Below are positions 1 through 64,000 of a stretch of DNA of 64,000 nucleotides, one piece after another. Numbering within the stretch: position 1 is the first letter of the stretch; each line of letters starts with the position of its first letter. Source of the DNA: Rothia koreensis (GTDB lineage Bacteria > Actinomycetota > Actinomycetes > Actinomycetales > Micrococcaceae). Made by a program: the position numbers and the translations under genes. The notes beneath the pieces are model-generated. The model was given only the letters and a program-made list of their open reading frames with translations, was not told where the DNA came from and searched no databases. The DNA lies in assembly GCF_004136575.1 (NCBI RefSeq), contig NZ_NOIQ01000001.1:62001-126000 (forward strand), written 5' to 3'.

Positions 1-326
1 ATGTCGAAGTACTCAGTCTCAGTGCGAGTGTGCTGTGCGCGAAGGCTTGTGACCCCGTTCGACGGACCGCTGAAGGTCTGTTGGCGCAGGTCGGGAAGAC
101 CGCCACGGTATGCGACAGAGGCGGGCTTCGGAATCAATGGCAGGTATGGATACGGTCCTCTGGCACACTTTTTATTTTTTTGTGCCAAAATGCCATCGGT
201 TAACCGTGCCCATTTCTCGAAAACGCTAGACCGGTTTATCAGTGCTCTCAGCGCGGTCGCACCGCACGAGGCATACATTTCAAGGCCCTCCTTGGTGAGG
301 GCCAAGATCAAACGGAGAACTCAACA
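1..326. other. Non-coding leader upstream of the str operon
   Basis: I see no convincing gene in this stretch. A reading frame is open from base 1 into rpsL, but it has no family resemblance and no start signal. The region should hold the rpsL promoter and 5' leader. Seen directly: a 7-bp inverted repeat (161-167 with 181-187) around a T-rich loop, and a palindrome at 197-206. The first could be a weak terminator for an upstream gene outside the window or an operator; neither can be decided here. No clear -35/-10 pair was identified. Confidence 0.5.
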
Positions 327-701
327 GTGCCTACAATTCAGCAGCTGGTCCGGAAGGGCCGGACTCCCAAGGTCGTGAAGACCAAGGCGCCCGCTCTCAA
401 GGGCAGCCCCATGAAGCGCGGTGTCTGCACCCGCGTCTACACCACTACCCCCAAGAAGCCGAACTCTGCTCTGCGCAAGGTTGCTCGCGTCAAGCTCAAC
501 GGCGGCGTCGAGGTCACGGCATACATCCCCGGTGAGGGCCACAACCTGCAGGAGCACTCCATCGTGCTCGTCCGCGGCGGTCGTGTGAAGGACCTCCCCG
601 GTGTTCGTTACCGGATCGTTCGCGGCGCTCTCGACACCCAGGGTGTCAAGGGCCGCGGTCAGGCACGTTCCCGCTACGGCGTGAAGAAGGAGAAGAAGTA
701 A
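327..701 (+). CDS. rpsL: 30S ribosomal protein S12
   Basis: S12 sits at the 30S decoding centre and takes part in tRNA selection. The 124-residue product is full length and contains the family block [12 protein letters not shown]. Lys43 and Lys88 are the unmutated residues associated with streptomycin sensitivity, and Asp89 is the usual methylthiolation site. The GTG start at 327 is chosen because the family N-terminus MPTIQQL begins there and a purine-rich GGAGAA lies just upstream. The stop overlaps the rpsG start (TAATG), so the two genes are translationally coupled. First gene of the str operon. Confidence 0.98.
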
Positions 702-1171
702 TGCCTCGTAAGGGCCCCGCTCCCAAGCGTCCGCTCGTCGTCGACCCCGTCTACGGGTCGCCCCTTGTGACTCAGCTGATCAACAAGGTTCTGCAGGACG
801 GCAAGAAGTCCACCGCCGAGCGCATTGTCTACGGCGCGCTCGACGGCGTCGCCCAGAAGACTGGCACCGACGCAGTGACCACCCTCAAGAAGGCGATGGA
901 CAACATCAAGCCTTCGCTCGAGGTTCGTTCCCGCCGCGTCGGCGGCGCCACCTACCAGGTGCCGGTCGAGGTCCGTTCCGGACGCGCGACCGCTCTCGCC
1001 CTCCGCTGGCTCGTGGGCTTCTCGAAGCTCCGCCGCGAGAAGACCATGACCGAGCGCCTGATGAACGAGATCCTGGATGCCTCCAACGGTCTCGGTGCCG
1101 CTGTGAAGCGTCGCGAGGACACCCACAAGATGGCCGAGTCCAACAAGGCCTTCGCCCACTACCGCTGGTAA
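701..1171 (+). CDS. rpsG: 30S ribosomal protein S7
   Basis: S7 nucleates assembly of the 30S head and contacts tRNA in the exit site. The 156-residue product has the standard bacterial length, the N-terminal [10 protein letters not shown] block and the C-terminal [15 protein letters not shown] block. The ATG shares one base with the rpsL stop codon and uses a GAAGGAGAAG ribosome-binding site inside the end of rpsL. In E. coli S7 is the autogenous repressor of the str operon; the sequence does not show whether this holds here. A 66-bp gap separates it from fusA. Confidence 0.98.
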
Positions 1172-1237
1172 TTTCTTCCTGTGGGCCCGCCGCTGTCCGG
1201 CGGGCCCGATGGTCGATCCACCTGAAAGGGAAACATC

Positions 1238-3352
1238 GTGGCACTTGACGTGCTTACCGACCTGAACAAGGTCCGCAACATCGGCATCATGGCCCACATC
1301 GATGCCGGCAAGACCACCACTACCGAACGCATCCTGTACTACACCGGCATCAACCACAAGCTCGGTGAGACCCACGACGGTGCATCCACGATGGACTGGA
1401 TGGCCCAGGAACAGGAACGCGGCATCACCATCACCTCCGCGGCGACGACGTGCTTCTGGAAAGACACCCAGATCAACATCATCGACACCCCGGGCCACGT
1501 CGACTTCACCGTTGAGGTGGAGCGTTCCCTGCGCGTGCTCGATGGCGCCGTTGCCGTCTTCGACGGCAAGGAGGGCGTTGAGCCGCAGTCCGAGACTGTC
1601 TGGCGTCAGGCCGACAAGTACGAGGTGCCCCGCATCTGCTTCGTCAACAAGATGGACAAGCTGGGCGCGGACTTCTACTTCACCGTCGACACCATCGTGA
1701 AGCGTCTGGGTGCGACCCCGCTCGTCATGCAGTTGCCGATCGGTGCCGAGAGCGACTTCGTCGGCGTCATCGACCTTCTCGAGATGAAGGCCTACGTCTG
1801 GCCCGGCGACGCCAAGGGCGATGTTTCCTTGGGTGCGACCTACGAGATCCGCGAAATCCCGGAGGAGCTTCAGGAACGTGCCGCGGAGTACCGTGACAAG
1901 CTCGTCGAGCAGGTCGCGGAGTCCTCCGAGGAACTCATGGAGAAGTACTTCGAGGGCGAAGAGATCACGATCGACGAGCTCAAGGCCGGTGTGCGTGCTC
2001 TGACCGTCGCCAACGAGGCCTACCCGGTCTTCTGTGGTTCGGCGTTCAAGAACCGTGGCGTGCAGCCCATGCTCGATGCTGTCATCGACTACCTGCCGTC
2101 CCCCCTGAACGTGCCCCCGATGGTCGGTCACGACCCGAGGAACGAAGAAACCGAGCTGGTCCGCCGGCCGGCGAAGGACGAACCGTTCTCGGCTCTGGCC
2201 TTCAAGGTGGCCGCACACCCGTTCTACGGGCAGCTGACCTACATTCGCGTGTACTCCGGCATCGCAACCTCGGGCCAGCAGGTTCAGAACTCGACCAAGG
2301 GTCGTCGCGAACGTATCGGCAAGCTCTTCCAGATGCACTCCAACAAGGAGAATCCGGTGGAGGAGATCCAGGCCGGTCACATCTACGCCGCGATCGGTCT
2401 CAAGGAGACCACGACCGGCGACACGCTGTGCGACCAGGCCAACCCGATCGTTCTCGAGTCGATGACCTTCCCGAAGCCCGTGATCTACGTGGCCATCGAG
2501 CCCAAGACCAAGGGTGACCAGGAGAAGTTGTCGACCGCGATCCAGAAGCTCTCGGCCGAGGACCCGACCTTCACGGTCTCCCTCAACGAGGAAACCGGTC
2601 AGACCGAGATCGGCGGCATGGGCGAGCTCCACCTCGACGTGCTGGTCGACCGCATGAAGCGCGAATTCCGCGTCGAAGCGAACGTCGGCAAGCCGCAGGT
2701 TGCCTACCGCGAGACGATCAAGAAGGCCGTCGAGAAGGTCGACTTCACCCACAAGAAGCAGACCGGTGGTTCCGGTCAGTTCGCGAAGGTGCAGGTCGAT
2801 TTCGAGCCGATCGCTCTCGATTCCGAAGAGCTCTACGAGTTCGAGGACAAGATCACCGGTGGCCGCGTGCCCCGCGAATACATTCCTTCGGTGGATGCCG
2901 GCATCCAGGGTGCGATGCAGCTCGGTATCCTCGCGGGATACCCAGTGGTTGGCGTGAAGGCCACCCTGGTGGACGGCGCCTACCACGACGTCGACTCCTC
3001 CGAGATGGCCTTCAAGATTGCCGGTTCGATGGTGTTCAAGGAAGGCGCTCGTCGCGCCAACCCGGTGCTGCTCGAGCCGCTGATGGCAGTCGAGGTCCGT
3101 ACTCCCGAGGAGTACATGGGCGATGTCATCGGCGACTTGAACTCGCGCCGTGGACAGATCCAGGCCATGGAAGACGTCGCCGGCGTCAAGCTGGTGACAG
3201 CCCTGGTTCCGCTGTCCGAGATGTTCGGCTACATCGGTGACCTGCGTTCGAGGACGCAGGGACGTGCGGTGTACTCGATGACTTTCGACAGCTATTCAGA
3301 GGTCCCGAAGGCAGTTGCCGACGAGATCATCCAGAAGAGCCGCGGGGAGTAG
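1238..3352 (+). CDS. fusA: Elongation factor G
   Basis: EF-G is the cytoplasmic GTPase that drives translocation and, with RRF, ribosome recycling. The 704-residue protein is full length. Visible G motifs are P-loop AHIDAGKT (19-26), the switch-I segment ERGITIT (60-66), DTPGH (83-87) and NKMD (137-140), followed by domains II-V in normal order. The GTG start at 1238 has GAAAGGG eight bases upstream. It is the third gene of the str operon. Only one EF-G copy is in the window. Codon choice is strongly biased, as expected for a highly expressed gene. Confidence 0.98.
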
Positions 3353-3407
3353 ATCTCCGCACGGCGGCTCTTCCGGGCCGCCTTCCCATCCAAATAATCA
3401 AAGCCTA

Positions 3408-3506
3408 GAAACTTGCGCTGGTTTTCGTGCGGGATGAATTTTCCGTTATTGTTGATCAGGAATCCGTCTTCAACCACGGACTGCGCAGAAAGCCAGCGCA
3501 AGTTTC
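3408..3506 (+). promoter_or_regulatory. Long-range stem-loop in the tuf leader
   Basis: Bases 3408-3421 are the exact reverse complement of 3493-3506 (14 of 14). The pairing extends to 3426/3488 with one G-U pair, and after a one-base bulge four further pairs form (3428-3431 with 3484-3487). The stem encloses about 50 bases and ends 14 bases before the AGGAGG-type ribosome-binding site of tuf at 3520. There is no T-tract, so it is not a simple terminator. A control or mRNA-stability role is inference. Confidence 0.6.
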
Positions 3507-3531
3507 CATCAAACGTTCTAGGAGGAACATA

Positions 3532-4722
3532 GTGGCTAAGGCAAAGTTCGAGCGCTCCAAGCCGCACGTCAACATTGGTACCATCGGTCACGTCGACCAC
3601 GGTAAGACCACTCTGACTGCTGCGATCTCCAGTGTTCTCGCGAAGAAGTTCCCGGACCTGAACGAGCAGCAGGACTTCGGTATGATCGACGCCGCTCCCG
3701 AGGAGCGCCAGCGCGGCATTACCATCAACATTGCTCACATCGAGTACCAGACCGACAAGCGTCACTACGCTCACGTCGACGCCCCGGGTCACGCTGACTA
3801 CGTCAAGAACATGATCACCGGTGCCGCTCAGATGGACGGTGCGATCCTCGTGGTTGCCGCAACCGACGGCCCGATGGCCCAGACCCGTGAGCACGTTCTG
3901 CTCGCGCGCCAGGTCGGCGTCCCCACCCTCATCGTTGCGCTGAACAAGGCCGACATGGTTGAGGACGAAGAGCTTCTCGACCTCGTCGAGATGGAGGTCC
4001 GCGAACTGCTGTCCTCGCAGGAGTTCGACGGTGACGAGGCTCCCGTCGTGCGCGTCTCCGCTCTCAAGGCGCTCGAGGGCGACGAGCAGTGGGTCAAGTC
4101 GATCGAGGACCTCATGGAGGCAGTCGACGACTACATCCCGGACCCGGTTCGCGACAAGGACAAGCCGTTCCTCATGCCGATCGAGGACGTCTTCACGATT
4201 ACCGGCCGCGGCACCGTCGTGACCGGCCGTGCGGAGCGCGGTACCCTGGCCCTCAACTCGGACGTCGAGATCATCGGCATCCGTCCGGTCCAGAAGACCA
4301 CCGTGACCGGTATCGAGATGTTCCACAAGCAGCTCGACGAGGCGTGGGCCGGCGAGAACTGTGGCCTGCTCCTGCGTGGTCTCAAGCGTGACGACGTCGA
4401 GCGTGGTCAGGTTGTTGCTGCTCCGGGTTCGATCACCCCGCACACCAACTTCGAGGCGAACGTCTACATCCTCTCCAAGGACGAGGGCGGCCGTCACAAC
4501 CCGTTCTACTCGAACTACCGTCCGCAGTTCTACTTCCGCACCACGGACGTTACCGGCGTCATCACGCTGCCCGAGGGCACCGAGATGGTCATGCCCGGTG
4601 ACAACACCGAGATGAGCGTTGAGCTGATCCAGCCCATCGCTATGGAAGACGGACTCGGCTTCGCCATCCGTGAGGGTGGCCGCACCGTTGGTTCGGGTCG
4701 CGTTACCAAGATCACCAAGTAA
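3532..4722 (+). CDS. tuf: Elongation factor Tu
   Basis: EF-Tu carries aminoacyl-tRNA to the ribosomal A site as a GTP complex. The product is 396 residues, the usual length, with GHVDHGKT at 19-26, DAPGH and NKAD in order, and the C-terminal beta-barrel domains. The reading frame stays open upstream to 3427, but the GTG at 3532 is chosen because the family N-terminus [12 protein letters not shown] starts there and AGGAGG lies at 3520-3525. It is the last gene of the str operon. The 179-bp gap from fusA, with a large foldable structure, suggests separate control of tuf. Confidence 0.98.
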
Positions 4723-5056
4723 CATTTCTTTGTGATCCCGACGGCCGGCGCATGACACCGCGCTGACTACCGTCCGAAAGGGCCCCGGCTTTTGCCGGGG
4801 CCCTTTCTTTTGCTTTTCTATCCTTTTTCTCGGTCACCTCGGAAAATGGTGCAAACCTTGCCTCCGAAACCGGTTGGATTCTGCCGCAGAGATATGCGTG
4901 ACGGCCAGAGAATAGCGTCCCCATGCGGATTCGGCGCCGGCGGGAGAGGGGTTCCGCTCGGAAATTTTCGGGTGAAGAATTCGAGAAATGTATAAAATAA
5001 GAGCGACTCGTTTCTTACGAGGTTCACCTATTACTCGCACTTCAAAGGGTGGAACT
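4723..5056. other. Non-coding region between tuf and choD: terminator plus probable choD promoter
   Basis: This 334-bp stretch has no gene. The first part holds the str-operon terminator. The segment from about 4950 to 5050 is AT-rich compared with its surroundings and contains a -10-like TATAAA at 4991-4996 without a good -35. Just downstream are a 5-bp inverted repeat (5007-5011 with 5017-5021) and the palindromic AGGTTCACCT (5020-5029). These lie where an operator for the choD promoter would be expected. The assignment is by position only. Confidence 0.4.
4776..4815 (+). terminator. Rho-independent terminator of the str operon
   Basis: A perfect 14-bp GC-rich stem (4776-4789 with 4794-4807) closes a TTTT loop and is followed by TTTTGCTTTT. 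This is a strong intrinsic terminator 54 bp after the tuf stop. Confidence 0.92.
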
Positions 5057-6658
5057 ATGTCGTTCAACATAACTCGCAGAACTCTTCTCAAGGCTTCGGC
5101 CATCGCCGCGGCCGCCGCACCTGCCGACGCCGTTTCCGGACAGCCGGCCGTGGCCACCGGGGGCTCCAACCGGATCGCCATCATCGGCTCCGGATACGGG
5201 GGAGCGGTCGCCGCGCGGAAGTTGGCGCAGGCGGGCAAGCAGGTCGATCTCATCGAGATGGGCACGGACTGGGAAAAGATGAGCCCCATCAAGGGCCGGA
5301 TTTTCACGACGATGACCTCGCCGTCCGCCCGTTCCATGTGGTTCAAGACCCGCACCGACATGCCTTTCAGCTATCTGGGCGGAATGGACCTGGTCAACCG
5401 GCGCATTGACCGGGGCGCAGGTGCACTGGACATCGAATACTTCGCCAACATGAAGGTCTACGTGGGGCGGGGCATCGGCGGCGGCTCCCTGGTCAACGGC
5501 GGCATGGCCGTGACTCCGCGTCGTTCCTTCTTCGAGAAGGTTCTGCCGCAGGTCGATGCGGAGGAAATGTACAACGTGTACTTCCCGCGTGCGAACAGCG
5601 GCCTGCGGGTCAACGATCCCGCGATGGACGTGGTCATGAACTCGCCCTGGTACCAGTTCGCCAGGGTCAGTGCCGACCAGGCCAAGCGGGCCGGCATCGG
5701 CCATGTCATGGTCCCGAACGTGTACGACTTCGACTACATGCGCAAGGAAGTCTATGGCCAGGTGCCGCGATCGGCACTCGACAAGCAGGTCATCTTCGGC
5801 AACGACTACGGCAAGAATTCCCTGCCCAAGACGATCCTGAAGGAAGCTCTGGCCACGGGTCGGGTCAACGTGATTCCGATGACCGAGGTGCGATCCATCG
5901 AGCGCGCTCCGGAAGGGGCCTTCCGGCTCCAGACCAAGACCATCGATTTCAACGGGAATCTCATTGAGAACCGGACTCGGGAGTACGACCGTGTGGTCCT
6001 GGCCGCTGGGTCGATCGGCACCACCCGACTGCTTCTCTCCGCTCAGGGGGAGGGCACCATCAACGGGTTGCCGGATGCCATTGGCCGAGGTTGGGGCCCG
6101 AACGGCAATACCATGCTCGCGCGCAGACTCAGGACTCGGTCCGGGTGGCGCCAGTCCACGATCCCGGTCATGGGCCTGTCCAACTGGGACGACTCCACGG
6201 ACTCGGTGTTCGCCGAGATCGCTCCGTTCCCGGCAGGCATCGACCTCAGGACTGGCGTCTACCTGGCCCTCACGAACAATCCGCACACGGGAACTTTCAC
6301 CTGGAACCGCGGCAGCCAGAAGATGTTCTTGGACTGGGGGCCGAGCCACGCGGAGCCTTCGGTGCGTGCGGCCCAGAAGTTCTTCGATCGGATCAACCGG
6401 GCCAACCCGGGGACCGGATACCGCTCCGATTTGTTCGAGAAGCACAAGACGTTCTCGGACTACTTCACGTACCACCCGCTGGGCGGAGCGGTGCTGGGGG
6501 AGGCCACCGACCTGCAGGGCGAAGTCAAGGGCGTGCCCGGTTTGTTCGTTATGGACGGTTCGTTGATTCCCGCCAAGATCGGGGTCAATCCCTTCGTGAC
6601 GATCACCGCCCTCGCCGAGCGGAACATGGACCGTCTCGTCGACGCGCAAAGGTTCTAG
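5057..6658 (+). CDS. choD: Secreted cholesterol oxidase (GMC oxidoreductase)
   Basis: This FAD enzyme oxidises and isomerises cholesterol to cholest-4-en-3-one, producing hydrogen peroxide. The 533-residue protein matches the Streptomyces ChoA family along its length. Seen: a Tat signal TRRTLLK (6-12) followed by an alanine-rich stretch, the FAD-binding GSGYGG (44-49), and Glu387, His473 and Asn511. These three align with catalytic Glu361/His447/Asn485 of the Streptomyces enzyme, as I recall its numbering, with a constant offset of 26. The frame is open further upstream, but ATG 5057 is chosen for the GGGTGG ribosome-binding site and the Tat signal. It is followed five bases later by a second Tat-exported protein. 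It breaks the usual tuf-rpsJ neighbourhood and is bounded by terminators. Other sterols may be the real substrate. Confidence 0.93.
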   Translation: MSFNITRRTLLKASAIAAAAAPADAVSGQPAVATGGSNRIAIIGSGYGGAVAARKLAQAGKQVDLIEMGTDWEKMSPIKGRIFTTMTSPSARSMWFKTRTDMPFSYLGGMDLVNRRIDRGAGALDIEYFANMKVYVGRGIGGGSLVNGGMAVTPRRSFFEKVLPQVDAEEMYNVYFPRANSGLRVNDPAMDVVMNSPWYQFARVSADQAKRAGIGHVMVPNVYDFDYMRKEVYGQVPRSALDKQVIFGNDYGKNSLPKTILKEALATGRVNVIPMTEVRSIERAPEGAFRLQTKTIDFNGNLIENRTREYDRVVLAAGSIGTTRLLLSAQGEGTINGLPDAIGRGWGPNGNTMLARRLRTRSGWRQSTIPVMGLSNWDDSTDSVFAEIAPFPAGIDLRTGVYLALTNNPHTGTFTWNRGSQKMFLDWGPSHAEPSVRAAQKFFDRINRANPGTGYRSDLFEKHKTFSDYFTYHPLGGAVLGEATDLQGEVKGVPGLFVMDGSLIPAKIGVNPFVTITALAERNMDRLVDAQRF

Positions 6659-6663
6659 TCGAC

Positions 6664-7287
6664 ATGGGGAATATGGCAGAACCCCGCCATACCCGGCTCA
6701 GGCGGCGGACCCTCGTGGGGTCGGCCGCTTGGGCCGTGCCCGTGCTCGTCACGGCGAATGCCGTACCCGCGGTCGCGAGCAGCATGAAGACCGACCTGGC
6801 CGTCGACGTCGTGGATCCCCCATACGATCTGGATCATTGGCGGCCGAAGGACGAGGTTCCCGTCTACAGGGGGCCCAGGGGACACAGGATCGCAGCGCGA
6901 GGCTCGCTGCCTCCATCGATCCGTATCACGAACGTCGGTCGGTTGACCGCCGTCGACCCGAGCGGCAGCGTCGAGATCATCATCCGAGACTACGGAAATG
7001 ACAGGGCGTCCTCGGCGCCGGGCCGGCTCAAGGCGGGAACCACCAACCCGAGCGTGATGTGGACCGACACCACGAACCAATCCGGCGCCAAGTACAAGTA
7101 CACGTGCCGCGGGGAGCTCCGACCGGGGCAGAGTATCGACATACCGCTGAGATACTTCGTCAACCCTCCTTTCCTGCACGCCGAGTTCAATGTGCTGGTA
7201 GCCGCCTGGGTCGAGGACCAACAGGAAGGCGACTACGACGACAACAGCCTCAGAATCGGACATGTACCGTGGATCAGCGTGTTCTGA
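6664..7287 (+). CDS. Tat-exported protein of unknown function
   Basis: I do not recognise this 207-residue protein. Its N-terminus has RLRRRTL, then a hydrophobic stretch and an AVAS cleavage-like site near residue 39, which reads as a Tat signal. The mature part, about 168 residues, is rich in beta-prone sequence with a late acidic segment. There is no membrane anchor, no cysteine pair arrangement I recognise and no catalytic motif. It starts five bases after choD (ATG 6664, alternative ATG 6673), so the two are surely co-transcribed and probably co-exported. A role as partner, chaperone or substrate-delivery protein for the oxidase is inference from position only. Confidence 0.82.
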   Translation: MGNMAEPRHTRLRRRTLVGSAAWAVPVLVTANAVPAVASSMKTDLAVDVVDPPYDLDHWRPKDEVPVYRGPRGHRIAARGSLPPSIRITNVGRLTAVDPSGSVEIIIRDYGNDRASSAPGRLKAGTTNPSVMWTDTTNQSGAKYKYTCRGELRPGQSIDIPLRYFVNPPFLHAEFNVLVAAWVEDQQEGDYDDNSLRIGHVPWISVF

Positions 7288-7322
7288 CTGCTTCGCTATG
7301 ACGTCCGACGCGGACGGTCCGA

Positions 7323-7366
7323 GGCACGGCGGCCCCTGACCGAGAACAGGCAGGGGCCGCCGTGCC
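7323..7366 (+). terminator. Hairpin terminator after the choD pair
   Basis: A perfect 16-bp GC-rich inverted repeat (7323-7338 with 7351-7366) with a 12-base loop lies 35 bp after the stop at 7287. There is no T-tract, which is common for actinobacterial hairpin terminators. Confidence 0.75.
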
Positions 7367-7782
7367 GCCACCGGAGTGTCTTTCGCCACTTCGCCGGTCC
7401 GGGCTTGCGCCTTCTCGCGAGCCTCTGGCAGGATAGACAACGTTGTTCAAGCGCTTGTCGGCGTTGACCTGCCCGAATCCCAGGGATGCGGGGCAGTTCC
7501 GTCCAAGCCCAAAATGACCCGGTCCGAACGACTCTGGAATGTCGTGCGCGAACACTTCGCGACACGCCCGAGTGCGGGGGTCGGTGCTTCAACGGATTGA
7601 GGAACCCGGGAATGCCGGATTCAGTTCGTGTGAGGCGGCGCCAGGAATCGAACGCCGGAATGGCTGGAGCGAGACGATCGCAACGCCGTTCGCATCGCCC
7701 GGTTTCTGCCAGAAGACGCCATACAGAGGAGTCCCCAGAGACTCCTACACAGGGAAGTACTTGAAGAAAGAGAGTCCGACAG
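7367..7782 (+). promoter_or_regulatory. S10 operon promoter and leader
   Basis: This 416-bp gene-free stretch precedes rpsJ. A possible promoter is TTGCGC at 7405-7410 with CAGGAT at 7429-7434 (18-bp spacer), which would give a leader of about 340 bases. The leader contains a 7-bp perfect hairpin at 7727-7746 close to the rpsJ start and a 6-bp hairpin in the segment around 7540-7565. In E. coli the S10 leader is the target of L4; whether this leader plays such a role is not shown. No small gene was found. Confidence 0.4.
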
Positions 7783-8091
7783 ATGGCGGGACAGAAAATC
7801 CGCATCCGGCTGAAGTCGTATGACCACGAGGTCATCGACTCCTCGGCTCGGAAGATTGTTGAGACGGTGACGCGTGCTGGTGCGACGGTTGTCGGCCCCG
7901 TGCCGCTGCCCACCGAGAAGAACGTGTACTGCGTAATCCGCTCGCCGCACAAGTACAAGGACAGCCGCGAGCACTTCGAGATGCGTACGCACAAGCGGCT
8001 GATCGACATCGTCGACCCCACGCCCAAGGCCGTTGACTCGCTCATGCGCCTGGACCTGCCGGCAGACGTGAACATCGAAATCAAGCTGTAA
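7783..8091 (+). CDS. rpsJ: 30S ribosomal protein S10
   Basis: S10 is a 30S head protein and, as NusE, part of the transcription antitermination complex. At 102 residues it is standard length, starting [19 protein letters not shown] and carrying the [18 protein letters not shown]-terminal block. The ATG at 7783 has a purine-rich GAAAGAGAG upstream. It opens the S10 operon and is followed 16 bp later by rplC. Confidence 0.98.
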
Positions 8092-8107
8092 AGAGGATCG
8101 CATCCCA

Positions 8108-8764
8108 ATGACTACCACATTCGAGCGCCAGGTGAAGGGCCTGCTGGGCACCAAGCTTGGCATGACCCAGGTCTGGGACGAGAACGGCAAGTTCGTGCCG
8201 GTTACCGTCGTCAAGGCCGATTCCAACGTTGTCACCCAGCTGCGCGACCAGGCCACCGATGGCTACAACGCCATCCAGATCGGTTTCGGTGCGATTGACC
8301 CGCGCAAGGTCACCAAGCCCCTCGCCGGACACTTCGAGAAGGCCGGAACCACTCCGCGCCGTCATCTCGTCGAGGTTCGCACTGCGGACGCTTCCGAGTA
8401 CTCCCTCGGCCAGGAGCTGACCGTTGAGCTCTTCGAGACCGGCCAGCACGTCGACGTCGTGGGCAAGACCAAGGGCAAGGGCTTTGCCGGTGTCATGAAG
8501 CGTCACGGCTTCAAGGGCGTCGGTGCCTCGCACGGTCAGCACAAGAACCACCGCAAGCCGGGTTCCATCGGCGGTGCCTCCTACCCCGCACGCGTGTTCA
8601 AGGGAATGCGCATGGCCGGGCGTATGGGCAACAACCGCCACACCACCCAGAACCTCACGATTCAGGGTGTCGACACCGAGAACAATGTTCTGCTGATCAA
8701 GGGCGCCATCCCCGGCCCCAAGGGCGGAGTCGTTCTGGTTCGCACTGCTGTGAAGGGAGCCTAA
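8108..8764 (+). CDS. rplC: 50S ribosomal protein L3
   Basis: L3 is an early 50S assembly protein whose extended loop reaches the peptidyl-transferase centre. The product is 218 residues. It shows the family start [17 protein letters not shown] and the loop region around [11 protein letters not shown] and [12 protein letters not shown], where the methylated glutamine of other bacteria lies. The ATG at 8108 is preceded by AGAGGATC. It is followed five bases later by rplD. Confidence 0.98.
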
Positions 8765-8769
8765 CTCCA

Positions 8770-9393
8770 ATGGCTACTGAAACCGTAAAGGTTGAGCTGC
8801 CGGCCGATGTCTTCGGCGTCGAGCCCAATGAGGCTCTGATGCACCAGGTCGTCATCGCGCAGTTGGCCGCCGCCCGCCAGGGCACCCACAAGGCGAAGAA
8901 CCGCGGCGAGGTCTCCGGTTCGGGACGCAAGCCGTTCAAGCAGAAGGGCACCGGCCGCGCCCGTCAGGGTTCGGTCCGCATGCCGCAGCACACTGGCGGC
9001 GGCATCGTGCACGGTCCCGTGCCGCGCAACTACTCGCAGCGCACGCCCAAGAAGATGAAGGCCGCCGCCCTGCGCAGCGCCCTGTCCGATCGTGCGACGC
9101 ACGGCCGCATCCACGTGGTCAGCTCGCTCGTCGAGGAGATCTCGACGAAGGCCGCCAAGGCAGCCTTGAGGGATCTGACCTCTCGCAAGAACGTGCTGGT
9201 TGTTATCGACCGCAAGGAAGACAACGTTGCCCTGTCCGTTCGCAACCTTGAGTTCGCCCACGTCCTGTACGCGGACCAGCTCAACACGTACGACGTGTTG
9301 CGCGCCGACGACGTGGTCTTCACCAAGGATGCCTACGACGTGTTTGTGGCAATCGCCAGCAAGGCTGGAAAGAACCAGGAGGACGCCAAGTGA
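8770..9393 (+). CDS. rplD: 50S ribosomal protein L4
   Basis: L4 is a 50S protein lining the exit tunnel. In E. coli it also represses the S10 operon. The product is 207 residues and contains the long basic loop [22 protein letters not shown] in the expected place, near residues 50-70, followed by the globular domain. The ATG at 8770 has GGAGCC upstream. The stop codon overlaps the GTG start of rplW by four bases, so the two are coupled. Confidence 0.97.
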
Positions 9394-9692
9394 GCGCCAC
9401 CATCAAGGATCCCCGTGACGTCATCATCGCGCCTGTCGTCTCGGAGAAGAGCTACGGGCTGATCGACGAGGGCAAGTACACCTTCGAGGTCGACACTCGC
9501 TCGAACAAGCTGGAAATCAAGGACGCCGTGGAGCGCATCTTCGGCGTCAAGGTTTCCACCGTGAACACCATCAACCGTGCCGGCAAGCGGAAGCGTACGC
9601 GCTTCGGCTGGGGGTCTCGCAAGAGCACCAAGCGTGCCATCGTGACCCTGAGTGAAGGCAGCATCGATATCTTCGGCGGTCCGCAGGCCTAG
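9390..9692 (+). CDS. rplW: 50S ribosomal protein L23
   Basis: L23 sits at the tunnel exit and is the docking site for trigger factor and SRP. The product is 100 residues, with the family segments [18 protein letters not shown] and [21 protein letters not shown]-like basic stretch. The GTG start at 9390 overlaps the rplD stop. It ends 34 bp before rplB. Confidence 0.97.
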
Positions 9693-9726
9693 CGCCGCGG
9701 AGACCACTTTAACGAGGAACTGAATT

Positions 9727-10566
<840 letters not shown>

Positions 10567-10578
10567 GGAGCCTGAAAC

Positions 10579-10860
10579 ATGCCTCGTAGTTTGAAGAAGG
10601 GCCCTTTCGTTGACCAGCACCTCTTCCTGAAGGTTGCCGCTCAGAACGATAAGGGTTCCAAGAACGTCATCAAGACGTGGTCCCGCCGCTCGATGATCGT
10701 CCCCGACATGCTCGGACACACGATCGCCGTGCACGACGGACGCAAGCACGTTCCCGTGTTCATCACCGAGTCGATGGTCGGGCACAAGCTCGGCGAATTC
10801 GCTCCCACGCGGAGTTTCCGCGGCCATGTGAAGGACGACCGCAAGGGTAAGCGTCGCTGA
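10579..10860 (+). CDS. rpsS: 30S ribosomal protein S19
   Basis: S19 binds 16S rRNA in the 30S head with S13. The product is 93 residues and shows [15 protein letters not shown] at the start and [16 protein letters not shown] near the end, both family hallmarks. The ATG at 10579 has AAGGAGCC upstream. A 62-bp gap precedes rplV. Confidence 0.98.
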
Positions 10861-10922
10861 TTCGGTTTCGACCGATCCAGCAGCGTGTAACTCTTCGGCA
10901 TTAGACGAAAGAGAGATAGGCA

Positions 10923-11288
10923 ATGGAAGCCAAGGCATCTGCGCGCTTCGTACGCGTGACGCCTATGAAGGCCCGGCGCGTCGTCGACCTGGTTCGTGGC
11001 AAGCAGGCGAATGAGGCACTGGCGATTCTGAAGTTTGCTCCGCAGCAGGCTTCGGACCCGGTTTTCAAGGTCGTCGAGTCGGCTGTGGCCAACGCCCGCC
11101 AGCTCGCGGAACGTGACAGCGTCGCGTTCAAGGAAGAGGAACTCTTCATCAGTGAAGCGTTCGTCGACGAAGGCCCGACCATGAAGCGGTTCCAGCCGCG
11201 AGCCCAGGGTCGCGCATACCGCATCAACAAGCGAACCAGCCACATCACCGTGGTTCTCGCTACCCCGGACAATGAGGAGGACCGCTAA
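10923..11288 (+). CDS. rplV: 50S ribosomal protein L22
   Basis: L22 lines the exit tunnel near the macrolide-binding region. The product has 121 residues, begins [20 protein letters not shown] and ends with the loop-containing [20 protein letters not shown] block typical of the family. The ATG at 10923 follows GAAAGAGAG. It abuts rpsC directly, with no intergenic base. Confidence 0.97.
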
Positions 11289-12116
11289 GTGGGACAGAAA
11301 ATCAACCCGCACGGATTCCGACTGGGGATCACTACGGACCACAAGTCGCACTGGTTCGCTGACTCCAACAAGGAAGGCCAGCGCTACAAGGACTTCATCC
11401 GCGAGGACGTGAAGATCCGTGAGCTCATGTCGAACGGCATGGAGCGCGCAGGCATCGCCAACGTCGAGATCGAGCGCACCCGCGATCGCGTCCGTGTGGA
11501 CATCCACACTGCGCGTCCGGGCATCGTGATCGGCCGCCGCGGAGCCGAGGCCGACCGCATTCGCGGCGAGCTCGAGAAGCTCACCGGAAAGCAGATTCAG
11601 CTGAACATCCTCGAGGTCAACAACCCCGAGATCAACGCTCAGCTGGTTGCCCAGGGAGTTGCCGAGCAGCTCGCTTCGCGCGTCGCCTTCCGCCGCGCGA
11701 TGAAGAAGGCCATCCAGTCCGCTCAGCGGGCCGGGGCCAAGGGCATCCGCATCCAGTGCTCCGGACGACTCGGCGGCGCCGAGATGTCCCGCTCGGAGTT
11801 CTACCGAGAGGGCCGCGTTCCCCTGCACACCCTCCGCGCCAACATCGACTACGGCTTCTTCGAGGCCAAGACCACCTTCGGTCGCATCGGTGTCAAGGTG
11901 TGGATCTACAAGGGTGATCTGACCGATAAAGAACTTGCTGCTCAGCAGGCCGCACAGGGCAACCGCCGTGGCAACGACCGCCGTGGAGGCGGCGAGCGTC
12001 GTCGTCGCAACGCCGGTGGAAACGCCGGTCGCCGCGGTGGGCGCAACGAGCAGCAGAACAGCGCTTCGGAGGCCCCCGCCGCTGAAGCCAAGACTGCAGA
12101 AAACGGTGAGGCATAA
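11289..12116 (+). CDS. rpsC: 30S ribosomal protein S3
   Basis: S3 forms part of the mRNA entry site and has helicase activity with S4 and S5. The product is 275 residues. The first 210 or so match the family: [14 protein letters not shown] start, KH domain with [13 protein letters not shown]-terminal [20 protein letters not shown]. The remaining 60 residues form an Arg/Gly/Asn-rich then Ala/Glu-rich tail seen in many actinobacterial S3 proteins. The GTG at 11289 follows the rplV stop without a gap, and GAGGAGGACC lies inside the end of rplV. Confidence 0.97.
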
Positions 12117-12533
12117 ATGCTGATTCCCCGTCGCGTAAAGTACCGCAAGCAGCACCACCCGAAGCGCACCGGCGTCGCCAAGGGCGGCACCACCGTGTCG
12201 TTCGGTGACTGGGGCGTTCAGGCGCTGGCACCCGCGTATGTGACCAACCGTCAGATCGAGGCTGCCCGTATTGCCATGACCCGCTACATCAAGCGTGGCG
12301 GCAAGGTCTGGATCAACATCTTCCCGGACCGCCCGCTGACCAAGAAGCCTGCCGAAACCCGTATGGGTTCCGGTAAGGGTTCGCCGGAGTGGTGGGTTGC
12401 CAACGTCAAGCCGGGCCGTGTCGTGTTCGAACTGGCCGGCGTGAGCGACGAAGTCGCGAAAGAGGCCCTGCGCCTGGCAATCCACAAGCTCCCCATGAAG
12501 GCACGCATCGTGCGTCGCGAAGGTGGTGAATAG
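12117..12533 (+). CDS. rplP: 50S ribosomal protein L16
   Basis: L16 contacts A-site tRNA and is a late 50S assembly protein. The 138-residue product shows [19 protein letters not shown] at the start, where a methionine early in the chain fixes the frame, and the [19 protein letters not shown] block. The ATG at 12117 is immediately after the rpsC stop, so translation is probably coupled. It is followed three bases later by rpmC. Confidence 0.98.
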
Positions 12534-12535
12534 AA

Positions 12536-12862
12536 ATGGCAGTAGGATCCAAGGATCTCTCCATCGACCAGCTCGCCGAACTGGACAACGGGGCTCTCAC
12601 CGAGAAGCTGCGTTCGTCCAAGGAGGAGCTGTTCAACCTCCGTTTCCAGAAGGCCACCGGGCAGCTCCAGAATGCGGGCCGCTTCAAGGCTGTCAAGCGC
12701 GATATCGCGCGCATCTACACGGTGTTGCGCGAACGCGAGCTGGGCATCCGACCCGAGGCCGAGGGCAACGCCCAGGCTTCTGACAAGAAGGCCGACAAGA
12801 AGGCTGCAAAGGCAGCGAAGAAGGCCGATACGGCTAGCGCTACCGAAGGTGATGCCAAGTGA
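12536..12862 (+). CDS. rpmC: 50S ribosomal protein L29, extended
   Basis: L29 lies beside L23 at the tunnel exit. The family core occupies residues 1-75, with [33 protein letters not shown] and [17 protein letters not shown] lysine- and alanine-rich tail of about 30 residues follows, giving 108 residues against the usual 60-75. Such tails are known in actinobacteria. The ATG at 12536 sits three bases after rplP. The stop overlaps the GTG of rpsQ by four bases. Confidence 0.96.
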
Positions 12863-13131
12863 GTGAACAGAAGACGGAAGAGCGCAATCTCCGCAAGACC
12901 CGTCGTGGATACGTCGTCTCGGACAAGATGGACAAGACCATCGTCGTCGAGGTCGAGGACCACGTGACCCACGGTCTCTACGGCAAGGTCATGCGCCGCA
13001 GCCACAAGGTCAAGGTGCACGACGAGCAGAACACCGCCGGAATCGGCGACCTCGTTCGGATCATGGAGACCCGCCCGATGTCAGCCAACAAGCGTTGGCG
13101 CATCGTGGACATCGTCGAGCGCGCCAAGTAA
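12859..13131 (+). CDS. rpsQ: 30S ribosomal protein S17
   Basis: S17 is a primary 16S rRNA-binding protein. The product is 90 residues with the family block [18 protein letters not shown] and the C-terminal [19 protein letters not shown]. The GTG start overlaps the rpmC stop. In the standard order rplN would follow directly. Here a strong terminator comes 26 bp later and rplN is displaced by 11 kb. Confidence 0.97.
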
Positions 13132-13157
13132 GGCTCGCTGGGCGTCCCGCTCCTGAG

Positions 13158-13190
13158 AACCCCCTCCCGCTTCGCGCGGGAGGGGGTTTT
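13158..13190 (+). terminator. Rho-independent terminator of the S10 operon
   Basis: A perfect 13-bp stem (13158-13170 with 13176-13188) closes a TTCGC loop and leads into TTTTGCGTTT. It cleanly ends the S10 operon after rpsQ. Confidence 0.93.
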
Positions 13191-13291
13191 TGCGTTTAAG
13201 AAGACCAGGTGGGTTCTTCGGACCGGGGCACGACGGCGATTGCGCCGTCCTGCTCAACCGCATCGCAACGTCTGCCCATGCCAGGTACGCA

Positions 13292-13339
13292 ATGACAAGA
13301 GGCGCGAAATCGCAGTAAACTTAGGGGTGCCATATCGGG
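13292..13339 (+). promoter_or_regulatory. Probable promoter of the iron-uptake operon with a possible DtxR half-site
   Basis: ATGACA at 13292-13297 (5 of 6 to the -35 consensus) and TAAACT at 13316-13321 (4 of 6 to the -10) are separated by 18 bp. Starting on the last base of the -10 is TTAGG (13321-13325), the left edge of a DtxR/IdeR box. The right half is poorly matched: about 10 of 19 against the consensus as I know it. Iron regulation at this site is therefore only suggested; the boxes at 20784-20822 are much better. Confidence 0.5.
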
Positions 13340-13359
13340 GGATAAGGGGACGTTTAATA

Positions 13360-14394
13360 ATGGATCAACACGTGCGCCGGCGTGATGGCAATCCACGGAC
13401 GTGGTTGAGGACGATCATTGGCCTCGTGGCCGCCGCGGCCATCCTGTGTGGCCTCACCGGATGCGGCGTCTTTGCTTCCGGAGGGTCCACCGAGAACGCC
13501 TCGGAGCGCGTGGTCAAGGACATCGACGACGCCGAAGTGCGCGTCCCAGACAACCCGAGTCGCGTCGTCGCGCTCTCGGAGCCCACCCTGGACGCCGCAC
13601 TTGCGCTCGGAGTGACCCCCGTGGGCACCGTCTCCGGCCGAGGACAGAATTCCGTTCCGGGCTACCTCGCGGACAAGGCCAAGGACATTCCCTTGGTCGG
13701 AGGCATCGGGGACCTGGATTACGAGAAAATCTCCAGCCTCGAGCCCGACCTGATCATCGTGGATGGGACGAGCGTCAACAACAGGCCCGACGTTCTGGAG
13801 ATCCTCCGGCAGATCGCCCCCTTGGTTTTCTGCGGGTACGCAGGCGGTCCATGGGAACTGAATTTCGACACCACGGCCCGCGCGCTCAACCTGGAGGCGA
13901 AGGGCGAAGAGGTCAAGTCGGCTTTCCGGGACAAGGTCAGCAAGGGCAGAGCCCAACTCGCGCCCACGTACGGGGACAAGACCTTTTCGATCGTGCGGTG
14001 GCAGGGGAGCGGACCTTCCCTGATCCTCAAGGAGCTTCCCGCGGGGCAGGTTTTGGAGGGGCTCGGTCTGAAGCGGCCGCAATCCCAGGACCGAGAAGGG
14101 AGAGGGCATTCGGACCCGGTCTCCTTGGAGAACCTCTCGACCATCGACGCGGACTACATGTTCTTCGGAACGCTCGGCGGCGCAAGCCAGGCGAACCCGC
14201 ATTCGGACTCTACGTCCGATCGAGAGGGTGCGGCTCAGGCGCTTGAGACGGCCGAGGAGACGTCGGGCTTCACGGATCTGTCCGCCTACAAGAACCACCA
14301 CATCATCACCGTCGATGGGTCCCGTTGGACCTCAACCGGTGGCCCCTTGCTGCTGAACGGCATCGTCGACGACATCCTGGCCGAGCTCGCCTGA
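13360..14394 (+). CDS. Iron-siderophore ABC transporter substrate-binding lipoprotein (FepB/FhuD-like)
   Basis: This should be the membrane-tethered receptor that passes an iron complex to the permeases encoded downstream. The 344-residue protein has a basic N-terminus, a hydrophobic stretch and a lipobox LTGC with Cys35 as the lipidated residue. Then comes the two-lobe binding fold of the iron-complex family: NPSRVVALSEPTLDAALALG at the start of lobe 1, and KISSLEPDLIIVDG before the hinge. Start at ATG 13360 is chosen because it gives the lipoprotein signal; the frame is open further upstream. It is the first gene of a six-gene operon. The ligand, siderophore or haem, cannot be read from the sequence. 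Confidence 0.88.
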   Translation: MDQHVRRRDGNPRTWLRTIIGLVAAAAILCGLTGCGVFASGGSTENASERVVKDIDDAEVRVPDNPSRVVALSEPTLDAALALGVTPVGTVSGRGQNSVPGYLADKAKDIPLVGGIGDLDYEKISSLEPDLIIVDGTSVNNRPDVLEILRQIAPLVFCGYAGGPWELNFDTTARALNLEAKGEEVKSAFRDKVSKGRAQLAPTYGDKTFSIVRWQGSGPSLILKELPAGQVLEGLGLKRPQSQDREGRGHSDPVSLENLSTIDADYMFFGTLGGASQANPHSDSTSDREGAAQALETAEETSGFTDLSAYKNHHIITVDGSRWTSTGGPLLLNGIVDDILAELA

Positions 14395-14465
14395 GCGACG
14401 CCATCCGCCGGGGCCCACAGTCTCCGGCGCCCTTCCTTCCAGTGACCGAAGAAACTCCATAACCC

Positions 14466-16805
14466 ATGATGAACATCGGAATCTCTCGTACCAGCGCGCG
14501 ATCTCGCACCCACATCAGACGGCTCCTCTCGCTCCTCCTCGCCGCGGTTCTCGCCCTGGCCGCGTGCCTGATTCTGCCCAGCGCCTCGGCCGACGACGCA
14601 TCGAACAGGCAAACCGTCACAACCAACGAGAAGACCGCCGAAGTCTCCGGGCCCCTCACGGTCGACGTCGCCGGCACGATTCATGTCGAGGGCCGGGACT
14701 GGAAGAATTCCCTCGCCGGGGGAGCGCGGATCGCCGTGAAATACGACAAAGGCACCGTGGCCGTGAACGGCGAGAGCGTGGTCACCCAATTCGAGGCCAG
14801 GACCGACGGGACCTTCTCTGCAGAGCTTCCCGTCCCCACCCAAGCAAACTCGGACAAGCCGTGGTTGCCCGGAACCAAGCACACGATTCATTTCCTGAGC
14901 GGAAGCCTCAAAGAGGGGGACCTGCCTCGCAATGCGGTTCTGAAGGTGTCAGTGGCTGGACAAGCTGAGTCGCCCGCACAGACGCCGTCGTGGGTTTCGG
15001 CGACGTCGACGGTGAACTCGGGTTCGCCCGCGACCATCGACGTCGCCCCGTTCACCACCGGGAAAGACGCTGCCCTCCACCTGATCGGCAAGGGATGGAA
15101 GACGGCGGACGGGAGGTCCGGCTCCATCGTCTCGATCAAGGTCAACTACCAGACGCCGACCGGGAAAATCGACCAATACGCCAGGGAAGACCAAGTCATC
15201 AGCGATCATTTGGCTTCTCTTGGAAAATCCAAGGATCCGACGTCCTGGGTCCTGCTCGTCCCGAAGGGCACGGCCACGCAGGATCCCGAGCACGGCTTGT
15301 ACACGATCGACCAGACCGGTTCCTTCGACATCACGGTCAAGGCGCCCGAAGAGCTGCGCCATGGCAAGCCGGGGCAATACGTGACCATCACGGCGCAGTC
15401 GGGGCGGAACCTGGAAGGGGACGTGCAGCGTCGGGCAGTCACCGACCCGATACCGGTCGATGGAGAGGCAGCGCAACCCATTCAGGACATTTCGGAGGTC
15501 CGCTGCAGTACTCAGGCGCCCCAACCGACCGCACGGGTGGAGAACCAGTTCATGCAGCGGGGCGACAAGCTTCACCTGGTCGGCGAAGGGTGGTGCAACC
15601 CTGGGGGCAGGACCGGCGCCCCGAAGGTTGCGGTGAAGCTCGACGAAGGCGAAATCTCCCATCCGGACACGGCGCTCCACTCCAACAGGAGCATCTGGGC
15701 ACTCGTCGACCCTGATCCGGCCACGGGTGTTCTCGATGCCTGGATCGAGTTGCCGGACGGTACCACCACAACCTCCGTGCCCGAGTTCCCCGAGGGCGCC
15801 CACAGCCTGCGCCTCCTTTCGGGCTCCCTTCGCCATGGTGATCTTTCCATGACCTTCGGCGGTCGCGGCACCCTGGACTTCACCGTGGGCGAGTACCGCC
15901 CCAATGGAATGGCACCGGCCCTGGGCCTCGATGAGCTCACGGAGGATTCGCGTCACGATGTCCGGGTCAACCGCGACGGCCCGCGGATCACGGTGGAGGT
16001 TCCCGGAGCACGACCTGGGCAATGGGTCAGGGCAACGCCCTACGCCGAGGCTGCGCCTCGCAACCAGTGGGGAAGCGGATGGGTGCGCCTGGACGACCAC
16101 CGTTCGTTGAGCTATGACCTGCCCGATGACGCGGCGGCAGGAGACTACCGGCTCGTTGTCCAGAACGGGGAGCGCGAGGACTTCGGGACGTTGCTGGGTT
16201 GGGGTCAGCTGACGATTCCCGAGAACGCACGCGGTTCGCGCGCGGAGGTCGGCCCTGCCCACGGCCGCGGCGCCCAGGGAACGTCCGCGCGCCGGTCTGC
16301 GGCGCATGCGGCACCGGCGTCGGGCCTCAACACCGGATCGGGCCAGACCAGCGCTGCCCGTGCGGTTCCCGCGAGCCCGGCGGCCGTGCGGGAGATGACG
16401 AGTCTGGGCCGGGTCCGGAGCCGGGCCCCGCACCGTGCCCGCGTTCTCCGCGCTCCGGGCGTACCTGTCTATCCCTGGGTGCGCGCGGCCCGCCACCCAG
16501 TCCATCGAGTGGTGGCTTCGCTCCGGGACGCGGAGAAGGACGCCCACCATCACGCACGTCCCCTAGCCTCGCCGTCCGCCCGGAGTCAGGCTCTGGATTC
16601 GGAGTCCGACTCTCAGGGGACGAATGCGGGACGGGAGGAAGCAAAGGTCACCCTGAAGATCCTGACCTGGAACAACGTGTTGCTCGCGCTTGCGGGCGCC
16701 TTGCTCCTGGCCATGGTCCTGTACCTGACCCACAAGCCGCACCAGGCGGCGTCACAGGCTTCCGAGGCTTCGGCGACCCCAGAGGCAGAGGCTTCGGACG
16801 ACTAA
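14466..16805 (+). CDS. Membrane-anchored surface protein with three or four repeated extracellular domains
   Basis: I do not recognise a named family. The 779-residue protein has a signal peptide (about 1-42, ending ASA; an alternative lipobox LAAC precedes it). Three repeats of a beta-rich domain (about 60-165, 185-335, 345-480) share the pattern GxGW, IAVKxDxG and LSGSLxxGD, and a fourth, weaker unit spans about 490-590. An Arg/Ala/His-rich linker of about 130 residues follows, then one membrane helix (NNVLLALAGALLLAMVLYL) and a short acidic tail. The first repeat is close to a domain in the beta-propeller protein at 20938-23658. Position between the binding lipoprotein and the permeases points to ligand capture at the cell surface. 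That role is inference. Confidence 0.85.
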   Translation: MMNIGISRTSARSRTHIRRLLSLLLAAVLALAACLILPSASADDASNRQTVTTNEKTAEVSGPLTVDVAGTIHVEGRDWKNSLAGGARIAVKYDKGTVAVNGESVVTQFEARTDGTFSAELPVPTQANSDKPWLPGTKHTIHFLSGSLKEGDLPRNAVLKVSVAGQAESPAQTPSWVSATSTVNSGSPATIDVAPFTTGKDAALHLIGKGWKTADGRSGSIVSIKVNYQTPTGKIDQYAREDQVISDHLASLGKSKDPTSWVLLVPKGTATQDPEHGLYTIDQTGSFDITVKAPEELRHGKPGQYVTITAQSGRNLEGDVQRRAVTDPIPVDGEAAQPIQDISEVRCSTQAPQPTARVENQFMQRGDKLHLVGEGWCNPGGRTGAPKVAVKLDEGEISHPDTALHSNRSIWALVDPDPATGVLDAWIELPDGTTTTSVPEFPEGAHSLRLLSGSLRHGDLSMTFGGRGTLDFTVGEYRPNGMAPALGLDELTEDSRHDVRVNRDGPRITVEVPGARPGQWVRATPYAEAAPRNQWGSGWVRLDDHRSLSYDLPDDAAAGDYRLVVQNGEREDFGTLLGWGQLTIPENARGSRAEVGPAHGRGAQGTSARRSAAHAAPASGLNTGSGQTSAARAVPASPAAVREMTSLGRVRSRAPHRARVLRAPGVPVYPWVRAARHPVHRVVASLRDAEKDAHHHARPLASPSARSQALDSESDSQGTNAGREEAKVTLKILTWNNVLLALAGALLLAMVLYLTHKPHQAASQASEASATPEAEASDD

Positions 16806-16824
16806 GGAAGGAACCGAAAGCATT

Positions 16825-17829
16825 ATGAACACCTTGTACTTCCGGCGAGCCCTCATGGCACTGATAGCCGCGGTGGTGGCGTTTCTGGTGGGATTCAGTG
16901 GCGTCTCCGCGCTCCCACCGGGCGGCGCCAAGGGAAGCAAGCCAGGCACCTCCTCTACCGTTTCGCCGGGGACCCTCAGGGCGGGCGACACTCTTCATTT
17001 CACCCTGAGCGGCTTCCCCCGAAACGAACAGGTCTTTATCAAGATCGACAACGGAGACGCGTGCCCCAAAGACGCCCGTCAAGGTGCCTGCGTGGTGCAC
17101 CAGCAGAAATCGGATGGGAATGGACACGTGGAGGGTTCGTTCGTCCTGCCCAAAGACCTGAAGGACGGCAAGCATACCCTCCGCTTCCTGGCCACGGAGG
17201 TCATCCCAGGCTTGGGAAGCCAGGGCTTCACCAACCTCAGTCCCGAGTTCACCACCGCGGGCGTCAACCAGAACTCCTCGGGCGGCCAGCGGTACAACGT
17301 CACGTCCGAAGACATCCTCTCCGGAGGGACGCGACAGGATTCCGGCTCCGGTGGAGCCCCGGCGAATCGAGGCAACGGCGGAGGAACGGCCGGGAACGGC
17401 CAGCAGTCGAATGGCGGACAGCCCGGAGGACAAGCTGGGGGATCCGGCGAGAGCGGTCAGGGCGACGAAGCGGTCGAGTACGTCGACGCCGACGGCAACC
17501 CGATTTCCAAGGAGGAATACGACCGGCTGATGGCAGGTTCCTCGGGTGCGGGAGAGGAGTCCGGCTCGGAAGACCAAGCCGCGGAGCACAAGGATGCGGA
17601 GAGCGGAAAGAACGACGGCTCCAAGGGCACGAAGAAGCGCAAGGCCACCGCGAGCCCAGGGGCCAAGGCCAAGAACTCCGGGGACCATGCCGAGAACGCT
17701 TCGGCCGAAAGCGCGAAGGACTCCGCCGGATTCCCCTGGGTCGGCACCATCGCGTTCGTCGTCATGGCCTTGACCGCCGCGACCGTCTGGTATGTCAGGC
17801 ACCGGCGCTCAGGTTCTCAGGAATCCTAG
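16825..17829 (+). CDS. Membrane-anchored surface protein with one beta-rich domain
   Basis: I do not recognise a family. The 334 residues comprise a signal peptide (about 1-29), an Ig-like region (about 40-150) with LSGFPRNEQVFIKIDNGDAC and HTLRFLA, two cysteines 10 residues apart (DAC...GAC), a long Gly/Ser/Asn/Gln-rich stalk, and a C-terminal membrane helix (about 302-325) followed by RHRRSG. The domain pattern loosely echoes the repeats of the preceding gene. The gene starts 19 bp after that one and ends three bases before the first permease, so all are co-transcribed. Probably a second surface component of the uptake system. Confidence 0.82.
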   Translation: MNTLYFRRALMALIAAVVAFLVGFSGVSALPPGGAKGSKPGTSSTVSPGTLRAGDTLHFTLSGFPRNEQVFIKIDNGDACPKDARQGACVVHQQKSDGNGHVEGSFVLPKDLKDGKHTLRFLATEVIPGLGSQGFTNLSPEFTTAGVNQNSSGGQRYNVTSEDILSGGTRQDSGSGGAPANRGNGGGTAGNGQQSNGGQPGGQAGGSGESGQGDEAVEYVDADGNPISKEEYDRLMAGSSGAGEESGSEDQAAEHKDAESGKNDGSKGTKKRKATASPGAKAKNSGDHAENASAESAKDSAGFPWVGTIAFVVMALTAATVWYVRHRRSGSQES

Positions 17830-17832
17830 GCG

Positions 17833-18897
17833 GTGATGCGAGGTGATCACCCCTCCCATCGCGCCGCCGTCGAGATCGAGCCCATGACGGCGTCGGTCGT
17901 GCGGAGGCGGTCGCTGGCCCGAGTCGCGTGGTGCGGACTGTTCGCCGCCTGTGCCGCGGCGGCCGTTCTGGCGTCGTTGCGCTTCGGTTCCAACGGGCTG
18001 TCAGGTTCCGACGTCGTCGAGGTCTTCCGCGGCGCGGGCTCGGCAACGGCTCGAACCATCGTGATGGAACAACGGATACCCCGCACCCTTCTGGGCCTGC
18101 TCTGCGGTGCGGCGCTCGGAGTCGCCGGATCCCTCATGCAGTCGCTGACGCGCAACCCTCTGGCGGAACCAGGGCTGATGGGCGTCAACGCGGGTGCCTC
18201 CGTCGCCGTCGTGCTCTCGGTGGTGCTCTTCGGCCCGCAGAACATCCACGTCTACATGTCGGCGGCGCTCGGAGGAGCGGCCGTGGCCGGCGCCGGGGTC
18301 TTCGTCCTGGGTCGTGGGGAAACGGGGTCAATCGTCCGGCTGGCGCTCGCGGGTGTCGCTCTCTCCGCGGCCCTGGCCGCGGCCAACCAGGCGTTGGTCC
18401 TGTCCAACCGGGACGCCTTCGATGAGTTCCGGCTCTGGGTTGCCGGCTCCCTCGAAGGGCGGGATGTCACGGTCGTGGAGTCGATCGGCCCCATGGTCGC
18501 GGTGGGTTTGGTCTTGGCCGTGGCCATTGCCCCTTCGATCAATGCGTTGGCTCTCGGGGAGGAGTCCGGCGTCGCCCTCGGCGTGCGGCTCGCCAGGACT
18601 CAGACGATCACTCTTGTCTCCGTGGCTCTGCTGACGGGTGCGGCCACCGCGGCGATGGGGCCGGTGGCCTTTGTGGGACTTGCCGTCCCGTTCGTGGTCC
18701 GCCGGGCGGTGGGAAATGACGTCCGCTGGGTCAATGCTGGGTCCCTGCTCCTGGGCCCCGCGTGGTTGCTGGCCGCTGATGTTCTGGCTCGAGTCGTCAT
18801 CGCCCCTGAGGAAACGCAGGTGGGAATCATCGCGACCCTGGCCGGCGGCCCGCTGTTCATGGCGATGATGTCCGGTCGGCAGGTGAGGTCGCTGTGA
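17833..18897 (+). CDS. FecCD-type ABC permease, first subunit (FepD-like)
   Basis: This is an inner-membrane subunit of an iron-complex importer, 354 residues, with the hydrophobic multi-helix pattern of the FecCD/BtuC family. The diagnostic segment NPLAEPGLMGVNAGAS matches the FepD-type subunit, and the C-terminal GPVAFVGLAVPFVVRR matches the family loop that meets the ATPase. GTG 17833 or ATG 17836 directly follows the previous gene. ATG 17884 is an alternative that better matches usual N-termini but lacks a good ribosome-binding site. The stop overlaps the next permease by four bases. Confidence 0.9.
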   Translation: MMRGDHPSHRAAVEIEPMTASVVRRRSLARVAWCGLFAACAAAAVLASLRFGSNGLSGSDVVEVFRGAGSATARTIVMEQRIPRTLLGLLCGAALGVAGSLMQSLTRNPLAEPGLMGVNAGASVAVVLSVVLFGPQNIHVYMSAALGGAAVAGAGVFVLGRGETGSIVRLALAGVALSAALAAANQALVLSNRDAFDEFRLWVAGSLEGRDVTVVESIGPMVAVGLVLAVAIAPSINALALGEESGVALGVRLARTQTITLVSVALLTGAATAAMGPVAFVGLAVPFVVRRAVGNDVRWVNAGSLLLGPAWLLAADVLARVVIAPEETQVGIIATLAGGPLFMAMMSGRQVRSL

Positions 18898-19976
18898 GTG
18901 CCGCAAGGAACCGCTCTGGCGGCGGCAGAGGGCTGTTCCGCAAGGACATGTCGGGCCGATCCGTTGTCTCGATCAGGCGGGTCATCCACGCGGACTTCCC
19001 GGTCCGCCAGCTGGTCGTGCACCTCCTTCTGGCTCTGCTTCTGGCGGCGGTCGCGGGTTGGGCCATGACACAGGGCGAACGAAACCTTGGCCCCTCCGGC
19101 GTCTACGAGGCGCTCATGGGCAGGGGAGACCGTCTCAACGTCTACTTCGTGAACCAAGTCCGGCTGCCCCGGGTGGCCGCGGCGATCGCGGTGGGTGCCG
19201 CGCTGGGTCTTTCCGGTGCGACGTTCCAGATTCTGTCCGGGAACCCCCTGGGCAGCCCCGATGTCATCGGCTTCACTCATGGCGCGGCCACGGGGGCGTT
19301 GCTGCAGATTCTCGTGTTCGACGCCGGCCCGTTCGGCGTCGCGGCAGGAGCGATCCTCGGCGGATTCGGCACGGGCCTCATCATCTACCTGTTGACCCGG
19401 CACACCGGTCTGCGAGGATACCGCCTCGTTCTGATCGGAATAGGCACCGGTGCGACCTTGGGGGCAGTCAACTCACTCCTGGTGGTTCGGGCGTCGTTGA
19501 CGCAGGCGCAGACGGCGGCCTCCTGGCTCGCCGGGTCCCTGAACACCATGAATTGGAGCAAGACGCTCTTGATCGCGTCCGGGCTCCTGATCCTGTCGCC
19601 GGTCCTGATGAAGGCTTCCGGTCCGCTGGCGATGCTCCGGTTCGGGGACCAGCTCGCCGTCGGAAGGGGAGTGCGAGTCAACGCGTGGCGAGTCACGGGC
19701 ATGTTCGTCGGAGTTCTCCTGGTCGGTCTGGCCACGGCGATGACCGGTCCGCTGGCGTTTGTGGCCCTGGCAGCCCCGCACATCGGCAGGAGCCTCACCG
19801 CGTCGCGTGGCGCGGGACTCACGACCGCGGCACTGATGGGCGCGGTCATCGTTCTTTGCTCGGATGTCGCGGGCCAGCACCTTCTCCCCGTTTCGCTCAA
19901 TGCGGGCGTGGTAACCGGCGCTCTGGGCGGGCTGTATCTGGTGTATCTGATCATCGTGGAACGGAGACGAGCGTGA
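18894..19976 (+). CDS. FecCD-type ABC permease, second subunit (FepG-like)
   Basis: The partner membrane subunit, 360 residues, overlaps the preceding permease by four bases and the ATPase gene by four bases. The segment LSGNPLGSPDVIGFTHGAA is characteristic of the FepG-type subunit. The C-terminal GPLAFVALAAPHIGRSL is the family loop near the ATPase contact. The roughly 40-residue N-terminal extension before the first helix is Arg/Gly-rich and unusual; a downstream start is possible, but no better ribosome-binding site is seen. A two-different-permease arrangement is typical of siderophore importers and less so of haem importers. Confidence 0.9.
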   Translation: MSAARNRSGGGRGLFRKDMSGRSVVSIRRVIHADFPVRQLVVHLLLALLLAAVAGWAMTQGERNLGPSGVYEALMGRGDRLNVYFVNQVRLPRVAAAIAVGAALGLSGATFQILSGNPLGSPDVIGFTHGAATGALLQILVFDAGPFGVAAGAILGGFGTGLIIYLLTRHTGLRGYRLVLIGIGTGATLGAVNSLLVVRASLTQAQTAASWLAGSLNTMNWSKTLLIASGLLILSPVLMKASGPLAMLRFGDQLAVGRGVRVNAWRVTGMFVGVLLVGLATAMTGPLAFVALAAPHIGRSLTASRGAGLTTAALMGAVIVLCSDVAGQHLLPVSLNAGVVTGALGGLYLVYLIIVERRRA

Positions 19977-20776
19977 GCAGCATGAACGCACGGGCGAGCA
20001 GATTGCGCGCAGAGGGGATGACCGTGGGCTACGGCCACGACGCCGTGCTCTCGAAACTCGACTTCCAGGTTCCCGACGGCGAGCTGACGGTGATTCTGGG
20101 GCCGAACGCTTGTGGGAAGTCGACCCTGCTCAAATCGTTGTCACGGGTGCTGACCCCATCGGCGGGGAAGATCTTCCTGGACGACGTCGCCATGGAAAAG
20201 AGCCGCACCAAGGACATCGCCCGGGTTCTGGCCATGTTGCCGCAGATTCCGGAGGCTCCCTCGGGGGTGAGCGTCGCCGACGTCGTCGCTCGCGGGCGCT
20301 ACCCGCATCAGTCTCTATTGCGCGCGTGGACCGACGACGACGAACGCGCGTGTGTCGACGCGATGACCGCGGCGAATGTTCTACCGCTCAGGGAACGGTC
20401 GCTGGAAGAGCTCTCCGGCGGTCAACGCCAGAGGGTCTGGATCGCGATGACTCTGGCTCAGGACACGCCCCTGATCCTCCTCGACGAACCCACCACGTAT
20501 CTGGACATCACTCATCAGATCGAGGTGCTCAATCTGACTCGCCGGCTCCACGGGGCCGGCCGCACGATCGTCATGGTTCTCCACGACCTCAACCTCGCGT
20601 TCAGATATGCCACGCGGGTCGTGATGATGCGGGACGGGCGGATCATCTCCGAGGGCAGCCCCCACGAGATCGTGGACGCTGACCTGATCGCCCGGGTGTT
20701 CGACCTCGAGGCCTTGGTGGTGGCCGATCCGGTGACTGGTGCACCCATGGTCGTCCCCGCGGAAAGTACTTTGTAA
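19973..20776 (+). CDS. Iron-siderophore ABC transporter ATP-binding protein (FepC-like)
   Basis: This 267-residue ATPase energises the importer. It has Walker A GPNACGKST (43-51), the signature LSGGQRQRVWIAM and Walker B LILLDEPTTYLDI, followed by the switch histidine in MVLHDLNLA. The DEPTTYLDITHQIEVL stretch is typical of the FepC/FhuC group. GTG 19973 overlaps the permease stop by four bases; ATG 19982 is an alternative. The frame is open far upstream but only as an unrelated frame over the permease gene. It closes the six-gene operon, and two DtxR-like boxes follow within 45 bp. Confidence 0.92.
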   Translation: MSSMNARASRLRAEGMTVGYGHDAVLSKLDFQVPDGELTVILGPNACGKSTLLKSLSRVLTPSAGKIFLDDVAMEKSRTKDIARVLAMLPQIPEAPSGVSVADVVARGRYPHQSLLRAWTDDDERACVDAMTAANVLPLRERSLEELSGGQRQRVWIAMTLAQDTPLILLDEPTTYLDITHQIEVLNLTRRLHGAGRTIVMVLHDLNLAFRYATRVVMMRDGRIISEGSPHEIVDADLIARVFDLEALVVADPVTGAPMVVPAESTL

Positions 20777-20783
20777 CCGATAC

Positions 20784-20822
20784 TAAGGTTACCTTAAATG
20801 CGAGAGTAGGCTACCTTAAGCA
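20784..20822 (+). promoter_or_regulatory. Two tandem DtxR/IdeR-like iron boxes
   Basis: The 12-base motif AGG(T/C)TACCTTAA occurs twice in the same direction, at 20786-20797 and 20808-20819, exactly 22 bp (about two helical turns) apart. Wider windows (20784-20799 and 20806-20821) match the DtxR/IdeR consensus at about 12 and 11 of 16 positions. The first box is also palindromic, TAAGGT-T-ACCTTA. A -10-like TAGGCT (20807-20812) overlaps the second box. The placement, after the ATPase and before the surface-protein gene at 20938, indicates iron-repressed transcription of that gene. Confidence 0.65.
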
Positions 20823-20937
20823 TGTACCAAGGGTCGGCGTTATCACGGTCTGGTTCGACCGCGCGAGTGCGGGTCGCGACCGGACACCGTTACGGCCTCT
20901 GGGCACCATTCGCATTCAGAAAACTATGAGGATCACT

Positions 20938-23658
20938 ATGTTTTCCTACAACAACTTCCGCCCTCGGGGCTTCAAGGTATGGGCGACTGTCTCCGCGGCA
21001 ACGGCCCTGACTTTCGCAGGAACGTTGACCGCGGCTCAGGCCGACGGGGCAATGTCTCCGGCGGCTCCGGCTCACGGCTCTGCTTCGGCAACGTGCGAAT
21101 ACCGCAGTTTTGACGTCCGTGCCGAACAGACCCAAGGTCTGCCAGGGCAGTACCAGCTGGCGTATTCGAAAAAGAACGACGCGCTCTGGGCAACCGGTAC
21201 CGTCCTTGGCGGAGCAAGCACCACGGCCACTCTCGCCAAGATTGATCCGCAGACCATGAAGGTCGAGAAGACCGTTGCTCTGGACACCGTGCCCTACGTT
21301 CCGAAGCACGCGACCGAGCCCGCCGGCGTCCAACTCAAGGGAGCCTTCGGGATCGATGTTGACGATGCGAACAACACCGTATGGGTGACCAATACCGTCG
21401 CGAATGAGGTCACGGTATACGACCAGGCCACCCTGAAGGAGGTCTTCTCCACCTCCAAGCTCTCGCAGGACGAGCGTGCGAAGATCGACTTCGCCCATCC
21501 GCGCGAAGTTCGTGTTGCCGACGGCAAGGCATTCGTGGGCGTTCGTGGTTCCGTGCTGGTCTTCGACACGAAGACTTACGCATTCCTGCAGAAGATCACC
21601 GTGGCCGATGTTGAGGACAAGACCACCGCCGTGATGAATATGTGGGTGGACGAGTCGGAGGGGAGGGCCTACTTCCCGGTGCGTATGAGGGATGAGGTCA
21701 AGATCTATGACCTGAAAGATCTCTCGCAGCCGCTTCAGGTGGTCAAGCTCCACAAGCAGGACCCGGGGGCCAATCTCTACGCATCCGATGTTGTGGTGGA
21801 TCACTCCCTCAACGAAATATACGTTTCGTCCCAGGGCGACAAGGGGAAGAACTCTGGTGTGGGCGTCTATGACAAGACCACGGGCGAGTTCAAGGCGTGG
21901 ATCGATCTTGGTGGAAGGGCGCTGTCTCTGGATGCGGATGAGGACAACGACGTCGTGTACCTCACCGATTTCGATGGCAAGTCTACGGACAAGGGCGTCT
22001 ACGTGATCGACGGCCGTACCCACACGGTTGCGGCCTCCGTCGCCAAGAATTCCTCGGATGCTCCCTTCGGCGTCAACGATGTTGTTGTGACACCCAAGGG
22101 CGTGTTCGCCGTGGACAAGGGCGGGGCATACAAGAACGCGGAGGTTCCCTTCACGATCGATTACCGCACCGGAAAATTCACCACCGCGTCGACGTCCGTC
22201 AAGGGCGTGCAGAACAAAGCCTCTGAGGGTGCACCCGCCGACTGGCAGCCCGCCGAGCCGACCCCGATCAACGCTGACACTCTCGTCAAATTGACCGCGT
22301 CGCCGACTGGAACCGTCAAGGGCCAGACGAAGACTGTGACGGGCTCCGAAGCGAACGTCAAGACGGTCGAGTCCAGGCAGGATGCAGAGGCCAAGGTCAC
22401 GGGTGCCACCGTGGTCTCCGAGGGTCAGGCCATCAAGGTGTCGGGGACGGGGTGGAAATACCCGAAGGGGGCTGAAGGGTCCACGATCGCCGTCAAGTAC
22501 GACCGCGGCAAGGTCTCCATCAACGGCGATGCAGTGATTGGCACCGTGGAGGCAGACGCCGAAGGCAATTGGTCTATCGAGCTACCTTACCCGACCGCCG
22601 ACAATTCCACCGTCAAGGACGCGTCCTGGGGCCCGGGAACCTCGCACACGCTCTCCTTCCTCTCGGGCTCCATCAAGGAGGGTGATACGTCCCGTGGCGC
22701 GAACCTCGACATCACCATCGCCCAGCCGACCTGTGGCGCACCGGAAACGATGCACGTGACCCCAACGAACAGGGACTTCCAGGGATACGGAACACTGGTC
22801 GATTCGAAGGTCGGTGAAATGGCGCCTGCTCCTGCCGACCCGGTGAAGCCGGAACCGATGCCGGCTCCGAGCCCGAGTGAGCCGGTCAAGCAGGAACCGA
22901 TGCCGAACCCGAGCCCGAGCGAGCCGGTCAAGCAGGAGCCGATGCCGAACCCGAGCCCTAGCGAGCCGGTCAAGCAGGAGCCGATGCCGGCTCCGGCGTC
23001 CTCGACCGACGGAGATTCGAAGGGTTCTGGCGCAGGAAACACCGAGCAGGACCCCGGGAAGAGGGCTTCCGAGGCCGGTGGCCAGGCCCAGGGCCAGCCG
23101 GGCGCCGGGCAGCAGGGCGCCGGGCAGCAGGGTCCCCAGGCCGGTGGCCAGGGGCAGACCCAGGTTCAGCAGGACCCCGGGCAGAAGACCCCCGAGGCAG
23201 GTGGCCAGGGGCAGACCCAGGGTCAGCAGGGCTCCACCACGAAGTCCACCGGGGCGGCCCCCGGTGAGACCGGAGATGGTGCCAGCACGAAGGAAGGCGG
23301 ATCGTCCGCCGCCACGGGAGATCCTGCAAGCGCCGGCGATGACGGCCAGAAGGCTCCGGAGAACAACGCTCCCGAGAATTCTGGCGATCACGGTAACGCC
23401 GGTGCCGCCGCAAGCGGCAACACCATGAACAACAACGGCGGGGCGTCGGGCACCTCCGGCTCCCCGAGCCAGAGCGGGACGAACGGGTCGGGAACGGCTT
23501 CCCAAACCTCGACCCCTTCGAACAACTCCGCGCCTGCCGCGCAGTCCAGCCTGGCCCACACCGGTGCCGGGAAGCTGATGTGGGTTGCCGGATTGGGTGC
23601 CGCGGCACTGGCCACCGGTGTTGCGGTGGTGGCGCTCCGACGCAAGAAGGCCCACTGA
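20938..23658 (+). CDS. Sortase-anchored beta-propeller surface protein
   Basis: The 906-residue protein has a signal peptide ending near AQA (residue 35) and a YncE-like seven-bladed propeller region (about 50-420, with repeats such as IDVDDANNTVWVTN and DVVVDHSLNEIYVSS). Next is one copy (about 495-600) of the domain shared with the surface protein at 14466, including IAVKYDRGKVSING and FLSGSIKEGD, then a Pro-rich repeat and a long Gly/Gln/Ser-rich stalk. The C-terminal sorting signal is LAHTG (23551-23565), a hydrophobic helix and RRKKAH. LAxTG is the motif read by class E sortases. Start ATG 20938 is preferred over 20926 because GAGG lies six bases before it. Transcription is probably iron-repressed through the boxes at 20784-20822. 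The ligand is unknown. Confidence 0.87.
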   Translation: MFSYNNFRPRGFKVWATVSAATALTFAGTLTAAQADGAMSPAAPAHGSASATCEYRSFDVRAEQTQGLPGQYQLAYSKKNDALWATGTVLGGASTTATLAKIDPQTMKVEKTVALDTVPYVPKHATEPAGVQLKGAFGIDVDDANNTVWVTNTVANEVTVYDQATLKEVFSTSKLSQDERAKIDFAHPREVRVADGKAFVGVRGSVLVFDTKTYAFLQKITVADVEDKTTAVMNMWVDESEGRAYFPVRMRDEVKIYDLKDLSQPLQVVKLHKQDPGANLYASDVVVDHSLNEIYVSSQGDKGKNSGVGVYDKTTGEFKAWIDLGGRALSLDADEDNDVVYLTDFDGKSTDKGVYVIDGRTHTVAASVAKNSSDAPFGVNDVVVTPKGVFAVDKGGAYKNAEVPFTIDYRTGKFTTASTSVKGVQNKASEGAPADWQPAEPTPINADTLVKLTASPTGTVKGQTKTVTGSEANVKTVESRQDAEAKVTGATVVSEGQAIKVSGTGWKYPKGAEGSTIAVKYDRGKVSINGDAVIGTVEADAEGNWSIELPYPTADNSTVKDASWGPGTSHTLSFLSGSIKEGDTSRGANLDITIAQPTCGAPETMHVTPTNRDFQGYGTLVDSKVGEMAPAPADPVKPEPMPAPSPSEPVKQEPMPNPSPSEPVKQEPMPNPSPSEPVKQEPMPAPASSTDGDSKGSGAGNTEQDPGKRASEAGGQAQGQPGAGQQGAGQQGPQAGGQGQTQVQQDPGQKTPEAGGQGQTQGQQGSTTKSTGAAPGETGDGASTKEGGSSAATGDPASAGDDGQKAPENNAPENSGDHGNAGAAASGNTMNNNGGASGTSGSPSQSGTNGSGTASQTSTPSNNSAPAAQSSLAHTGAGKLMWVAGLGAAALATGVAVVALRRKKAH
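22867..22990 (+). repeat. 42-bp tandem repeat, three copies, within the surface-protein gene
   Basis: The GAGCCGGTCAAG core recurs at 22879, 22921 and 22963, exactly 42 bp apart, encoding the 14-residue unit SEPVKQEPMPNPSP and variants. It forms a Pro-rich spacer between the shared domain and the Gly/Gln-rich stalk. Copies differ by only a few bases, so copy number may vary without shifting the frame. Confidence 0.85.
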
Positions 23659-23711
23659 TCGGGTGACGCGCTGAGCGCACCCGACGCATCCCTCTGGGCG
23701 TCCTGAGAATC

Positions 23712-23748
23712 GGGGCCGAGGCGGTTCGTGCTGTTCCGCCTCGGCCCC
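23712..23748 (+). terminator. Hairpin terminator of the iron island
   Basis: A perfect 13-bp GC-rich stem (23712-23724 with 23736-23748) with an 11-base loop lies 53 bp after the surface-protein stop. A weak T-containing tail (TCATCGTTTC) follows. Confidence 0.78.
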
Positions 23749-24124
23749 GGTCATCGTTTCGAATGAGGCAGGGGTGACGAACGTCAAGTCCTTCCCGGCG
23801 TCTCGGCTCGTCTGGCCCTGTCCGGGTGGAGTTCGCTTGTGATAGCCTTGAATACTTGTGTGGGCCCACTCGGCCTGCGCTCAACCACGGGTTTTTCGTG
23901 CCAGTGCATAATGCCGCTGTCAACGGGCGCATTCGCCCGCCATCGAAGCGGGACCAGATGTTCCTGGCATGGACGGCCCCAGGCGCAACCGCCAACTTCC
24001 GTTCCTCGAGATACGGCAGACCGGTGCGTCAACCATCCCGAACACAGTGTTCCGCAAGGCCCACGTCGCGTCAGTCGGGCAACCGACGGCGTCGTGAGAA
24101 CCAGCGAGACGACAGGAGTACTCA
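23749..24124 (+). promoter_or_regulatory. spc operon promoter and leader
   Basis: This 376-bp gene-free stretch must hold a new promoter for rplN, because a terminator precedes it. TAGCCT and TACTTG are -10-like segments around 23843-23860, but no convincing -35 was found. In the leader are a 6-bp hairpin with a CATT loop (23934-23949) and a composite hairpin at 24062-24096: four pairs, a U-U mismatch, three pairs, then five pairs closing a GCAA tetraloop. The second ends 15 bases before the GGAG ribosome-binding site of rplN. A regulatory role is inference. Confidence 0.45.
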
Positions 24125-24496
24125 GTGATTCAGCAAGAGTCACGGCTCAAGGTCGCCGACAACACGGGAGCCAAGGAAATCCTTGCTATCCGTATTCTCG
24201 GTGGATCAGGCCGTCGCTATGCAGGTATTGGTGACATCATCGTCGCCACCGTCAAGGACGCAATTCCTGGCGGAAACGTCAAGAAGGGTGACGTCGTCAA
24301 GGCAGTCATCGTTCGTACCAAGAAGGAGACCCGTCGTTCAGACGGTTCCTACATCAAGTTCGATGAGAACTCGGCAGTGATCCTCAAGAACACCGACGGC
24401 GACCCCCGCGGTACCCGTATCTTCGGGCCGATCGGGCGCGAGCTGCGCGAGAAGCGGTTCATGAAGATCATTTCGCTTGCTCCGGAGGTGCTCTAA
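24125..24496 (+). CDS. rplN: 50S ribosomal protein L14
   Basis: L14 lies at the subunit interface and binds the silencing factor RsfS in other bacteria. The 123-residue product begins [18 protein letters not shown] and has the block [15 protein letters not shown]. The GTG at 24125 follows GACAGGAG. Here rplN opens a separate spc operon because the iron island lies between it and rpsQ. It is followed three bases later by rplX. Confidence 0.98.
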
Positions 24497-24499
24497 CTT

Positions 24500-24835
24500 A
24501 TGGCCAAGATCAAGAGCGGTGACCTCGTGCAGGTCATTTCTGGTTCCGAGAAGGGCAAGCAGGGCAAGGTCCTGAAGGTGTTCCCCGCAACCAACCGCGT
24601 GCTCGTCGAGGGCGTCAAGGTTGTCACCAAGCACACCAAGGCCAACCCCAACACCGGTGAAGGTGGCGGCATTCAGAAGGTCGAGGCCGCGATCCACGTT
24701 TCGAACGTCGCGATCGTCGACCCCGAGACCAAGAAGCCCAGCCGCGTTGGCTACCGCGAAGAGACCGTAGAGCGTGACGGACGCAATCGCACCGTTCGCG
24801 TGCGCGTGTCCAAGAGCTCGGGTAAGGACCTCTAA
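24500..24835 (+). CDS. rplX: 50S ribosomal protein L24
   Basis: L24 is an initiator of 50S assembly. The 111-residue protein starts with the KOW segment [24 protein letters not shown], followed by [22 protein letters not shown]. The ATG at 24500 is three bases after the rplN stop. The TAA stop overlaps the ATG of rplE (TAATG). Confidence 0.97.
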
Positions 24836-25395
24836 TGACCGAAACCAAGATCACCCCAAGCCTCAAGACCAAGTTCAAGGACGAGGTTGTCCCCGCACTG
24901 CAGGAGCAGTTCAACTACGGCAACCCCATGCAGTCGCCGAAACTCGTCAAGGTCGTCGTCAACATGGGTGTCGGAGAAGCAGCACGCGACTCCAAGCTCA
25001 TCGATTCGGCCGTCCAGGACCTGACCCTGATTACGGGTCAGAAGCCGCAGGTGACCCGCGCCAAGAAGTCGATCGCCCAGTTCAAGCTGCGCGAAGGCCA
25101 GCCCATCGGCTGCCACGCGACTCTTCGCGGCGACCGTATGTGGGAGTTCCTCGACCGTCTGATCTCCCTGGCCCTCCCGCGAATCCGCGACTTCCGCGGC
25201 CTCTCGGACCGCCAGTTCGACGGCAACGGCAACTACACCTTCGGTCTGACCGAGCAGTCCATGTTCCACGAAATCGATCAGGATTCGATCGATCGCGTGC
25301 GCGGTATGGACATCACCGTGGTCACCACCGCCAAGACAGACGACGAGGGTCGCGCGCTGCTCCGCCAGCTCGGCTTCCCGTTCAAGACCAACTAA
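24835..25395 (+). CDS. rplE: 50S ribosomal protein L5
   Basis: L5 binds 5S rRNA and contacts P-site tRNA. The 186-residue product carries the family segments [40 protein letters not shown] and [20 protein letters not shown]. The ATG at 24835 overlaps the rplX stop by one base. The 71 bp to rpsH are too short to hold rpsN/rpsZ, which occupies this place in most bacteria. Confidence 0.98.
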
Positions 25396-25466
25396 CTGCT
25401 ACGTTTCAGGTCCGCCTTCGGAACTCCGGAGAGCGGAAACCGTAACGGGGAAGGGCAAGTGCCCAC

Positions 25467-25865
25467 ATGACCATGACAGATCCTGTCGCAGACATGCTGA
25501 CGCGTCTGCGCAACGCAAACTCGGCACACCACGATTCCGTGTCCATGCCGTACTCCAAGCTCAAGGCCCGGATCGCTGACATCCTCAAGGCCGAGGGCTA
25601 CATCAAGGACTGGCACGAGGAAGAGGCCCGGGTCGGCAAGACCCTGGCCCTCGAACTCAAGTTCGGTCCCAGCCGCGAGTCCTCCATCGTCGGAGTTCGT
25701 CGCATTTCCAAGCCGGGCCTGCGCGTCTACGCAAAGTCCACCAACCTGCCCCAGGTTTTCGGTGGACTCGGCATCGCCATCCTGTCCACCTCTTCGGGGC
25801 TGCTGACCAACAAGCAGGCCTCCAAGAAGGGCGTGGGCGGCGAAGTCCTGGCGTACGTCTGGTAG
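25467..25865 (+). CDS. rpsH: 30S ribosomal protein S8
   Basis: S8 is a primary 16S rRNA-binding protein and the spc repressor in E. coli. The 132-residue product starts [18 protein letters not shown] and ends with [22 protein letters not shown], the usual rRNA-binding end. The ATG at 25467 has GAAGGGCAAG upstream. A second ATG six bases later is possible. Confidence 0.98.
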
Positions 25866-25892
25866 TCGGTCACAAGAGAAAGGAAGAGAATA

Positions 25893-26429
25893 ATGTCACG
25901 TATTGGACGTCTCCCCATCTCGGTGCCGGCTGGTGTTGAGGTCAAGATCGACGGCTCCCTCGTGAGCGTCAAGGGTCCCAAGGGAGAACTCTCCCAGGAG
26001 ATCGCCTCGCCGATCACCGTCTCCCTCGATGGAGACACCCTCACTGTCAACCGTCCCGACGACGAGCGCGAATCCCGTTCGCTGCACGGCCTGAGCCGGA
26101 CGCTGATCAACAACATGATCGTCGGCGTCTCCGAGGGCTACACCAAGAAGCTCGAGATCGTCGGCACCGGTTACCGCGTGCTGGCCAAAGGCACCGACCT
26201 GGAATTCGCTCTGGGCTACAGCCACCCCGTCTTCGTGAAGGCTCCGGAAGGAATCACCTTCACCGTGGAGGGCAACAACAAGCTCACCGTTTCCGGTATC
26301 CACAAGCAGCAGGTCGGCCAGGTGGCCTCCAACATCCGTAGCCTCCGCGCGCCCGACCCCTACAAGGGCAAGGGTGTTCGCTACGAGGGCGAGCAGATCC
26401 GCCGCAAGGTCGGAAAGGCTGGTAAGTAA
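25893..26429 (+). CDS. rplF: 50S ribosomal protein L6
   Basis: L6 lies near the factor-binding centre. The product is 178 residues with the family start [17 protein letters not shown] and the C-terminal block [20 protein letters not shown]. The ATG at 25893 follows GAAAGGAAGAG, a good ribosome-binding site. It ends two bases before rplR. Confidence 0.98.
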
Positions 26430-26431
26430 AC

Positions 26432-26794
26432 ATGGCTAACAAGACGAAGTTCGCCGCTCGCAAGCGTCGCCACGTGCGCGTTCGCAAGCACGTCTCGGGC
26501 AGCGCCGCGCGTCCCCGTCTCTCGGTGTTCCGGTCGACCAAGCACATGTTCGTGCAGGTCATCGACGATACCCAGGGCAACACGCTGGCTTCGGCCTCCA
26601 CTCTGGAAGCCGAACTGCGCTCCGCAACCGATATGGACAAGACCGCAAAGGCCAAGCGCGTGGGCGAACTGATCGCCGAGCGTGCCAAGGCAGCCGGTAT
26701 CGAGTCCGTCGTATTCGATCGTGGCGGCAACAAGTACCACGGCCGTGTGGCCGCTGTTGCTGAAGGCGCCCGGGAAGGTGGGCTGGCACTGTGA
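26432..26794 (+). CDS. rplR: 50S ribosomal protein L18
   Basis: L18 binds 5S rRNA with L5. The product is 120 residues, showing [20 protein letters not shown] near the start and [17 protein letters not shown] at the end. The ATG at 26432 follows the rplF stop. The last codons overlap the GTG of rpsE by four bases. Confidence 0.97.
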
Positions 26795-27501
26795 GCGAGC
26801 AGACCGCAAACGAAAAGGAAAATCAGGTGGCAGAGAACAACGCTGCAACCGAGAACTCCGAGAATGACAACTCCTCGAAGCGCGACGACCGTCGCGGCGG
26901 CAACCGCGGTGAGCGCGGCGGCCGTGGTCGCAATGACCGCAATGATCGGGGTGGCCGCGGTGGACGCGGTGGCCGCGATGAGGAGAAGGACAAGTACATC
27001 GAGCGCGTGGTGACCATCAACCGCGTGTCGAAGGTCGTCAAGGGCGGCCGTCGCTTCAGCTTCACCGCTCTCGTCGTCGTCGGCGACGGCAGCGGCCTGG
27101 TGGGCGTCGGCTACGGCAAGGCCAAGGAAGTTCCCTCGGCCATCGCCAAGGGCGTCGAGGAAGCGAAGAAGAACTTCTTCCGCGTTCCCCGCGTCGAGGA
27201 CCGCACCATCCCGCACCGCGTGCAGGGTGAGGCGGCGGCCGGCGTCGTCATGCTCCGTCCCGCAACCGCTGGTACCGGTGTTATCGCCGGTGGTCCGGTG
27301 CGTGCGGTACTCGAGTGCGCCGGCATCCACGATGTGCTGTCCAAGTCCCTCGGTTCCGCGAACCAGATCAACATCGTGCACGCGGCCATCGAGGCCCTGC
27401 GTCAGCTGGAAGAACCCGCTGCTGTTGCGGCCCGCCGTGGCCTGCCCAACGACGAGGTCATCCCCAGCTACCTTCGGCGCGATGAGAAGGCAGGTGCGTA
27501 A
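26791..27501 (+). CDS. rpsE: 30S ribosomal protein S5, N-terminally extended
   Basis: S5 acts in decoding fidelity and is the spectinomycin-site protein. The family core (about 70-225) includes [20 protein letters not shown] and [20 protein letters not shown]. It is preceded by about 65 residues of acidic then Arg/Gly/Asp-rich sequence, as seen in related actinobacteria, giving 236 residues in total. GTG 26791 overlaps rplR. GTG 26827, with AAAAGGAAAA before it, would give a 224-residue protein and is a serious alternative start. Confidence 0.95.
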
Positions 27502-27710
27502 TGTCCGGTAAGCGTATTCAGCCCAGCGATTCCCAGCTGGAGATCACGCAGATGAAGTCCTATGTCGGCCAGAAGCAGAACATGCGCGATACTCTGCGCT
27601 CACTGGGGCTCAAGCGTCCGGGCAACAAGGTTGTCCGCACCGCCGACCCGGTGACCTGCGGTATGGTCAACACCGTCGCTCACCTCGTGAAGGTTGAGGA
27701 GGTCAAGTAA
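27501..27710 (+). CDS. rpmD: 50S ribosomal protein L30
   Basis: L30 is a small peripheral 50S protein. The 69-residue product contains the family block [18 protein letters not shown] and ends with [11 protein letters not shown]. The ATG at 27501 shares a base with the rpsE stop (TAATG). It is followed two bases later by rplO. Confidence 0.97.
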
Positions 27711-27712
27711 AC

Positions 27713-28183
27713 ATGGCAGATACCAACGAAGAGCGCCAGGCCATCAAGCTCCATGATCTGCGTCCGGCCCAGGGATCGCACAAGGCCAAGACCCGTGTGG
27801 GTCGCGGCGAAGCATCCAAGGGCAAGACCGCTGGTCGTGGTACCAAGGGCACCAAGGCTCGTTACCAGGTCCCGGCAGGTTTCGAGGGCGGGCAGCTTCC
27901 GCTGCACATGCGCCTTCCGAAGCTGCGCGGCTTCAAGAACCCGTTCCGTGTCGAGTACCAGGTCGTGAACCTGGCTCGCATCGCGGAGCTCTACCCCGAG
28001 GGCGGCGACATCACCGTCGAGTCCCTCGTGGAGAAGGGCGCGGTTCGCAAGAACCAGCCCGTCAAGGTTCTGGGCGAGGGCGAACTGACCGTCAAGGTCA
28101 ACGTCACCGCCGACAAGTTCTCCGCTTCCGCTGCGGAGAAGATCCAGGCCGCCGGTGGTACCGCCACCGCGACAGGCAAGTAG
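27713..28183 (+). CDS. rplO: 50S ribosomal protein L15
   Basis: L15 is a late 50S assembly protein. The 156-residue product has the basic Gly-rich N-terminal part [20 protein letters not shown] and [18 protein letters not shown], followed by the globular C-terminal domain. The ATG at 27713 follows GAGGTCAAG. A terminator-like hairpin comes 39 bp after the stop, so the ribosomal part of the spc operon may end here. Confidence 0.97.
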
Positions 28184-28221
28184 AACTGCGATCGAGCTGA
28201 TGCTCGAAGCCAGTATGTAGA

Positions 28222-28262
28222 GGCGAGGTCCCTCCCCGGACGCCCCGGGGAGGGGCCTCGCC
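28222..28262 (+). terminator. Hairpin terminator or attenuator between rplO and secY
   Basis: An 18-bp stem (28222-28239 with 28245-28262) with one G-U pair closes a five-base loop and is followed by TTGTC. A -10-like TAGACT at 28330-28335, with TCGACC 19 bp upstream, could restart transcription for secY. Confidence 0.75.
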
Positions 28263-28418
28263 TTGTCTGCACCCGAACGTGGTTCAACGGGGTGACAGAC
28301 GCAATCGACCCCCTGCGACGCATTGCCGTTAGACTTACGGGGGACATGGGGGACTGATGTCTGCTCCACCTGGAGCATCGACACCAGTCCCAATGAACGA
28401 ATTCTTACAGGAGGCCAA

Positions 28419-29729
28419 GTGCTCGGCGCTTTCGGACGGGCGTTCAAAACCCCCGACCTACGACGCAAGCTGCTGTTCACGCTCGCGGTCATTGTGATTT
28501 ACCGCGCCGGTACTTTCGTGCCAGCGCCGGGCGTTGACTACGGGAACGTGCAACAGTGCATCGCCATGGGAGGCACCACCGGCGGCATCTACGACATGGT
28601 GAATCTCTTCAGCGGTGGCGCACTCCTCCAGCTGTCGATCTTCGCCCTGGGTGTGATGCCCTACATCACGGCGTCGATCATCGTGCAGCTCCTGCGCGTG
28701 GTCATCCCCAGATTCCAGGAGCTCCACGAAGAGGGCGGCCAAGGGCAGCAGAAACTGACCCAGTACACGCGCTATCTGACCATGGGGCTCGCGCTGCTGA
28801 ACGCGACGACGATCATCTCGTTGGCTCGCTCCGGCGCGCTGCTGGGGAACTGCCCTCTGCCGGTCATTCCCGACGACTCGATCATCATGATCCTCGTGAT
28901 CATCGTGACCCTGACCGCCGGAACGGGCCTCATCATGTGGCTCGGTGAGCAGATCACCGAGAAGGGCGTCGGCAACGGCATGTCCTTGCTGATTTTCACC
29001 TCGATAGCTGCATCCTTCCCGTCGGCCCTCGGCCAGATCTTCAAGACCCAGGGCTGGGGAGTCTTCGCCGCCATCCTCGGAATCGGCTTGCTGGTGATCA
29101 TTGCCGTGGTCTACGTGGAGCAGTCCCAGCGCCGAATCCCGGTGCAGTACGCGAAGCGCATGGTCGGCCGCAGGACGATCGGCGGTACGACCACGTACAT
29201 TCCGCTCAAGGTCAACATGGCCGGCGTGATCCCCGTGATCTTCTCATCGTCGCTGCTCATGTTGCCTGGGCTCGTCGGCCAGTTCGCAACCCCCAAGGAC
29301 GGCACTCCGCCACCCGAATGGGTCAACTGGATCAACTCGAACCTCGTCAAGGGCGACCATCCGCTCTACATGATCCTGTACTTCCTGCTGATCGTCGGAT
29401 TCGCGTACTTCTACGTGTCCATCACGTTCAACCCGCAGGAAGTCTCGGACAACATGAAGAAGTACGGCGGCTTCATTCCCGGCATCCGTGCGGGCAGGCC
29501 GACCGAACGGTACCTTGGTTATGTTCTGAATCGCATCACGCTTCCGGGCTCCCTGTATCTCGGGATCGTTGCGCTCATCCCGCTGATCGCATTGGTGATG
29601 TTCAACGCGAACCAGAACTTCCCGTTCGGCGGCACTTCGTTGCTGATCGTGGTCGGCGTCGGTCTGGACACCATCAAGCAGATCGATGCCCAGTTGCAAC
29701 AACGACACTATGAAGGACTTCTGCGATGA
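28419..29729 (+). CDS. secY: Protein translocase subunit SecY
   Basis: SecY is the membrane channel of the Sec export pathway. The 436-residue product has the ten-helix hydrophobic pattern, the plug-region segment FSGGALLQLSIFALGVMPYI, and the cytoplasmic loop with QRRIPVQYAKR and GIRAGRPTERYL. The GTG at 28419 is chosen because AGGAGG at 28409-28414 precedes it and the family N-terminus MLGAFGRAFKTPDLRRK begins there; the frame is open upstream. The stop overlaps the adk start by four bases. Confidence 0.97.
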   Translation: MLGAFGRAFKTPDLRRKLLFTLAVIVIYRAGTFVPAPGVDYGNVQQCIAMGGTTGGIYDMVNLFSGGALLQLSIFALGVMPYITASIIVQLLRVVIPRFQELHEEGGQGQQKLTQYTRYLTMGLALLNATTIISLARSGALLGNCPLPVIPDDSIIMILVIIVTLTAGTGLIMWLGEQITEKGVGNGMSLLIFTSIAASFPSALGQIFKTQGWGVFAAILGIGLLVIIAVVYVEQSQRRIPVQYAKRMVGRRTIGGTTTYIPLKVNMAGVIPVIFSSSLLMLPGLVGQFATPKDGTPPPEWVNWINSNLVKGDHPLYMILYFLLIVGFAYFYVSITFNPQEVSDNMKKYGGFIPGIRAGRPTERYLGYVLNRITLPGSLYLGIVALIPLIALVMFNANQNFPFGGTSLLIVVGVGLDTIKQIDAQLQQRHYEGLLR

Positions 29730-30289
29730 ATCGTCTGCTCATCGTCGGGCCGCCAGGCGCCGGCAAGGGAACCCAGGCCGCCAGGATCTCGGAGGAGTTG
29801 TCCGTCCCGGCCATCTCCACCGGGGACATCTTCCGGGCCAATATCAAGGAAGAGACTGACCTGGGCCGCGAGGCCAAGCAGTACATGGACGCCGGCAACC
29901 TGGTTCCGGACTCGGTCACCAACCGTATGGTGCGTGACCGTCTCGGTCAGGAGGATGCCCAACAGGGTTTCCTGCTGGACGGATACCCCCGAAACACCGC
30001 GCAGGTCGAGGAGCTCGATTCGATCCTCGAGGACCTCGGCCAGAAGATCGACGGGGTGCTCCTCCTGACGGCCGACACCGAGGAGCTCGTCCAGCGTCTG
30101 CTCGGACGTGCGGAACAGCAGGGCCGCAGCGACGACACGGAAGAAGTCATCCGGCACCGCCTGGACGTCTACGCCGAGGAAACGGAACCCATTGTGGGAC
30201 TGTACGAAGCCCGCGGCATCGTGACCCGGGTGGACGGCCTCGGAAGCATCGATGACGTGACCGACCGACTGCTGGCCGCAGTCCGGTAG
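29726..30289 (+). CDS. adk: Adenylate kinase
   Basis: Adenylate kinase interconverts AMP, ATP and ADP in the cytoplasm. The 187-residue form is the short type without the long zinc-binding LID insertion. The P-loop GPPGAGKGTQA is at about 7-17, AISTGDIFR and DGYPRN follow, and the short LID is near LLGRAEQQGRSDD. The ATG at 29726 overlaps secY. A strong terminator follows. Confidence 0.97.
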   Translation: MNRLLIVGPPGAGKGTQAARISEELSVPAISTGDIFRANIKEETDLGREAKQYMDAGNLVPDSVTNRMVRDRLGQEDAQQGFLLDGYPRNTAQVEELDSILEDLGQKIDGVLLLTADTEELVQRLLGRAEQQGRSDDTEEVIRHRLDVYAEETEPIVGLYEARGIVTRVDGLGSIDDVTDRLLAAVR

Positions 30290-30317
30290 TTTCGACTGCG
30301 CGCTCACGAAGCGCCGG

Positions 30318-30360
30318 CTGCGGGCCCCTGACCCTCCTGGTCAGGGGCCCGCAGGTCTTT
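30318..30360 (+). terminator. Rho-independent terminator after adk
   Basis: A perfect 16-bp stem (30318-30333 with 30339-30354) closes a CTCCT loop and is followed by GTCTTTCT. Confidence 0.88.
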
Positions 30361-30436
30361 CTGGCCGTCCGTTGCGCTGTCGAGCTCAACCTGGCGGTCA
30401 CAGCCAAACCATCCCTACTCCCGGAAAGCCGCACCC

Positions 30437-31264
30437 ATGTTCGGTCGACGAAAAATCCAGTACAAGACCAACCAAGAATTGCGCGCGATGGTGCGCGCCG
30501 GCGTCGTCACCTCCCAGGCCCTCGACGCCGCCGTGGAGGCCACGGCCCCCGGCGTCACGACCGCCGAACTGGATCGCACCTTCCGCGACGTTCTGGACCG
30601 GAACGGCGCGACCTCCAATTTTCTGGGGTACTACGGCTTCCCGGCGACCATCTGCGCCTCGCCGAACGACGTCGTGGTGCACGGCATCCCCAACGATCGG
30701 CCGCTCGAGGACGGTGACATTGTCTCCATCGACGGGGGAGCGATCGTCGATGGATGGCACGGTGACTCCGCGCGTACGGTCCTCGTCGGCGAGACAAGCC
30801 GCCAGGACGCAGAGCTGTCCGAGATGACGCGGGCAGCCATGTGGCGGGGAATCGCGGCCGCGGCCACAGCCCAGCGTGTCGGAGAGATCGGAGCGGCCAT
30901 CGAGTCCTTCGTTCGCAAGGAAGCCGGCGGAACCTACGGAATCGTCGAAGAGTACGTGGGCCACGGCATCGGAACCGAAATGCACATGGCGCCGGACGTT
31001 CCCAATTACCGGACTCGTGATTCAGGTCCCAGGATCAAGCCTGGAATGGCTCTGGCCATCGAACCTATGCTTGTGACAGGATCGACGCAGACCGAGGTCC
31101 TCGACGACGACTGGACGGTCAAAACCGTTGACGGCTCGCATGCCAGCCAATGGGAACACTCGGTCGCCTTCCACAGGGACGGCATCTGGGTTCTCACCGC
31201 AGAAGACGGCGGCGCGAATGAGCTGGCCGCGCTGGGGGTCACCGTGGCCCCGATTCCCGACTGA
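30437..31264 (+). CDS. map: Type I methionine aminopeptidase
   Basis: The enzyme removes the N-terminal methionine from nascent proteins using two metal ions. The 275-residue product has all five metal ligands in order: Asp99, Asp110, His176, Glu209 and Glu240, plus the substrate-side histidine in VVHGIPND. The N-terminus [18 protein letters not shown] is the common actinobacterial form. The ATG at 30437 follows CCGGAAAG. It lies between adk and rlmN in the same direction. Confidence 0.97.
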
Positions 31265-31305
31265 TCATCGCATCACACACCGCACACAGGAAAAGGGGCA
31301 CCTCC

Positions 31306-32481
31306 GTGTCATCCGAGACTTCTACCCCGGTAGAGATCACCGCCAAACCCGAACCGGGAAAGATCCTGCTCAAGGCACCCCGTCGGGGCAAGCCGCCGCG
31401 CCATATCGCCGACATGGATCTCGCCGGGCGCAAGGAGTTCCTCAAGGAACTGGGCCACCAGCCGTTCCGTGCCTCCCAGCTCTCCAAACACTACTTCGAG
31501 CGTCTGGTGGACGATCCTCAGGAAATGACGGATCTCCCGGCGAGCTCGCGGGAGCAGATTGTCGCGGATGCGATGCCCAACCTGCTCACGACCGTCAACA
31601 CTCTCGAGGCCGACGGCGGCGACACCCTCAAGATGGTGCACCGCCTCTTCGACGGTGCCCTGGTCGAGTCCGTGATCATGCGCTATTCGAACAGGGTGAC
31701 GATGTGCATCTCCTCCCAGGCGGGGTGCGGCATGAACTGTCCCTTCTGTGCGACCGGTCAGGCCGGCCTGACGCGCAACCTTTCGACCGCCGAAATCGTC
31801 GAGCAGGTGGTTGCGGGGGCTCGCATGGTCAAGAAGATGAGCGGACTGGACGGTGCCGAGGACGGTCCGGAGGAAACCAAACCGCTGCGCATCTCCAACA
31901 TCGTGTTCATGGGCATGGGGGAGGCCCTGGCGAACTACAAGTCCTCTCTGGGCGCAGTGCATCGATTGATCGACCCGTCCCCCGAGGGAATGGGGATTTC
32001 GGCCCGGAACATCACAATGTCCACGGTTGGTCTCGTCCCCGGGATGTACAAGTTCACCCAGGAGAACATCCCCGTGACGCTCGCATTGTCCCTCCATGCT
32101 CCGGATGACGAGTTGCGTGACGAGCTCATTCCCATCAACAACCGGTGGAAGGTCGATGAGGCGCTGGACTCGGCCTATGACTACTACCGCAAGACCGGTC
32201 GTCGGGTCTCGATCGAGTACGCGCTGATCAGAGACATCAACGATCAGGGCTGGAGAGCGGACCTGCTCGGAAAGAAACTCGCCCAGCGCGGCCGTGGGTG
32301 GGTCCACGTCAACCCGATCCCACTCAACCCGACGCCCGGATCCAAGTGGACGGCGTCGCGCCCCGGCGTCGAACAGAACTTCGTCGAGCGTCTTCGCGCA
32401 CACGGCATCCCGACCACCGTTCGTGACACCCGTGGTTCGGACATCGATGGTGCCTGCGGGCAGCTCGCTGCCGCGAGCTGA
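31306..32481 (+). CDS. rlmN: Dual-specificity 23S rRNA/tRNA adenine-C2 methyltransferase RlmN
   Basis: RlmN is a radical-SAM enzyme that methylates C2 of A2503 in 23S rRNA and A37 in some tRNAs. The 391-residue product has the 4Fe-4S motif CxxxCxxC at Cys141, Cys145 and Cys148. The two further cysteines used in catalysis are present in context: Cys134 in TMCISSQ and Cys384 in DGACGQL. The GTG at 31306 begins after a purine-rich AAAAGGGG. Its place between map and infA is not the usual one for actinobacteria. Confidence 0.95.
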
Positions 32482-32672
32482 CGGACTCGCCGTCTGGCGA
32501 GGAACGTCACAGCCCTTCGCGGGGTAGCTCGGAGTTAACATACCGCCAGGTATGGCGTACACTTGTGTGTTGGTTGTGTCTGCCGTGTGCGCGCACTGCG
32601 CGCCGAGGCGGCAGAAAGAATCATTCAATTGCTCCTCGCCCACTGCGTGGAGCACCGACGTTAGCGGAGGAT

Positions 32673-32894
32673 ATGGCCAAGAAAGACGGCGTAATCGAGA
32701 TAGAGGGCTCTGTGCTGGAGGCTCTGCCCAACGCGATGTTCCGCGTTGAGCTGGACAACGGCCACAAGGTTCTCGCACACATCTCCGGAAAGATGCGTCA
32801 GCACTACATCAGGATCCTTCCCGAGGACCGTGTTGTTGTTGAACTCTCTCCGTACGATCTCTCGCGTGGTCGCATCGTCTACCGCTACAAGTAG
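32673..32894 (+). CDS. infA: Translation initiation factor IF-1
   Basis: IF-1 occupies the A site during initiation. The product has 73 residues, the usual size, with [20 protein letters not shown] and the S1-like fold block [19 protein letters not shown]. The ATG at 32673 is chosen because GCGGAGG lies just before it; the frame is open upstream without family similarity. A -10-like TACACT (32548-32553) lies 120 bp upstream, so infA probably has its own promoter. Confidence 0.97.
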
Positions 32895-33025
32895 ATCTCA
32901 TGCCCGCCTCGAGCGGAGTGTGAAGGGCACCGCCCCTCAAGGGTGGTGCCTGTCTGCGTGGACGGGATTCGACGACGCGTGGAATCCCGTAACAACTACA
33001 AGTTGCAACAACGCAAAGGAAAGCG

Positions 33026-33139
33026 ATGAAGGTTCAGCCGAGCGTGAAGCCCATCTGCGATAGCTGCAAAGTGATCCGCCGCCACGGCGTGGTCATGGTT
33101 ATCTGCAGTAACCCGCGCCACAAGCAGCGTCAGGGCTAA
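33026..33139 (+). CDS. rpmJ: 50S ribosomal protein L36
   Basis: The 37-residue product reads [20 protein letters not shown] and continues to a basic end. It has the zinc-binding set Cys11, Cys14, Cys27 and His32, so this is the zinc-containing form. The ATG at 33026 has AAAGGAAAG upstream. It lies between infA and rpsM, the standard alpha-operon place. Confidence 0.97.
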
Positions 33140-33290
33140 TAGCTTTCGACGCAGCCGGTCACCGCCGGCACCCAGGAAAAGGCACCGCTCCCCATCAGTG
33201 GGATACCTCCGGATACAGAGGCCGGAGACCGGGGAAACCCGGGCAGTGATGCTGTAAACCTCTGGATCAACTACAAGGAGAACCGCCACT

Positions 33291-33659
33291 ATGGCTCGTC
33301 TCGCAGGAGTGGATCTTCCCCGCGAAAAGCGCGTGGAAATTGCTCTCACGTACATTTACGGCGTGGGTAGGACCCGCGCACTCGAGGCCCTGACCAGCAC
33401 CGGCGTCAGCCCGGATATCCGCGTCAAGGACCTCTCCGACGCCCAGCTCGTTCAGCTGCGTGACTACATCGAGGAAAACCTCAAGGTCGAGGGCGACCTC
33501 CGCCGCGAGGTAGCCGCCGACATTCGGCGCAAGGTCGAGATCGGCAGCTACCAGGGACTCCGCCACCGCCGCGGCCTTCCCGTGCACGGACAGCGCACCA
33601 AGACCAACGCGCGTACCCGCAAGGGACCGAAGCGCACGGTTGCCGGCAAGAAGAAGTAA
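33291..33659 (+). CDS. rpsM: 30S ribosomal protein S13
   Basis: S13 bridges the 30S head to the 50S and contacts P-site tRNA. The 122-residue product starts [20 protein letters not shown] and ends [21 protein letters not shown], the tRNA-contacting tail. The ATG at 33291 follows AAGGAGAAC. A 150-bp spacer lies between rpmJ and rpsM. Confidence 0.98.
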
Positions 33660-33687
33660 TCACACTTTCGCGTAGGAGAAGTTTTTA

Positions 33688-34092
33688 ATGCCCCCAAAGA
33701 CTCGTGCTGCGGCCGCTCGTAAGCCTCGCCGCAAGGACAAGAAGAATATTGTTGCCGGTCAGGCGCACATCAAGTCCACGTTCAACAACACCATCGTTTC
33801 GATCACCGACCCCTCGGGTGCCGTGATTTCCTGGTCCTCGGCCGGTGAAATGGGCTTCAAGGGTTCGCGCAAGTCGACCCCGTACGCCGCCCAGATGGCT
33901 GCCGAGTCCGCTGCAAAGCGCGCTCAGGAGCACGGCGTCCGCAAGGTTGACGTGTTCGTCAAGGGTCCGGGCTCGGGCCGCGAAACCGCTATCCGTTCGC
34001 TCCAGGCCACTGGCCTCGAGGTCGGGTCCATCTCCGATGTGACCCCGAGCGCGCACAACGGTTGCCGCCCCCCGAAGCGTCGCCGCGTCTGA
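33688..34092 (+). CDS. rpsK: 30S ribosomal protein S11
   Basis: S11 lies on the 30S platform near the E site. The 134-residue product has the block [18 protein letters not shown] and ends [18 protein letters not shown], typical of the family. The ATG at 33688 follows TAGGAGAAG. There is no rpsD (S4) between rpsK and rpoA, so rpsD must be elsewhere, as in several related actinobacteria. Confidence 0.98.
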
Positions 34093-34264
34093 TTCAGGCG
34101 CAGCCGTCCGCCAGGCTGGTGTATCCCGTGTTTGGGAAACGCAGGCCTGGGTCTCATGGCTCTCGTCATGAGGCATCCGGGTGCCGCAACCGCGGCCCCT
34201 TATCCCTTGTTTTCCCCAACCTGTGTTGCGTCATATAGCGGATGCTCGCTGAAAGGAAACATCA

Positions 34265-35272
34265 GTGCTCATTGCACAGCGCCCCACCCTGAGTGAAGAA
34301 GTTGTAGCGGACAACCGCTCGCGCTTCACGATCTCGCCCCTCGAACCCGGATTCGGCTACACGCTGGGCAACTCCCTGCGTCGCACGCTCCTGTCCTCGA
34401 TCCCCGGTGCCGCCGTGACCAGCATCCGCATTGACGGCGTGCTGCACGAATTCTCGACGGTGGACGGTGTCAAGGAAGATGTCACCGAGATCATCCTGAA
34501 CATCAAGCAGCTGTCGGTCTCCTCCGAGAACGACGAGCCGGTCATCGCCTACCTGCGCAAGCAGGGCCCGGGCGAGCTGACCGCTGCAGACATCGAGGTT
34601 CCGGCCGGCGTGGAGATCCACAACCCGGAGCTGCACCTCGCAACCCTGAACGCTCAGGGCAGCTTCAACGCGGAGCTCACGATCGAGCGCGGTCGTGGTT
34701 ACGTTTCGGCATCGCAGAACAAGGCCGGAACCGGTGAGTCGGAGGTCGGCAGGATCCCCGTCGACTCGATCTACTCCCCGGTCCTCAAGGTCACCTTCCG
34801 TGTGGCCGCGACCCGTGTCGAGCAGCGCACCGACTTCGACAGCCTCGTGCTCGACGTCGAGACCAAGGAAGCCATCGCCCCGCGCGATGCCGTCGCCTCC
34901 GCAGGAAGCACCCTGGTCGAGCTGTTCGGTCTTGCTCGTGAACTGAACACCGAGGCCGAAGGCATCGAGGTCGGACCGTCCCCCGCGGACGAGTCCATGG
35001 CCGCCGACATGGCACTGCCCATCGAGGACCTCGACATGTCCGTGCGTTCGTACAACTGCTTGAAGCGTGAGGGCATCCACACCGTGGGTGAACTCGTGAC
35101 GCGTTCCGAGGCAGATCTGATGGACATCCGGAATTTCGGTGCCAAGTCCATCGACGAGGTCAAGGACAAGCTGGCTGAGCTGGGGATGTCCCTGAAGGAT
35201 TCGCCCGCGGGCTTCGACCTGGCGGCCCGCGCGGCCGAGGCCGAAGAAGTCGACGAGGAAGACTCCTTCTGA
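34265..35272 (+). CDS. rpoA: RNA polymerase alpha subunit
   Basis: Alpha dimerises to start core polymerase assembly. The 335-residue product has the N-terminal dimer domain (with [19 protein letters not shown]) and a C-terminal domain (about 255-315, [20 protein letters not shown]), which contacts UP elements and activators. The GTG at 34265 follows GAAAGGAAAC. A 172-bp spacer separates it from rpsK and 97 bp separate it from rplQ. Confidence 0.98.
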
Positions 35273-35369
35273 CCCCTCGGGCGGTGACCAGCCGACCACA
35301 GCCAACATCAAATCTTTGGTCCCCGCGAGGTGAGTTCGCGGGAACCATGACCAATGGAGAGAAACTGAT

Positions 35370-36098
35370 ATGCCTACTCCCACCAAGGGGCCGCGCCTCG
35401 GCGGCAGCCCCACGCACCAGCGCCTGATTCTGGCGAACATGTCCCAGCAGCTCTTCGAGCACAAGCGCATCACCACCACGGTGACCAAGGCCAAGCGTCT
35501 TCGCCCCGTGGCCGAGCGTCTGATCACCTTCGCCAAGCGCGGGGATCTGGCCGCCCGCCGTCGTGTGATGCGTTCCCTGACCGACAAGTCGGTTGTGCAC
35601 GAACTGTTCACGACCATTGCCCCGGCCATGGCGGATCGCCCCGGTGGCTACACCCGGATCACCAAGATCGGTGCTCGCCAGGGTGACAACGCTCCGATGG
35701 CCGTCATCGAGCTCGTCATGGAGCCCGTTGCGTCCAAGTCCGTGGTGGACGAAGCCACGCAGGCGGCCAACGCTGCCGCGACCGCAAACCAGTCCGGCGC
35801 CGCTGAGTCCGCTCAGGCTCCGGCTGAGACTGCGGCCGCAGAGCCCGTCGTCGAAGAGGCAGCCGCCCCGGCCGCCGATTCCGACCTCCCTGCAGGTGCC
35901 CACGCTCCACTCGAGTCCGGAGAAGCCCCCGAAGGGTTCGAGGTCAAGGGCAACCGCGATTCCATGAAGTACCACGTTCCCGGTTCGCGCTGGTACACCA
36001 GCACCCGCGCCGAGATCTGGTTCGACAACGCTGAGTCCGCCGTGGCCGCCGGTTACGCGCCGGCAGGCGGCGCCGCAGCCCAGAAGGTCTCCGAGTAG
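35370..36098 (+). CDS. rplQ: 50S ribosomal protein L17 with a C-terminal extension domain
   Basis: L17 is a late-binding 50S protein. Residues 1-115 are the complete family core ([25 protein letters not shown]-like end replaced by [11 protein letters not shown]). An Ala/Glu/Pro-rich linker of about 65 residues and a compact C-terminal piece follow, with [20 protein letters not shown], giving 242 residues in all. This extension recurs in actinobacterial L17 as I recall. The tail is acidic and looks folded; its function is unknown. The ATG at 35370 follows GGAGAGAAAC. Confidence 0.96.
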
Positions 36099-36131
36099 GG
36101 ACCGCTATCGCGTGCACTGCACGCGGCCCTC

Positions 36132-36170
36132 ATGGCCCCGTCCACCCGTGGTGGACGGGGCCATTTCTTC
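36132..36170 (+). terminator. Rho-independent terminator of the alpha operon
   Basis: A perfect 15-bp stem (36132-36146 with 36150-36164) closes a CGT loop and is followed by TTCTTC. It lies 33 bp after rplQ and upstream of the chosen truA start. Confidence 0.9.
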
Positions 36171-36203
36171 GATGGTGTGAAACCCCAGCATGAAGGAAGA
36201 ACG

Positions 36204-37274
36204 ATGACCCCTACGGAGAACGACGGCGGGCCTCCCGAGATCCGAGCCTCCACTCGCCTCAACGAGGCTCCGGAGCCCGGCCGGAGCCTTGGAGCCGAGT
36301 CGCCCCTGGGCGCCGACGAGCGACCTGCGACGCAGCACGCCGCCGGCGACAATGGTCCATTGATCCGTCGTATTCGTATGGACCTTGCCTACGACGGTTC
36401 GGTCTTTTCGGGATGGGCCAAGCAGCCCTCGCTCGTGACGGTCGAGGGCTCCTTGGAAGAAGCGGCCCGCCTGGTCCTGCGTCATGATGTGAGATTCACG
36501 GTCGCGGGACGCACCGACGCGGGTGTGCATGCAGATCACCAGGTCGTGCATTTCGACGTGCCCGACTTCGTATGGGAGGGGCTGGCCGCGAGACGGGCCA
36601 AGAGCGGCGACGGCCAGTCCGATACGCCCGAGCAGGCCCTGGTGCGCAAGATGAACGGTGCCCTGGGCCGGGTCCTGTCCGCGGTCGCGGCTCCGCTGCG
36701 TCCGGGAGCGCGAGGAGCTGCGTCGGGCGCCGTCGTCGTTCGTTCGGCCAGAGCCGTGCCGTCGGATTTCGACGCCCGCTTTTCGGCGCTGTCGCGCTCA
36801 TACACCTATCGGATCGCGGATGGCCTGGAGAGACAGAGCCCTCTGAACAGGACGACGTCGTATTGGTGCCGTCAGCCGCTGGAGATCGATGTGCTGAATG
36901 CGGCAGGGGAGCGCCTGCTCGGTCTCCACGATTTTCTGTCCTTCTGCAAGCCCCGTCCTGGAGCCACGACGATCCGGGACCTGCACTCGGTGCGGTTCGA
37001 GCGCAATGACCAAGGGCTCATCGAGGCGAGAATCAGCGCCGATGCCTTCTGCCACAACATGGTCCGGTCGATCGTGGGGTCTTGCGTTCTCGTGGCTCAG
37101 GGAGTGCGCGACTTCGACTGGCTCGATTCCAGGATCGAGACGCCCGCCCGCGATTCCAGCGTCCGCTTGGCGCCCCCGGAAGGCCTGGTCCTCGAATCCA
37201 TCAGCTATCCGGCCGATCCGAACGAGTGGGGCCCGCGGGCCCGAATGACTCGTTCCCGGCGCCCGGAGCGTTGA
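36204..37274 (+). CDS. truA: tRNA pseudouridine(38-40) synthase TruA
   Basis: TruA makes pseudouridine at positions 38-40 of the anticodon arm. The 356-residue product has the catalytic aspartate, Asp105, in GRTDAGVHADHQVVHF, and the later segments RSYTYRI and FCHNMVRSIVG. The first 55 residues before MDLAYDGSVFSGWA are variable. Start ATG 36204 is chosen because GAAGGAAGAAC precedes it and it lies after the terminator. An insertion of about 40 residues near 135-195, rich in Arg/Ala, is compatible with actinobacterial TruA. Confidence 0.95.
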   Translation: MTPTENDGGPPEIRASTRLNEAPEPGRSLGAESPLGADERPATQHAAGDNGPLIRRIRMDLAYDGSVFSGWAKQPSLVTVEGSLEEAARLVLRHDVRFTVAGRTDAGVHADHQVVHFDVPDFVWEGLAARRAKSGDGQSDTPEQALVRKMNGALGRVLSAVAAPLRPGARGAASGAVVVRSARAVPSDFDARFSALSRSYTYRIADGLERQSPLNRTTSYWCRQPLEIDVLNAAGERLLGLHDFLSFCKPRPGATTIRDLHSVRFERNDQGLIEARISADAFCHNMVRSIVGSCVLVAQGVRDFDWLDSRIETPARDSSVRLAPPEGLVLESISYPADPNEWGPRARMTRSRRPER

Positions 37275-37579
37275 GCGGCCGACCATGAAGCGTGGTCTCC
37301 GTGCGACTGATGTGGGCGAAATCGCCATGGTATGGCTCCTGGCTGTGGATTAAGCGCAGATACTCCGGTATAGTTACTAGCTGTTGTGCGTGTCCCACCT
37401 CGGTTCATGCGTTGTGTCTTGTCCGCCCAGTTGCAGGGCAGAGGGATGAGCCCAACGGCGAGACTTCGGGACGGAACGGATGTTGTCTGGCCCTCACCCA
37501 GACCCCTTCGAGCGCACCTGATCTGGCGTGACACCCAACTAGCGCCAATGAAGTAATTCCGACACGAAGGCAAAATAAC
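37275..37579 (+). promoter_or_regulatory. rplM-rpsI promoter and leader
   Basis: This 305-bp stretch has no gene. TATAGT at 37369-37374 is a good -10, with TGGATT at 37346-37351 (17-bp spacer) as a weaker -35. The resulting leader of about 200 bases contains a 6-bp hairpin with a seven-base loop (37485-37503). In E. coli the L13 protein controls this operon through its leader; nothing here proves the same. Confidence 0.5.
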
Positions 37580-38023
37580 GTGCGTACGTACACTCCGAAG
37601 CCCGGCGACATCGATCGCCAGTGGCATGTCATCGACGCCACCGACGTTGTCCTGGGTCGCCTTGCCAGCCAGACCGCAACACTGCTGCGCGGCAAGCACA
37701 AGCCGACCTTTGCTCCCAACATGGACACCGGTGACTTCGTCATCATCATCAATGCCGAGAAGGTTGCTCTGACGGGTGCCAAGCTCGAGAAGAAGCGCGC
37801 CTACCGCCACACCGGTTACCCGGGTGGCCTGCGTTCCGTCTCCTACACCGAGTTGCTGGAAAAGAACCCGGTCAAGGCCGTCGAGAAGGCCGTCAAGGGC
37901 ATGCTTCCCAAGAACAAGCTCGCGGCCGAGCAAATCAAGAAGCTCAAGGTCTACGCCGGTGCCGAGCACCCGCACGCTGCCCAGCAGCCCAAGACCTACG
38001 AGTTCGAGCAGATCGCCCAGTAA
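37580..38023 (+). CDS. rplM: 50S ribosomal protein L13
   Basis: L13 is an early 50S assembly protein. The 147-residue product starts [20 protein letters not shown] and contains [19 protein letters not shown] and the GYPGGLRS block. The GTG at 37580 follows CGAAGGCAAAA. It is followed 33 bp later by rpsI in the usual pair. Confidence 0.98.
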
Positions 38024-38056
38024 TCGGGCCTACGAAGACAACTACAAGGAGAAATC

Positions 38057-38560
38057 GTGGCTCAGGATACTGAAGACCAGATCACCACCGAGGGCGTGGA
38101 GGCGACCAGCTACACCTCAGAGTCCTCCGCCCCCGTCGTCGAGACCGCTCCGACCGAAAGGCCGGCCCTGACCGTTTCGGGCGCTGCCGTCGGTCGTCGC
38201 AAGCAGGCCGTCGCCCGCGTTCGCGTCGTCCCCGGATCGGGACAGTGGACCGTCAACGGCCGCCCGCTGGACGTCTACTTCCCGAACAAGCTGCACCAGC
38301 AGGAAGTCAACGACCCGTTCAAGCTCCTCGAGCTCGAGGGTGCCTACGACGTCATCGCCCGCGTTCACGGTGGTGGCCCCTCCGGCCAGGCCGGTGCGAT
38401 GCGTCTCGGCGTTGCTCGTGCACTGAACGAGATCGACCTCGAGAACAACCGTCCGGCCCTGAAGAAGGCCGGCTTCCTGACTCGTGACGCCCGCGTCATC
38501 GAGCGCAAGAAGGCAGGTCTCAAGAAGGCCCGCAAGGCTTCGCAGTTCTCCAAGCGCTAA
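38057..38560 (+). CDS. rpsI: 30S ribosomal protein S9
   Basis: S9's C-terminal tail touches P-site tRNA. The product has 167 residues: an acidic, low-complexity N-terminal extension of about 45 residues usual for actinobacteria, then the core [18 protein letters not shown] and the tail ending [12 protein letters not shown]. The GTG at 38057 follows AAGGAGAAAT. It is the last gene of the rplM operon. Confidence 0.97.
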
Positions 38561-38579
38561 AGCTTCCGGAGTACTCCTC

Positions 38580-38615
38580 AACCCCTCGCCGTCCTCCGGG
38601 CGGCGAGGGGTTTTG
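38580..38615 (+). terminator. Rho-independent terminator of rplM-rpsI
   Basis: A perfect 12-bp stem (38580-38591 with 38601-38612) with a nine-base loop leads into TTTTGCG, 20 bp after the rpsI stop. Confidence 0.9.
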
Positions 38616-38734
38616 CGTGTTCAGGGACCTCCGAAGCTCTCGGCCCCGGCGTCGGTTCGGCCCCCGGTGCGAGGTCTGTGCCGCGGGACCGCATAAAATG
38701 GGCGTGTCCGCACTGGGGAAAGGAAAGAGGTTCA

Positions 38735-39856
38735 ATGTCGAACACTCATCGAAACAAGGCGTCCAAGTCTTCCGGCACGGAAGCGACGAGCCACGCTGCT
38801 GAACCGCAGGTTTCCGAAGCGAGTCGGCGCGCTGCCGAACAGGTCACGGTCCGGGGCACCCGAGACCGAGCGAGCGGTGAGGAAGCCACGCCGGCGGTGG
38901 CCGAGGCCCTGAAAAAGCAGGAGAGGCGAGTCTCGGTCACGGAGGACTACGCCGCCGAGCTGGACGAGATCGCCTCGCTGCAGCATCGGCTCAAGAAGGA
39001 GCACTCGACGTCGGAAGTATGGAAGATCGGCTATCCGTACGAAGAGAAGCTCAAGCGCAAGGAGTACGAGAAGGCCAAGCGCGCCCTTCAGATCGAGTTG
39101 CTGAAACTCCAATTGTGGGTCAAAGAGACCGGGCAGAAGATCCTTCTCATCTTCGAGGGCCGTGACGCCGCCGGAAAAGGTGGCTCCATCAAGCGGTTCA
39201 CGGAGCATCTGAACCCGCGTGGGTCGCGAGTGGTGGCTCTGGAGAAGCCGACTGAGATCGAACAGACCCAGTGGTACTTCCAGCGATACGTCCAGCACCT
39301 TCCTTCCGGCGGCGAAATCGTGCTGATGGACCGTTCCTGGTACAACCGGGCCGGTGTCGAACGTGTGATGGGGTACTGCACCCCGCAGCAGTACTACGAG
39401 TTCATGAGGCAGGCCCCGGAGCTGGAGCGGATGCTGGTCAACTCCGGAATCAAACTCATCAAATTCTGGTTCTCGGTCACCCGCGCCGAGCAGGTGGCCC
39501 GCTTCGAGGCGCGACGGACCGATCCCGTGCGCCAGTGGAAACTTTCCCCGACGGACTTGGCGTCCCTGGACAAGTGGGACGACTACACCGAGGCCAAGGA
39601 AGCCATGTTCTTCTACACGAACACCGGCGATGCCCCGTGGACGATCGTGAAATCCAATGACAAGAAGAGGGCCCGGCTCGAAGCGATGCGGTACGTGCTG
39701 TCCCAATTCGAATACCCGAACAAGGATCACGAGGTGGTTGGGTCTCCCGACCCACTGATCGTTGGCCCCGCCTCGGACGTCTTCGAAGCGGAAGAGGGCA
39801 ACAACCGGGATGGGTTTCCGGTAGTCAAATCGGAGGATAGCGGTTCACATGCGTAG
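38735..39856 (+). CDS. ppk2: Polyphosphate kinase 2 (PPK2 family)
   Basis: PPK2 enzymes move phosphate between polyphosphate and nucleoside diphosphates. The 373-residue product has an N-terminal charged region (1-75) and the PPK2 domain with Walker [10 protein letters not shown] (142-150), then [38 protein letters not shown] (Walker B region) and a lid helix with [16 protein letters not shown]. Single-domain length suggests class I, which usually makes ATP or GTP from the diphosphate. The ATG at 38735 has AGGAAAGAGG upstream. It ends 11 bp before glmM. Confidence 0.93.
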
Positions 39857-39867
39857 AATGTCTTGCG

Positions 39868-41238
39868 ATGTCTAGATTATTTGGAACCGACGGTGTGCGT
39901 GCGCGCGCCAACAGCGAGCAGATGAGCGCCCGCTCGTCGCTCGAGTTGGCCCAGGCCGCCGCCGTCGTACTCGGATTCGACCAGGTTCCCGGTGGGGAAC
40001 GACCCAAGGCAGTCATCGCCCATGATTCCCGCGTCAGCGGTGAGTTCATCGGGGCGGCCATCATGGCGGGACTGGCGTCCTCGGGGGTCGACGTCTACGA
40101 CGCCGGGATGCTTCCGACACCCGCGGCGGCCTACCTGGTGGCGGATCTGGAGGCCGACTTCGGCGTCATGATCTCCGCCTCGCACAACCCCTTCTACGAC
40201 AACGGGATCAAGTTCCTGGCGCGGGGCGGGAAGAAGCTTCCCGACGCCGTGGAGGACAGGATCGAGACCCTCTTCAGGTCGCAGGATTTCCGGTTCCCGG
40301 ACGGCGGCCAGGTCGGCAAGATCTCTCGATTCTCCGACGCCGAGGACAGGTACGTCACGCACCTGCTGTCGACGTTGCCCGGTCGGCTCTCCCTGGATGG
40401 GCTGAACATTGTGGTCGACTGCGCGAACGGTGCTGCCTCCGGATGCTCTCCGGACGCCTTCCGCATCGCCGGCGCGCGGGTTCACGTCGTCGCTGCCGAA
40501 CCCAATGGTACGAACATCAACGACGGCGTCGGATCCACTCACTTGGAAGGACTCCAAGCCAAGGTCAAGGAGCTGGGCGCGGACCTCGGGATCGCTCACG
40601 ACGGCGACGCCGACCGCTGCCTGGCCGTGGACGAACGCGGTGAGGTCGTGGACGGGGACACCATCATGTCAGTTCTCGCGCTGGCTCGCAGGGACGCGGG
40701 CAAGCTCAAGGACAACACACTGGTGGCGACCGTGATGACCAACCTCGGCATGGAGAAGTACCTGGAATCCGAGGGCGTGAAGATGGTGCGCACCAAGGTG
40801 GGGGACCGCTACGTCCTGGAAGCCATGAACGACAACGGCTACACCCTGGGCGGCGAACAGTCTGGTCACGTCATCATGAGCGACTATGCCACCACGGGTG
40901 ACGGCATCCTCACCGGGCTCCACCTGGCGGCCGAGGTGAGCCGCACGGGGCTCTCCCTGTCGACGCTGTCCCACAGGTTCGAGCGTGCGCCCCAGACCAT
41001 GATCAACGTCCCCAACGTCGACAAAACCGCGACCGGCACCTGCGAGCCCGTCCAGAACGCCATCAAGGCCGTGGAAGACGAGCTCGGCAAGGACGGTCGC
41101 GTTCTTCTGCGCCCGTCCGGTACCGAGCCCCTGGTTCGAGTCATGGTCGAGGGCCCCGACCAGGAGACCGTGGACCGTCACGCGGCACGATTGGCCGACG
41201 TCGTGGCCAAGGAACTGGCGCTGGTGACTGCCCCGTAA
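39868..41238 (+). CDS. glmM: Phosphoglucosamine mutase
   Basis: GlmM converts glucosamine-6-phosphate to glucosamine-1-phosphate for peptidoglycan precursor synthesis. The 456-residue product has the phosphorylated serine, Ser105, in ISASHNPF, the metal-binding DGDADR, and [11 protein letters not shown] near the end. ATG 39868 has no ribosome-binding site. TAGAAT (39854-39859) lies eight bases before it, so the mRNA may be leaderless. It works with glmS, found 5 kb downstream. Confidence 0.96.
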
Positions 41239-41267
41239 CGGACTCGCCCCGGCGACTGTCCACGACT

Positions 41268-41301
41268 AAGGCCCCGCACCGACGAATCGGTGCGGGGCCT
41301 T
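41268..41301. terminator. Terminator shared by glmM and mscL
   Basis: A perfect 15-bp stem (41268-41282 with 41287-41301) closes a CGAA loop. It lies between the convergent glmM (+) and mscL (-) and can act on both, though T-tracts are short. Confidence 0.8.
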
Positions 41302-41367
41302 CTTGGTTCCTGACTGTGAAATGCGCCGCGGCTACAAATATTCTTCGACGACGGCGTCCGGCGGAGG

Positions 41368-41793
41368 CTAGTTCTTGTTGGCCTCAGGGTCGACGTAGGA
41401 GGACGCACCGGTGACGTTCTTGTTGGAGATCAGTGCGTCGCGAATCTCGGTCAGCAGGGCGACCTCCGGCTCGGTCTCGTCCTCCTCCTCGAGTCCGAGC
41501 TTGCGGGCACGACGGGCGTTCATAGTGTTGATGGGCATGACGATGCAGAAGTACAGGGCCGCCGCAACCAGCAAGAAGTTGACAAGGGCCGTGAGGAATA
41601 CCCCGACCTTGATCTGACCGAAGACCAGGAAATCGTCGAAATTGGGCGAGCCAACGAGCATGGAAATGGCCGGCATGATGACCGACTCGACGAGGGCGTT
41701 GACGACGGTGCTGAACGCCCCGCCGATAATGACACCGACTGCCAAGTCGATGACATTGCCGCGCATGATGAAATCTTTGAAACCTTTGAGCAT
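41368..41793 (-). CDS. mscL: Large-conductance mechanosensitive channel MscL
   Basis: MscL opens under membrane tension to release solutes during osmotic downshock. The 141-residue product has two membrane helices (about 15-45 and 65-90) with the glycine-rich first helix NVIDLAVGVIIGGAFSTVVN and the C-terminal helix followed by an acidic region. The start at 41793 is chosen because the family N-terminus MLKGFKDFIMRGN begins there and GGCTAGGAT lies just upstream; an ATG 18 bases earlier is open but less likely. Confidence 0.95.
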   Translation of the reverse strand: MLKGFKDFIMRGNVIDLAVGVIIGGAFSTVVNALVESVIMPAISMLVGSPNFDDFLVFGQIKVGVFLTALVNFLLVAAALYFCIVMPINTMNARRARKLGLEEEDETEPEVALLTEIRDALISNKNVTGASSYVDPEANKN

Positions 41794-41909
41794 GCGGACA
41801 ATCCTAGCCAAGACTTGGGCAAATGCGCATGGGGAAATGCAGAATTCTGTGTCGGTGCGTCACACACGGCCCCGTCGAGAACCGACAGTACGGGAATCGG
41901 GCGGGTCGA

Positions 41910-42866
41910 TCAGTTTTTTCGCAACAGGACGCGTCGCGTCGAATGGTCCGCATCCTTCGAAAGAATCAATTTGGCCCTGCCTCGTGTCGGGCGCACGTTG
42001 TGCAGGAGATTTGGCTCGTTGATCCGACGCCAAATATCGAGTGCGGTGCTGCGTGCTTCGTCGTCGGAGAGGTTCGCGTACTTGCGGAAGTAGGACTCAG
42101 GATCCGTGAAGGCCGATCCGCGCAGCTTGAGGAACCGGTCAACATACCACTGCTCGATATCGCTGGTTCGCGCATCAACGTAGATCGAGAAATCGAAGAA
42201 GTCACTCAAGGCGAGTGCGGCCTTGTCATCGGGGCGCAATTGCGCCGGTGCCAAAACATTGAGCCCTTCGACGATGAGGACGTCAGGTCGGGTGACCACC
42301 GTTTCGTCGTCCTGGAGAATGTCGTACGTCAGATGGGAATACTTGGGGGCCGTGACCACGGGGGCCCCGGACTTGATCTCGGAGACGAAGCGGAGGAGTG
42401 CTCGACGATCATAGGACTCCGGGAACCCTTTCCGTTGCATGAGTCCCCGAGCCTCGAGCTCCGCATTGGGGTAGAGAAATCCGTCCGTAGTGACGAGCTG
42501 AACATTCGGCGTCGTCGGCCAGCGACTCATGAGGGCACGGAGGAGACGGGCCGTGGTGGACTTGCCCGCTGCCACCGAGCCGGCGACGCCGATCACGAAC
42601 GGCGTCCGCTGATGGTGCTCGTGAAGGAAGTCATTCGTTTTCTGGTTCAGGTCGCCGACCGAATTCACATACAGATTCAACAACCTGGACAGGGGGAGGT
42701 AGACCTGACGGACTTCCTCGACGTCGAGGGTCTCGCCGAGGCCACGGAGTCTTTCGATCTCGGTCGATGAGAGTGGTACATCGATTTCGTCCGAGAGTCG
42801 CGACCAGGTCTCCCGGTCCAGCGACACGAACGGAGAAGTGCGTGATACTGCCGTCGCTTGGCTCAT
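41910..42866 (-). CDS. coaA: Pantothenate kinase, type I
   Basis: CoaA performs the first and controlling step of coenzyme A synthesis, phosphorylating pantothenate. The 318-residue product has the P-loop GSVAAGKST (96-104) and the type-I landmarks [21 protein letters not shown] and DFSIYVDA. The start at 42866 is chosen because a promoter (see next entry) ends eight bases earlier. An ATG 24 bases upstream would lie inside that promoter. No ribosome-binding site is present, so the mRNA is probably leaderless. Confidence 0.95.
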
Positions 42867-42873
42867 TGAAAAG

Positions 42874-42902
42874 AGTGTACGGCGATTCACGCGCCATGTC
42901 CG
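42874..42902 (-). promoter_or_regulatory. coaA: Probable coaA promoter giving a leaderless mRNA
   Basis: Read on the minus strand, CGGACA (42897-42902, 4 of 6 to -35) and TACACT (42874-42879, 4 of 6 to -10) are separated by 17 bp. Seven bases separate the -10 from the ATG at 42866, which places the expected transcript start at or next to the A of the ATG. Confidence 0.6.
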
Positions 42903-43107
42903 AATTCATTGCGGGGAGATATCCGGTCCACAGGTGTACTTCGCCAGGTGTGCAAGCGGTTATGCTACTCCCAAGCCGGAAAACGTATAGCCCATTCGAA
43001 AGCCGGTGAGTCCGCAGCCGCTGTCTCGGCTTCGGAGCGCGGTATCCGTGCGGAACCGGTGGCGCTTCGGAACCCCAGGCCGCATGCCCGTCGAATCTGG
43101 AGTCATC

Positions 43108-45099
43108 GTGTCAACCGCATCCACTGAAGCCACCGAAAAGAAGAAGGTCGGGGCGCGCGTCCGCGTGCAGAAATTCGGAACCTTTCTCTCCTCCATGATC
43201 ATGCCGAATATCGGTGCCTTCATCGCGTGGGGGCTGCTGACGGCATTGTTCCTCTGGTCGGACGATCCGGGCGGGGGACAGGGTCCCTTCGCCAACGAGC
43301 ACATCAACGCCGTCCTGAACCCGACGGTCACGTACCTGTTGCCGATTCTGATCGCTTACACCGGCGGCAAGCTGATCCACGACGTCCGGGGCGGCGTCGT
43401 TGGCGCCGTAGCCACCATGGGCGTGATCATCGCGACCTCGAGCCCGGTCTTCATCGGCGACAACCCCGGGTCGCCGATGTTCCTCGGGGCCATGATCATG
43501 GGGCCACTCTCCGCGTGGGTCGTCAAGAAGTTCGACCAAATCATGGAGGGGCACATCAAACCCGGGTTCGAGATGTTGGTCAACAACTTCTCCTCGGGAA
43601 TCATCGGTGCGGCACTGGCCATTGCCTCGATGTTCTGGCTCGCTCCGATCATGCATCTTCTGATGAATGCCGCCGGTGTGGCCGTCCAGTGGCTCATTGA
43701 CCTTCGTCTCCTGCCTTTGGCATCGATCCTGATCGAGCCTGCCAAGGTGCTGTTCCTCAACAACGCGATCAACCACGGGATCCTGACCCCGCTGGGCACG
43801 GATCAGGCGCTTCAACAGGGCAAATCGATCCTGTTCCTCCTGGAATCAAACCCGGGCCCCGGCTTGGGCGTTCTCTTGGCCTACATCATTTTCGGCCGTG
43901 GCAGCGCACGGGCATCGGCACCGGCCGCTGCACTGATCCACGCCTTGGGCGGCATCCACGAGATCTACTTCCCGTACGTTCTGATGAAGCCCCAGCTCCT
44001 CCTGGCCACGATCTTCGGAGGAATGTCCGGGGTCTTCGTGGAACTGCTGTTCGACGCGGGGCTGCGCTCGCCGGCCGCACCCGGGTCATTGATCTTCCTG
44101 TACGTGAATGCGCCCCCGAACGCGATGCTCGGGGTCACCTTCGGGTGGATCACCGCGACCATCGTCTCTCTGGTGATTGCCTCCGTGATTCTCAAGGCGT
44201 CGAAGCAGGGCGAGGACGACCTGGCCCAAGCGACGGCCGACATGGAACGCATGAAGGGCAAGAAGTCCTCCGTCGCCGGAGCCCTCGGGGGCGACCAGGC
44301 CAAGAACTCGAGGATCGAATCGATTGTCTTCGCGTGCGACGCCGGTATGGGGTCCTCCGCGATGGGCGCTTCGGTTCTGCGCAACAAGATCAAGGACGCG
44401 GGGTTCGGCAGCGACGTCACGGTGGTCAACAAGGCCATCAACTCGCTCACGGACGACTACGACCTGTTGGTCAGCCACGAGGACTTGGCCGACCGCGCCG
44501 CGGCGCCTACTCCCTCCGCAACGCACGTGGCCGTCGACAACTTCATGAGTTCGCCGCGTTACGACGACATCGTCGACCTGATCAGCCAGCAGCGAGGAGG
44601 CGACAACGGGCAGACCGCGGCTGCATCTGCCGAAACCTCCGCAGCATCCGCTCAGGGGAGCGAGGACCAGGAGATACTGGCCACCTCCTCGATCATCCTC
44701 GGCGGGACCGCGGACGGCAGGGACGACGCCATCGACGAGGCCGGCAAGCTCCTCGTGAGCACCGGGAAGGTCGATGCCTCGTATATCGACTCGATGCACG
44801 AACGCGAAGGATCAGTCTCGACGTTCATGGGCAATGGCCTCGCCATTCCCCACGGAACCAACGACGCGAAGTCGGCCATTCATTCTTCGGCGATGTCCTT
44901 CGTGCGCTATGACGAAGGGATCGACTGGAACGGCAAGACCGCGCGCTTCGTCATCGGCATTGCGGGTGCGGGGGGAGAGCACCTCTCCCTGCTCCAGAAA
45001 GTCGCCAAGATCTTCTCGAACAAGGAATCCGTGGCCCAGCTCGAGGCCGCCAGCACTCCGGAGGAGATCCTCGAGATCTTCGGAAAGGTCAACGCATGA
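43108..45099 (+). CDS. mtlA: Mannitol-specific PTS enzyme IICBA
   Basis: MtlA imports mannitol and phosphorylates it to mannitol-1-phosphate. The 663-residue protein has all three units: the membrane IIC domain (about 20-345; GGVVGAVATMGVIIA, NNAINHGILTPLG), IIB with the phosphorylated Cys410 in FACDAGMGSSA, and IIA with His582 in AIPHGTND. The GTG at 43108 has CTGGAG upstream; the frame is open before it. A -10-like TATGCT (42961-42966) is the only promoter trace. The stop overlaps mtlD by four bases. Confidence 0.96.
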   Translation: MSTASTEATEKKKVGARVRVQKFGTFLSSMIMPNIGAFIAWGLLTALFLWSDDPGGGQGPFANEHINAVLNPTVTYLLPILIAYTGGKLIHDVRGGVVGAVATMGVIIATSSPVFIGDNPGSPMFLGAMIMGPLSAWVVKKFDQIMEGHIKPGFEMLVNNFSSGIIGAALAIASMFWLAPIMHLLMNAAGVAVQWLIDLRLLPLASILIEPAKVLFLNNAINHGILTPLGTDQALQQGKSILFLLESNPGPGLGVLLAYIIFGRGSARASAPAAALIHALGGIHEIYFPYVLMKPQLLLATIFGGMSGVFVELLFDAGLRSPAAPGSLIFLYVNAPPNAMLGVTFGWITATIVSLVIASVILKASKQGEDDLAQATADMERMKGKKSSVAGALGGDQAKNSRIESIVFACDAGMGSSAMGASVLRNKIKDAGFGSDVTVVNKAINSLTDDYDLLVSHEDLADRAAAPTPSATHVAVDNFMSSPRYDDIVDLISQQRGGDNGQTAAASAETSAASAQGSEDQEILATSSIILGGTADGRDDAIDEAGKLLVSTGKVDASYIDSMHEREGSVSTFMGNGLAIPHGTNDAKSAIHSSAMSFVRYDEGIDWNGKTARFVIGIAGAGGEHLSLLQKVAKIFSNKESVAQLEAASTPEEILEIFGKVNA

Positions 45100-46238
45100 A
45101 AGCACTCCATTTCGGGGCCGGGAACATCGGCCGCGGTTTCGTCGGCGTACTGCTCCACGAGGCTGGCTACGACCTCGTGTTCGCCGACGTCGCACAACCC
45201 CTGATCGACTCCCTCAACACCGAGGAGTCGTACACGGTGCATGAGGTGGGCAACCAAGCGCGCGATATTCGTGTCACAGGGTTTTCCGGCGTCAACTCCG
45301 CTGCGGACCCCGAGGCTCTCACGGAGCACATCCGAACCGCGGATATCGTGACCACGGCCGTGGGGCCCACGGTGCTTCGGCTCATCGCGCCCGCGATCGC
45401 CGAAGGTCTCAGGGCGCGTGCCGCCTCCGGCGCAGGCAAAGTCGCCGTCATGGCCTGTGAGAATGCCATCAACGCGACCGACGGCCTGGCCGAAGCGGTA
45501 CGGGCCGTATATCCGGAAGCCGACGAAGCAGCGATCTTTGCGAACACCGCGGTGGACCGCATCGTGCCGAACCAGGAACCCGGACAGGGTCTCGATGTGA
45601 CCGTGGAGACATACCATGAGTGGGCCGTCACCTCAGCTCCATTCGGCGGGACGACACCGGACATTCCCGGAGTCACGTGGGTCGACGACCTGGCTCCGTA
45701 CATCACGCGCAAACTGTTCACCGTCAATACCGGCCACGCCGCGACGGCGTACTTCGGATTCGGGGCGGGAATATCCAAGATCTCCGATGCACTCGAGAAT
45801 CCGGGTGTGCGCGCAAAGGTCGAGTCGGTTCTGGCCGAAACGAAACAATTGCTGGTTGAGAAATTCGGGTTCGCCCCCGAGGTCCAGCAACAGTACGTGG
45901 AGAAGATCCTGACGAGGTTTACCAACCCGCACCTCCCGGACACCGTGGATCGTGTGGGACGCGCACCGTTGCGCAAGATCTCGCGCCAAGAGCGTTTCGT
46001 CGGGCCGGCCGCCGAACTTGCCGAGAACGGGCATCCGGTTGAAGCGCTCGTTACGGCGATCGGTGCGGCCCTGGCTTTCGACGTACCCGAGGACGCCGAG
46101 TCGGCCGAGATGCGCAGGCGTTTGGCCGAGGCGCGAGGCGACCGTTCCGCGACCAATGCGTTGGTGACGGAATGGACGGGGATTGATGCGGCTCACCCGC
46201 TGTACGAACCTCTGTCCGAGGCTTTCTCCCGGGCCTGA
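45096..46238 (+). CDS. mtlD: Mannitol-1-phosphate 5-dehydrogenase
   Basis: MtlD oxidises mannitol-1-phosphate to fructose-6-phosphate with NAD. The 380-residue product starts MKALHFGAGNIGRGFVGVLL, the NAD-binding site, and has VDRIVPNQ and FTVNTGHAATAYFGF, where the catalytic lysine region of the family lies (ITRKLFTVN). The ATG at 45096 overlaps the mtlA stop. With mtlA it forms a two-gene mannitol operon. No mtlR regulator is adjacent. Confidence 0.96.
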   Translation: MKALHFGAGNIGRGFVGVLLHEAGYDLVFADVAQPLIDSLNTEESYTVHEVGNQARDIRVTGFSGVNSAADPEALTEHIRTADIVTTAVGPTVLRLIAPAIAEGLRARAASGAGKVAVMACENAINATDGLAEAVRAVYPEADEAAIFANTAVDRIVPNQEPGQGLDVTVETYHEWAVTSAPFGGTTPDIPGVTWVDDLAPYITRKLFTVNTGHAATAYFGFGAGISKISDALENPGVRAKVESVLAETKQLLVEKFGFAPEVQQQYVEKILTRFTNPHLPDTVDRVGRAPLRKISRQERFVGPAAELAENGHPVEALVTAIGAALAFDVPEDAESAEMRRRLAEARGDRSATNALVTEWTGIDAAHPLYEPLSEAFSRA

Positions 46239-46260
46239 ATCGACCCGTGGACCAGTTCGA

Positions 46261-46295
46261 CGCGGTCCCGTTCCCACCAGGGGAGCGGGGCCGCG
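46261..46295 (+). terminator. Hairpin terminator after mtlD
   Basis: A 15-bp stem with two G-U pairs (46261-46275 with 46281-46295) closes an ACCAG loop. It has no T-tract. It lies 22 bp after the mtlD stop and before glmS. Confidence 0.65.
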
Positions 46296-46352
46296 TTCCG
46301 TGTCACTCCCGAGCGGACGGCATCATGCTCTGGCGTGGGATAACATGAGCAC

Positions 46353-48227
46353 ATGTGTGGAATCGTTGGATACGTAGGCGAGCCCGGCTCGTCCGAACGT
46401 CAGTACTATGCACTCGACGTCGTTCTCGAAGGGCTTCGTCGACTCGAGTATCGCGGTTATGACTCGGCCGGCGTCGCCGTGGTCGCCGATCACCGCATCG
46501 GCAATCGCAAGAAGGCGGGCAAGGTGGCCGCCCTGGATGCCGAACTCGAGGCGAATCCGTTGCCGAACGCCGTGCTCGGCATCGGTCATACCCGGTGGGC
46601 CACCCACGGCGGACCCACCGACGCGAACGCCCATCCGCACGTCGTCGACCACGGTCGTCTGGCTGTCGTGCACAACGGCATCATCGAGAACTTCTCCGAG
46701 CTGCGGTCCGAACTCGGCGGCAAGGGATACGACTTCGTGTCGGAAACCGACACCGAAGTCGCCGCGACCCTCCTCGCGGACTACTACAACAACGACGCCG
46801 ACCACGATCTGTCCGTGGCGATGCGCATGACCTGCCAGCGCCTGGAAGGCGCCTTCACCCTCTTGGCCGTCCACGAGGAGCACGAGGACCGGATCGTCGC
46901 GGCGCGACGCAACTCGCCCTTGGTCATTGGTCTCGGGGAGAACGAGAATTTCCTGGGATCCGACGTCTCGGGCTTCATCGACTACACCAAACAGGCCGTC
47001 GAGATGGGCAACGACCAGATGGTGACCATCACGGCCCAGGACTTCGAAATCACCGACTTCGAGGGGAACCCCGCCGAGGGGAAGCCGTTCGAGGTCAAAT
47101 GGGATGCCACCCAGGCCGAGAAGGGCGGGTTCTCGTCCTTCATGGACAAGGAGATCCACGATCAGCCGGCGGCCGTGCGGGACACGCTGCTCGGCCGCTT
47201 GGATGAGAAGGGGCGTCTGACGCTGGATGAACTGCACATCGACGAGTCGGTGCTGCGTTCCGTCGACAAGATCGTCGTCATCGCCTGCGGCACCGCGGCC
47301 TATGCCGGGCACGTCGCCCGTTACGCCATCGAGCACTGGTGCCGGATCCCCACCGAGGTCGAGCTGGCTCACGAGTTCCGCTACCGCGATCCGATCGTGA
47401 CCGAAAAGACCTTGGTCGTGGCGCTTTCCCAGTCCGGCGAGACCATGGACACGCTCATGGCCATCCGCCACGCCCGCGAACAGGGCGCCAAGGTCATCGC
47501 CATCTGCAACACCAACGGTTCGTCGATTCCCCGCGAATCGGACGCATCGCTGTACACCCACGCGGGTCCCGAGATTGCCGTGGCCTCCACCAAGGCGTTC
47601 CTCGCCCAGATCACCGCCGCCTACCTGCTCGGCCTCTACCTCGCCCAGCTGCGCGGCAACATGTACTCGGACGAGGTCATCGAGATTCTCGACGAGCTGC
47701 AGAAGATGCCTGAGAAGGTCCAGGAAGTCATCGACAACGAGAAACAGGTCCAGGACCTGGGCACGCAGATGTCCGATGCATCCTCGGTGCTCTTCCTCGG
47801 TCGCCATGTCGGCTTCCCGGTTGCCCTCGAGGGGGCGCTCAAGCTCAAAGAAATTGCCTACATCCATGCGGAGGGTTTCGCGGCCGGGGAGCTCAAGCAC
47901 GGTCCGATCGCCCTGATCGAGGAGGGCCAGCCCGTCTTCGTGATCGTTCCGTCCCCGCGGGGCCGCGATTCCCTGCACGCGAAGGTCGTCTCCAACATCC
48001 AGGAAATCCGCGCTCGTGGGGCAATCACGATCGTCATTGCGGAGGAGGGCGACGAGGACGTCAAGCAGTACGCCAACCACATCATCTATGTGCCGCAGGC
48101 GCCGAGCCTGATGCAGCCGCTGCTGGCCACCGTGCCGCTTCAGGTCTTCGCGTGCGCTCTCGCCGGTGCGAAGGGCTACGACGTCGACCAGCCGCGTAAC
48201 CTGGCCAAATCGGTCACCGTGGAATAA
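46353..48227 (+). CDS. glmS: Glutamine--fructose-6-phosphate aminotransferase (isomerising)
   Basis: GlmS makes glucosamine-6-phosphate from fructose-6-phosphate and glutamine, the entry to amino-sugar synthesis. The 624-residue product has the N-terminal glutaminase with nucleophile Cys2 in MCGIVGYVG and HTRWATHG. Two SIS domains follow, with SQSGETMDTL and ASTKAFLAQI, and the C-terminal PRNLAKSVTVE. ATG 46353 lacks a ribosome-binding site; TAACAT (46341-46346) lies six bases before it, which again suggests a leaderless or very short leader. No glmS ribozyme is expected or seen. Confidence 0.97.
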   Translation: MCGIVGYVGEPGSSERQYYALDVVLEGLRRLEYRGYDSAGVAVVADHRIGNRKKAGKVAALDAELEANPLPNAVLGIGHTRWATHGGPTDANAHPHVVDHGRLAVVHNGIIENFSELRSELGGKGYDFVSETDTEVAATLLADYYNNDADHDLSVAMRMTCQRLEGAFTLLAVHEEHEDRIVAARRNSPLVIGLGENENFLGSDVSGFIDYTKQAVEMGNDQMVTITAQDFEITDFEGNPAEGKPFEVKWDATQAEKGGFSSFMDKEIHDQPAAVRDTLLGRLDEKGRLTLDELHIDESVLRSVDKIVVIACGTAAYAGHVARYAIEHWCRIPTEVELAHEFRYRDPIVTEKTLVVALSQSGETMDTLMAIRHAREQGAKVIAICNTNGSSIPRESDASLYTHAGPEIAVASTKAFLAQITAAYLLGLYLAQLRGNMYSDEVIEILDELQKMPEKVQEVIDNEKQVQDLGTQMSDASSVLFLGRHVGFPVALEGALKLKEIAYIHAEGFAAGELKHGPIALIEEGQPVFVIVPSPRGRDSLHAKVVSNIQEIRARGAITIVIAEEGDEDVKQYANHIIYVPQAPSLMQPLLATVPLQVFACALAGAKGYDVDQPRNLAKSVTVE

Positions 48228-48237
48228 GTGGTCCCTG

Positions 48238-48278
48238 GAGAACGCCCGTTGCAGTCATGCGGCGGGCGTTCTCTTGTA
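48238..48278 (+). terminator. Terminator after glmS
   Basis: A perfect 11-bp stem (48238-48248 with 48263-48273) with a 14-base loop is followed by TTGTATC, 10 bp after the glmS stop. Confidence 0.78.
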
Positions 48279-48315
48279 TCCCGGGTATCCGAACCAGAAG
48301 AACAGGAGTTCCGCG

Positions 48316-48720
48316 TTGATCATGGGAACCGGAGTCGACGTCGTGGACATCGACCGATTCGCCGAAATCATTCAGCGCACACCCCGGTTGCGCGATCGGC
48401 TCTTCACTCGGGAGGAACACGACCTTCCGGCCCGTTCCCTGGCCGGTCGTTTCGCGGTCAGGGAGGCGGTGGCCAAGGCCTTGCACGCCCCTCCCGGGAT
48501 GATCTGGAGGCATTGCTGGGTCCGCAAGGATCGGTACGGTGCCCCGAGGCTCGTGGTCACGGGCACGATTCGGGAAACCGCCGAACACCTCGGCATCAAC
48601 AGGTGGCATGTCAGCATTACCCACGATGGCGGGGTAGCCATGGCGAGTGTGATTGCGGAACGCTTGAATGAAGAAGAACTGCTTCTTGCGCAACGACTCG
48701 AGGAGACGACGTGGGGCTGA
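48316..48720 (+). CDS. acpS: Holo-[acyl-carrier-protein] synthase
   Basis: AcpS transfers phosphopantetheine from CoA to acyl carrier protein. The 134-residue product has the metal-binding Asp8 in GVDVVDIDRF and Glu50 in FAVREAVAKAL, then HVSITHDGGVAMASVI. TTG 48316 is preferred over ATG 48322 because it gives the family start MIMGTGVD and an AGGAG seven bases upstream. It overlaps the following gene by 10 bases. Confidence 0.95.
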   Translation: MIMGTGVDVVDIDRFAEIIQRTPRLRDRLFTREEHDLPARSLAGRFAVREAVAKALHAPPGMIWRHCWVRKDRYGAPRLVVTGTIRETAEHLGINRWHVSITHDGGVAMASVIAERLNEEELLLAQRLEETTWG

Positions 48721-50351
48721 GGACGTACACCGCCGAACACATCACGCAGACCGAGAAACCGCATCTGGACGCGGGAGTTCCCCTCATGGACCGGGCCTCC
48801 CACGGGCTCGGAGAGACTGCGTCACGGCTGTTGGCCGAACGCACGGGCACATCCTTCGGGAAGCACGCGCTGTTGCTGGTCGGCAAGGGCAACAACGGTG
48901 GTGACACTCTGTATGCGGGGGCGTACCTGCGATCGGAGGGCATGAAGGTCACCGCCGTCCTCCTGGCCGACGGTTGTCACGATGAGGGGCTGGAATCCTT
49001 CACTCGGTCTGGGGGACACGTGCTCCGGGTATCGGACATGTCCGAATCGGATGCTGTGCGCAGCGTCGTCGACGAATCGGATCGGGCGGATCTGATCATC
49101 GACGGAATTCTCGGTACCGGCGGTCGCGGCGGCCTGAGGAGCCCCGCGCGCGACGTCGTCGCGGCACTCGGTGCGCGGCACGGCACGTCGGAAGCAAGGA
49201 ATCGCGACCGGAAACCCCTGGTCATCGCGTGTGATGTTCCTTCGGGGCTGGACGCGACCACCGGCCAGGTTCACGGTCCGGTTCTCCCCGCGGATGTCAC
49301 GGTGACTTTCATCGGCGCGAAGACCGGGCTCGTCGCCACCCCGCGGCGTAGTCTCGTCGGCCGCATCGTCGTCCTGGACCTCGGAATCGGCGAGGACCTC
49401 CCCGCAGCCGACGCCGAGGTCATGCAGAATTCGGATTTCCCCAGCGTGTGGCCGATGCCGCGTGAAGGGGACCAGAAGTATTCCCGGGGCGTCCTGGGCA
49501 CCGTGGTCGGCAGCGACGATTTTCCCGGCGCGGGACTCATGTGCCTCAGGGCTGCGATCAACGCCGGCGTCGGGATGGCCCGGTATACCGGAGGCGACTT
49601 CCTTGCCGGAACCGTCGCGGTGGCCTGTCCGGAAGCCGTGCGGACTGAGGCGGTCGGCGTCGACAGGGTTCAGGCCTGGGCCATCGGATCCGGAGCCACG
49701 GGGTCGGTTCGAGAACACGATATCCGGGCCGCGCTGGACTCCGGGCTTCCTTTGGTCGCCGACGCCGCCGCCATCGATATCCTCGCCCGCGACGCCGCCG
49801 ACGACTCCCGATCCGCCCCACACGTTGTCATGACGCCCCACGCGGGCGAACTCGAGCAGGCACTCGAATGGTTCTCTCGACTCAACTCCAAGGGCGCCGA
49901 ACCGTTGAGACAAGCCGCGGAGGATGCGGGATGGCCTCGCGAGGAATTCCCCGAGGAGGGGTATCCGTCTCGCGAGACCATAGAATCCAGCCCGCTGGTG
50001 TGGGCCCGTGCAGCACAGACAGTCCTCGGCGGGACGATTCTGCTCAAAGGCCCGACCACGGTTGTGGCGGGTCCGGGGCGCACGTGGGTGCATTCCGGAA
50101 ACAGCTTCTGGCTTGCGACAGCCGGTTCGGGTGATACTCTGACCGGCATCCTCGGAGCCGGCATCGCCGCGTACGCGGCACGCGTCGAGAACGGCCAGGC
50201 GGACCCCGCCGACCATGACGCCTGGGCGCGTGTCACCGCTGCCGGTCTGCTGGTTCAGCGTGCGATGAGCCGGGTCGCTCCCGGACCGGTGCCGCCGACC
50301 GTGGCCGCGGAACGGATTCCTCAGGCGTTGGGCAACCTGGCCGGACGCTGA
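48711..50351 (+). CDS. nnrDE: Bifunctional NAD(P)H-hydrate epimerase / ADP-dependent dehydratase
   Basis: The enzyme repairs hydrated NADH and NADPH. The 546-residue fusion has an N-terminal epimerase domain (about 1-225; VGKGNNGGDTLYAGAYLR and DGILGTGGRGGLRSPARDVV) and a C-terminal dehydratase domain (about 235-545). The latter has KYSRGVLGTVVGSDDFPGAG, TPHAGELEQAL and the nucleotide site ATAGSGDTLTGILGA. GTG 48711 lies inside acpS, so translation is coupled. It reaches the convergent sugar transferase, 9 bp away. Confidence 0.95.
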   Translation: MGLRTYTAEHITQTEKPHLDAGVPLMDRASHGLGETASRLLAERTGTSFGKHALLLVGKGNNGGDTLYAGAYLRSEGMKVTAVLLADGCHDEGLESFTRSGGHVLRVSDMSESDAVRSVVDESDRADLIIDGILGTGGRGGLRSPARDVVAALGARHGTSEARNRDRKPLVIACDVPSGLDATTGQVHGPVLPADVTVTFIGAKTGLVATPRRSLVGRIVVLDLGIGEDLPAADAEVMQNSDFPSVWPMPREGDQKYSRGVLGTVVGSDDFPGAGLMCLRAAINAGVGMARYTGGDFLAGTVAVACPEAVRTEAVGVDRVQAWAIGSGATGSVREHDIRAALDSGLPLVADAAAIDILARDAADDSRSAPHVVMTPHAGELEQALEWFSRLNSKGAEPLRQAAEDAGWPREEFPEEGYPSRETIESSPLVWARAAQTVLGGTILLKGPTTVVAGPGRTWVHSGNSFWLATAGSGDTLTGILGAGIAAYAARVENGQADPADHDAWARVTAAGLLVQRAMSRVAPGPVPPTVAAERIPQALGNLAGR

Positions 50352-50360
50352 CCCAGCCGG

Positions 50361-51920
50361 TCAGTGCGCTCCCACGGCGGTGAACACGGCTCGGACGGTT
50401 TTGCACAGCACGATGATGTCACCGATGACGGACCAGTTTTCCACGTAGTACAGGTCCAGCCGGGTTGACTCCTCCCAGGAAAGGTCGGAGCGGCCCGAAA
50501 CCTGCCACAGGCCGGTAATGCCGGGTTTGACCAGAAGGCGGCGGTGGACATCCTCCTCGTACCGACGAACCTCATCGTCCAGGGGCGGGCGCGGGCCGAC
50601 GAGAGACATGTTGCCCGTCAGCACGTTCCACAGCTGGGGCAACTCGTCGAGCGAATAGCGACGCATGAATCGCCCGACACGGGTTACTCGCGGGTCGTCC
50701 GCGATCTTGAACAGAACTCCCTGGCCCTCGTTCCGGTCCATGAGTTGGGCCTTGAGCTCCTCCGCATTGGGGACCATCGAGCGGAATTTGTACATCGAGA
50801 ACGTGGAGCCGTGGTGCCCCACGCGCTTCTGGGCGAAAAACACCGGCCCCTGCGGGGAATCCAGCTTGACCACGAGGGCCAGCACTGCCAGCAGGGGTGA
50901 GAGCAGCAGCAGCCCGAGCGCACTTCCGACGATGTCGAGCAGGCGTTTGACGAATGCGGCGGGTCCCCGCATGCGGGGCGTCGACACGTGAATCAAGGGA
51001 AGGCCATTGAGCGGCTGCGTATGGAAACGCGGTCCCGCAATGTCCGTGAGCGCGGGGGCCATCATGAGGCCGACATGCTCGTCGGCGAGCAACCACCCCA
51101 GCTTGCGCATGTTCCGCGGCCAGATGAGATGCCCGGTCGACATGGCGACGACGTCGATCGCGTGCTCCCGCACCACGCGCAAGATTTCCTCGGGGTCCGT
51201 GCTGTGCCCCAGCAGAGGGACGTCGCGGTGAGCGGCAAGCTTCTGCGCATCGGGCAGACCTGCGAAATAGATGCCCGCGGGAACGTAACCGTAATTGCGG
51301 GCGCCGTCCATGGTCTCGACCAGGTGCGCCGTGGACTTGGCATCGCCGATGATCAGGGCCCGGATCAGAGCCCGCCCCAGAGTGCGGCGTCGAACGATCC
51401 ACGTCCGGAACATGAGGCGTTGCATCAACAGCAAGAGGATGCCCAGGGGAGCGGCGATCAACACGTACCCACGTGCCAGCTGGGCGCCGACGGCGTAGGC
51501 AAGAATCGCGATTGCCGCGAAGACCGCCAACGAGGACGTGACGACTTTCCGGTATTCGTCATTGCCGGCTCCGAGGATGCGCGAAGTCCGTGCGCCCCCG
51601 AGCCACAGTGTGACCCACCAGATGACTCCGAGGCCCGAGGAAATGATGCCGTACGCGATCGGATCGTTGCCCCTGATGGGCAGCGTTTCATCGAGGTCCG
51701 TGCCGAACCGAAGTGTCTGGGCGACGAACACGGCGATCGCGATCGCGATCGCGTCCGTAACGGACAAAACCTGGACGGCCTTGGTGTTCCACGTCATTCG
51801 GTGAGCCCGAGGCGACGCCGTCGACGCCTCGGCCACCGAGCCGGCCGCCGAATCAGAATCCCCCGAAGCGATGGCCACCGGCACTTTTTTGGGCGCGCCT
51901 GAGCCCCTCATTGTCGTCAT
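50361..51920 (-). CDS. Polyprenyl-phosphate sugar-1-phosphate transferase (exopolysaccharide initiation)
   Basis: This membrane enzyme family starts polysaccharide repeat synthesis by loading a sugar phosphate on undecaprenyl phosphate. The 519-residue product has four N-terminal membrane helices (about 50-180), a central Rossmann-like region (ALIIGDAKSTAHLVETMDG), a fifth helix (about 325-350) and the catalytic domain. The latter has KRLLDIVGSALGLLLLSP, MYKFRSMVPNAEE, RRYSLDELPQLWNVL, GPRPPL and VKPGITGLWQVSGRS. The start ATG 51920 has GGGGGATCC upstream; ATG 51911 is close by. No other polysaccharide genes are adjacent apart from the acyltransferase at the window end. The sugar cannot be predicted. 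Confidence 0.92.
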   Translation of the reverse strand: MTTMRGSGAPKKVPVAIASGDSDSAAGSVAEASTASPRAHRMTWNTKAVQVLSVTDAIAIAIAVFVAQTLRFGTDLDETLPIRGNDPIAYGIISSGLGVIWWVTLWLGGARTSRILGAGNDEYRKVVTSSLAVFAAIAILAYAVGAQLARGYVLIAAPLGILLLLMQRLMFRTWIVRRRTLGRALIRALIIGDAKSTAHLVETMDGARNYGYVPAGIYFAGLPDAQKLAAHRDVPLLGHSTDPEEILRVVREHAIDVVAMSTGHLIWPRNMRKLGWLLADEHVGLMMAPALTDIAGPRFHTQPLNGLPLIHVSTPRMRGPAAFVKRLLDIVGSALGLLLLSPLLAVLALVVKLDSPQGPVFFAQKRVGHHGSTFSMYKFRSMVPNAEELKAQLMDRNEGQGVLFKIADDPRVTRVGRFMRRYSLDELPQLWNVLTGNMSLVGPRPPLDDEVRRYEEDVHRRLLVKPGITGLWQVSGRSDLSWEESTRLDLYYVENWSVIGDIIVLCKTVRAVFTAVGAH

Positions 51921-52015
51921 TGTCAGCGGATCCCCCTACCGCAACATGTCGAAAGGCAACAGATCGCCGTGTTCGTGCGAGACGGCGAAAAATTACCGAA
52001 GAGTATGCATCGCTA

Positions 52016-52801
52016 CTATAGCCCGACGTCCTTCGAGGGGAGGAGTCCGTCCACTATGTAGTTGGTTACTTTCGAGTAATGATGCGGGACAACATTGTCG
52101 TCCATCGGGACGCAGACTTCGAGCGCCCCCTGCGCTTCGGAGACAAACAGTCCCGGATCGTTGCAATCCGCGATGCCGATGGTCGGTATTCCGGCCGAAG
52201 CGGCGGCTCCGGCCCAACCGTGGTCCGCCACCACGACATCGGGGCGCGAACCTCGGGCGGACAGCTGCTCCAGGACCAGGCGCATCGGGTGCGGGAAGTG
52301 AGTATGCGCCAGCGAGCCGTACTGCTGGAACATGACGACGTCGTTGATCTGGCGGATGTCGCCCCCGTCGAACGCCATGCCCTCCTCGATACCGATCACG
52401 GAGGCGCCGCCTTGGCGGGCGGCGTCGGCCATGTGCTGGTAGATCGGGAACAGGCCTGCAGGATGACCGGTGGCGAACAGGATGGCATCTCCGGCCTCCA
52501 CGGCCTGGCGGAAGCGCTCGCGGTAGCGGTTCAGGGCGCGAAGGCACAGGTCTGTCCCGATGGTGTCCTGGCCTTCGACGTGACTTCGGTCGGCGACGAT
52601 GCCGCACCGCGTGACCATCAGGTCGAAGACCTCGTCCCAGCTCCACTCCCGTGTGAGATCGACTCCGAATTCGAGGTGTTCGTTGCCGTCGAGAAAGCCG
52701 GTGATGTGAGCGAGGTTGACCTCTCGGGCGGTAGCGACCTCGCCCGTGATGCGAGTCGTCTCGAGGTGCTCGGCCAGGGCGGTCAGGTCTTCGGCGGTCA
52801 T
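52016..52801 (-). CDS. Predicted phosphatase downstream of mshA (candidate mycothiol-pathway phosphatase)
   Basis: I recognise this as an actinobacterial family usually annotated only as phosphatase; I recall no confirmed substrate. The 261-residue product has a helical start (1-95), then FATGHPAGLFPIYQHMADAA, GIEEGMAFDGGDIRQINDVV and DVVVADHGWAGAAASAGIPT, a pattern with clustered His/Asp that fits a metal or phosphate site. No signal peptide is visible. The start at 52801 is chosen for the GGAGAAG in front of it. It lies 47 bp after mshA on the same strand. MshA's product carries a phosphate that must be removed, so this is a candidate for that step, by position. Confidence 0.75.
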   Translation of the reverse strand: MTAEDLTALAEHLETTRITGEVATAREVNLAHITGFLDGNEHLEFGVDLTREWSWDEVFDLMVTRCGIVADRSHVEGQDTIGTDLCLRALNRYRERFRQAVEAGDAILFATGHPAGLFPIYQHMADAARQGGASVIGIEEGMAFDGGDIRQINDVVMFQQYGSLAHTHFPHPMRLVLEQLSARGSRPDVVVADHGWAGAAASAGIPTIGIADCNDPGLFVSEAQGALEVCVPMDDNVVPHHYSKVTNYIVDGLLPSKDVGL

Positions 52802-52848
52802 GCTTCTCCTTCGCGGACGGTGTGACGTAACGGTGTGTACGGTGCTGA

Positions 52849-54120
52849 TCAGTGGCGGCGCAGGTCCTGATACAGGCCTGCGGTTCGTCGAGCGGCGTCG
52901 TCCCACGTCAGCGTGCGCGCGTGGGCCAATCCGGAGGCGGACAGCCGCTGCAACAGGTCGGGCGAGCGCGCGGCACGGACGAGTTCCCGGGCCCACGTCT
53001 CGGGAGTCCGGCGCCCGACGAGGATTCCGGCTCGTCCGTCGTCCACGGCGACTCGCAATCCGCTGACGTCCGAGGCGAGGACCGGAGCGCCCGAGGCCTG
53101 GGCCTCGAGGGCAACCAGGCCGAAAGTTTCCGAGGAGGAAGGGCACGCGACCACGTCGCACCGACGGAAGGCCTCCGCGAGCTGTTCCCGGCCGCTGGCC
53201 GGCACGAAGAGGCAACGGTCCAGGATCCCGCGTTCGCGTGCCAGGGCGCGAAGGGAGGACATGTAGTCCTCCGGCGCTGTTCCCCGGATTTCCAGGCGGA
53301 TCGATGGAACGTGTTCCGCCGCGAGGGCGACGGCCTCGATCAGGATTTCAGGGCCCTTGAGGGGTTGGGGGCGGCCGGCGAACAGCACGGTGAATGGGCC
53401 CGTGGTCACGGCCCCGCGGCGTCTTTCTTCCGACGTGGGCCGGAATATCGCCGTATCGACACCCGGCGGGATGACTCGCAGTCGTTCGGGGGCGGCGTCG
53501 TAGAGGTCACGCATTTGCTCCGCCTCGTACCGCGTGTTGACGACCACCGCATCGGCGAGGGCAGTAAGACGCTGTTCGGCCGACGCGCGTGCCTCCGGTT
53601 CGGGGTTTTCACCGCCACGCGAGTGCAGGTTCTTGACGCGTGCGGTCGTGTGGAAGGTCAGCACGAGTGGTGCGCTGGTGCCCAACTCCCCGCGGTAGGC
53701 CGTGGCGGCCTCACCGGAGAGCCAATAGTGGGCGTGAACGATACCGGGGGACAAGGAATTCTCCCGTGCGTACCGTGCGCATGCCCGTCCGAAGTCTTTG
53801 GTCAGGACGGGCAGGTCCTCCTTGGCCGCGCCCAGAGCCTTGGGCAGGTACAACGTGTGTACGACGACGCCGGGTTCGGGCCGGGCCGTCGCGACCTGCT
53901 CCATCGATGGGTCGGGATGCGGATCGTTGGTGACCTCCGCGGGATCGGTCGCGAGGGTGAAGGCCTCGACTCGAAAGCCCTGGGCCGCGAGCGCCCGGGA
54001 GAGACACGCGATGTAGACGTTCATGCCCCCCGCGTTGCCGTCGCCCGGCTGGGCCAGGGGAGAGGTGTGCATGCTGAAAAGGTGTACTGACTCTTGCTCG
54101 CCCGCGCCCGAAATGCCCAC
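52849..54120 (-). CDS. mshA: D-inositol-3-phosphate glycosyltransferase (mycothiol synthesis)
   Basis: MshA joins GlcNAc from UDP-GlcNAc to inositol-3-phosphate, the first step to mycothiol. The 423-residue GT4 protein has the diagnostic N-terminal HTSPLAQPGDGNAGGMNVYI, the later HYWLSGEAATAY, FAGRPQPLKGPEIL and the donor-site SSSETFGLVALEAQASGAPV. GTG 54120 is taken as start because no methionine lies between it and the conserved block in a better place. It is divergent from alr across 110 bp. Other mycothiol genes are not in the window. Confidence 0.92.
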   Translation of the reverse strand: MGISGAGEQESVHLFSMHTSPLAQPGDGNAGGMNVYIACLSRALAAQGFRVEAFTLATDPAEVTNDPHPDPSMEQVATARPEPGVVVHTLYLPKALGAAKEDLPVLTKDFGRACARYARENSLSPGIVHAHYWLSGEAATAYRGELGTSAPLVLTFHTTARVKNLHSRGGENPEPEARASAEQRLTALADAVVVNTRYEAEQMRDLYDAAPERLRVIPPGVDTAIFRPTSEERRRGAVTTGPFTVLFAGRPQPLKGPEILIEAVALAAEHVPSIRLEIRGTAPEDYMSSLRALARERGILDRCLFVPASGREQLAEAFRRCDVVACPSSSETFGLVALEAQASGAPVLASDVSGLRVAVDDGRAGILVGRRTPETWARELVRAARSPDLLQRLSASGLAHARTLTWDDAARRTAGLYQDLRRH

Positions 54121-54230
54121 GCTCTCAACAGTACGTCACCCGACCGCTCGCTCGCCGGGCAGGCGGTCGCTCGACCTCGTCCGGAGTTCACATCATCGGG
54201 CGGAGGGCCGCAAGGTGAGAGAATGACCCC

Positions 54231-55499
54231 ATGCCATCCGCAGAACTGAACAGTGGCCCGACCACGGGCACGTCCGCCGTCCCCGGACCGGGGCAGTCCA
54301 TCGATTTTCCTGCCGAGCAGGCGCTGCCCGAGCGTGCGGCCCTGATTGATCTGGCGGCGATCGCGTCCAACGTGGCGCGCATCAAGGAACTCGCGGGCGC
54401 GGCGAAGCTCATCGCGATCATCAAAGCGGACGCCTACGGCCACGGGGCTCTGCCCGTAGCGCGGACCGTCCTGGGGGCCGGGGCCGATGCCCTCGGGCTG
54501 GTGCATGTTCGGGAAGCCCTCGAATTGCGAGCGGAAGGGGTATCCGGGCGGATGCTTGCCTGGCTCCACACGCGGGCCACGAATTTCGAGGCGGCCATCG
54601 AGCAGGACATCGAGCTGGGCGCGTCCGGGTGGGACCTTGAGGCTGCCGCGGAGGCGGCGTCCTCCGTCGGTGCGCCGGCCAAGGTCCACCTCAAGATCGA
54701 TACGGGCCTCGGTCGCAACGGCTGCACCATGGAGGAATGGCCGGGGCTGGTCGGGCGGGCCGCACAACTCGAGGCCGACGGCCTGGTCAGGGTCACCGGT
54801 ATCTTTTCGCATCTGGCCGTCGCCGACGAGCCGGATCGTGCCGAGACCCGGGAGCAGCTCGACAAATTCGACGATGCCGTGCACCAGGCCCGCGCCGCGG
54901 GGCTGGCTCCCGACCTGTTGCACGTCGCCAACAGCCCGGGCATCCTGACCGCGGATCGTTATGCCAGTGGCGGGACCAACCGCATGACGGCCGACGCCGT
55001 TCGCGTCGGCGTCGCGCTCTACGGGCTGTCGCCGGTTCCCGGGACTCCGCCTGAGGAATTCGGGCTCACACCGGCCATGACACTGCAGACCTTCGTCAGC
55101 TCCGTCAAAGAGGTTCCCGCCGGGCAAGGGGTTTCCTACGGGTTGCGGTACTCGACGTCTCGACCCACGACCTTGGCCCTGATACCCCTTGGATACGGGG
55201 ACGGCGTGCCGCGGGTCGCCACCGGTGGACCAGTGAGGATCTATCCCTCGGGCGCGGAAGCGGCCACCTACCCGGAGGTTGGTCGGATCGCGATGGACCA
55301 GCTCGTCGTCGACCTGGGCCGACCCGGTCTCTCCGACCCGTCCCTGGGGTACCTGCACGCGCCCGTCGTCCTCTTCGGATCCGGCGACAACCCTTCCGTC
55401 AATGACTGGGCCGACGCCGCCGGGACCATCAATTACGAGATCGTGACGAGAATCTCCCCGCGGGTCGACCGCATCTATCTGCGAGAGGACAACGCGTGA
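54231..55499 (+). CDS. alr: Alanine racemase
   Basis: Alr makes D-alanine for peptidoglycan using pyridoxal phosphate. The 422-residue product has the cofactor lysine, Lys65, in AIIKADAYGHGA and the second catalytic tyrosine in GQGVSYGLRY, with GIFSHLAVAD and LGYGDGVPR in order. The first 35 residues before ERAALIDLAAI are extra. GAGAAT lies six bases before ATG 54231, which hints at a leaderless mRNA, but AAGGTGAGAG is also present further up. The stop overlaps tsaE by four bases. Confidence 0.96.
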   Translation: MPSAELNSGPTTGTSAVPGPGQSIDFPAEQALPERAALIDLAAIASNVARIKELAGAAKLIAIIKADAYGHGALPVARTVLGAGADALGLVHVREALELRAEGVSGRMLAWLHTRATNFEAAIEQDIELGASGWDLEAAAEAASSVGAPAKVHLKIDTGLGRNGCTMEEWPGLVGRAAQLEADGLVRVTGIFSHLAVADEPDRAETREQLDKFDDAVHQARAAGLAPDLLHVANSPGILTADRYASGGTNRMTADAVRVGVALYGLSPVPGTPPEEFGLTPAMTLQTFVSSVKEVPAGQGVSYGLRYSTSRPTTLALIPLGYGDGVPRVATGGPVRIYPSGAEAATYPEVGRIAMDQLVVDLGRPGLSDPSLGYLHAPVVLFGSGDNPSVNDWADAAGTINYEIVTRISPRVDRIYLREDNA

Positions 55500-56086
55500 G
55501 CCACGCGAACGACCAGTCACCATCCACACGGCCCCAGAAGGCCGAACTCGATGTGCAGCTCGGCAGCCCCGAGGCGACGGCCCGGGTTGCGCACGCGCTC
55601 GCGGGGAATCTCCGGTCCGGTGACCTGGTGGTGCTGACCGGGGAATTGGGAGCGGGAAAGACGACGTTCACCCGGGCTCTCGGCGACGGACTGGGTGTTC
55701 GTGGTGCGGTGATCTCCCCGACGTTCGTCCTTTCCCGGATTCACCCGAACGATTCGGACGGTGCCCGCCCCGGTGGGCCGGACCTGGTGCACGTGGACGC
55801 CTACAGGCTGTCCAGCCCGGAGGAGGTCGACGACCTCGATCTCGAGTACACCATGGACCGCTCCGTGACGGTCGTCGAATGGGGCCGGGATCTGGTGGAA
55901 CACCTGAGTGATTCCCGGGTCGAGATCACGCTGATCCGCTCGCAGGGGTCGGATGCGCCGCTGGTCGAGGGCGAGGAGGAGGACCGTGATCCCCGACGTG
56001 CCGTCATCTCCTTCATGGGCGACAGGTGGGGTGAGCCGGAAATCGAACAGCTCGTCCACAAAATCCGGGCAGCGGCCGAAGAATAG
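55496..56086 (+). CDS. tsaE: tRNA t6A-modification ATPase TsaE
   Basis: TsaE is the ATPase partner of TsaB-TsaD in making t6A37 in ANN-decoding tRNAs. The 196-residue product has the P-loop GELGAGKT (49-56), SPTFVLSRIH and the Walker-B-like LVHVDAYRLSSPEEV, then VVEWGRDLVEHL. The C-terminal acidic stretch GEEEEDR is family-variable. GTG 55496 overlaps alr by four bases. A 23-bp gap follows before tsaB. Confidence 0.95.
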   Translation: MSHANDQSPSTRPQKAELDVQLGSPEATARVAHALAGNLRSGDLVVLTGELGAGKTTFTRALGDGLGVRGAVISPTFVLSRIHPNDSDGARPGGPDLVHVDAYRLSSPEEVDDLDLEYTMDRSVTVVEWGRDLVEHLSDSRVEITLIRSQGSDAPLVEGEEEDRDPRRAVISFMGDRWGEPEIEQLVHKIRAAAEE

Positions 56087-56109
56087 TTCCTCGCATTAGA
56101 CTTGGGGGC

Positions 56110-56826
56110 GTGCTCATTCTCGGTTGCGATACATCTTCCATAGCCAGCGGCGCCCTGGTTCGGGTCCCGGTCGTCGATGGCGCCCCGGACGCCGGTCACC
56201 TCGAAGTGCTCGGCAGCTTCCGGACCCAAGACACCCGATCGCACGCGGAAGCCATGGCTCCGGGCGTCCGCGACCTCTTGGAGACCGCCGGAATCCGTGG
56301 GCAGGATCTGGACCTGATTCTCACTGGGGTGGGCCCCGGGCCATTCACGGGACTGCGCGCGGGCATCATGACGGCCAGAGCCCTGGGGTGGGCCTGGAAA
56401 GTCCCCGTGCGCGGTGTCGTCAGTCTGGATGCCGTGGCCGAGGGCAGTTTTCACGACGCCGCTTCCGCCGGGCACACCGTTTTCGGCGTCGCGACCGACG
56501 CGCGGCGTCGCGAGGTTTACAGCGCCGTCTATCGCCTGGCCGACGACGCGACCGGCGCCACGGGGTATACGAGGGCTCACGGACCCGTCGTCGGACCTGC
56601 CGGGGACTTGGAGCCCCAGATCCCCATGGCCGGTCGCGGCGCCGAGCTCTACGCCGACGTCCTCACCCCCGTGTCCGGACACGACCAGGACGAACCCTTG
56701 GCGGAACTTCTGGTCGCCTCCGCGCTGCGCACGGGACTGGACGCGACCCTGGAATCGACATCGCCCCTCTACCTGAGGGAATCCGATGCCCGTGTGCCCG
56801 CCGACAGGAAGAAGGCCACCAGATGA
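56110..56826 (+). CDS. tsaB: tRNA t6A-modification protein TsaB
   Basis: TsaB pairs with TsaD as the scaffold of the t6A enzyme. The 238-residue product has the ASKHA-like start LILGCDTSSIASGALV and the block ILTGVGPGPFTGLRAGIMTA. The GTG at 56110 has TAGACT (56097-56102) seven bases before it, so a second, leaderless promoter is possible. The stop overlaps the next gene by four bases. Confidence 0.95.
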   Translation: MLILGCDTSSIASGALVRVPVVDGAPDAGHLEVLGSFRTQDTRSHAEAMAPGVRDLLETAGIRGQDLDLILTGVGPGPFTGLRAGIMTARALGWAWKVPVRGVVSLDAVAEGSFHDAASAGHTVFGVATDARRREVYSAVYRLADDATGATGYTRAHGPVVGPAGDLEPQIPMAGRGAELYADVLTPVSGHDQDEPLAELLVASALRTGLDATLESTSPLYLRESDARVPADRKKATR

Positions 56827-57380
56827 CCCGGCCCAGCATCGGCCCGCGGCCCACTCCTTCCGTGTCTGATACCGAAGTCCCGGTCGAGTCCGAGACGCTT
56901 CCGGCCGGATACTCCGCTCGCACCGCCGAACTGGACGATCTCGAGGCCGTTCACGAACTCGAGTCAGCGCTGTTCCCCGAGGACGCGTGGCCCATCGACA
57001 TGTTCCTCGCGGAGATCTCCCACCCCGCGCGTCGCTACACCGTGGTCGAAGCAGGCGGAGAGCTCATCGCCTACTCGGGGATGATGGCCGTTGCGGACAC
57101 GGGGGATGTGCAAACCATTGCCGTTCGACCCGGCCACGAAGGGCGTGGGATCGGCCGATGGCTCATGAACAGAATGCATGAGCAGGCACGGGCCATGGGA
57201 GCCGAGACCATGATGCTGGAGGTCCGCGCCGACAACCCCAGGGCCCAAGGGCTGTACACGGTCCTGGGCTACGAACCGATACACGAACGCCGGGGCTACT
57301 ATCAGGGCGGCGTGGACGCCGTCATCATGAGCCTCGATCTGAGAGCCGGCGCAGACCGCACGGAGGGATCCAACCGTTGA
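56823..57380 (+). CDS. rimI: Ribosomal-protein-alanine N-acetyltransferase RimI
   Basis: RimI is a GNAT acetyltransferase that acetylates N-termini, in E. coli that of S18. The 185-residue product has an N-terminal variable stretch (1-28), [16 protein letters not shown], the acetyl-CoA loop [14 protein letters not shown], and the C-terminal [18 protein letters not shown] and [20 protein letters not shown] 56823 overlaps tsaB. The place between tsaB and tsaD is the common actinobacterial order. Confidence 0.94.
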
Positions 57381-58495
57381 CCACCACATCCGCACCGCGC
57401 GAACCGATCGTCCTCGGGATCGAGTCATCGTGCGACGAAACAGGTATCGGGATCGTGGCGGGCCGACGACTCCTGACGAACACTGTCTCCACGTCAATGG
57501 ACGAGCACGCGCGATTCGGAGGCGTGATCCCGGAAATCGCGTCCCGCGCTCACCTGGAGGCCATGATCCCGGCACTGGACGCGGCCCTCGATGAAGCGGG
57601 CGTCGGCATGGACGAGGTGGACGCCATCGCCGTGACCAGCGGGCCCGGTTTGTCCGGCGCCCTGATGGTAGGAGTCAGCGCCGCCAAGGCGCTCGCGGTC
57701 GCCACCGGCAAGCCCCTCTACGCCGTCAACCATCTCGTCGCCCACGTCGGAGTAGGTCTCCTCGAGGACAGCGCGAGTGCTGCCGGAGACACCGAGAGCG
57801 AGGCCTCCCTGCTCTCGGGGCTCGGGGCCCTTCTGGTCTCGGGCGGGCACACGGAGATACTCAAGGTCTCGGACATTTCAGGCGATGTGACGCTGCTGGG
57901 ATCCACGCTCGACGACGCCGCGGGCGAAGCCTATGACAAGGTCGCCCGGGTCCTGGGGCTGTCCTATCCCGGCGGACCCGCGATCGATCGAGCCGCCGCA
58001 TCGGGGGACCCCCGGGCCTTCACCTTTCCACGAGGGCTGACGGCCGCCAAGTACATGGGAACGGTCCAGGACCCCGGGAGCCACCGTTACGACTTCTCCT
58101 TCTCCGGCCTGAAAACCGCCGTCGCCCGCGTCGTCGAGGGCCTCGAGGCACATGACGAGCCCGTGCCCGTCGCGGACATCGCGGCTTCGTTCCAAGAAGC
58201 TGTGGCCGACGTCGTCACGTCCAAGGCCATGCTCGCTTGCACCGAAAACGGCATCGATACCTTGTTGCTCGGTGGCGGGGTTGCCGCGAATTCGAGGCTG
58301 AGGCAGCTCGTCTCCAAGCGGTGTTCGGAGCACGGAATCCGGCTTGTCGTACCGAAGCTTTCTCTGTGCACCGACAACGGCGCGATGGTCGCGGCGTTGG
58401 GAGCACGACTCGTGCAGTCGGGTGTGGCACCCAGCGGACTCGACTTCACCGCGGATCCGTCGCTGCCAGTCACCACGGTGTCCATCGGGTCCTGA
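57377..58495 (+). CDS. tsaD: tRNA N6-adenosine threonylcarbamoyltransferase TsaD
   Basis: TsaD transfers the threonylcarbamoyl group to A37. The 372-residue product has [15 protein letters not shown], the metal ligands His119 and His123 in NHLVAHVG and Asp333 in CTDNGAM, and [11 protein letters not shown]. The start is TTG 57377, overlapping the rimI stop, and the family N-terminus follows directly. It ends the alr-tsa operon. Confidence 0.96.
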
Positions 58496-58561
58496 CCGGG
58501 AGAAGAGCGCCCGGAACAGGATCTGCGATCCGATCCGTCCCGGTCGGACAGATTGATCGGG

Positions 58562-59716
58562 CTAGGAATCCCGGTATCCGTACCGCGTCAGATCGACCGT
58601 GTCACGGACCACTGCCCTGAGATCGTGGTCGTTCTCCTCGAAGACACGGCGCTGGCGCTCGTACCCCGGTCCGCGTTCGATCATCCGGTGCACACCGGCC
58701 AGCTCCGCGGCGCAGTCGAGGTCCTGGGCAATGGGCTCGAGCCTGGTCACGAGGTCGGTGCAATGCTCACGGAGGGGCAGGACCGTTCCGGCGGCGTCGG
58801 CGATCACGGTGGCGTCCAGTCCGTACCGTGAAGCCCTCCACTTGTTCTCCTCCGAGAGCCACCGGGGCATGAGCTCCACGTGACCGCCGTCCTCCACAGT
58901 GCGGGAGACTTCCTCGACGATGCACTGGGTCAGGGCAGTCATCGCCCCGATTTCCTCCGTGGTCGCCAGCCCGTCGCAAATTCTCATCTCGACTGTTCCG
59001 TACCGGGCCACGGGACGGACGTCCCACCGGTTCTCCGATTCTTCGGCAATAATTCCTGCACCGATCGACCGGTCGATGTAGTCCTCGTACTCGGACCATT
59101 TCTCGAACGGGTACGGAATTCCGCAGGTCGGTATCTGCTGGAAAACCATGGCCCTCTGCGAGGCATAGCCGGTATCCACGCCCAGCCAGTACGGAGAGCT
59201 GGCCGACAGCGCCAGGAGATGGGGATAGTAGTTGACGAGCTGGTTCACCGCGGGGAGAGCTTTGTCGCGGGAGTCGATGCCCACGTGCACGTGGACTCCG
59301 TAGACCAACATCTGCCTGCCCCAGTACTGGGTGCGCTCGAGGACCTTCTGGTACCGGTCCTTCTCCGAAACCGGCTGCTCGCTCCATTGGGCATACGGAT
59401 GCGTCCCCGCCGAGTAGAGGTCGACTCCCAGGGGATCCGCTTCCGCGCGGAGTGCATCGGCCAGCCGAGTGAGCTGGTCCATCGCATCGGCGACCGTGGG
59501 GCACACGCCCGTGACCGCCTCGACGGTATTGGACAGGTACTCCCGCGTGATCTGCGGCGCGAGGCCCTCGGGATCGATGAATTCCGGGTGGGAGGACTCC
59601 AGTGCCCGGATGAGCTCGGCGGCTGCCGGAAGGAGATCGCCCGATTCCCTGTCGGCGAGGGCAATTTCCCATTCGACGCCGAGGCTCGACTGACCGGAGC
59701 TGGAAAAAGTGATCAT
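58562..59716 (-). CDS. ybdK: YbdK-type carboxylate-amine ligase (glutamate-cysteine ligase-like)
   Basis: The family joins glutamate to an amine or cysteine with ATP. The 384-residue product has LGVEWEIALADRESGDLLP, GTHPYAQWSEQPVSEKDRY and MLVYGVHVHVGI, all typical of the GCS2 family. The start at 59716 has GGGAGG upstream; TAAGAT (59745-59750, minus strand) is a -10 candidate. Since the organism appears to make mycothiol, a glutathione role is unlikely. Ergothioneine (EgtA-like) or an unknown amide are alternatives. The next gene upstream is a methyltransferase on the same strand. Confidence 0.88.
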   Translation of the reverse strand: MITFSSSGQSSLGVEWEIALADRESGDLLPAAAELIRALESSHPEFIDPEGLAPQITREYLSNTVEAVTGVCPTVADAMDQLTRLADALRAEADPLGVDLYSAGTHPYAQWSEQPVSEKDRYQKVLERTQYWGRQMLVYGVHVHVGIDSRDKALPAVNQLVNYYPHLLALSASSPYWLGVDTGYASQRAMVFQQIPTCGIPYPFEKWSEYEDYIDRSIGAGIIAEESENRWDVRPVARYGTVEMRICDGLATTEEIGAMTALTQCIVEEVSRTVEDGGHVELMPRWLSEENKWRASRYGLDATVIADAAGTVLPLREHCTDLVTRLEPIAQDLDCAAELAGVHRMIERGPGYERQRRVFEENDHDLRAVVRDTVDLTRYGYRDS

Positions 59717-59837
59717 GGTGGTCCTCCCGTGTCGGGGTCAATTCATCTTAGCGGGGAGGGCGGCGAACGGTGCAGCGTACATCGCCCGGACGACACGCGG
59801 CTTCACGCAGAATTCAAGGCCTGCCCCCGGCGCGGTG

Positions 59838-61106
59838 TCACGGGTGCGCGCGGCGAACCACGAAGGCCGCTCGGTGCTCCGAGTCGGGGGACTCCCACCG
59901 AGTGAGGATGAGCGTCGCGTGGCGATTGCCGGCCGGCTTCTTCTTTTTCGAAGAGTTCCCGGCGAGCAACTGACGTCGCAACGTTTCCGGGACGACGTCG
60001 ACCCCTCGCTTCTTGATGGTCAGACCCGTGATTCCGTTCTCCCGGACCCAGGCTCTGAGCGGTTTCGTGCCCATCGGCAGAATCTCGTCGACGACCCAGC
60101 AGGTAGCTCCGGCCAGATCTTCGCACCGGTTCGAAGCAAAATAGGCGATCCGGGGGTCGAGGAGGTGACCTCTGACCTGGGACACCAGTTGGTCAACGAG
60201 CCCGGCCCGAATGGCCGCGCCGTCGGGCTCGTAGAGGAAATCAGCCGGGGGACCGACGGGAGGAGCCTCCCCGGCGTCCTGCCCGAATCCGGAATCCGAC
60301 GTGTACTGGGCCAGGACGTCCGGTTCCAGTGGATCCGCGCCGAGCAGGGTCGCGGAACGCTTGACACCAGGGCGGGCGAGCGCGTTGAACCACAGAACGA
60401 CCTCGACGACGTCGCCCCCACAACTGACCCACTCGGCCTCGGCATTCTCGGGAATCTCGGACCGATCCATCCCGGGGCCCATTTTGACGCCCATGGGCAT
60501 TCCCGTCTCGGCCCAGCGACGTATCACGGAGAAGGGAGGCGCGAAGGCCTCCGGATCGAACAGCCGGGAAACCCGGCCGTCCGTGGTGTCCCGACGCGCG
60601 GGATCGAGCCACAGCGAACGGATCGCCGTGCCGTCCTGGGTGCGGAGCGACGCGGGATCGAGCTCGGTCACGTCACCCACGCGAACCTCCGACTCATGGT
60701 GGACGGAAAGGTTGTGCCTGGCCATCGACGCGGTATCGGGATCGATGTCGTAGGACATCACCGGGAGACCTTCGCTGAGAAAGGCTGCCGAGTCCGCCCC
60801 GATGCCGCAGCCCAGGTCGGCGACCGGCCCGGCGTCGGCGTCCCGAAACCTTCGGGCGTGCCACAGCGAGACGGCACGGCGCGTGGCCTGTTCCAACCCG
60901 GAACGGGTGAACAGCATGCGCTGGGCGTCCTCCCCGAACTTGGACCGGGCCTGCACCCGGAGTTTGGCCTGGGTCAGCATGTCGGAGGTCTGCTCCGGAG
61001 TGAAGCCTCGTTTGCGGAGGGAGCTCGAGAGGGCCAGTGCGTCGCTTTCGCGGTATTCCATCCGGTCCAGGGCGGAGAGCTGATCGGGGGTGAATGAATG
61101 CGTCAC
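59838..61106 (-). CDS. SAM-dependent methyltransferase with THUMP-like C-terminal domain
   Basis: The 422-residue product has a helical N-terminus (1-75), a class-I methyltransferase fold with PVADLGCGIGADSAAFL, SYDIDPDTASMARHN and LWLDPARRD, and a C-terminal THUMP-like domain (about 330-400) with GITGLTIKKRGVDVVPETLR. Substrate unknown, probably RNA. The GTG at 61106 is preferred over an upstream ATG because TACAGT (61113-61118, minus strand) lies six bases before it, which would give a leaderless mRNA. It is divergent from groES. Confidence 0.86.
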   Translation of the reverse strand: MTHSFTPDQLSALDRMEYRESDALALSSSLRKRGFTPEQTSDMLTQAKLRVQARSKFGEDAQRMLFTRSGLEQATRRAVSLWHARRFRDADAGPVADLGCGIGADSAAFLSEGLPVMSYDIDPDTASMARHNLSVHHESEVRVGDVTELDPASLRTQDGTAIRSLWLDPARRDTTDGRVSRLFDPEAFAPPFSVIRRWAETGMPMGVKMGPGMDRSEIPENAEAEWVSCGGDVVEVVLWFNALARPGVKRSATLLGADPLEPDVLAQYTSDSGFGQDAGEAPPVGPPADFLYEPDGAAIRAGLVDQLVSQVRGHLLDPRIAYFASNRCEDLAGATCWVVDEILPMGTKPLRAWVRENGITGLTIKKRGVDVVPETLRRQLLAGNSSKKKKPAGNRHATLILTRWESPDSEHRAAFVVRRAHP

Positions 61107-61171
61107 GCGACCACTGTATCGGCCGTCAGTGCCACCCCGGTCGGCGTCATCCTTACCGCTGAGGGCGAAAC

Positions 61172-61245
61172 CTGGCACTCGTCTTGACCCTCTGCTAACC
61201 CTCCGAATAGAGTCATGTTTAGCACTCTGGCAGTCAGGGTGCTAA
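61172..61245 (+). promoter_or_regulatory. groESL promoter with one good and one degenerate CIRCE (HrcA operator)
   Basis: The good CIRCE is 61219-61245: TTAGCACTC, nine bases, GGGTGCTAA, one change from the perfect inverted repeat. The promoter is TTGACC (61184-61189), 18 bp, TAGAGT (61208-61213), so the CIRCE sits at the transcript start. A second set with the same nine-base spacing lies upstream at 61172-61198: CTGGCACTC and CTCTGCTAA, 13 of 18 to the consensus. It contains the -35. HrcA should repress here and release on heat shock. Confidence 0.85.
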
Positions 61246-61339
61246 ATGGGCCTGGCGCTCAATCGGCACCGCGACGACGGTTGGCACGCCCTTCACGGCT
61301 CACGCCAAGAATTGATCCATCCAAGGAAGAAGGTCACTC

Positions 61340-61636
61340 ATGTCCGTCTCCATCAAGCCTCTCGAGGACCGTATCGTCGTTCAGCCCGTGGAGGCTGAGC
61401 AGACCACCGCATCCGGCCTGGTCATCCCGGACACCGCCAAGGAAAAGCCCCAGGAGGGCAAGGTTGTGGCGGTTGGCCCCGGTCGTGTCGATGACAAGGG
61501 CAACCGCGTCCCCGTCGACGTCCAGGAAGGCGACGTCGTCATCTACTCCAAGTACGGCGGAACCGAGGTCAAGTACTCGGGCGAAGAATTCCTCGTGCTC
61601 TCGGCACGTGACGTGCTGGCCGTCGTCGAGAAGTAA
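61340..61636 (+). CDS. groES: Co-chaperonin GroES
   Basis: GroES caps the GroEL chamber. The 98-residue product begins [20 protein letters not shown], has the mobile loop [20 protein letters not shown] (about 21-40) and ends [10 protein letters not shown]. The ATG at 61340 follows GGAAGAAGG. It is 52 bp before groEL. Confidence 0.98.
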
Positions 61637-61685
61637 GACTTCGGCGAACCCGCACTTTTCTAGACCTGTGTAAGGAGTCATGTAG

Positions 61686-63278
<1,593 letters not shown>

Positions 63279-63295
63279 TTTCGGATCCTCATCCC

Positions 63296-63340
63296 AACGC
63301 CCCCGTGCTCTCTGTGAGAGCGCGGGGGCGTTCCTGTATG
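63296..63340 (+). terminator. Terminator of groESL
   Basis: A 17-bp stem with one G-U pair (63296-63312 with 63316-63332) closes a TGT loop, 17 bp after the groEL stop. A short pyrimidine-rich tail follows. Confidence 0.85.
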
Positions 63341-63763
63341 TGAGGGGTCATGCCACGATTTAGTTGCAATGCAATGTATTGTCTCTTCTGGCCATCTCGC
63401 GATGGCGAAATGCTCGGTTTCGTCGCCGCGTGGCGCGTGCCGCGCGGCGCGTGACGCGGGTCGTTGGCCGACGCTGGAGTCCACCCTGAGGGCGGACGTC
63501 CCCGACGTCGGACGGTGGCACGCGACACGTTCTCGGGTCTCCTCGAGGGACCCGGGTGGCGAGCCTGAGCACGGGTACAAAATTTTGCGCGCCAGACGAA
63601 TAGGATGAAAACTCGTGTCTGCCCGCGGGTCGCTCGTATCCGCTCCACGGACGTCCGTGACCGAGCGCTGGGCTACGGGCCGACCCGCAAACCGATACCG
63701 ATCGCTGGCATCGCACGAATCAACAAGAACACCGCCTCTGCCGAGGCCGACACAGGATCTTGA
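63341..63763. other. Non-coding region upstream of the acyltransferase gene
   Basis: I see no convincing gene in these 423 bp. The left part has an AT-richer patch (63355-63385), followed by a GCGC-rich segment with short direct repeats (GGCGCGTG near 63432 and 63446). TAGGAT at 63601-63606 is a good -10 for the gene at 63764 but no -35 stands out. The leader would be about 155 bases. Confidence 0.4.
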
Positions 63764-64000
63764 ATGACTGAATCGAACGGGACGACAGGACAGGTCCCGC
63801 CCCCGGAAGGCGGCCAGGCCCCAGAGGTCGCACCTCGCAGAAAGAGGGCTTTCCGCCCCGAAATCCAGGGACTGCGCGCCTTTGCCGTGCTCCTGGTGGC
63901 GATCTACCACATCTGGTTCGGCCGGGTGTCCGGCGGCGTCGACGTCTTCCTGATGATTTCCGCGTTTCTGATGACCCTGTCCTTCACGGGCAAGATCGAG
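63764..64000 (+). CDS. Acyltransferase family 3 (OafA/YrhL-like) membrane protein, partial
   Basis: The window ends 79 codons into this gene. After about 30 variable residues rich in Pro/Gly come FRPEIQGLRAFAVLLVAIYH and SGGVDVFLMISAFLM, the first helix, catalytic-type histidine and second helix of the acyltransferase-3 family. This family O-acylates surface polysaccharides or peptidoglycan. ATG 63764 is preceded by AGGATCTTG. It may modify the polysaccharide started by the transferase at 50361-51920, but the link is only suggestive. Confidence 0.85.
   Translation, partial: MTESNGTTGQVPPPEGGQAPEVAPRRKRAFRPEIQGLRAFAVLLVAIYHIWFGRVSGGVDVFLMISAFLMTLSFTGKIE

Follow-up and report, generated by a model that had tools for sequence, protein, structure and literature searches.

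The genes that separate rpsQ from rplN in this Rothia genome probably encode an iron-regulated importer of ferric catecholates of the enterobactin type, together with a cell-surface module dedicated to it. Because two surface proteins, SP1 and SP2, accompany the importer in many Actinobacteria, often next to genes of the enterobactin type, the module is likely to capture iron-loaded catechol siderophores in the cell wall. For the three surface proteins (SP1, SP2 and a propeller protein, PROP) we infer ligand binding and a direction of transfer, and for this strain we infer regulation by iron.

An importer operon and three surface proteins between rpsQ and rplN

In the window (the whole stretch of 64,000 nucleotides that was analysed), rpsQ (12859-13131) and the start of rplN at 24125 are separated by an intergenic gap of 10,993 bp, in agreement with the first-pass annotation, which had rplN restarting about 11 kb past rpsQ with an iron importer and three surface proteins in between. 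The same gap measures 384-520 bp in 14 of 15 genus genomes that lack an orthologue of the substrate-binding protein (SBP) and have both genes on one contig; the insert between rpsQ and rplN is not a matter of chance. The island genes, encoding SBP, SP1, SP2, two FecCD permeases, an ATPase and PROP, all lie on the plus strand, and the features of the region are as follows.

13155..13191, + strand: terminator hairpin with a T run, 3′ of rpsQ (fold -32.3 kcal/mol, z -6.5; sequence)
13360..14394, + strand: SBP, substrate-binding lipoprotein of an iron-siderophore importer (Peripla_BP_2, 1.4e-21; PDB relatives)
14466..16805, + strand: SP1, surface protein with signal peptide, stalk and C-terminal membrane segment (AF2 model, hydropathy)
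16825..17829, + strand: SP2, signal peptide, predicted beta-sandwich-type domain, stalk and membrane segment (homology to SP1)
17833..18897, + strand: FepD-like permease (FecCD, 1.1e-78)
18894..19976, + strand: FepG-like permease (FecCD, 1e-66)
19982..20776, + strand: FepC/FecE-like ATPase (best NCBIfam matches FecE, 5.5e-91, and FepC, 2.1e-88, both under their equivalog cut-offs)
20784..20818, no strand assigned: three clustered DtxR-type half-sites ahead of PROP, a candidate operator (hexamer count)
20926..23658, + strand: PROP, signal peptide, seven-blade propeller, beta-sandwich domain, repeat linker and sorting signal
about 21094-22314: seven-blade propeller of PROP
about 22348-22725: shared beta-sandwich domain of PROP
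22836-22989: linker of PROP, 42-bp repeats
23551-23565: LAHTG sorting signal of PROP (aa 876-880)
23709..23751, + strand: strong hairpin 3′ of PROP that lacks a clear T run, probably a terminator (-44.6 kcal/mol for the folded stretch, z -4.9)

The genes from SBP to the ATPase look like one operon, since they are spaced, in order, by 71, 19, 3, -4 and 5 bp. Terminators had been proposed for both ends of the island; the one after rpsQ is a strong T-run hairpin as described, whereas its PROP-side counterpart is strong but has no clear T run, and neither hairpin was among the picks of a simple terminator scan. The importer core has the composition of a FecCD-type iron-compound importer, with a PF01497 SBP carrying a lipobox (ILCGLTGC), two PF01032 permeases and an ATPase in one operon, and these family matches back its initial identification as such. 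Relatives of SBP in the PDB are YfiY, SirA, YclQ, FecB, CeuE and FepB, the closest solved one being YfiY, and the core genes stay under the Fep equivalog cut-offs of NCBIfam (FepB, 41.4 against 205 bits; FepD, PRK10441.1, 270.4 against 428; FepG, PRK10440.1, 274.7 against 422; FepC for the ATPase, 296.2 against 497); for these two reasons the ligand cannot be named from the sequence alone.

SP1 and SP2 accompany one clade of substrate-binding proteins

The SBP orthologue is present in 18 of 35 genus genomes (raw genome counts, kinship ignored). SP1, SP2 and PROP were sought in 80 loci with profiles built from Rothia, with a cut of 60 bits for SP1 and SP2, so that distant versions of the three may be missed in these counts: where the SBP is of this type, SP1 was found in 48/50 loci and SP2 in 45/50, the remaining five ending at contig ends, against 0/30 and 1/30, respectively, in loci with a sister-type SBP. 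SP1 and SP2 occur almost exclusively with one SBP clade, and the proposed tie between these proteins and the importer thus holds. Loci with this SBP type (SP-type loci) are named as Rothia, Corynebacterium, Nocardioides, Nesterenkonia, Microbacterium, Leucobacter, Pseudoclavibacter and others; the class-level survey gave few positives. The sister loci (L127-L130 and L132-L157), 22/30 of them from Streptomyces, whose sister importers are without SP1 and SP2, have no ATPase of this type at 200 bits. In the SBP tree the two types split at 100/99 with an unsettled bootstrap (0.987); the tree labels SP and noSP stand for SBP score classes divided at 390, and these classes match the SP1/SP2 neighbours except at contig ends and in L080 (genome G033), where SP2 is present and the SP1 gene absent. 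SP1 lies upstream rather than downstream of SBP in L098, L104, L108, L116 and L124. The SP2-type domain also occurs outside SP-type loci, since SP2-like weak matches (23-67 bits) occur near a sister-type SBP in L128, L130, L138 and L139, and in genomes G098, G113 and G157 the domain is repeated within a larger protein 11-22 kb from SBP.

A beta-sandwich domain is common to the three surface proteins

SP1 and SP2 each have an N-terminal hydrophobic signal segment and a single C-terminal one with a short tail after it. The AF2 model of SP1 (pLDDT 89.3, pTM 0.56) contains some four beta-sandwich domains, with approximate limits read from the model of aa 48-163, 177-332, 355-474 and 500-584, after which come a low-complexity stalk and, by hydropathy, a membrane segment near aa 730-757. 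SP2 has one domain, predicted to be of beta-sandwich type, at about aa 39-130, which is homologous to SP1 (hhalign 95.2%, 2.8e-8) and is likewise followed by a low-complexity stalk. The SP1-type domain recurs in PROP. SP1 had zero matches among PDB sequences at E 1, and neither SP1 nor SP2 is covered by any family in Pfam or NCBIfam, in keeping with the suggestion of an undescribed capture system; SP2 gave sub-threshold matches only, to NF040680 (neocarzinostatin-type) in 6/33 members (best 2.2e-4, 21.1 against a cut-off of 86 bits) and to PF00960 in one member (17.2 against 25 bits). Membership of SP1 or SP2 in a family with a known non-iron role, which would speak against the proposal, was also scanned for, and none such was found.

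The beta-sandwich can be a mere spacer, and SP1 and SP2 would then be structural partners of a catecholate importer that bridge the wall or keep the SBP-permease complex in place with no contact to the ligand. The best fold matches of the domain are generic, with no ligand-binding relative among the matches listed, and the low-complexity stalks, the one membrane segment per protein and the lack of a covering family suit such a role. However, both proteins contain near-invariant polar and aromatic positions that a plain spacer may not need (K351 in 35/35, W371 in 33/35 and H406 in 32/35 SP1 members, in the numbering of alignment A4; K73 and R120 each in 33/33 and H117 in 30/33 SP2 members), and PROP contains the domain as well. 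We regard a purely structural role as unlikely.

PROP and its candidate iron control

PROP has the composition of a sortase-anchored wall protein, with a signal, a membrane segment and a basic tail, and the genome has three sortases; its sorting signal scores barely above the TIGR01167 cut-off (16.0 against 15.9 bits) and under that of Microco_LAVTG (22.2 against 27). The propeller is predicted to adopt the YncE-type seven-blade fold and has part of its conserved residues in common with E. coli YncE, with 47.5 bits against a cut-off of 400 for the YncE equivalog NF052280; weak sequence matches to BtuG-type structures were also found (PDB 8bmx, 4.5e-4; 8blw, 9.5e-8).

The first-pass annotation had placed PROP behind two iron boxes. 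Half-sites of the form T(A/T)AGGT/ACCT(A/T)A occur four times in the 64 kb, and three of the four are at 20784-20818, a clustering with a chance of about 2.5e-6 for four random points in a test picked after the sites were seen. As full boxes the sites are weak: the best 19-mer in the window matches the DtxR consensus at 13/19 (at 20801), and none reaches 14/19. The half-site block is only partly conserved in G024 and G025. Among relatives, 33/56 DtxR-like sites fall upstream, in a 4.4% region that also takes in the upstream stretches of EntA, EntB and EntC; the highest count for this region in shuffled controls (n=200) was 14 sites. Iron regulation is thus supported by the DtxR-like sites of relatives and, in the window, weakly.

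We also asked whether PROP belongs to the system at all. It might have an adhesin or S-layer-like role and merely neighbour SP1, SP2 and the importer, as PROP lies within 10 kb of the importer in only 24/50 SP-type loci, SLH domains match in 4/21 PROP members, and many paralogues are unlinked to the importer (11 PROP matches in G001). On the other hand, genus-wide PROP matches are confined to the 18 importer genomes, PROP carries the SP1 domain, and several relatives have DtxR-like sites upstream of PROP; we consider its exclusion from the module doubtful. As to occurrence of the surface proteins without the importer, which had been named as evidence against the proposal, SP1 and SP2 do not show it, whereas PROP does in part, because unlinked paralogues are common and so are propellers of the general YncE type.

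Linkage to enterobactin-type genes

Enterobactin-type genes are found at the importer locus in 14 of the 18 orthologue-bearing genus genomes, and in the other four, the window's among them, genes for EntE and an esterase lie elsewhere in the genome. The catecholate genes of the window's genome are not linked to the island and come with an SBP-permease-ATPase set of their own, and the gene for an enterochelin-esterase-type hydrolase is on another contig. Fes is present in 20/50 SP-type loci, as are catecholate or NRPS genes, with four of the latter loci (L113, L117, L120 and L124) counted on the strength of an NRPS match at 100-141 bits; the other 30/50, some cut by contig ends, show no catecholate genes in the surrounding 10 kb. 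Since most genus relatives, and several outside the genus, have genes for enterobactin-type biosynthesis and esterase in the locus, the cargo, previously given as an iron compound, is most probably a ferric catecholate. The window's strain could import another catecholate or a xenosiderophore, as its catecholate genes lie elsewhere, with a transport set to themselves. One R. mucilaginosa strain makes enterobactin.

The co-location of biosynthesis genes in 20/50 loci would also suit a surface module for siderophore release or for retention in the wall as a private store; this is improbable, as SP1 and SP2 lie within the importer operon and the 30 loci described above, some of them cut by contig ends, show no biosynthesis genes within 10 kb. 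Isd- or HtaA-like capture of iron from haem or host proteins, with a haem importer, is very improbable: the layout of anchored surface proteins, common domain and FecCD-type importer resembles Isd and Hta/Hmu, but NEAT and HtaA domains gave zero matches in 35 SP1 and 33 SP2 members (E 0.01) and in 21 PROP members (E 0.001), as the first-pass annotation had noted, and the importer is linked to enterobactin-type synthesis and enterochelin esterase.

A model for siderophore capture

In a ferric catecholate system of this kind, PROP, held in the wall by sortase, would capture the ferric siderophore outside the cell; SP1 and SP2, whose C-terminal helices anchor them in the membrane, would pass it on to SBP or dock it there; the FecCD permeases and ATPase would import it; and an enterochelin-esterase-type hydrolase, whose gene adjoins the operon in many relatives, would free the iron. 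More tentatively, we propose that this could be a Gram-positive wall relay, found from Rothia to Corynebacterium, Nocardioides and Microbacterium, in which an anchored propeller and two membrane-anchored proteins from undescribed families, all with one common binding domain, hand ferric catecholates to a lipoprotein, as a siderophore counterpart of the Isd/Hta haem relays. We found no description of wall-level capture of ferric catechol siderophores by a Gram-positive cell in the literature searched. If the module binds ferric catecholates, it would provide such a capture step from two families outside Pfam and NCBIfam, and this would inform how commensals keep or steal siderophores.

Comparison with known systems

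The E. coli Fep importer consists of an SBP, FecCD permeases and an ATPase, and is served by the Fes esterase. The island and its relatives resemble it and the sister loci in SBP, FecCD permeases, Fes-type esterase and nearby enterobactin-type genes; the Fep-type sister loci differ in their separate SBP clade and in the near-absence of SP1 and SP2, and the island core differs in its sub-cut-off Fep scores. Anchored-repeat ABC transporters are actinobacterial importers with surface-anchored repeat proteins (models TIGR03769 and TIGR03771-TIGR03773); the island ATPase scores 135.9 bits against a cut-off of 268.8 for TIGR03771, and no anchored-repeat model is among the matches of 35 SP1 members.

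In Isd and Hta/Cht, several surface proteins with one common domain feed a FecCD-type importer, and wall-anchored relays are not known for cargoes other than haem. These systems differ from the island in their haem cargo and in their NEAT and HtaA domains, neither of which was found in its surface proteins. Isd (NEAT) and C. diphtheriae Hta/Cht are treated as haem systems (PMC12494546, PMC4143258), and a review describes Gram-positive siderophore receptors as membrane lipoproteins, e.g. HtsA and SirA (PMC7139808). Surface propellers are known from Bacteroides. BtuG is a cobalamin-binding lipoprotein with a surface seven-blade propeller and a TonB-dependent partner (PMC10404256); PROP resembles it in the propeller and a weak sequence match, and differs in its proposed cargo, its anchoring and its partner. 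XusB, which acts with XusA, is a DUF4374 lipoprotein on a TonB-dependent receptor (PMC13142918), whereas PROP is YncE-type, carries a sortase signal and lies beside an ABC importer; the list of 14 families matched by 21 PROP members does not include DUF4374. The two are alike in being surface-anchored seven-blade propellers that serve, as we propose for PROP, a ferric-catecholate transporter.

Surface proteins SP1 and SP2 accompany one type of importer locus

In the window, from a genome of 2.9 Mb, the rpsQ-rplN interval holds seven co-directional genes; those from SBP through the ATPase are close-packed, and PROP starts 149 bp further on.

13360..14394, SBP, substrate-binding lipoprotein of the iron-siderophore importer
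14466..16805, SP1, membrane-anchored surface protein
16825..17829, SP2, membrane-anchored surface protein
Two FecCD permeases and a FepC/FecE-like ATPase
20926..23658, PROP, wall protein with a YncE-type seven-blade propeller and an LAHTG sortase signal
22836-22989, 42-bp tandem repeat (3.7 copies) encoding the Pro-Ser-Glu-Pro-Val-Lys linker of PROP

An SBP alignment, scanned once against genome_contigs (a collection described as containing 84,980 species genomes), yielded 96 relatives, and the best 80 loci were kept for gene maps. These maps are of two types, divided at an SBP score of 390. Among the 50 loci scoring at least 390 (SP-type), SP1 is present in 48, the exceptions being L080 and, at a contig end, L131; SP2 is present in 45, and the five exceptions (L086, L094, L105, L108 and L131) all end at most 2.4 kb downstream. 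Among the 30 loci below 390 (sister type, 22 of them Streptomyces), SP1 is found in none and SP2 in one (L139, 67 bits), with weaker SP2-like matches (23-52 bits) near SBP in L128, L130 and L138; 29 of the 30 carry Fes. The two types separate with support 100/99 in an SBP tree of 81 rows, where the nearest named relative of the window SBP is Kocuria sp. 36.

A sample of 316 genomes from the class contained SBP in 18, the SP2 profile in five and the SP1 profile in two, and every genome positive for SP1 or SP2 was also SBP-positive (Fisher p 3e-7 for SP2). SP2 proper lies near SBP in the window's genome and in G262. In three genomes of other actinobacterial families a larger protein contains repeats of the domain and lies 11-22 kb away from a catecholate-type binding protein of the weaker kind:

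G098:C4:63529-66387, large protein with several SP2-like domains
G113:C269:77259-78941, large protein with several SP2-like domains
G157:C37:47463-48533, large protein with several SP2-like domains

The SP2-type domain is therefore found with binding proteins of catecholate type even in the absence of SP1 and SP2 proper.

The island is patchily distributed in the genus

Across 35 genus genomes, the window's included, the 18 with an SBP orthologue are precisely those with SP1-type and PROP-type matches; in one of these (G031, 65% complete) the PROP match is at domain level only, and G033 lacks an SP1 gene beside its SBP. Where rpsQ and rplN share a contig, they lie 384-520 bp apart in 14 of 15 orthologue-negative genomes and 3.7-26.8 kb apart in 15 orthologue-positive ones. 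The sole exception, G029, has a 4.3 kb gap and no orthologous SBP; an esterase and an EntE-type gene occupy it (L074:12043-15043) without importer or surface proteins, possibly a remnant of the island. Another possible remnant lies on the rplN contig of G034, upstream of that gene: an EntE fragment containing a single stop codon (G034:C2:207-1163). The 26.8-kb gap, in G024, contains an extra importer of FecCD type, with a binding protein of its own, between rpsQ and SBP (L069:3689-7757). In order of rplN identity, three negatives (G011, G009 and G021) come between the positives G022 and G010; the distribution of the orthologue is thus patchy.

In 11 of the 18 genomes the importer operon is at the rpsQ-rplN site (for G010, G015 and G031, as judged from the rpsQ side alone); the other seven (G001, G006, G012, G013, G014, G027 and G033) have it at another place, and all seven still have propeller matches between rpsQ and rplN. 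In G001 (R. aeria) and G006, four relatives of the propeller (L045, L046, L048 and L057) appear to end in SLH modules instead of a sorting signal: Pfam SLH is found in 4 of 21 PROP members, and by eye these four have SLH-like ends. G012 (R. mucilaginosa), G013, G014 and G027 also encode further propeller proteins (L058-L061), with open frames of 1,036-1,075 aa and two propeller matches each; the window's importer queries gave no match at these loci.

Catecholate genes at the importer locus

In R. nasimurium (L085, L087 and L088) and Candidatus R. avicola (L082), PPTase-, EntC-, EntA- and EntB-type genes lie on the rpsQ side of the island, and Fes-, EntE- and EntF-type genes follow the ATPase where the stretch extends there; the latter three are also present in R. 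kristinae (L040) and G028 (L037). The isochorismate synthase scores above its NCBIfam cut-off. For the esterase, DHB-AMP ligase, NRPS and DHB dehydrogenase the best NCBIfam match bears these names, below equivalog cut-offs; the EntB-type protein matches general hydrolase models only, and the PPTase-type protein has no NCBIfam match. Counting contig-split loci, catecholate genes occur at the importer locus in 14 of the 18 genomes.

Catecholate genes in the 18 genus genomes with an SBP orthologue
Fes and EntE on the same contig as SBP (11): G001, G004, G006, G012, G013, G014, G016, G019, G027, G028, G033
At the locus, divided between contigs: G010, G015
EntA, EntB, EntC and PPTase at the locus: G031
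EntE and Fes away from the locus (4): G000 (window), G022, G024, G025

Of the 38 SP-type loci that lie outside the genus, 13 have Fes within 10 kb and 11 have catecholate or NRPS genes within that distance, four of these by a weak NRPS match only. Enterobactin is made by R. mucilaginosa ATCC 25296 (PMC7190385); we found the importer locus in a different R. mucilaginosa strain (L083). The cargo of the importer is very probably a catecholate.

The window's genome also carries an unlinked catecholate cluster on contig C42 (L071:4671-18693, L158). Its EntA-, EntB-, EntC-, EntE- and EntF-type genes are accompanied by an esterase, a glycosyltransferase of 450act type (match below cut-off) and a tandem ABC exporter of 1209 aa. 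The set is suggestive of iroB, iroC and iroD of salmochelin. G022 and G024 have relatives of EntA, EntB, EntE, EntF and the esterase in similar order.

DtxR-like sites

Sites matching at least 14 of 19 positions of the DtxR consensus were sought in 49 relative loci (L078-L126). Of 56 such sites, 33 fall in the 4.4% of DNA around SBP, PROP or EntA/B/C starts, where 200 shuffled half-site controls gave a mean of 0.57 and a maximum of 14; 25 of the 49 loci have at least one. The window has no full site at this threshold, and three of the four DtxR half-sites in its 64 kb lie upstream of PROP.

A proposed model for ferric catecholate capture

We propose that wall-held PROP would capture ferric catecholate, that SP1 and SP2 at the membrane would hand it to SBP, and that the ABC transporter would bring it in, whereupon the esterase would free the iron. 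It is likely that the surface proteins take part in ligand capture or transfer; a true relay, as the first-pass annotation had it, is a tentative suggestion against which we lean slightly. Three observations argue against the model: only 24 of the 50 SP-type loci have PROP within 10 kb, and PROP has unlinked paralogues, Streptomyces do without SP1 and SP2, and the C42 cluster has its own second SBP-permease-ATPase set.

The surface module has no covering family in the libraries scanned and no description in the literature searched. Ribosomal protein genes flank some Rothia enterobactin clusters, as noted in a 2026 paper (PMC13347742), so the location in the ribosomal region is not new. The importer itself is of an ordinary kind.
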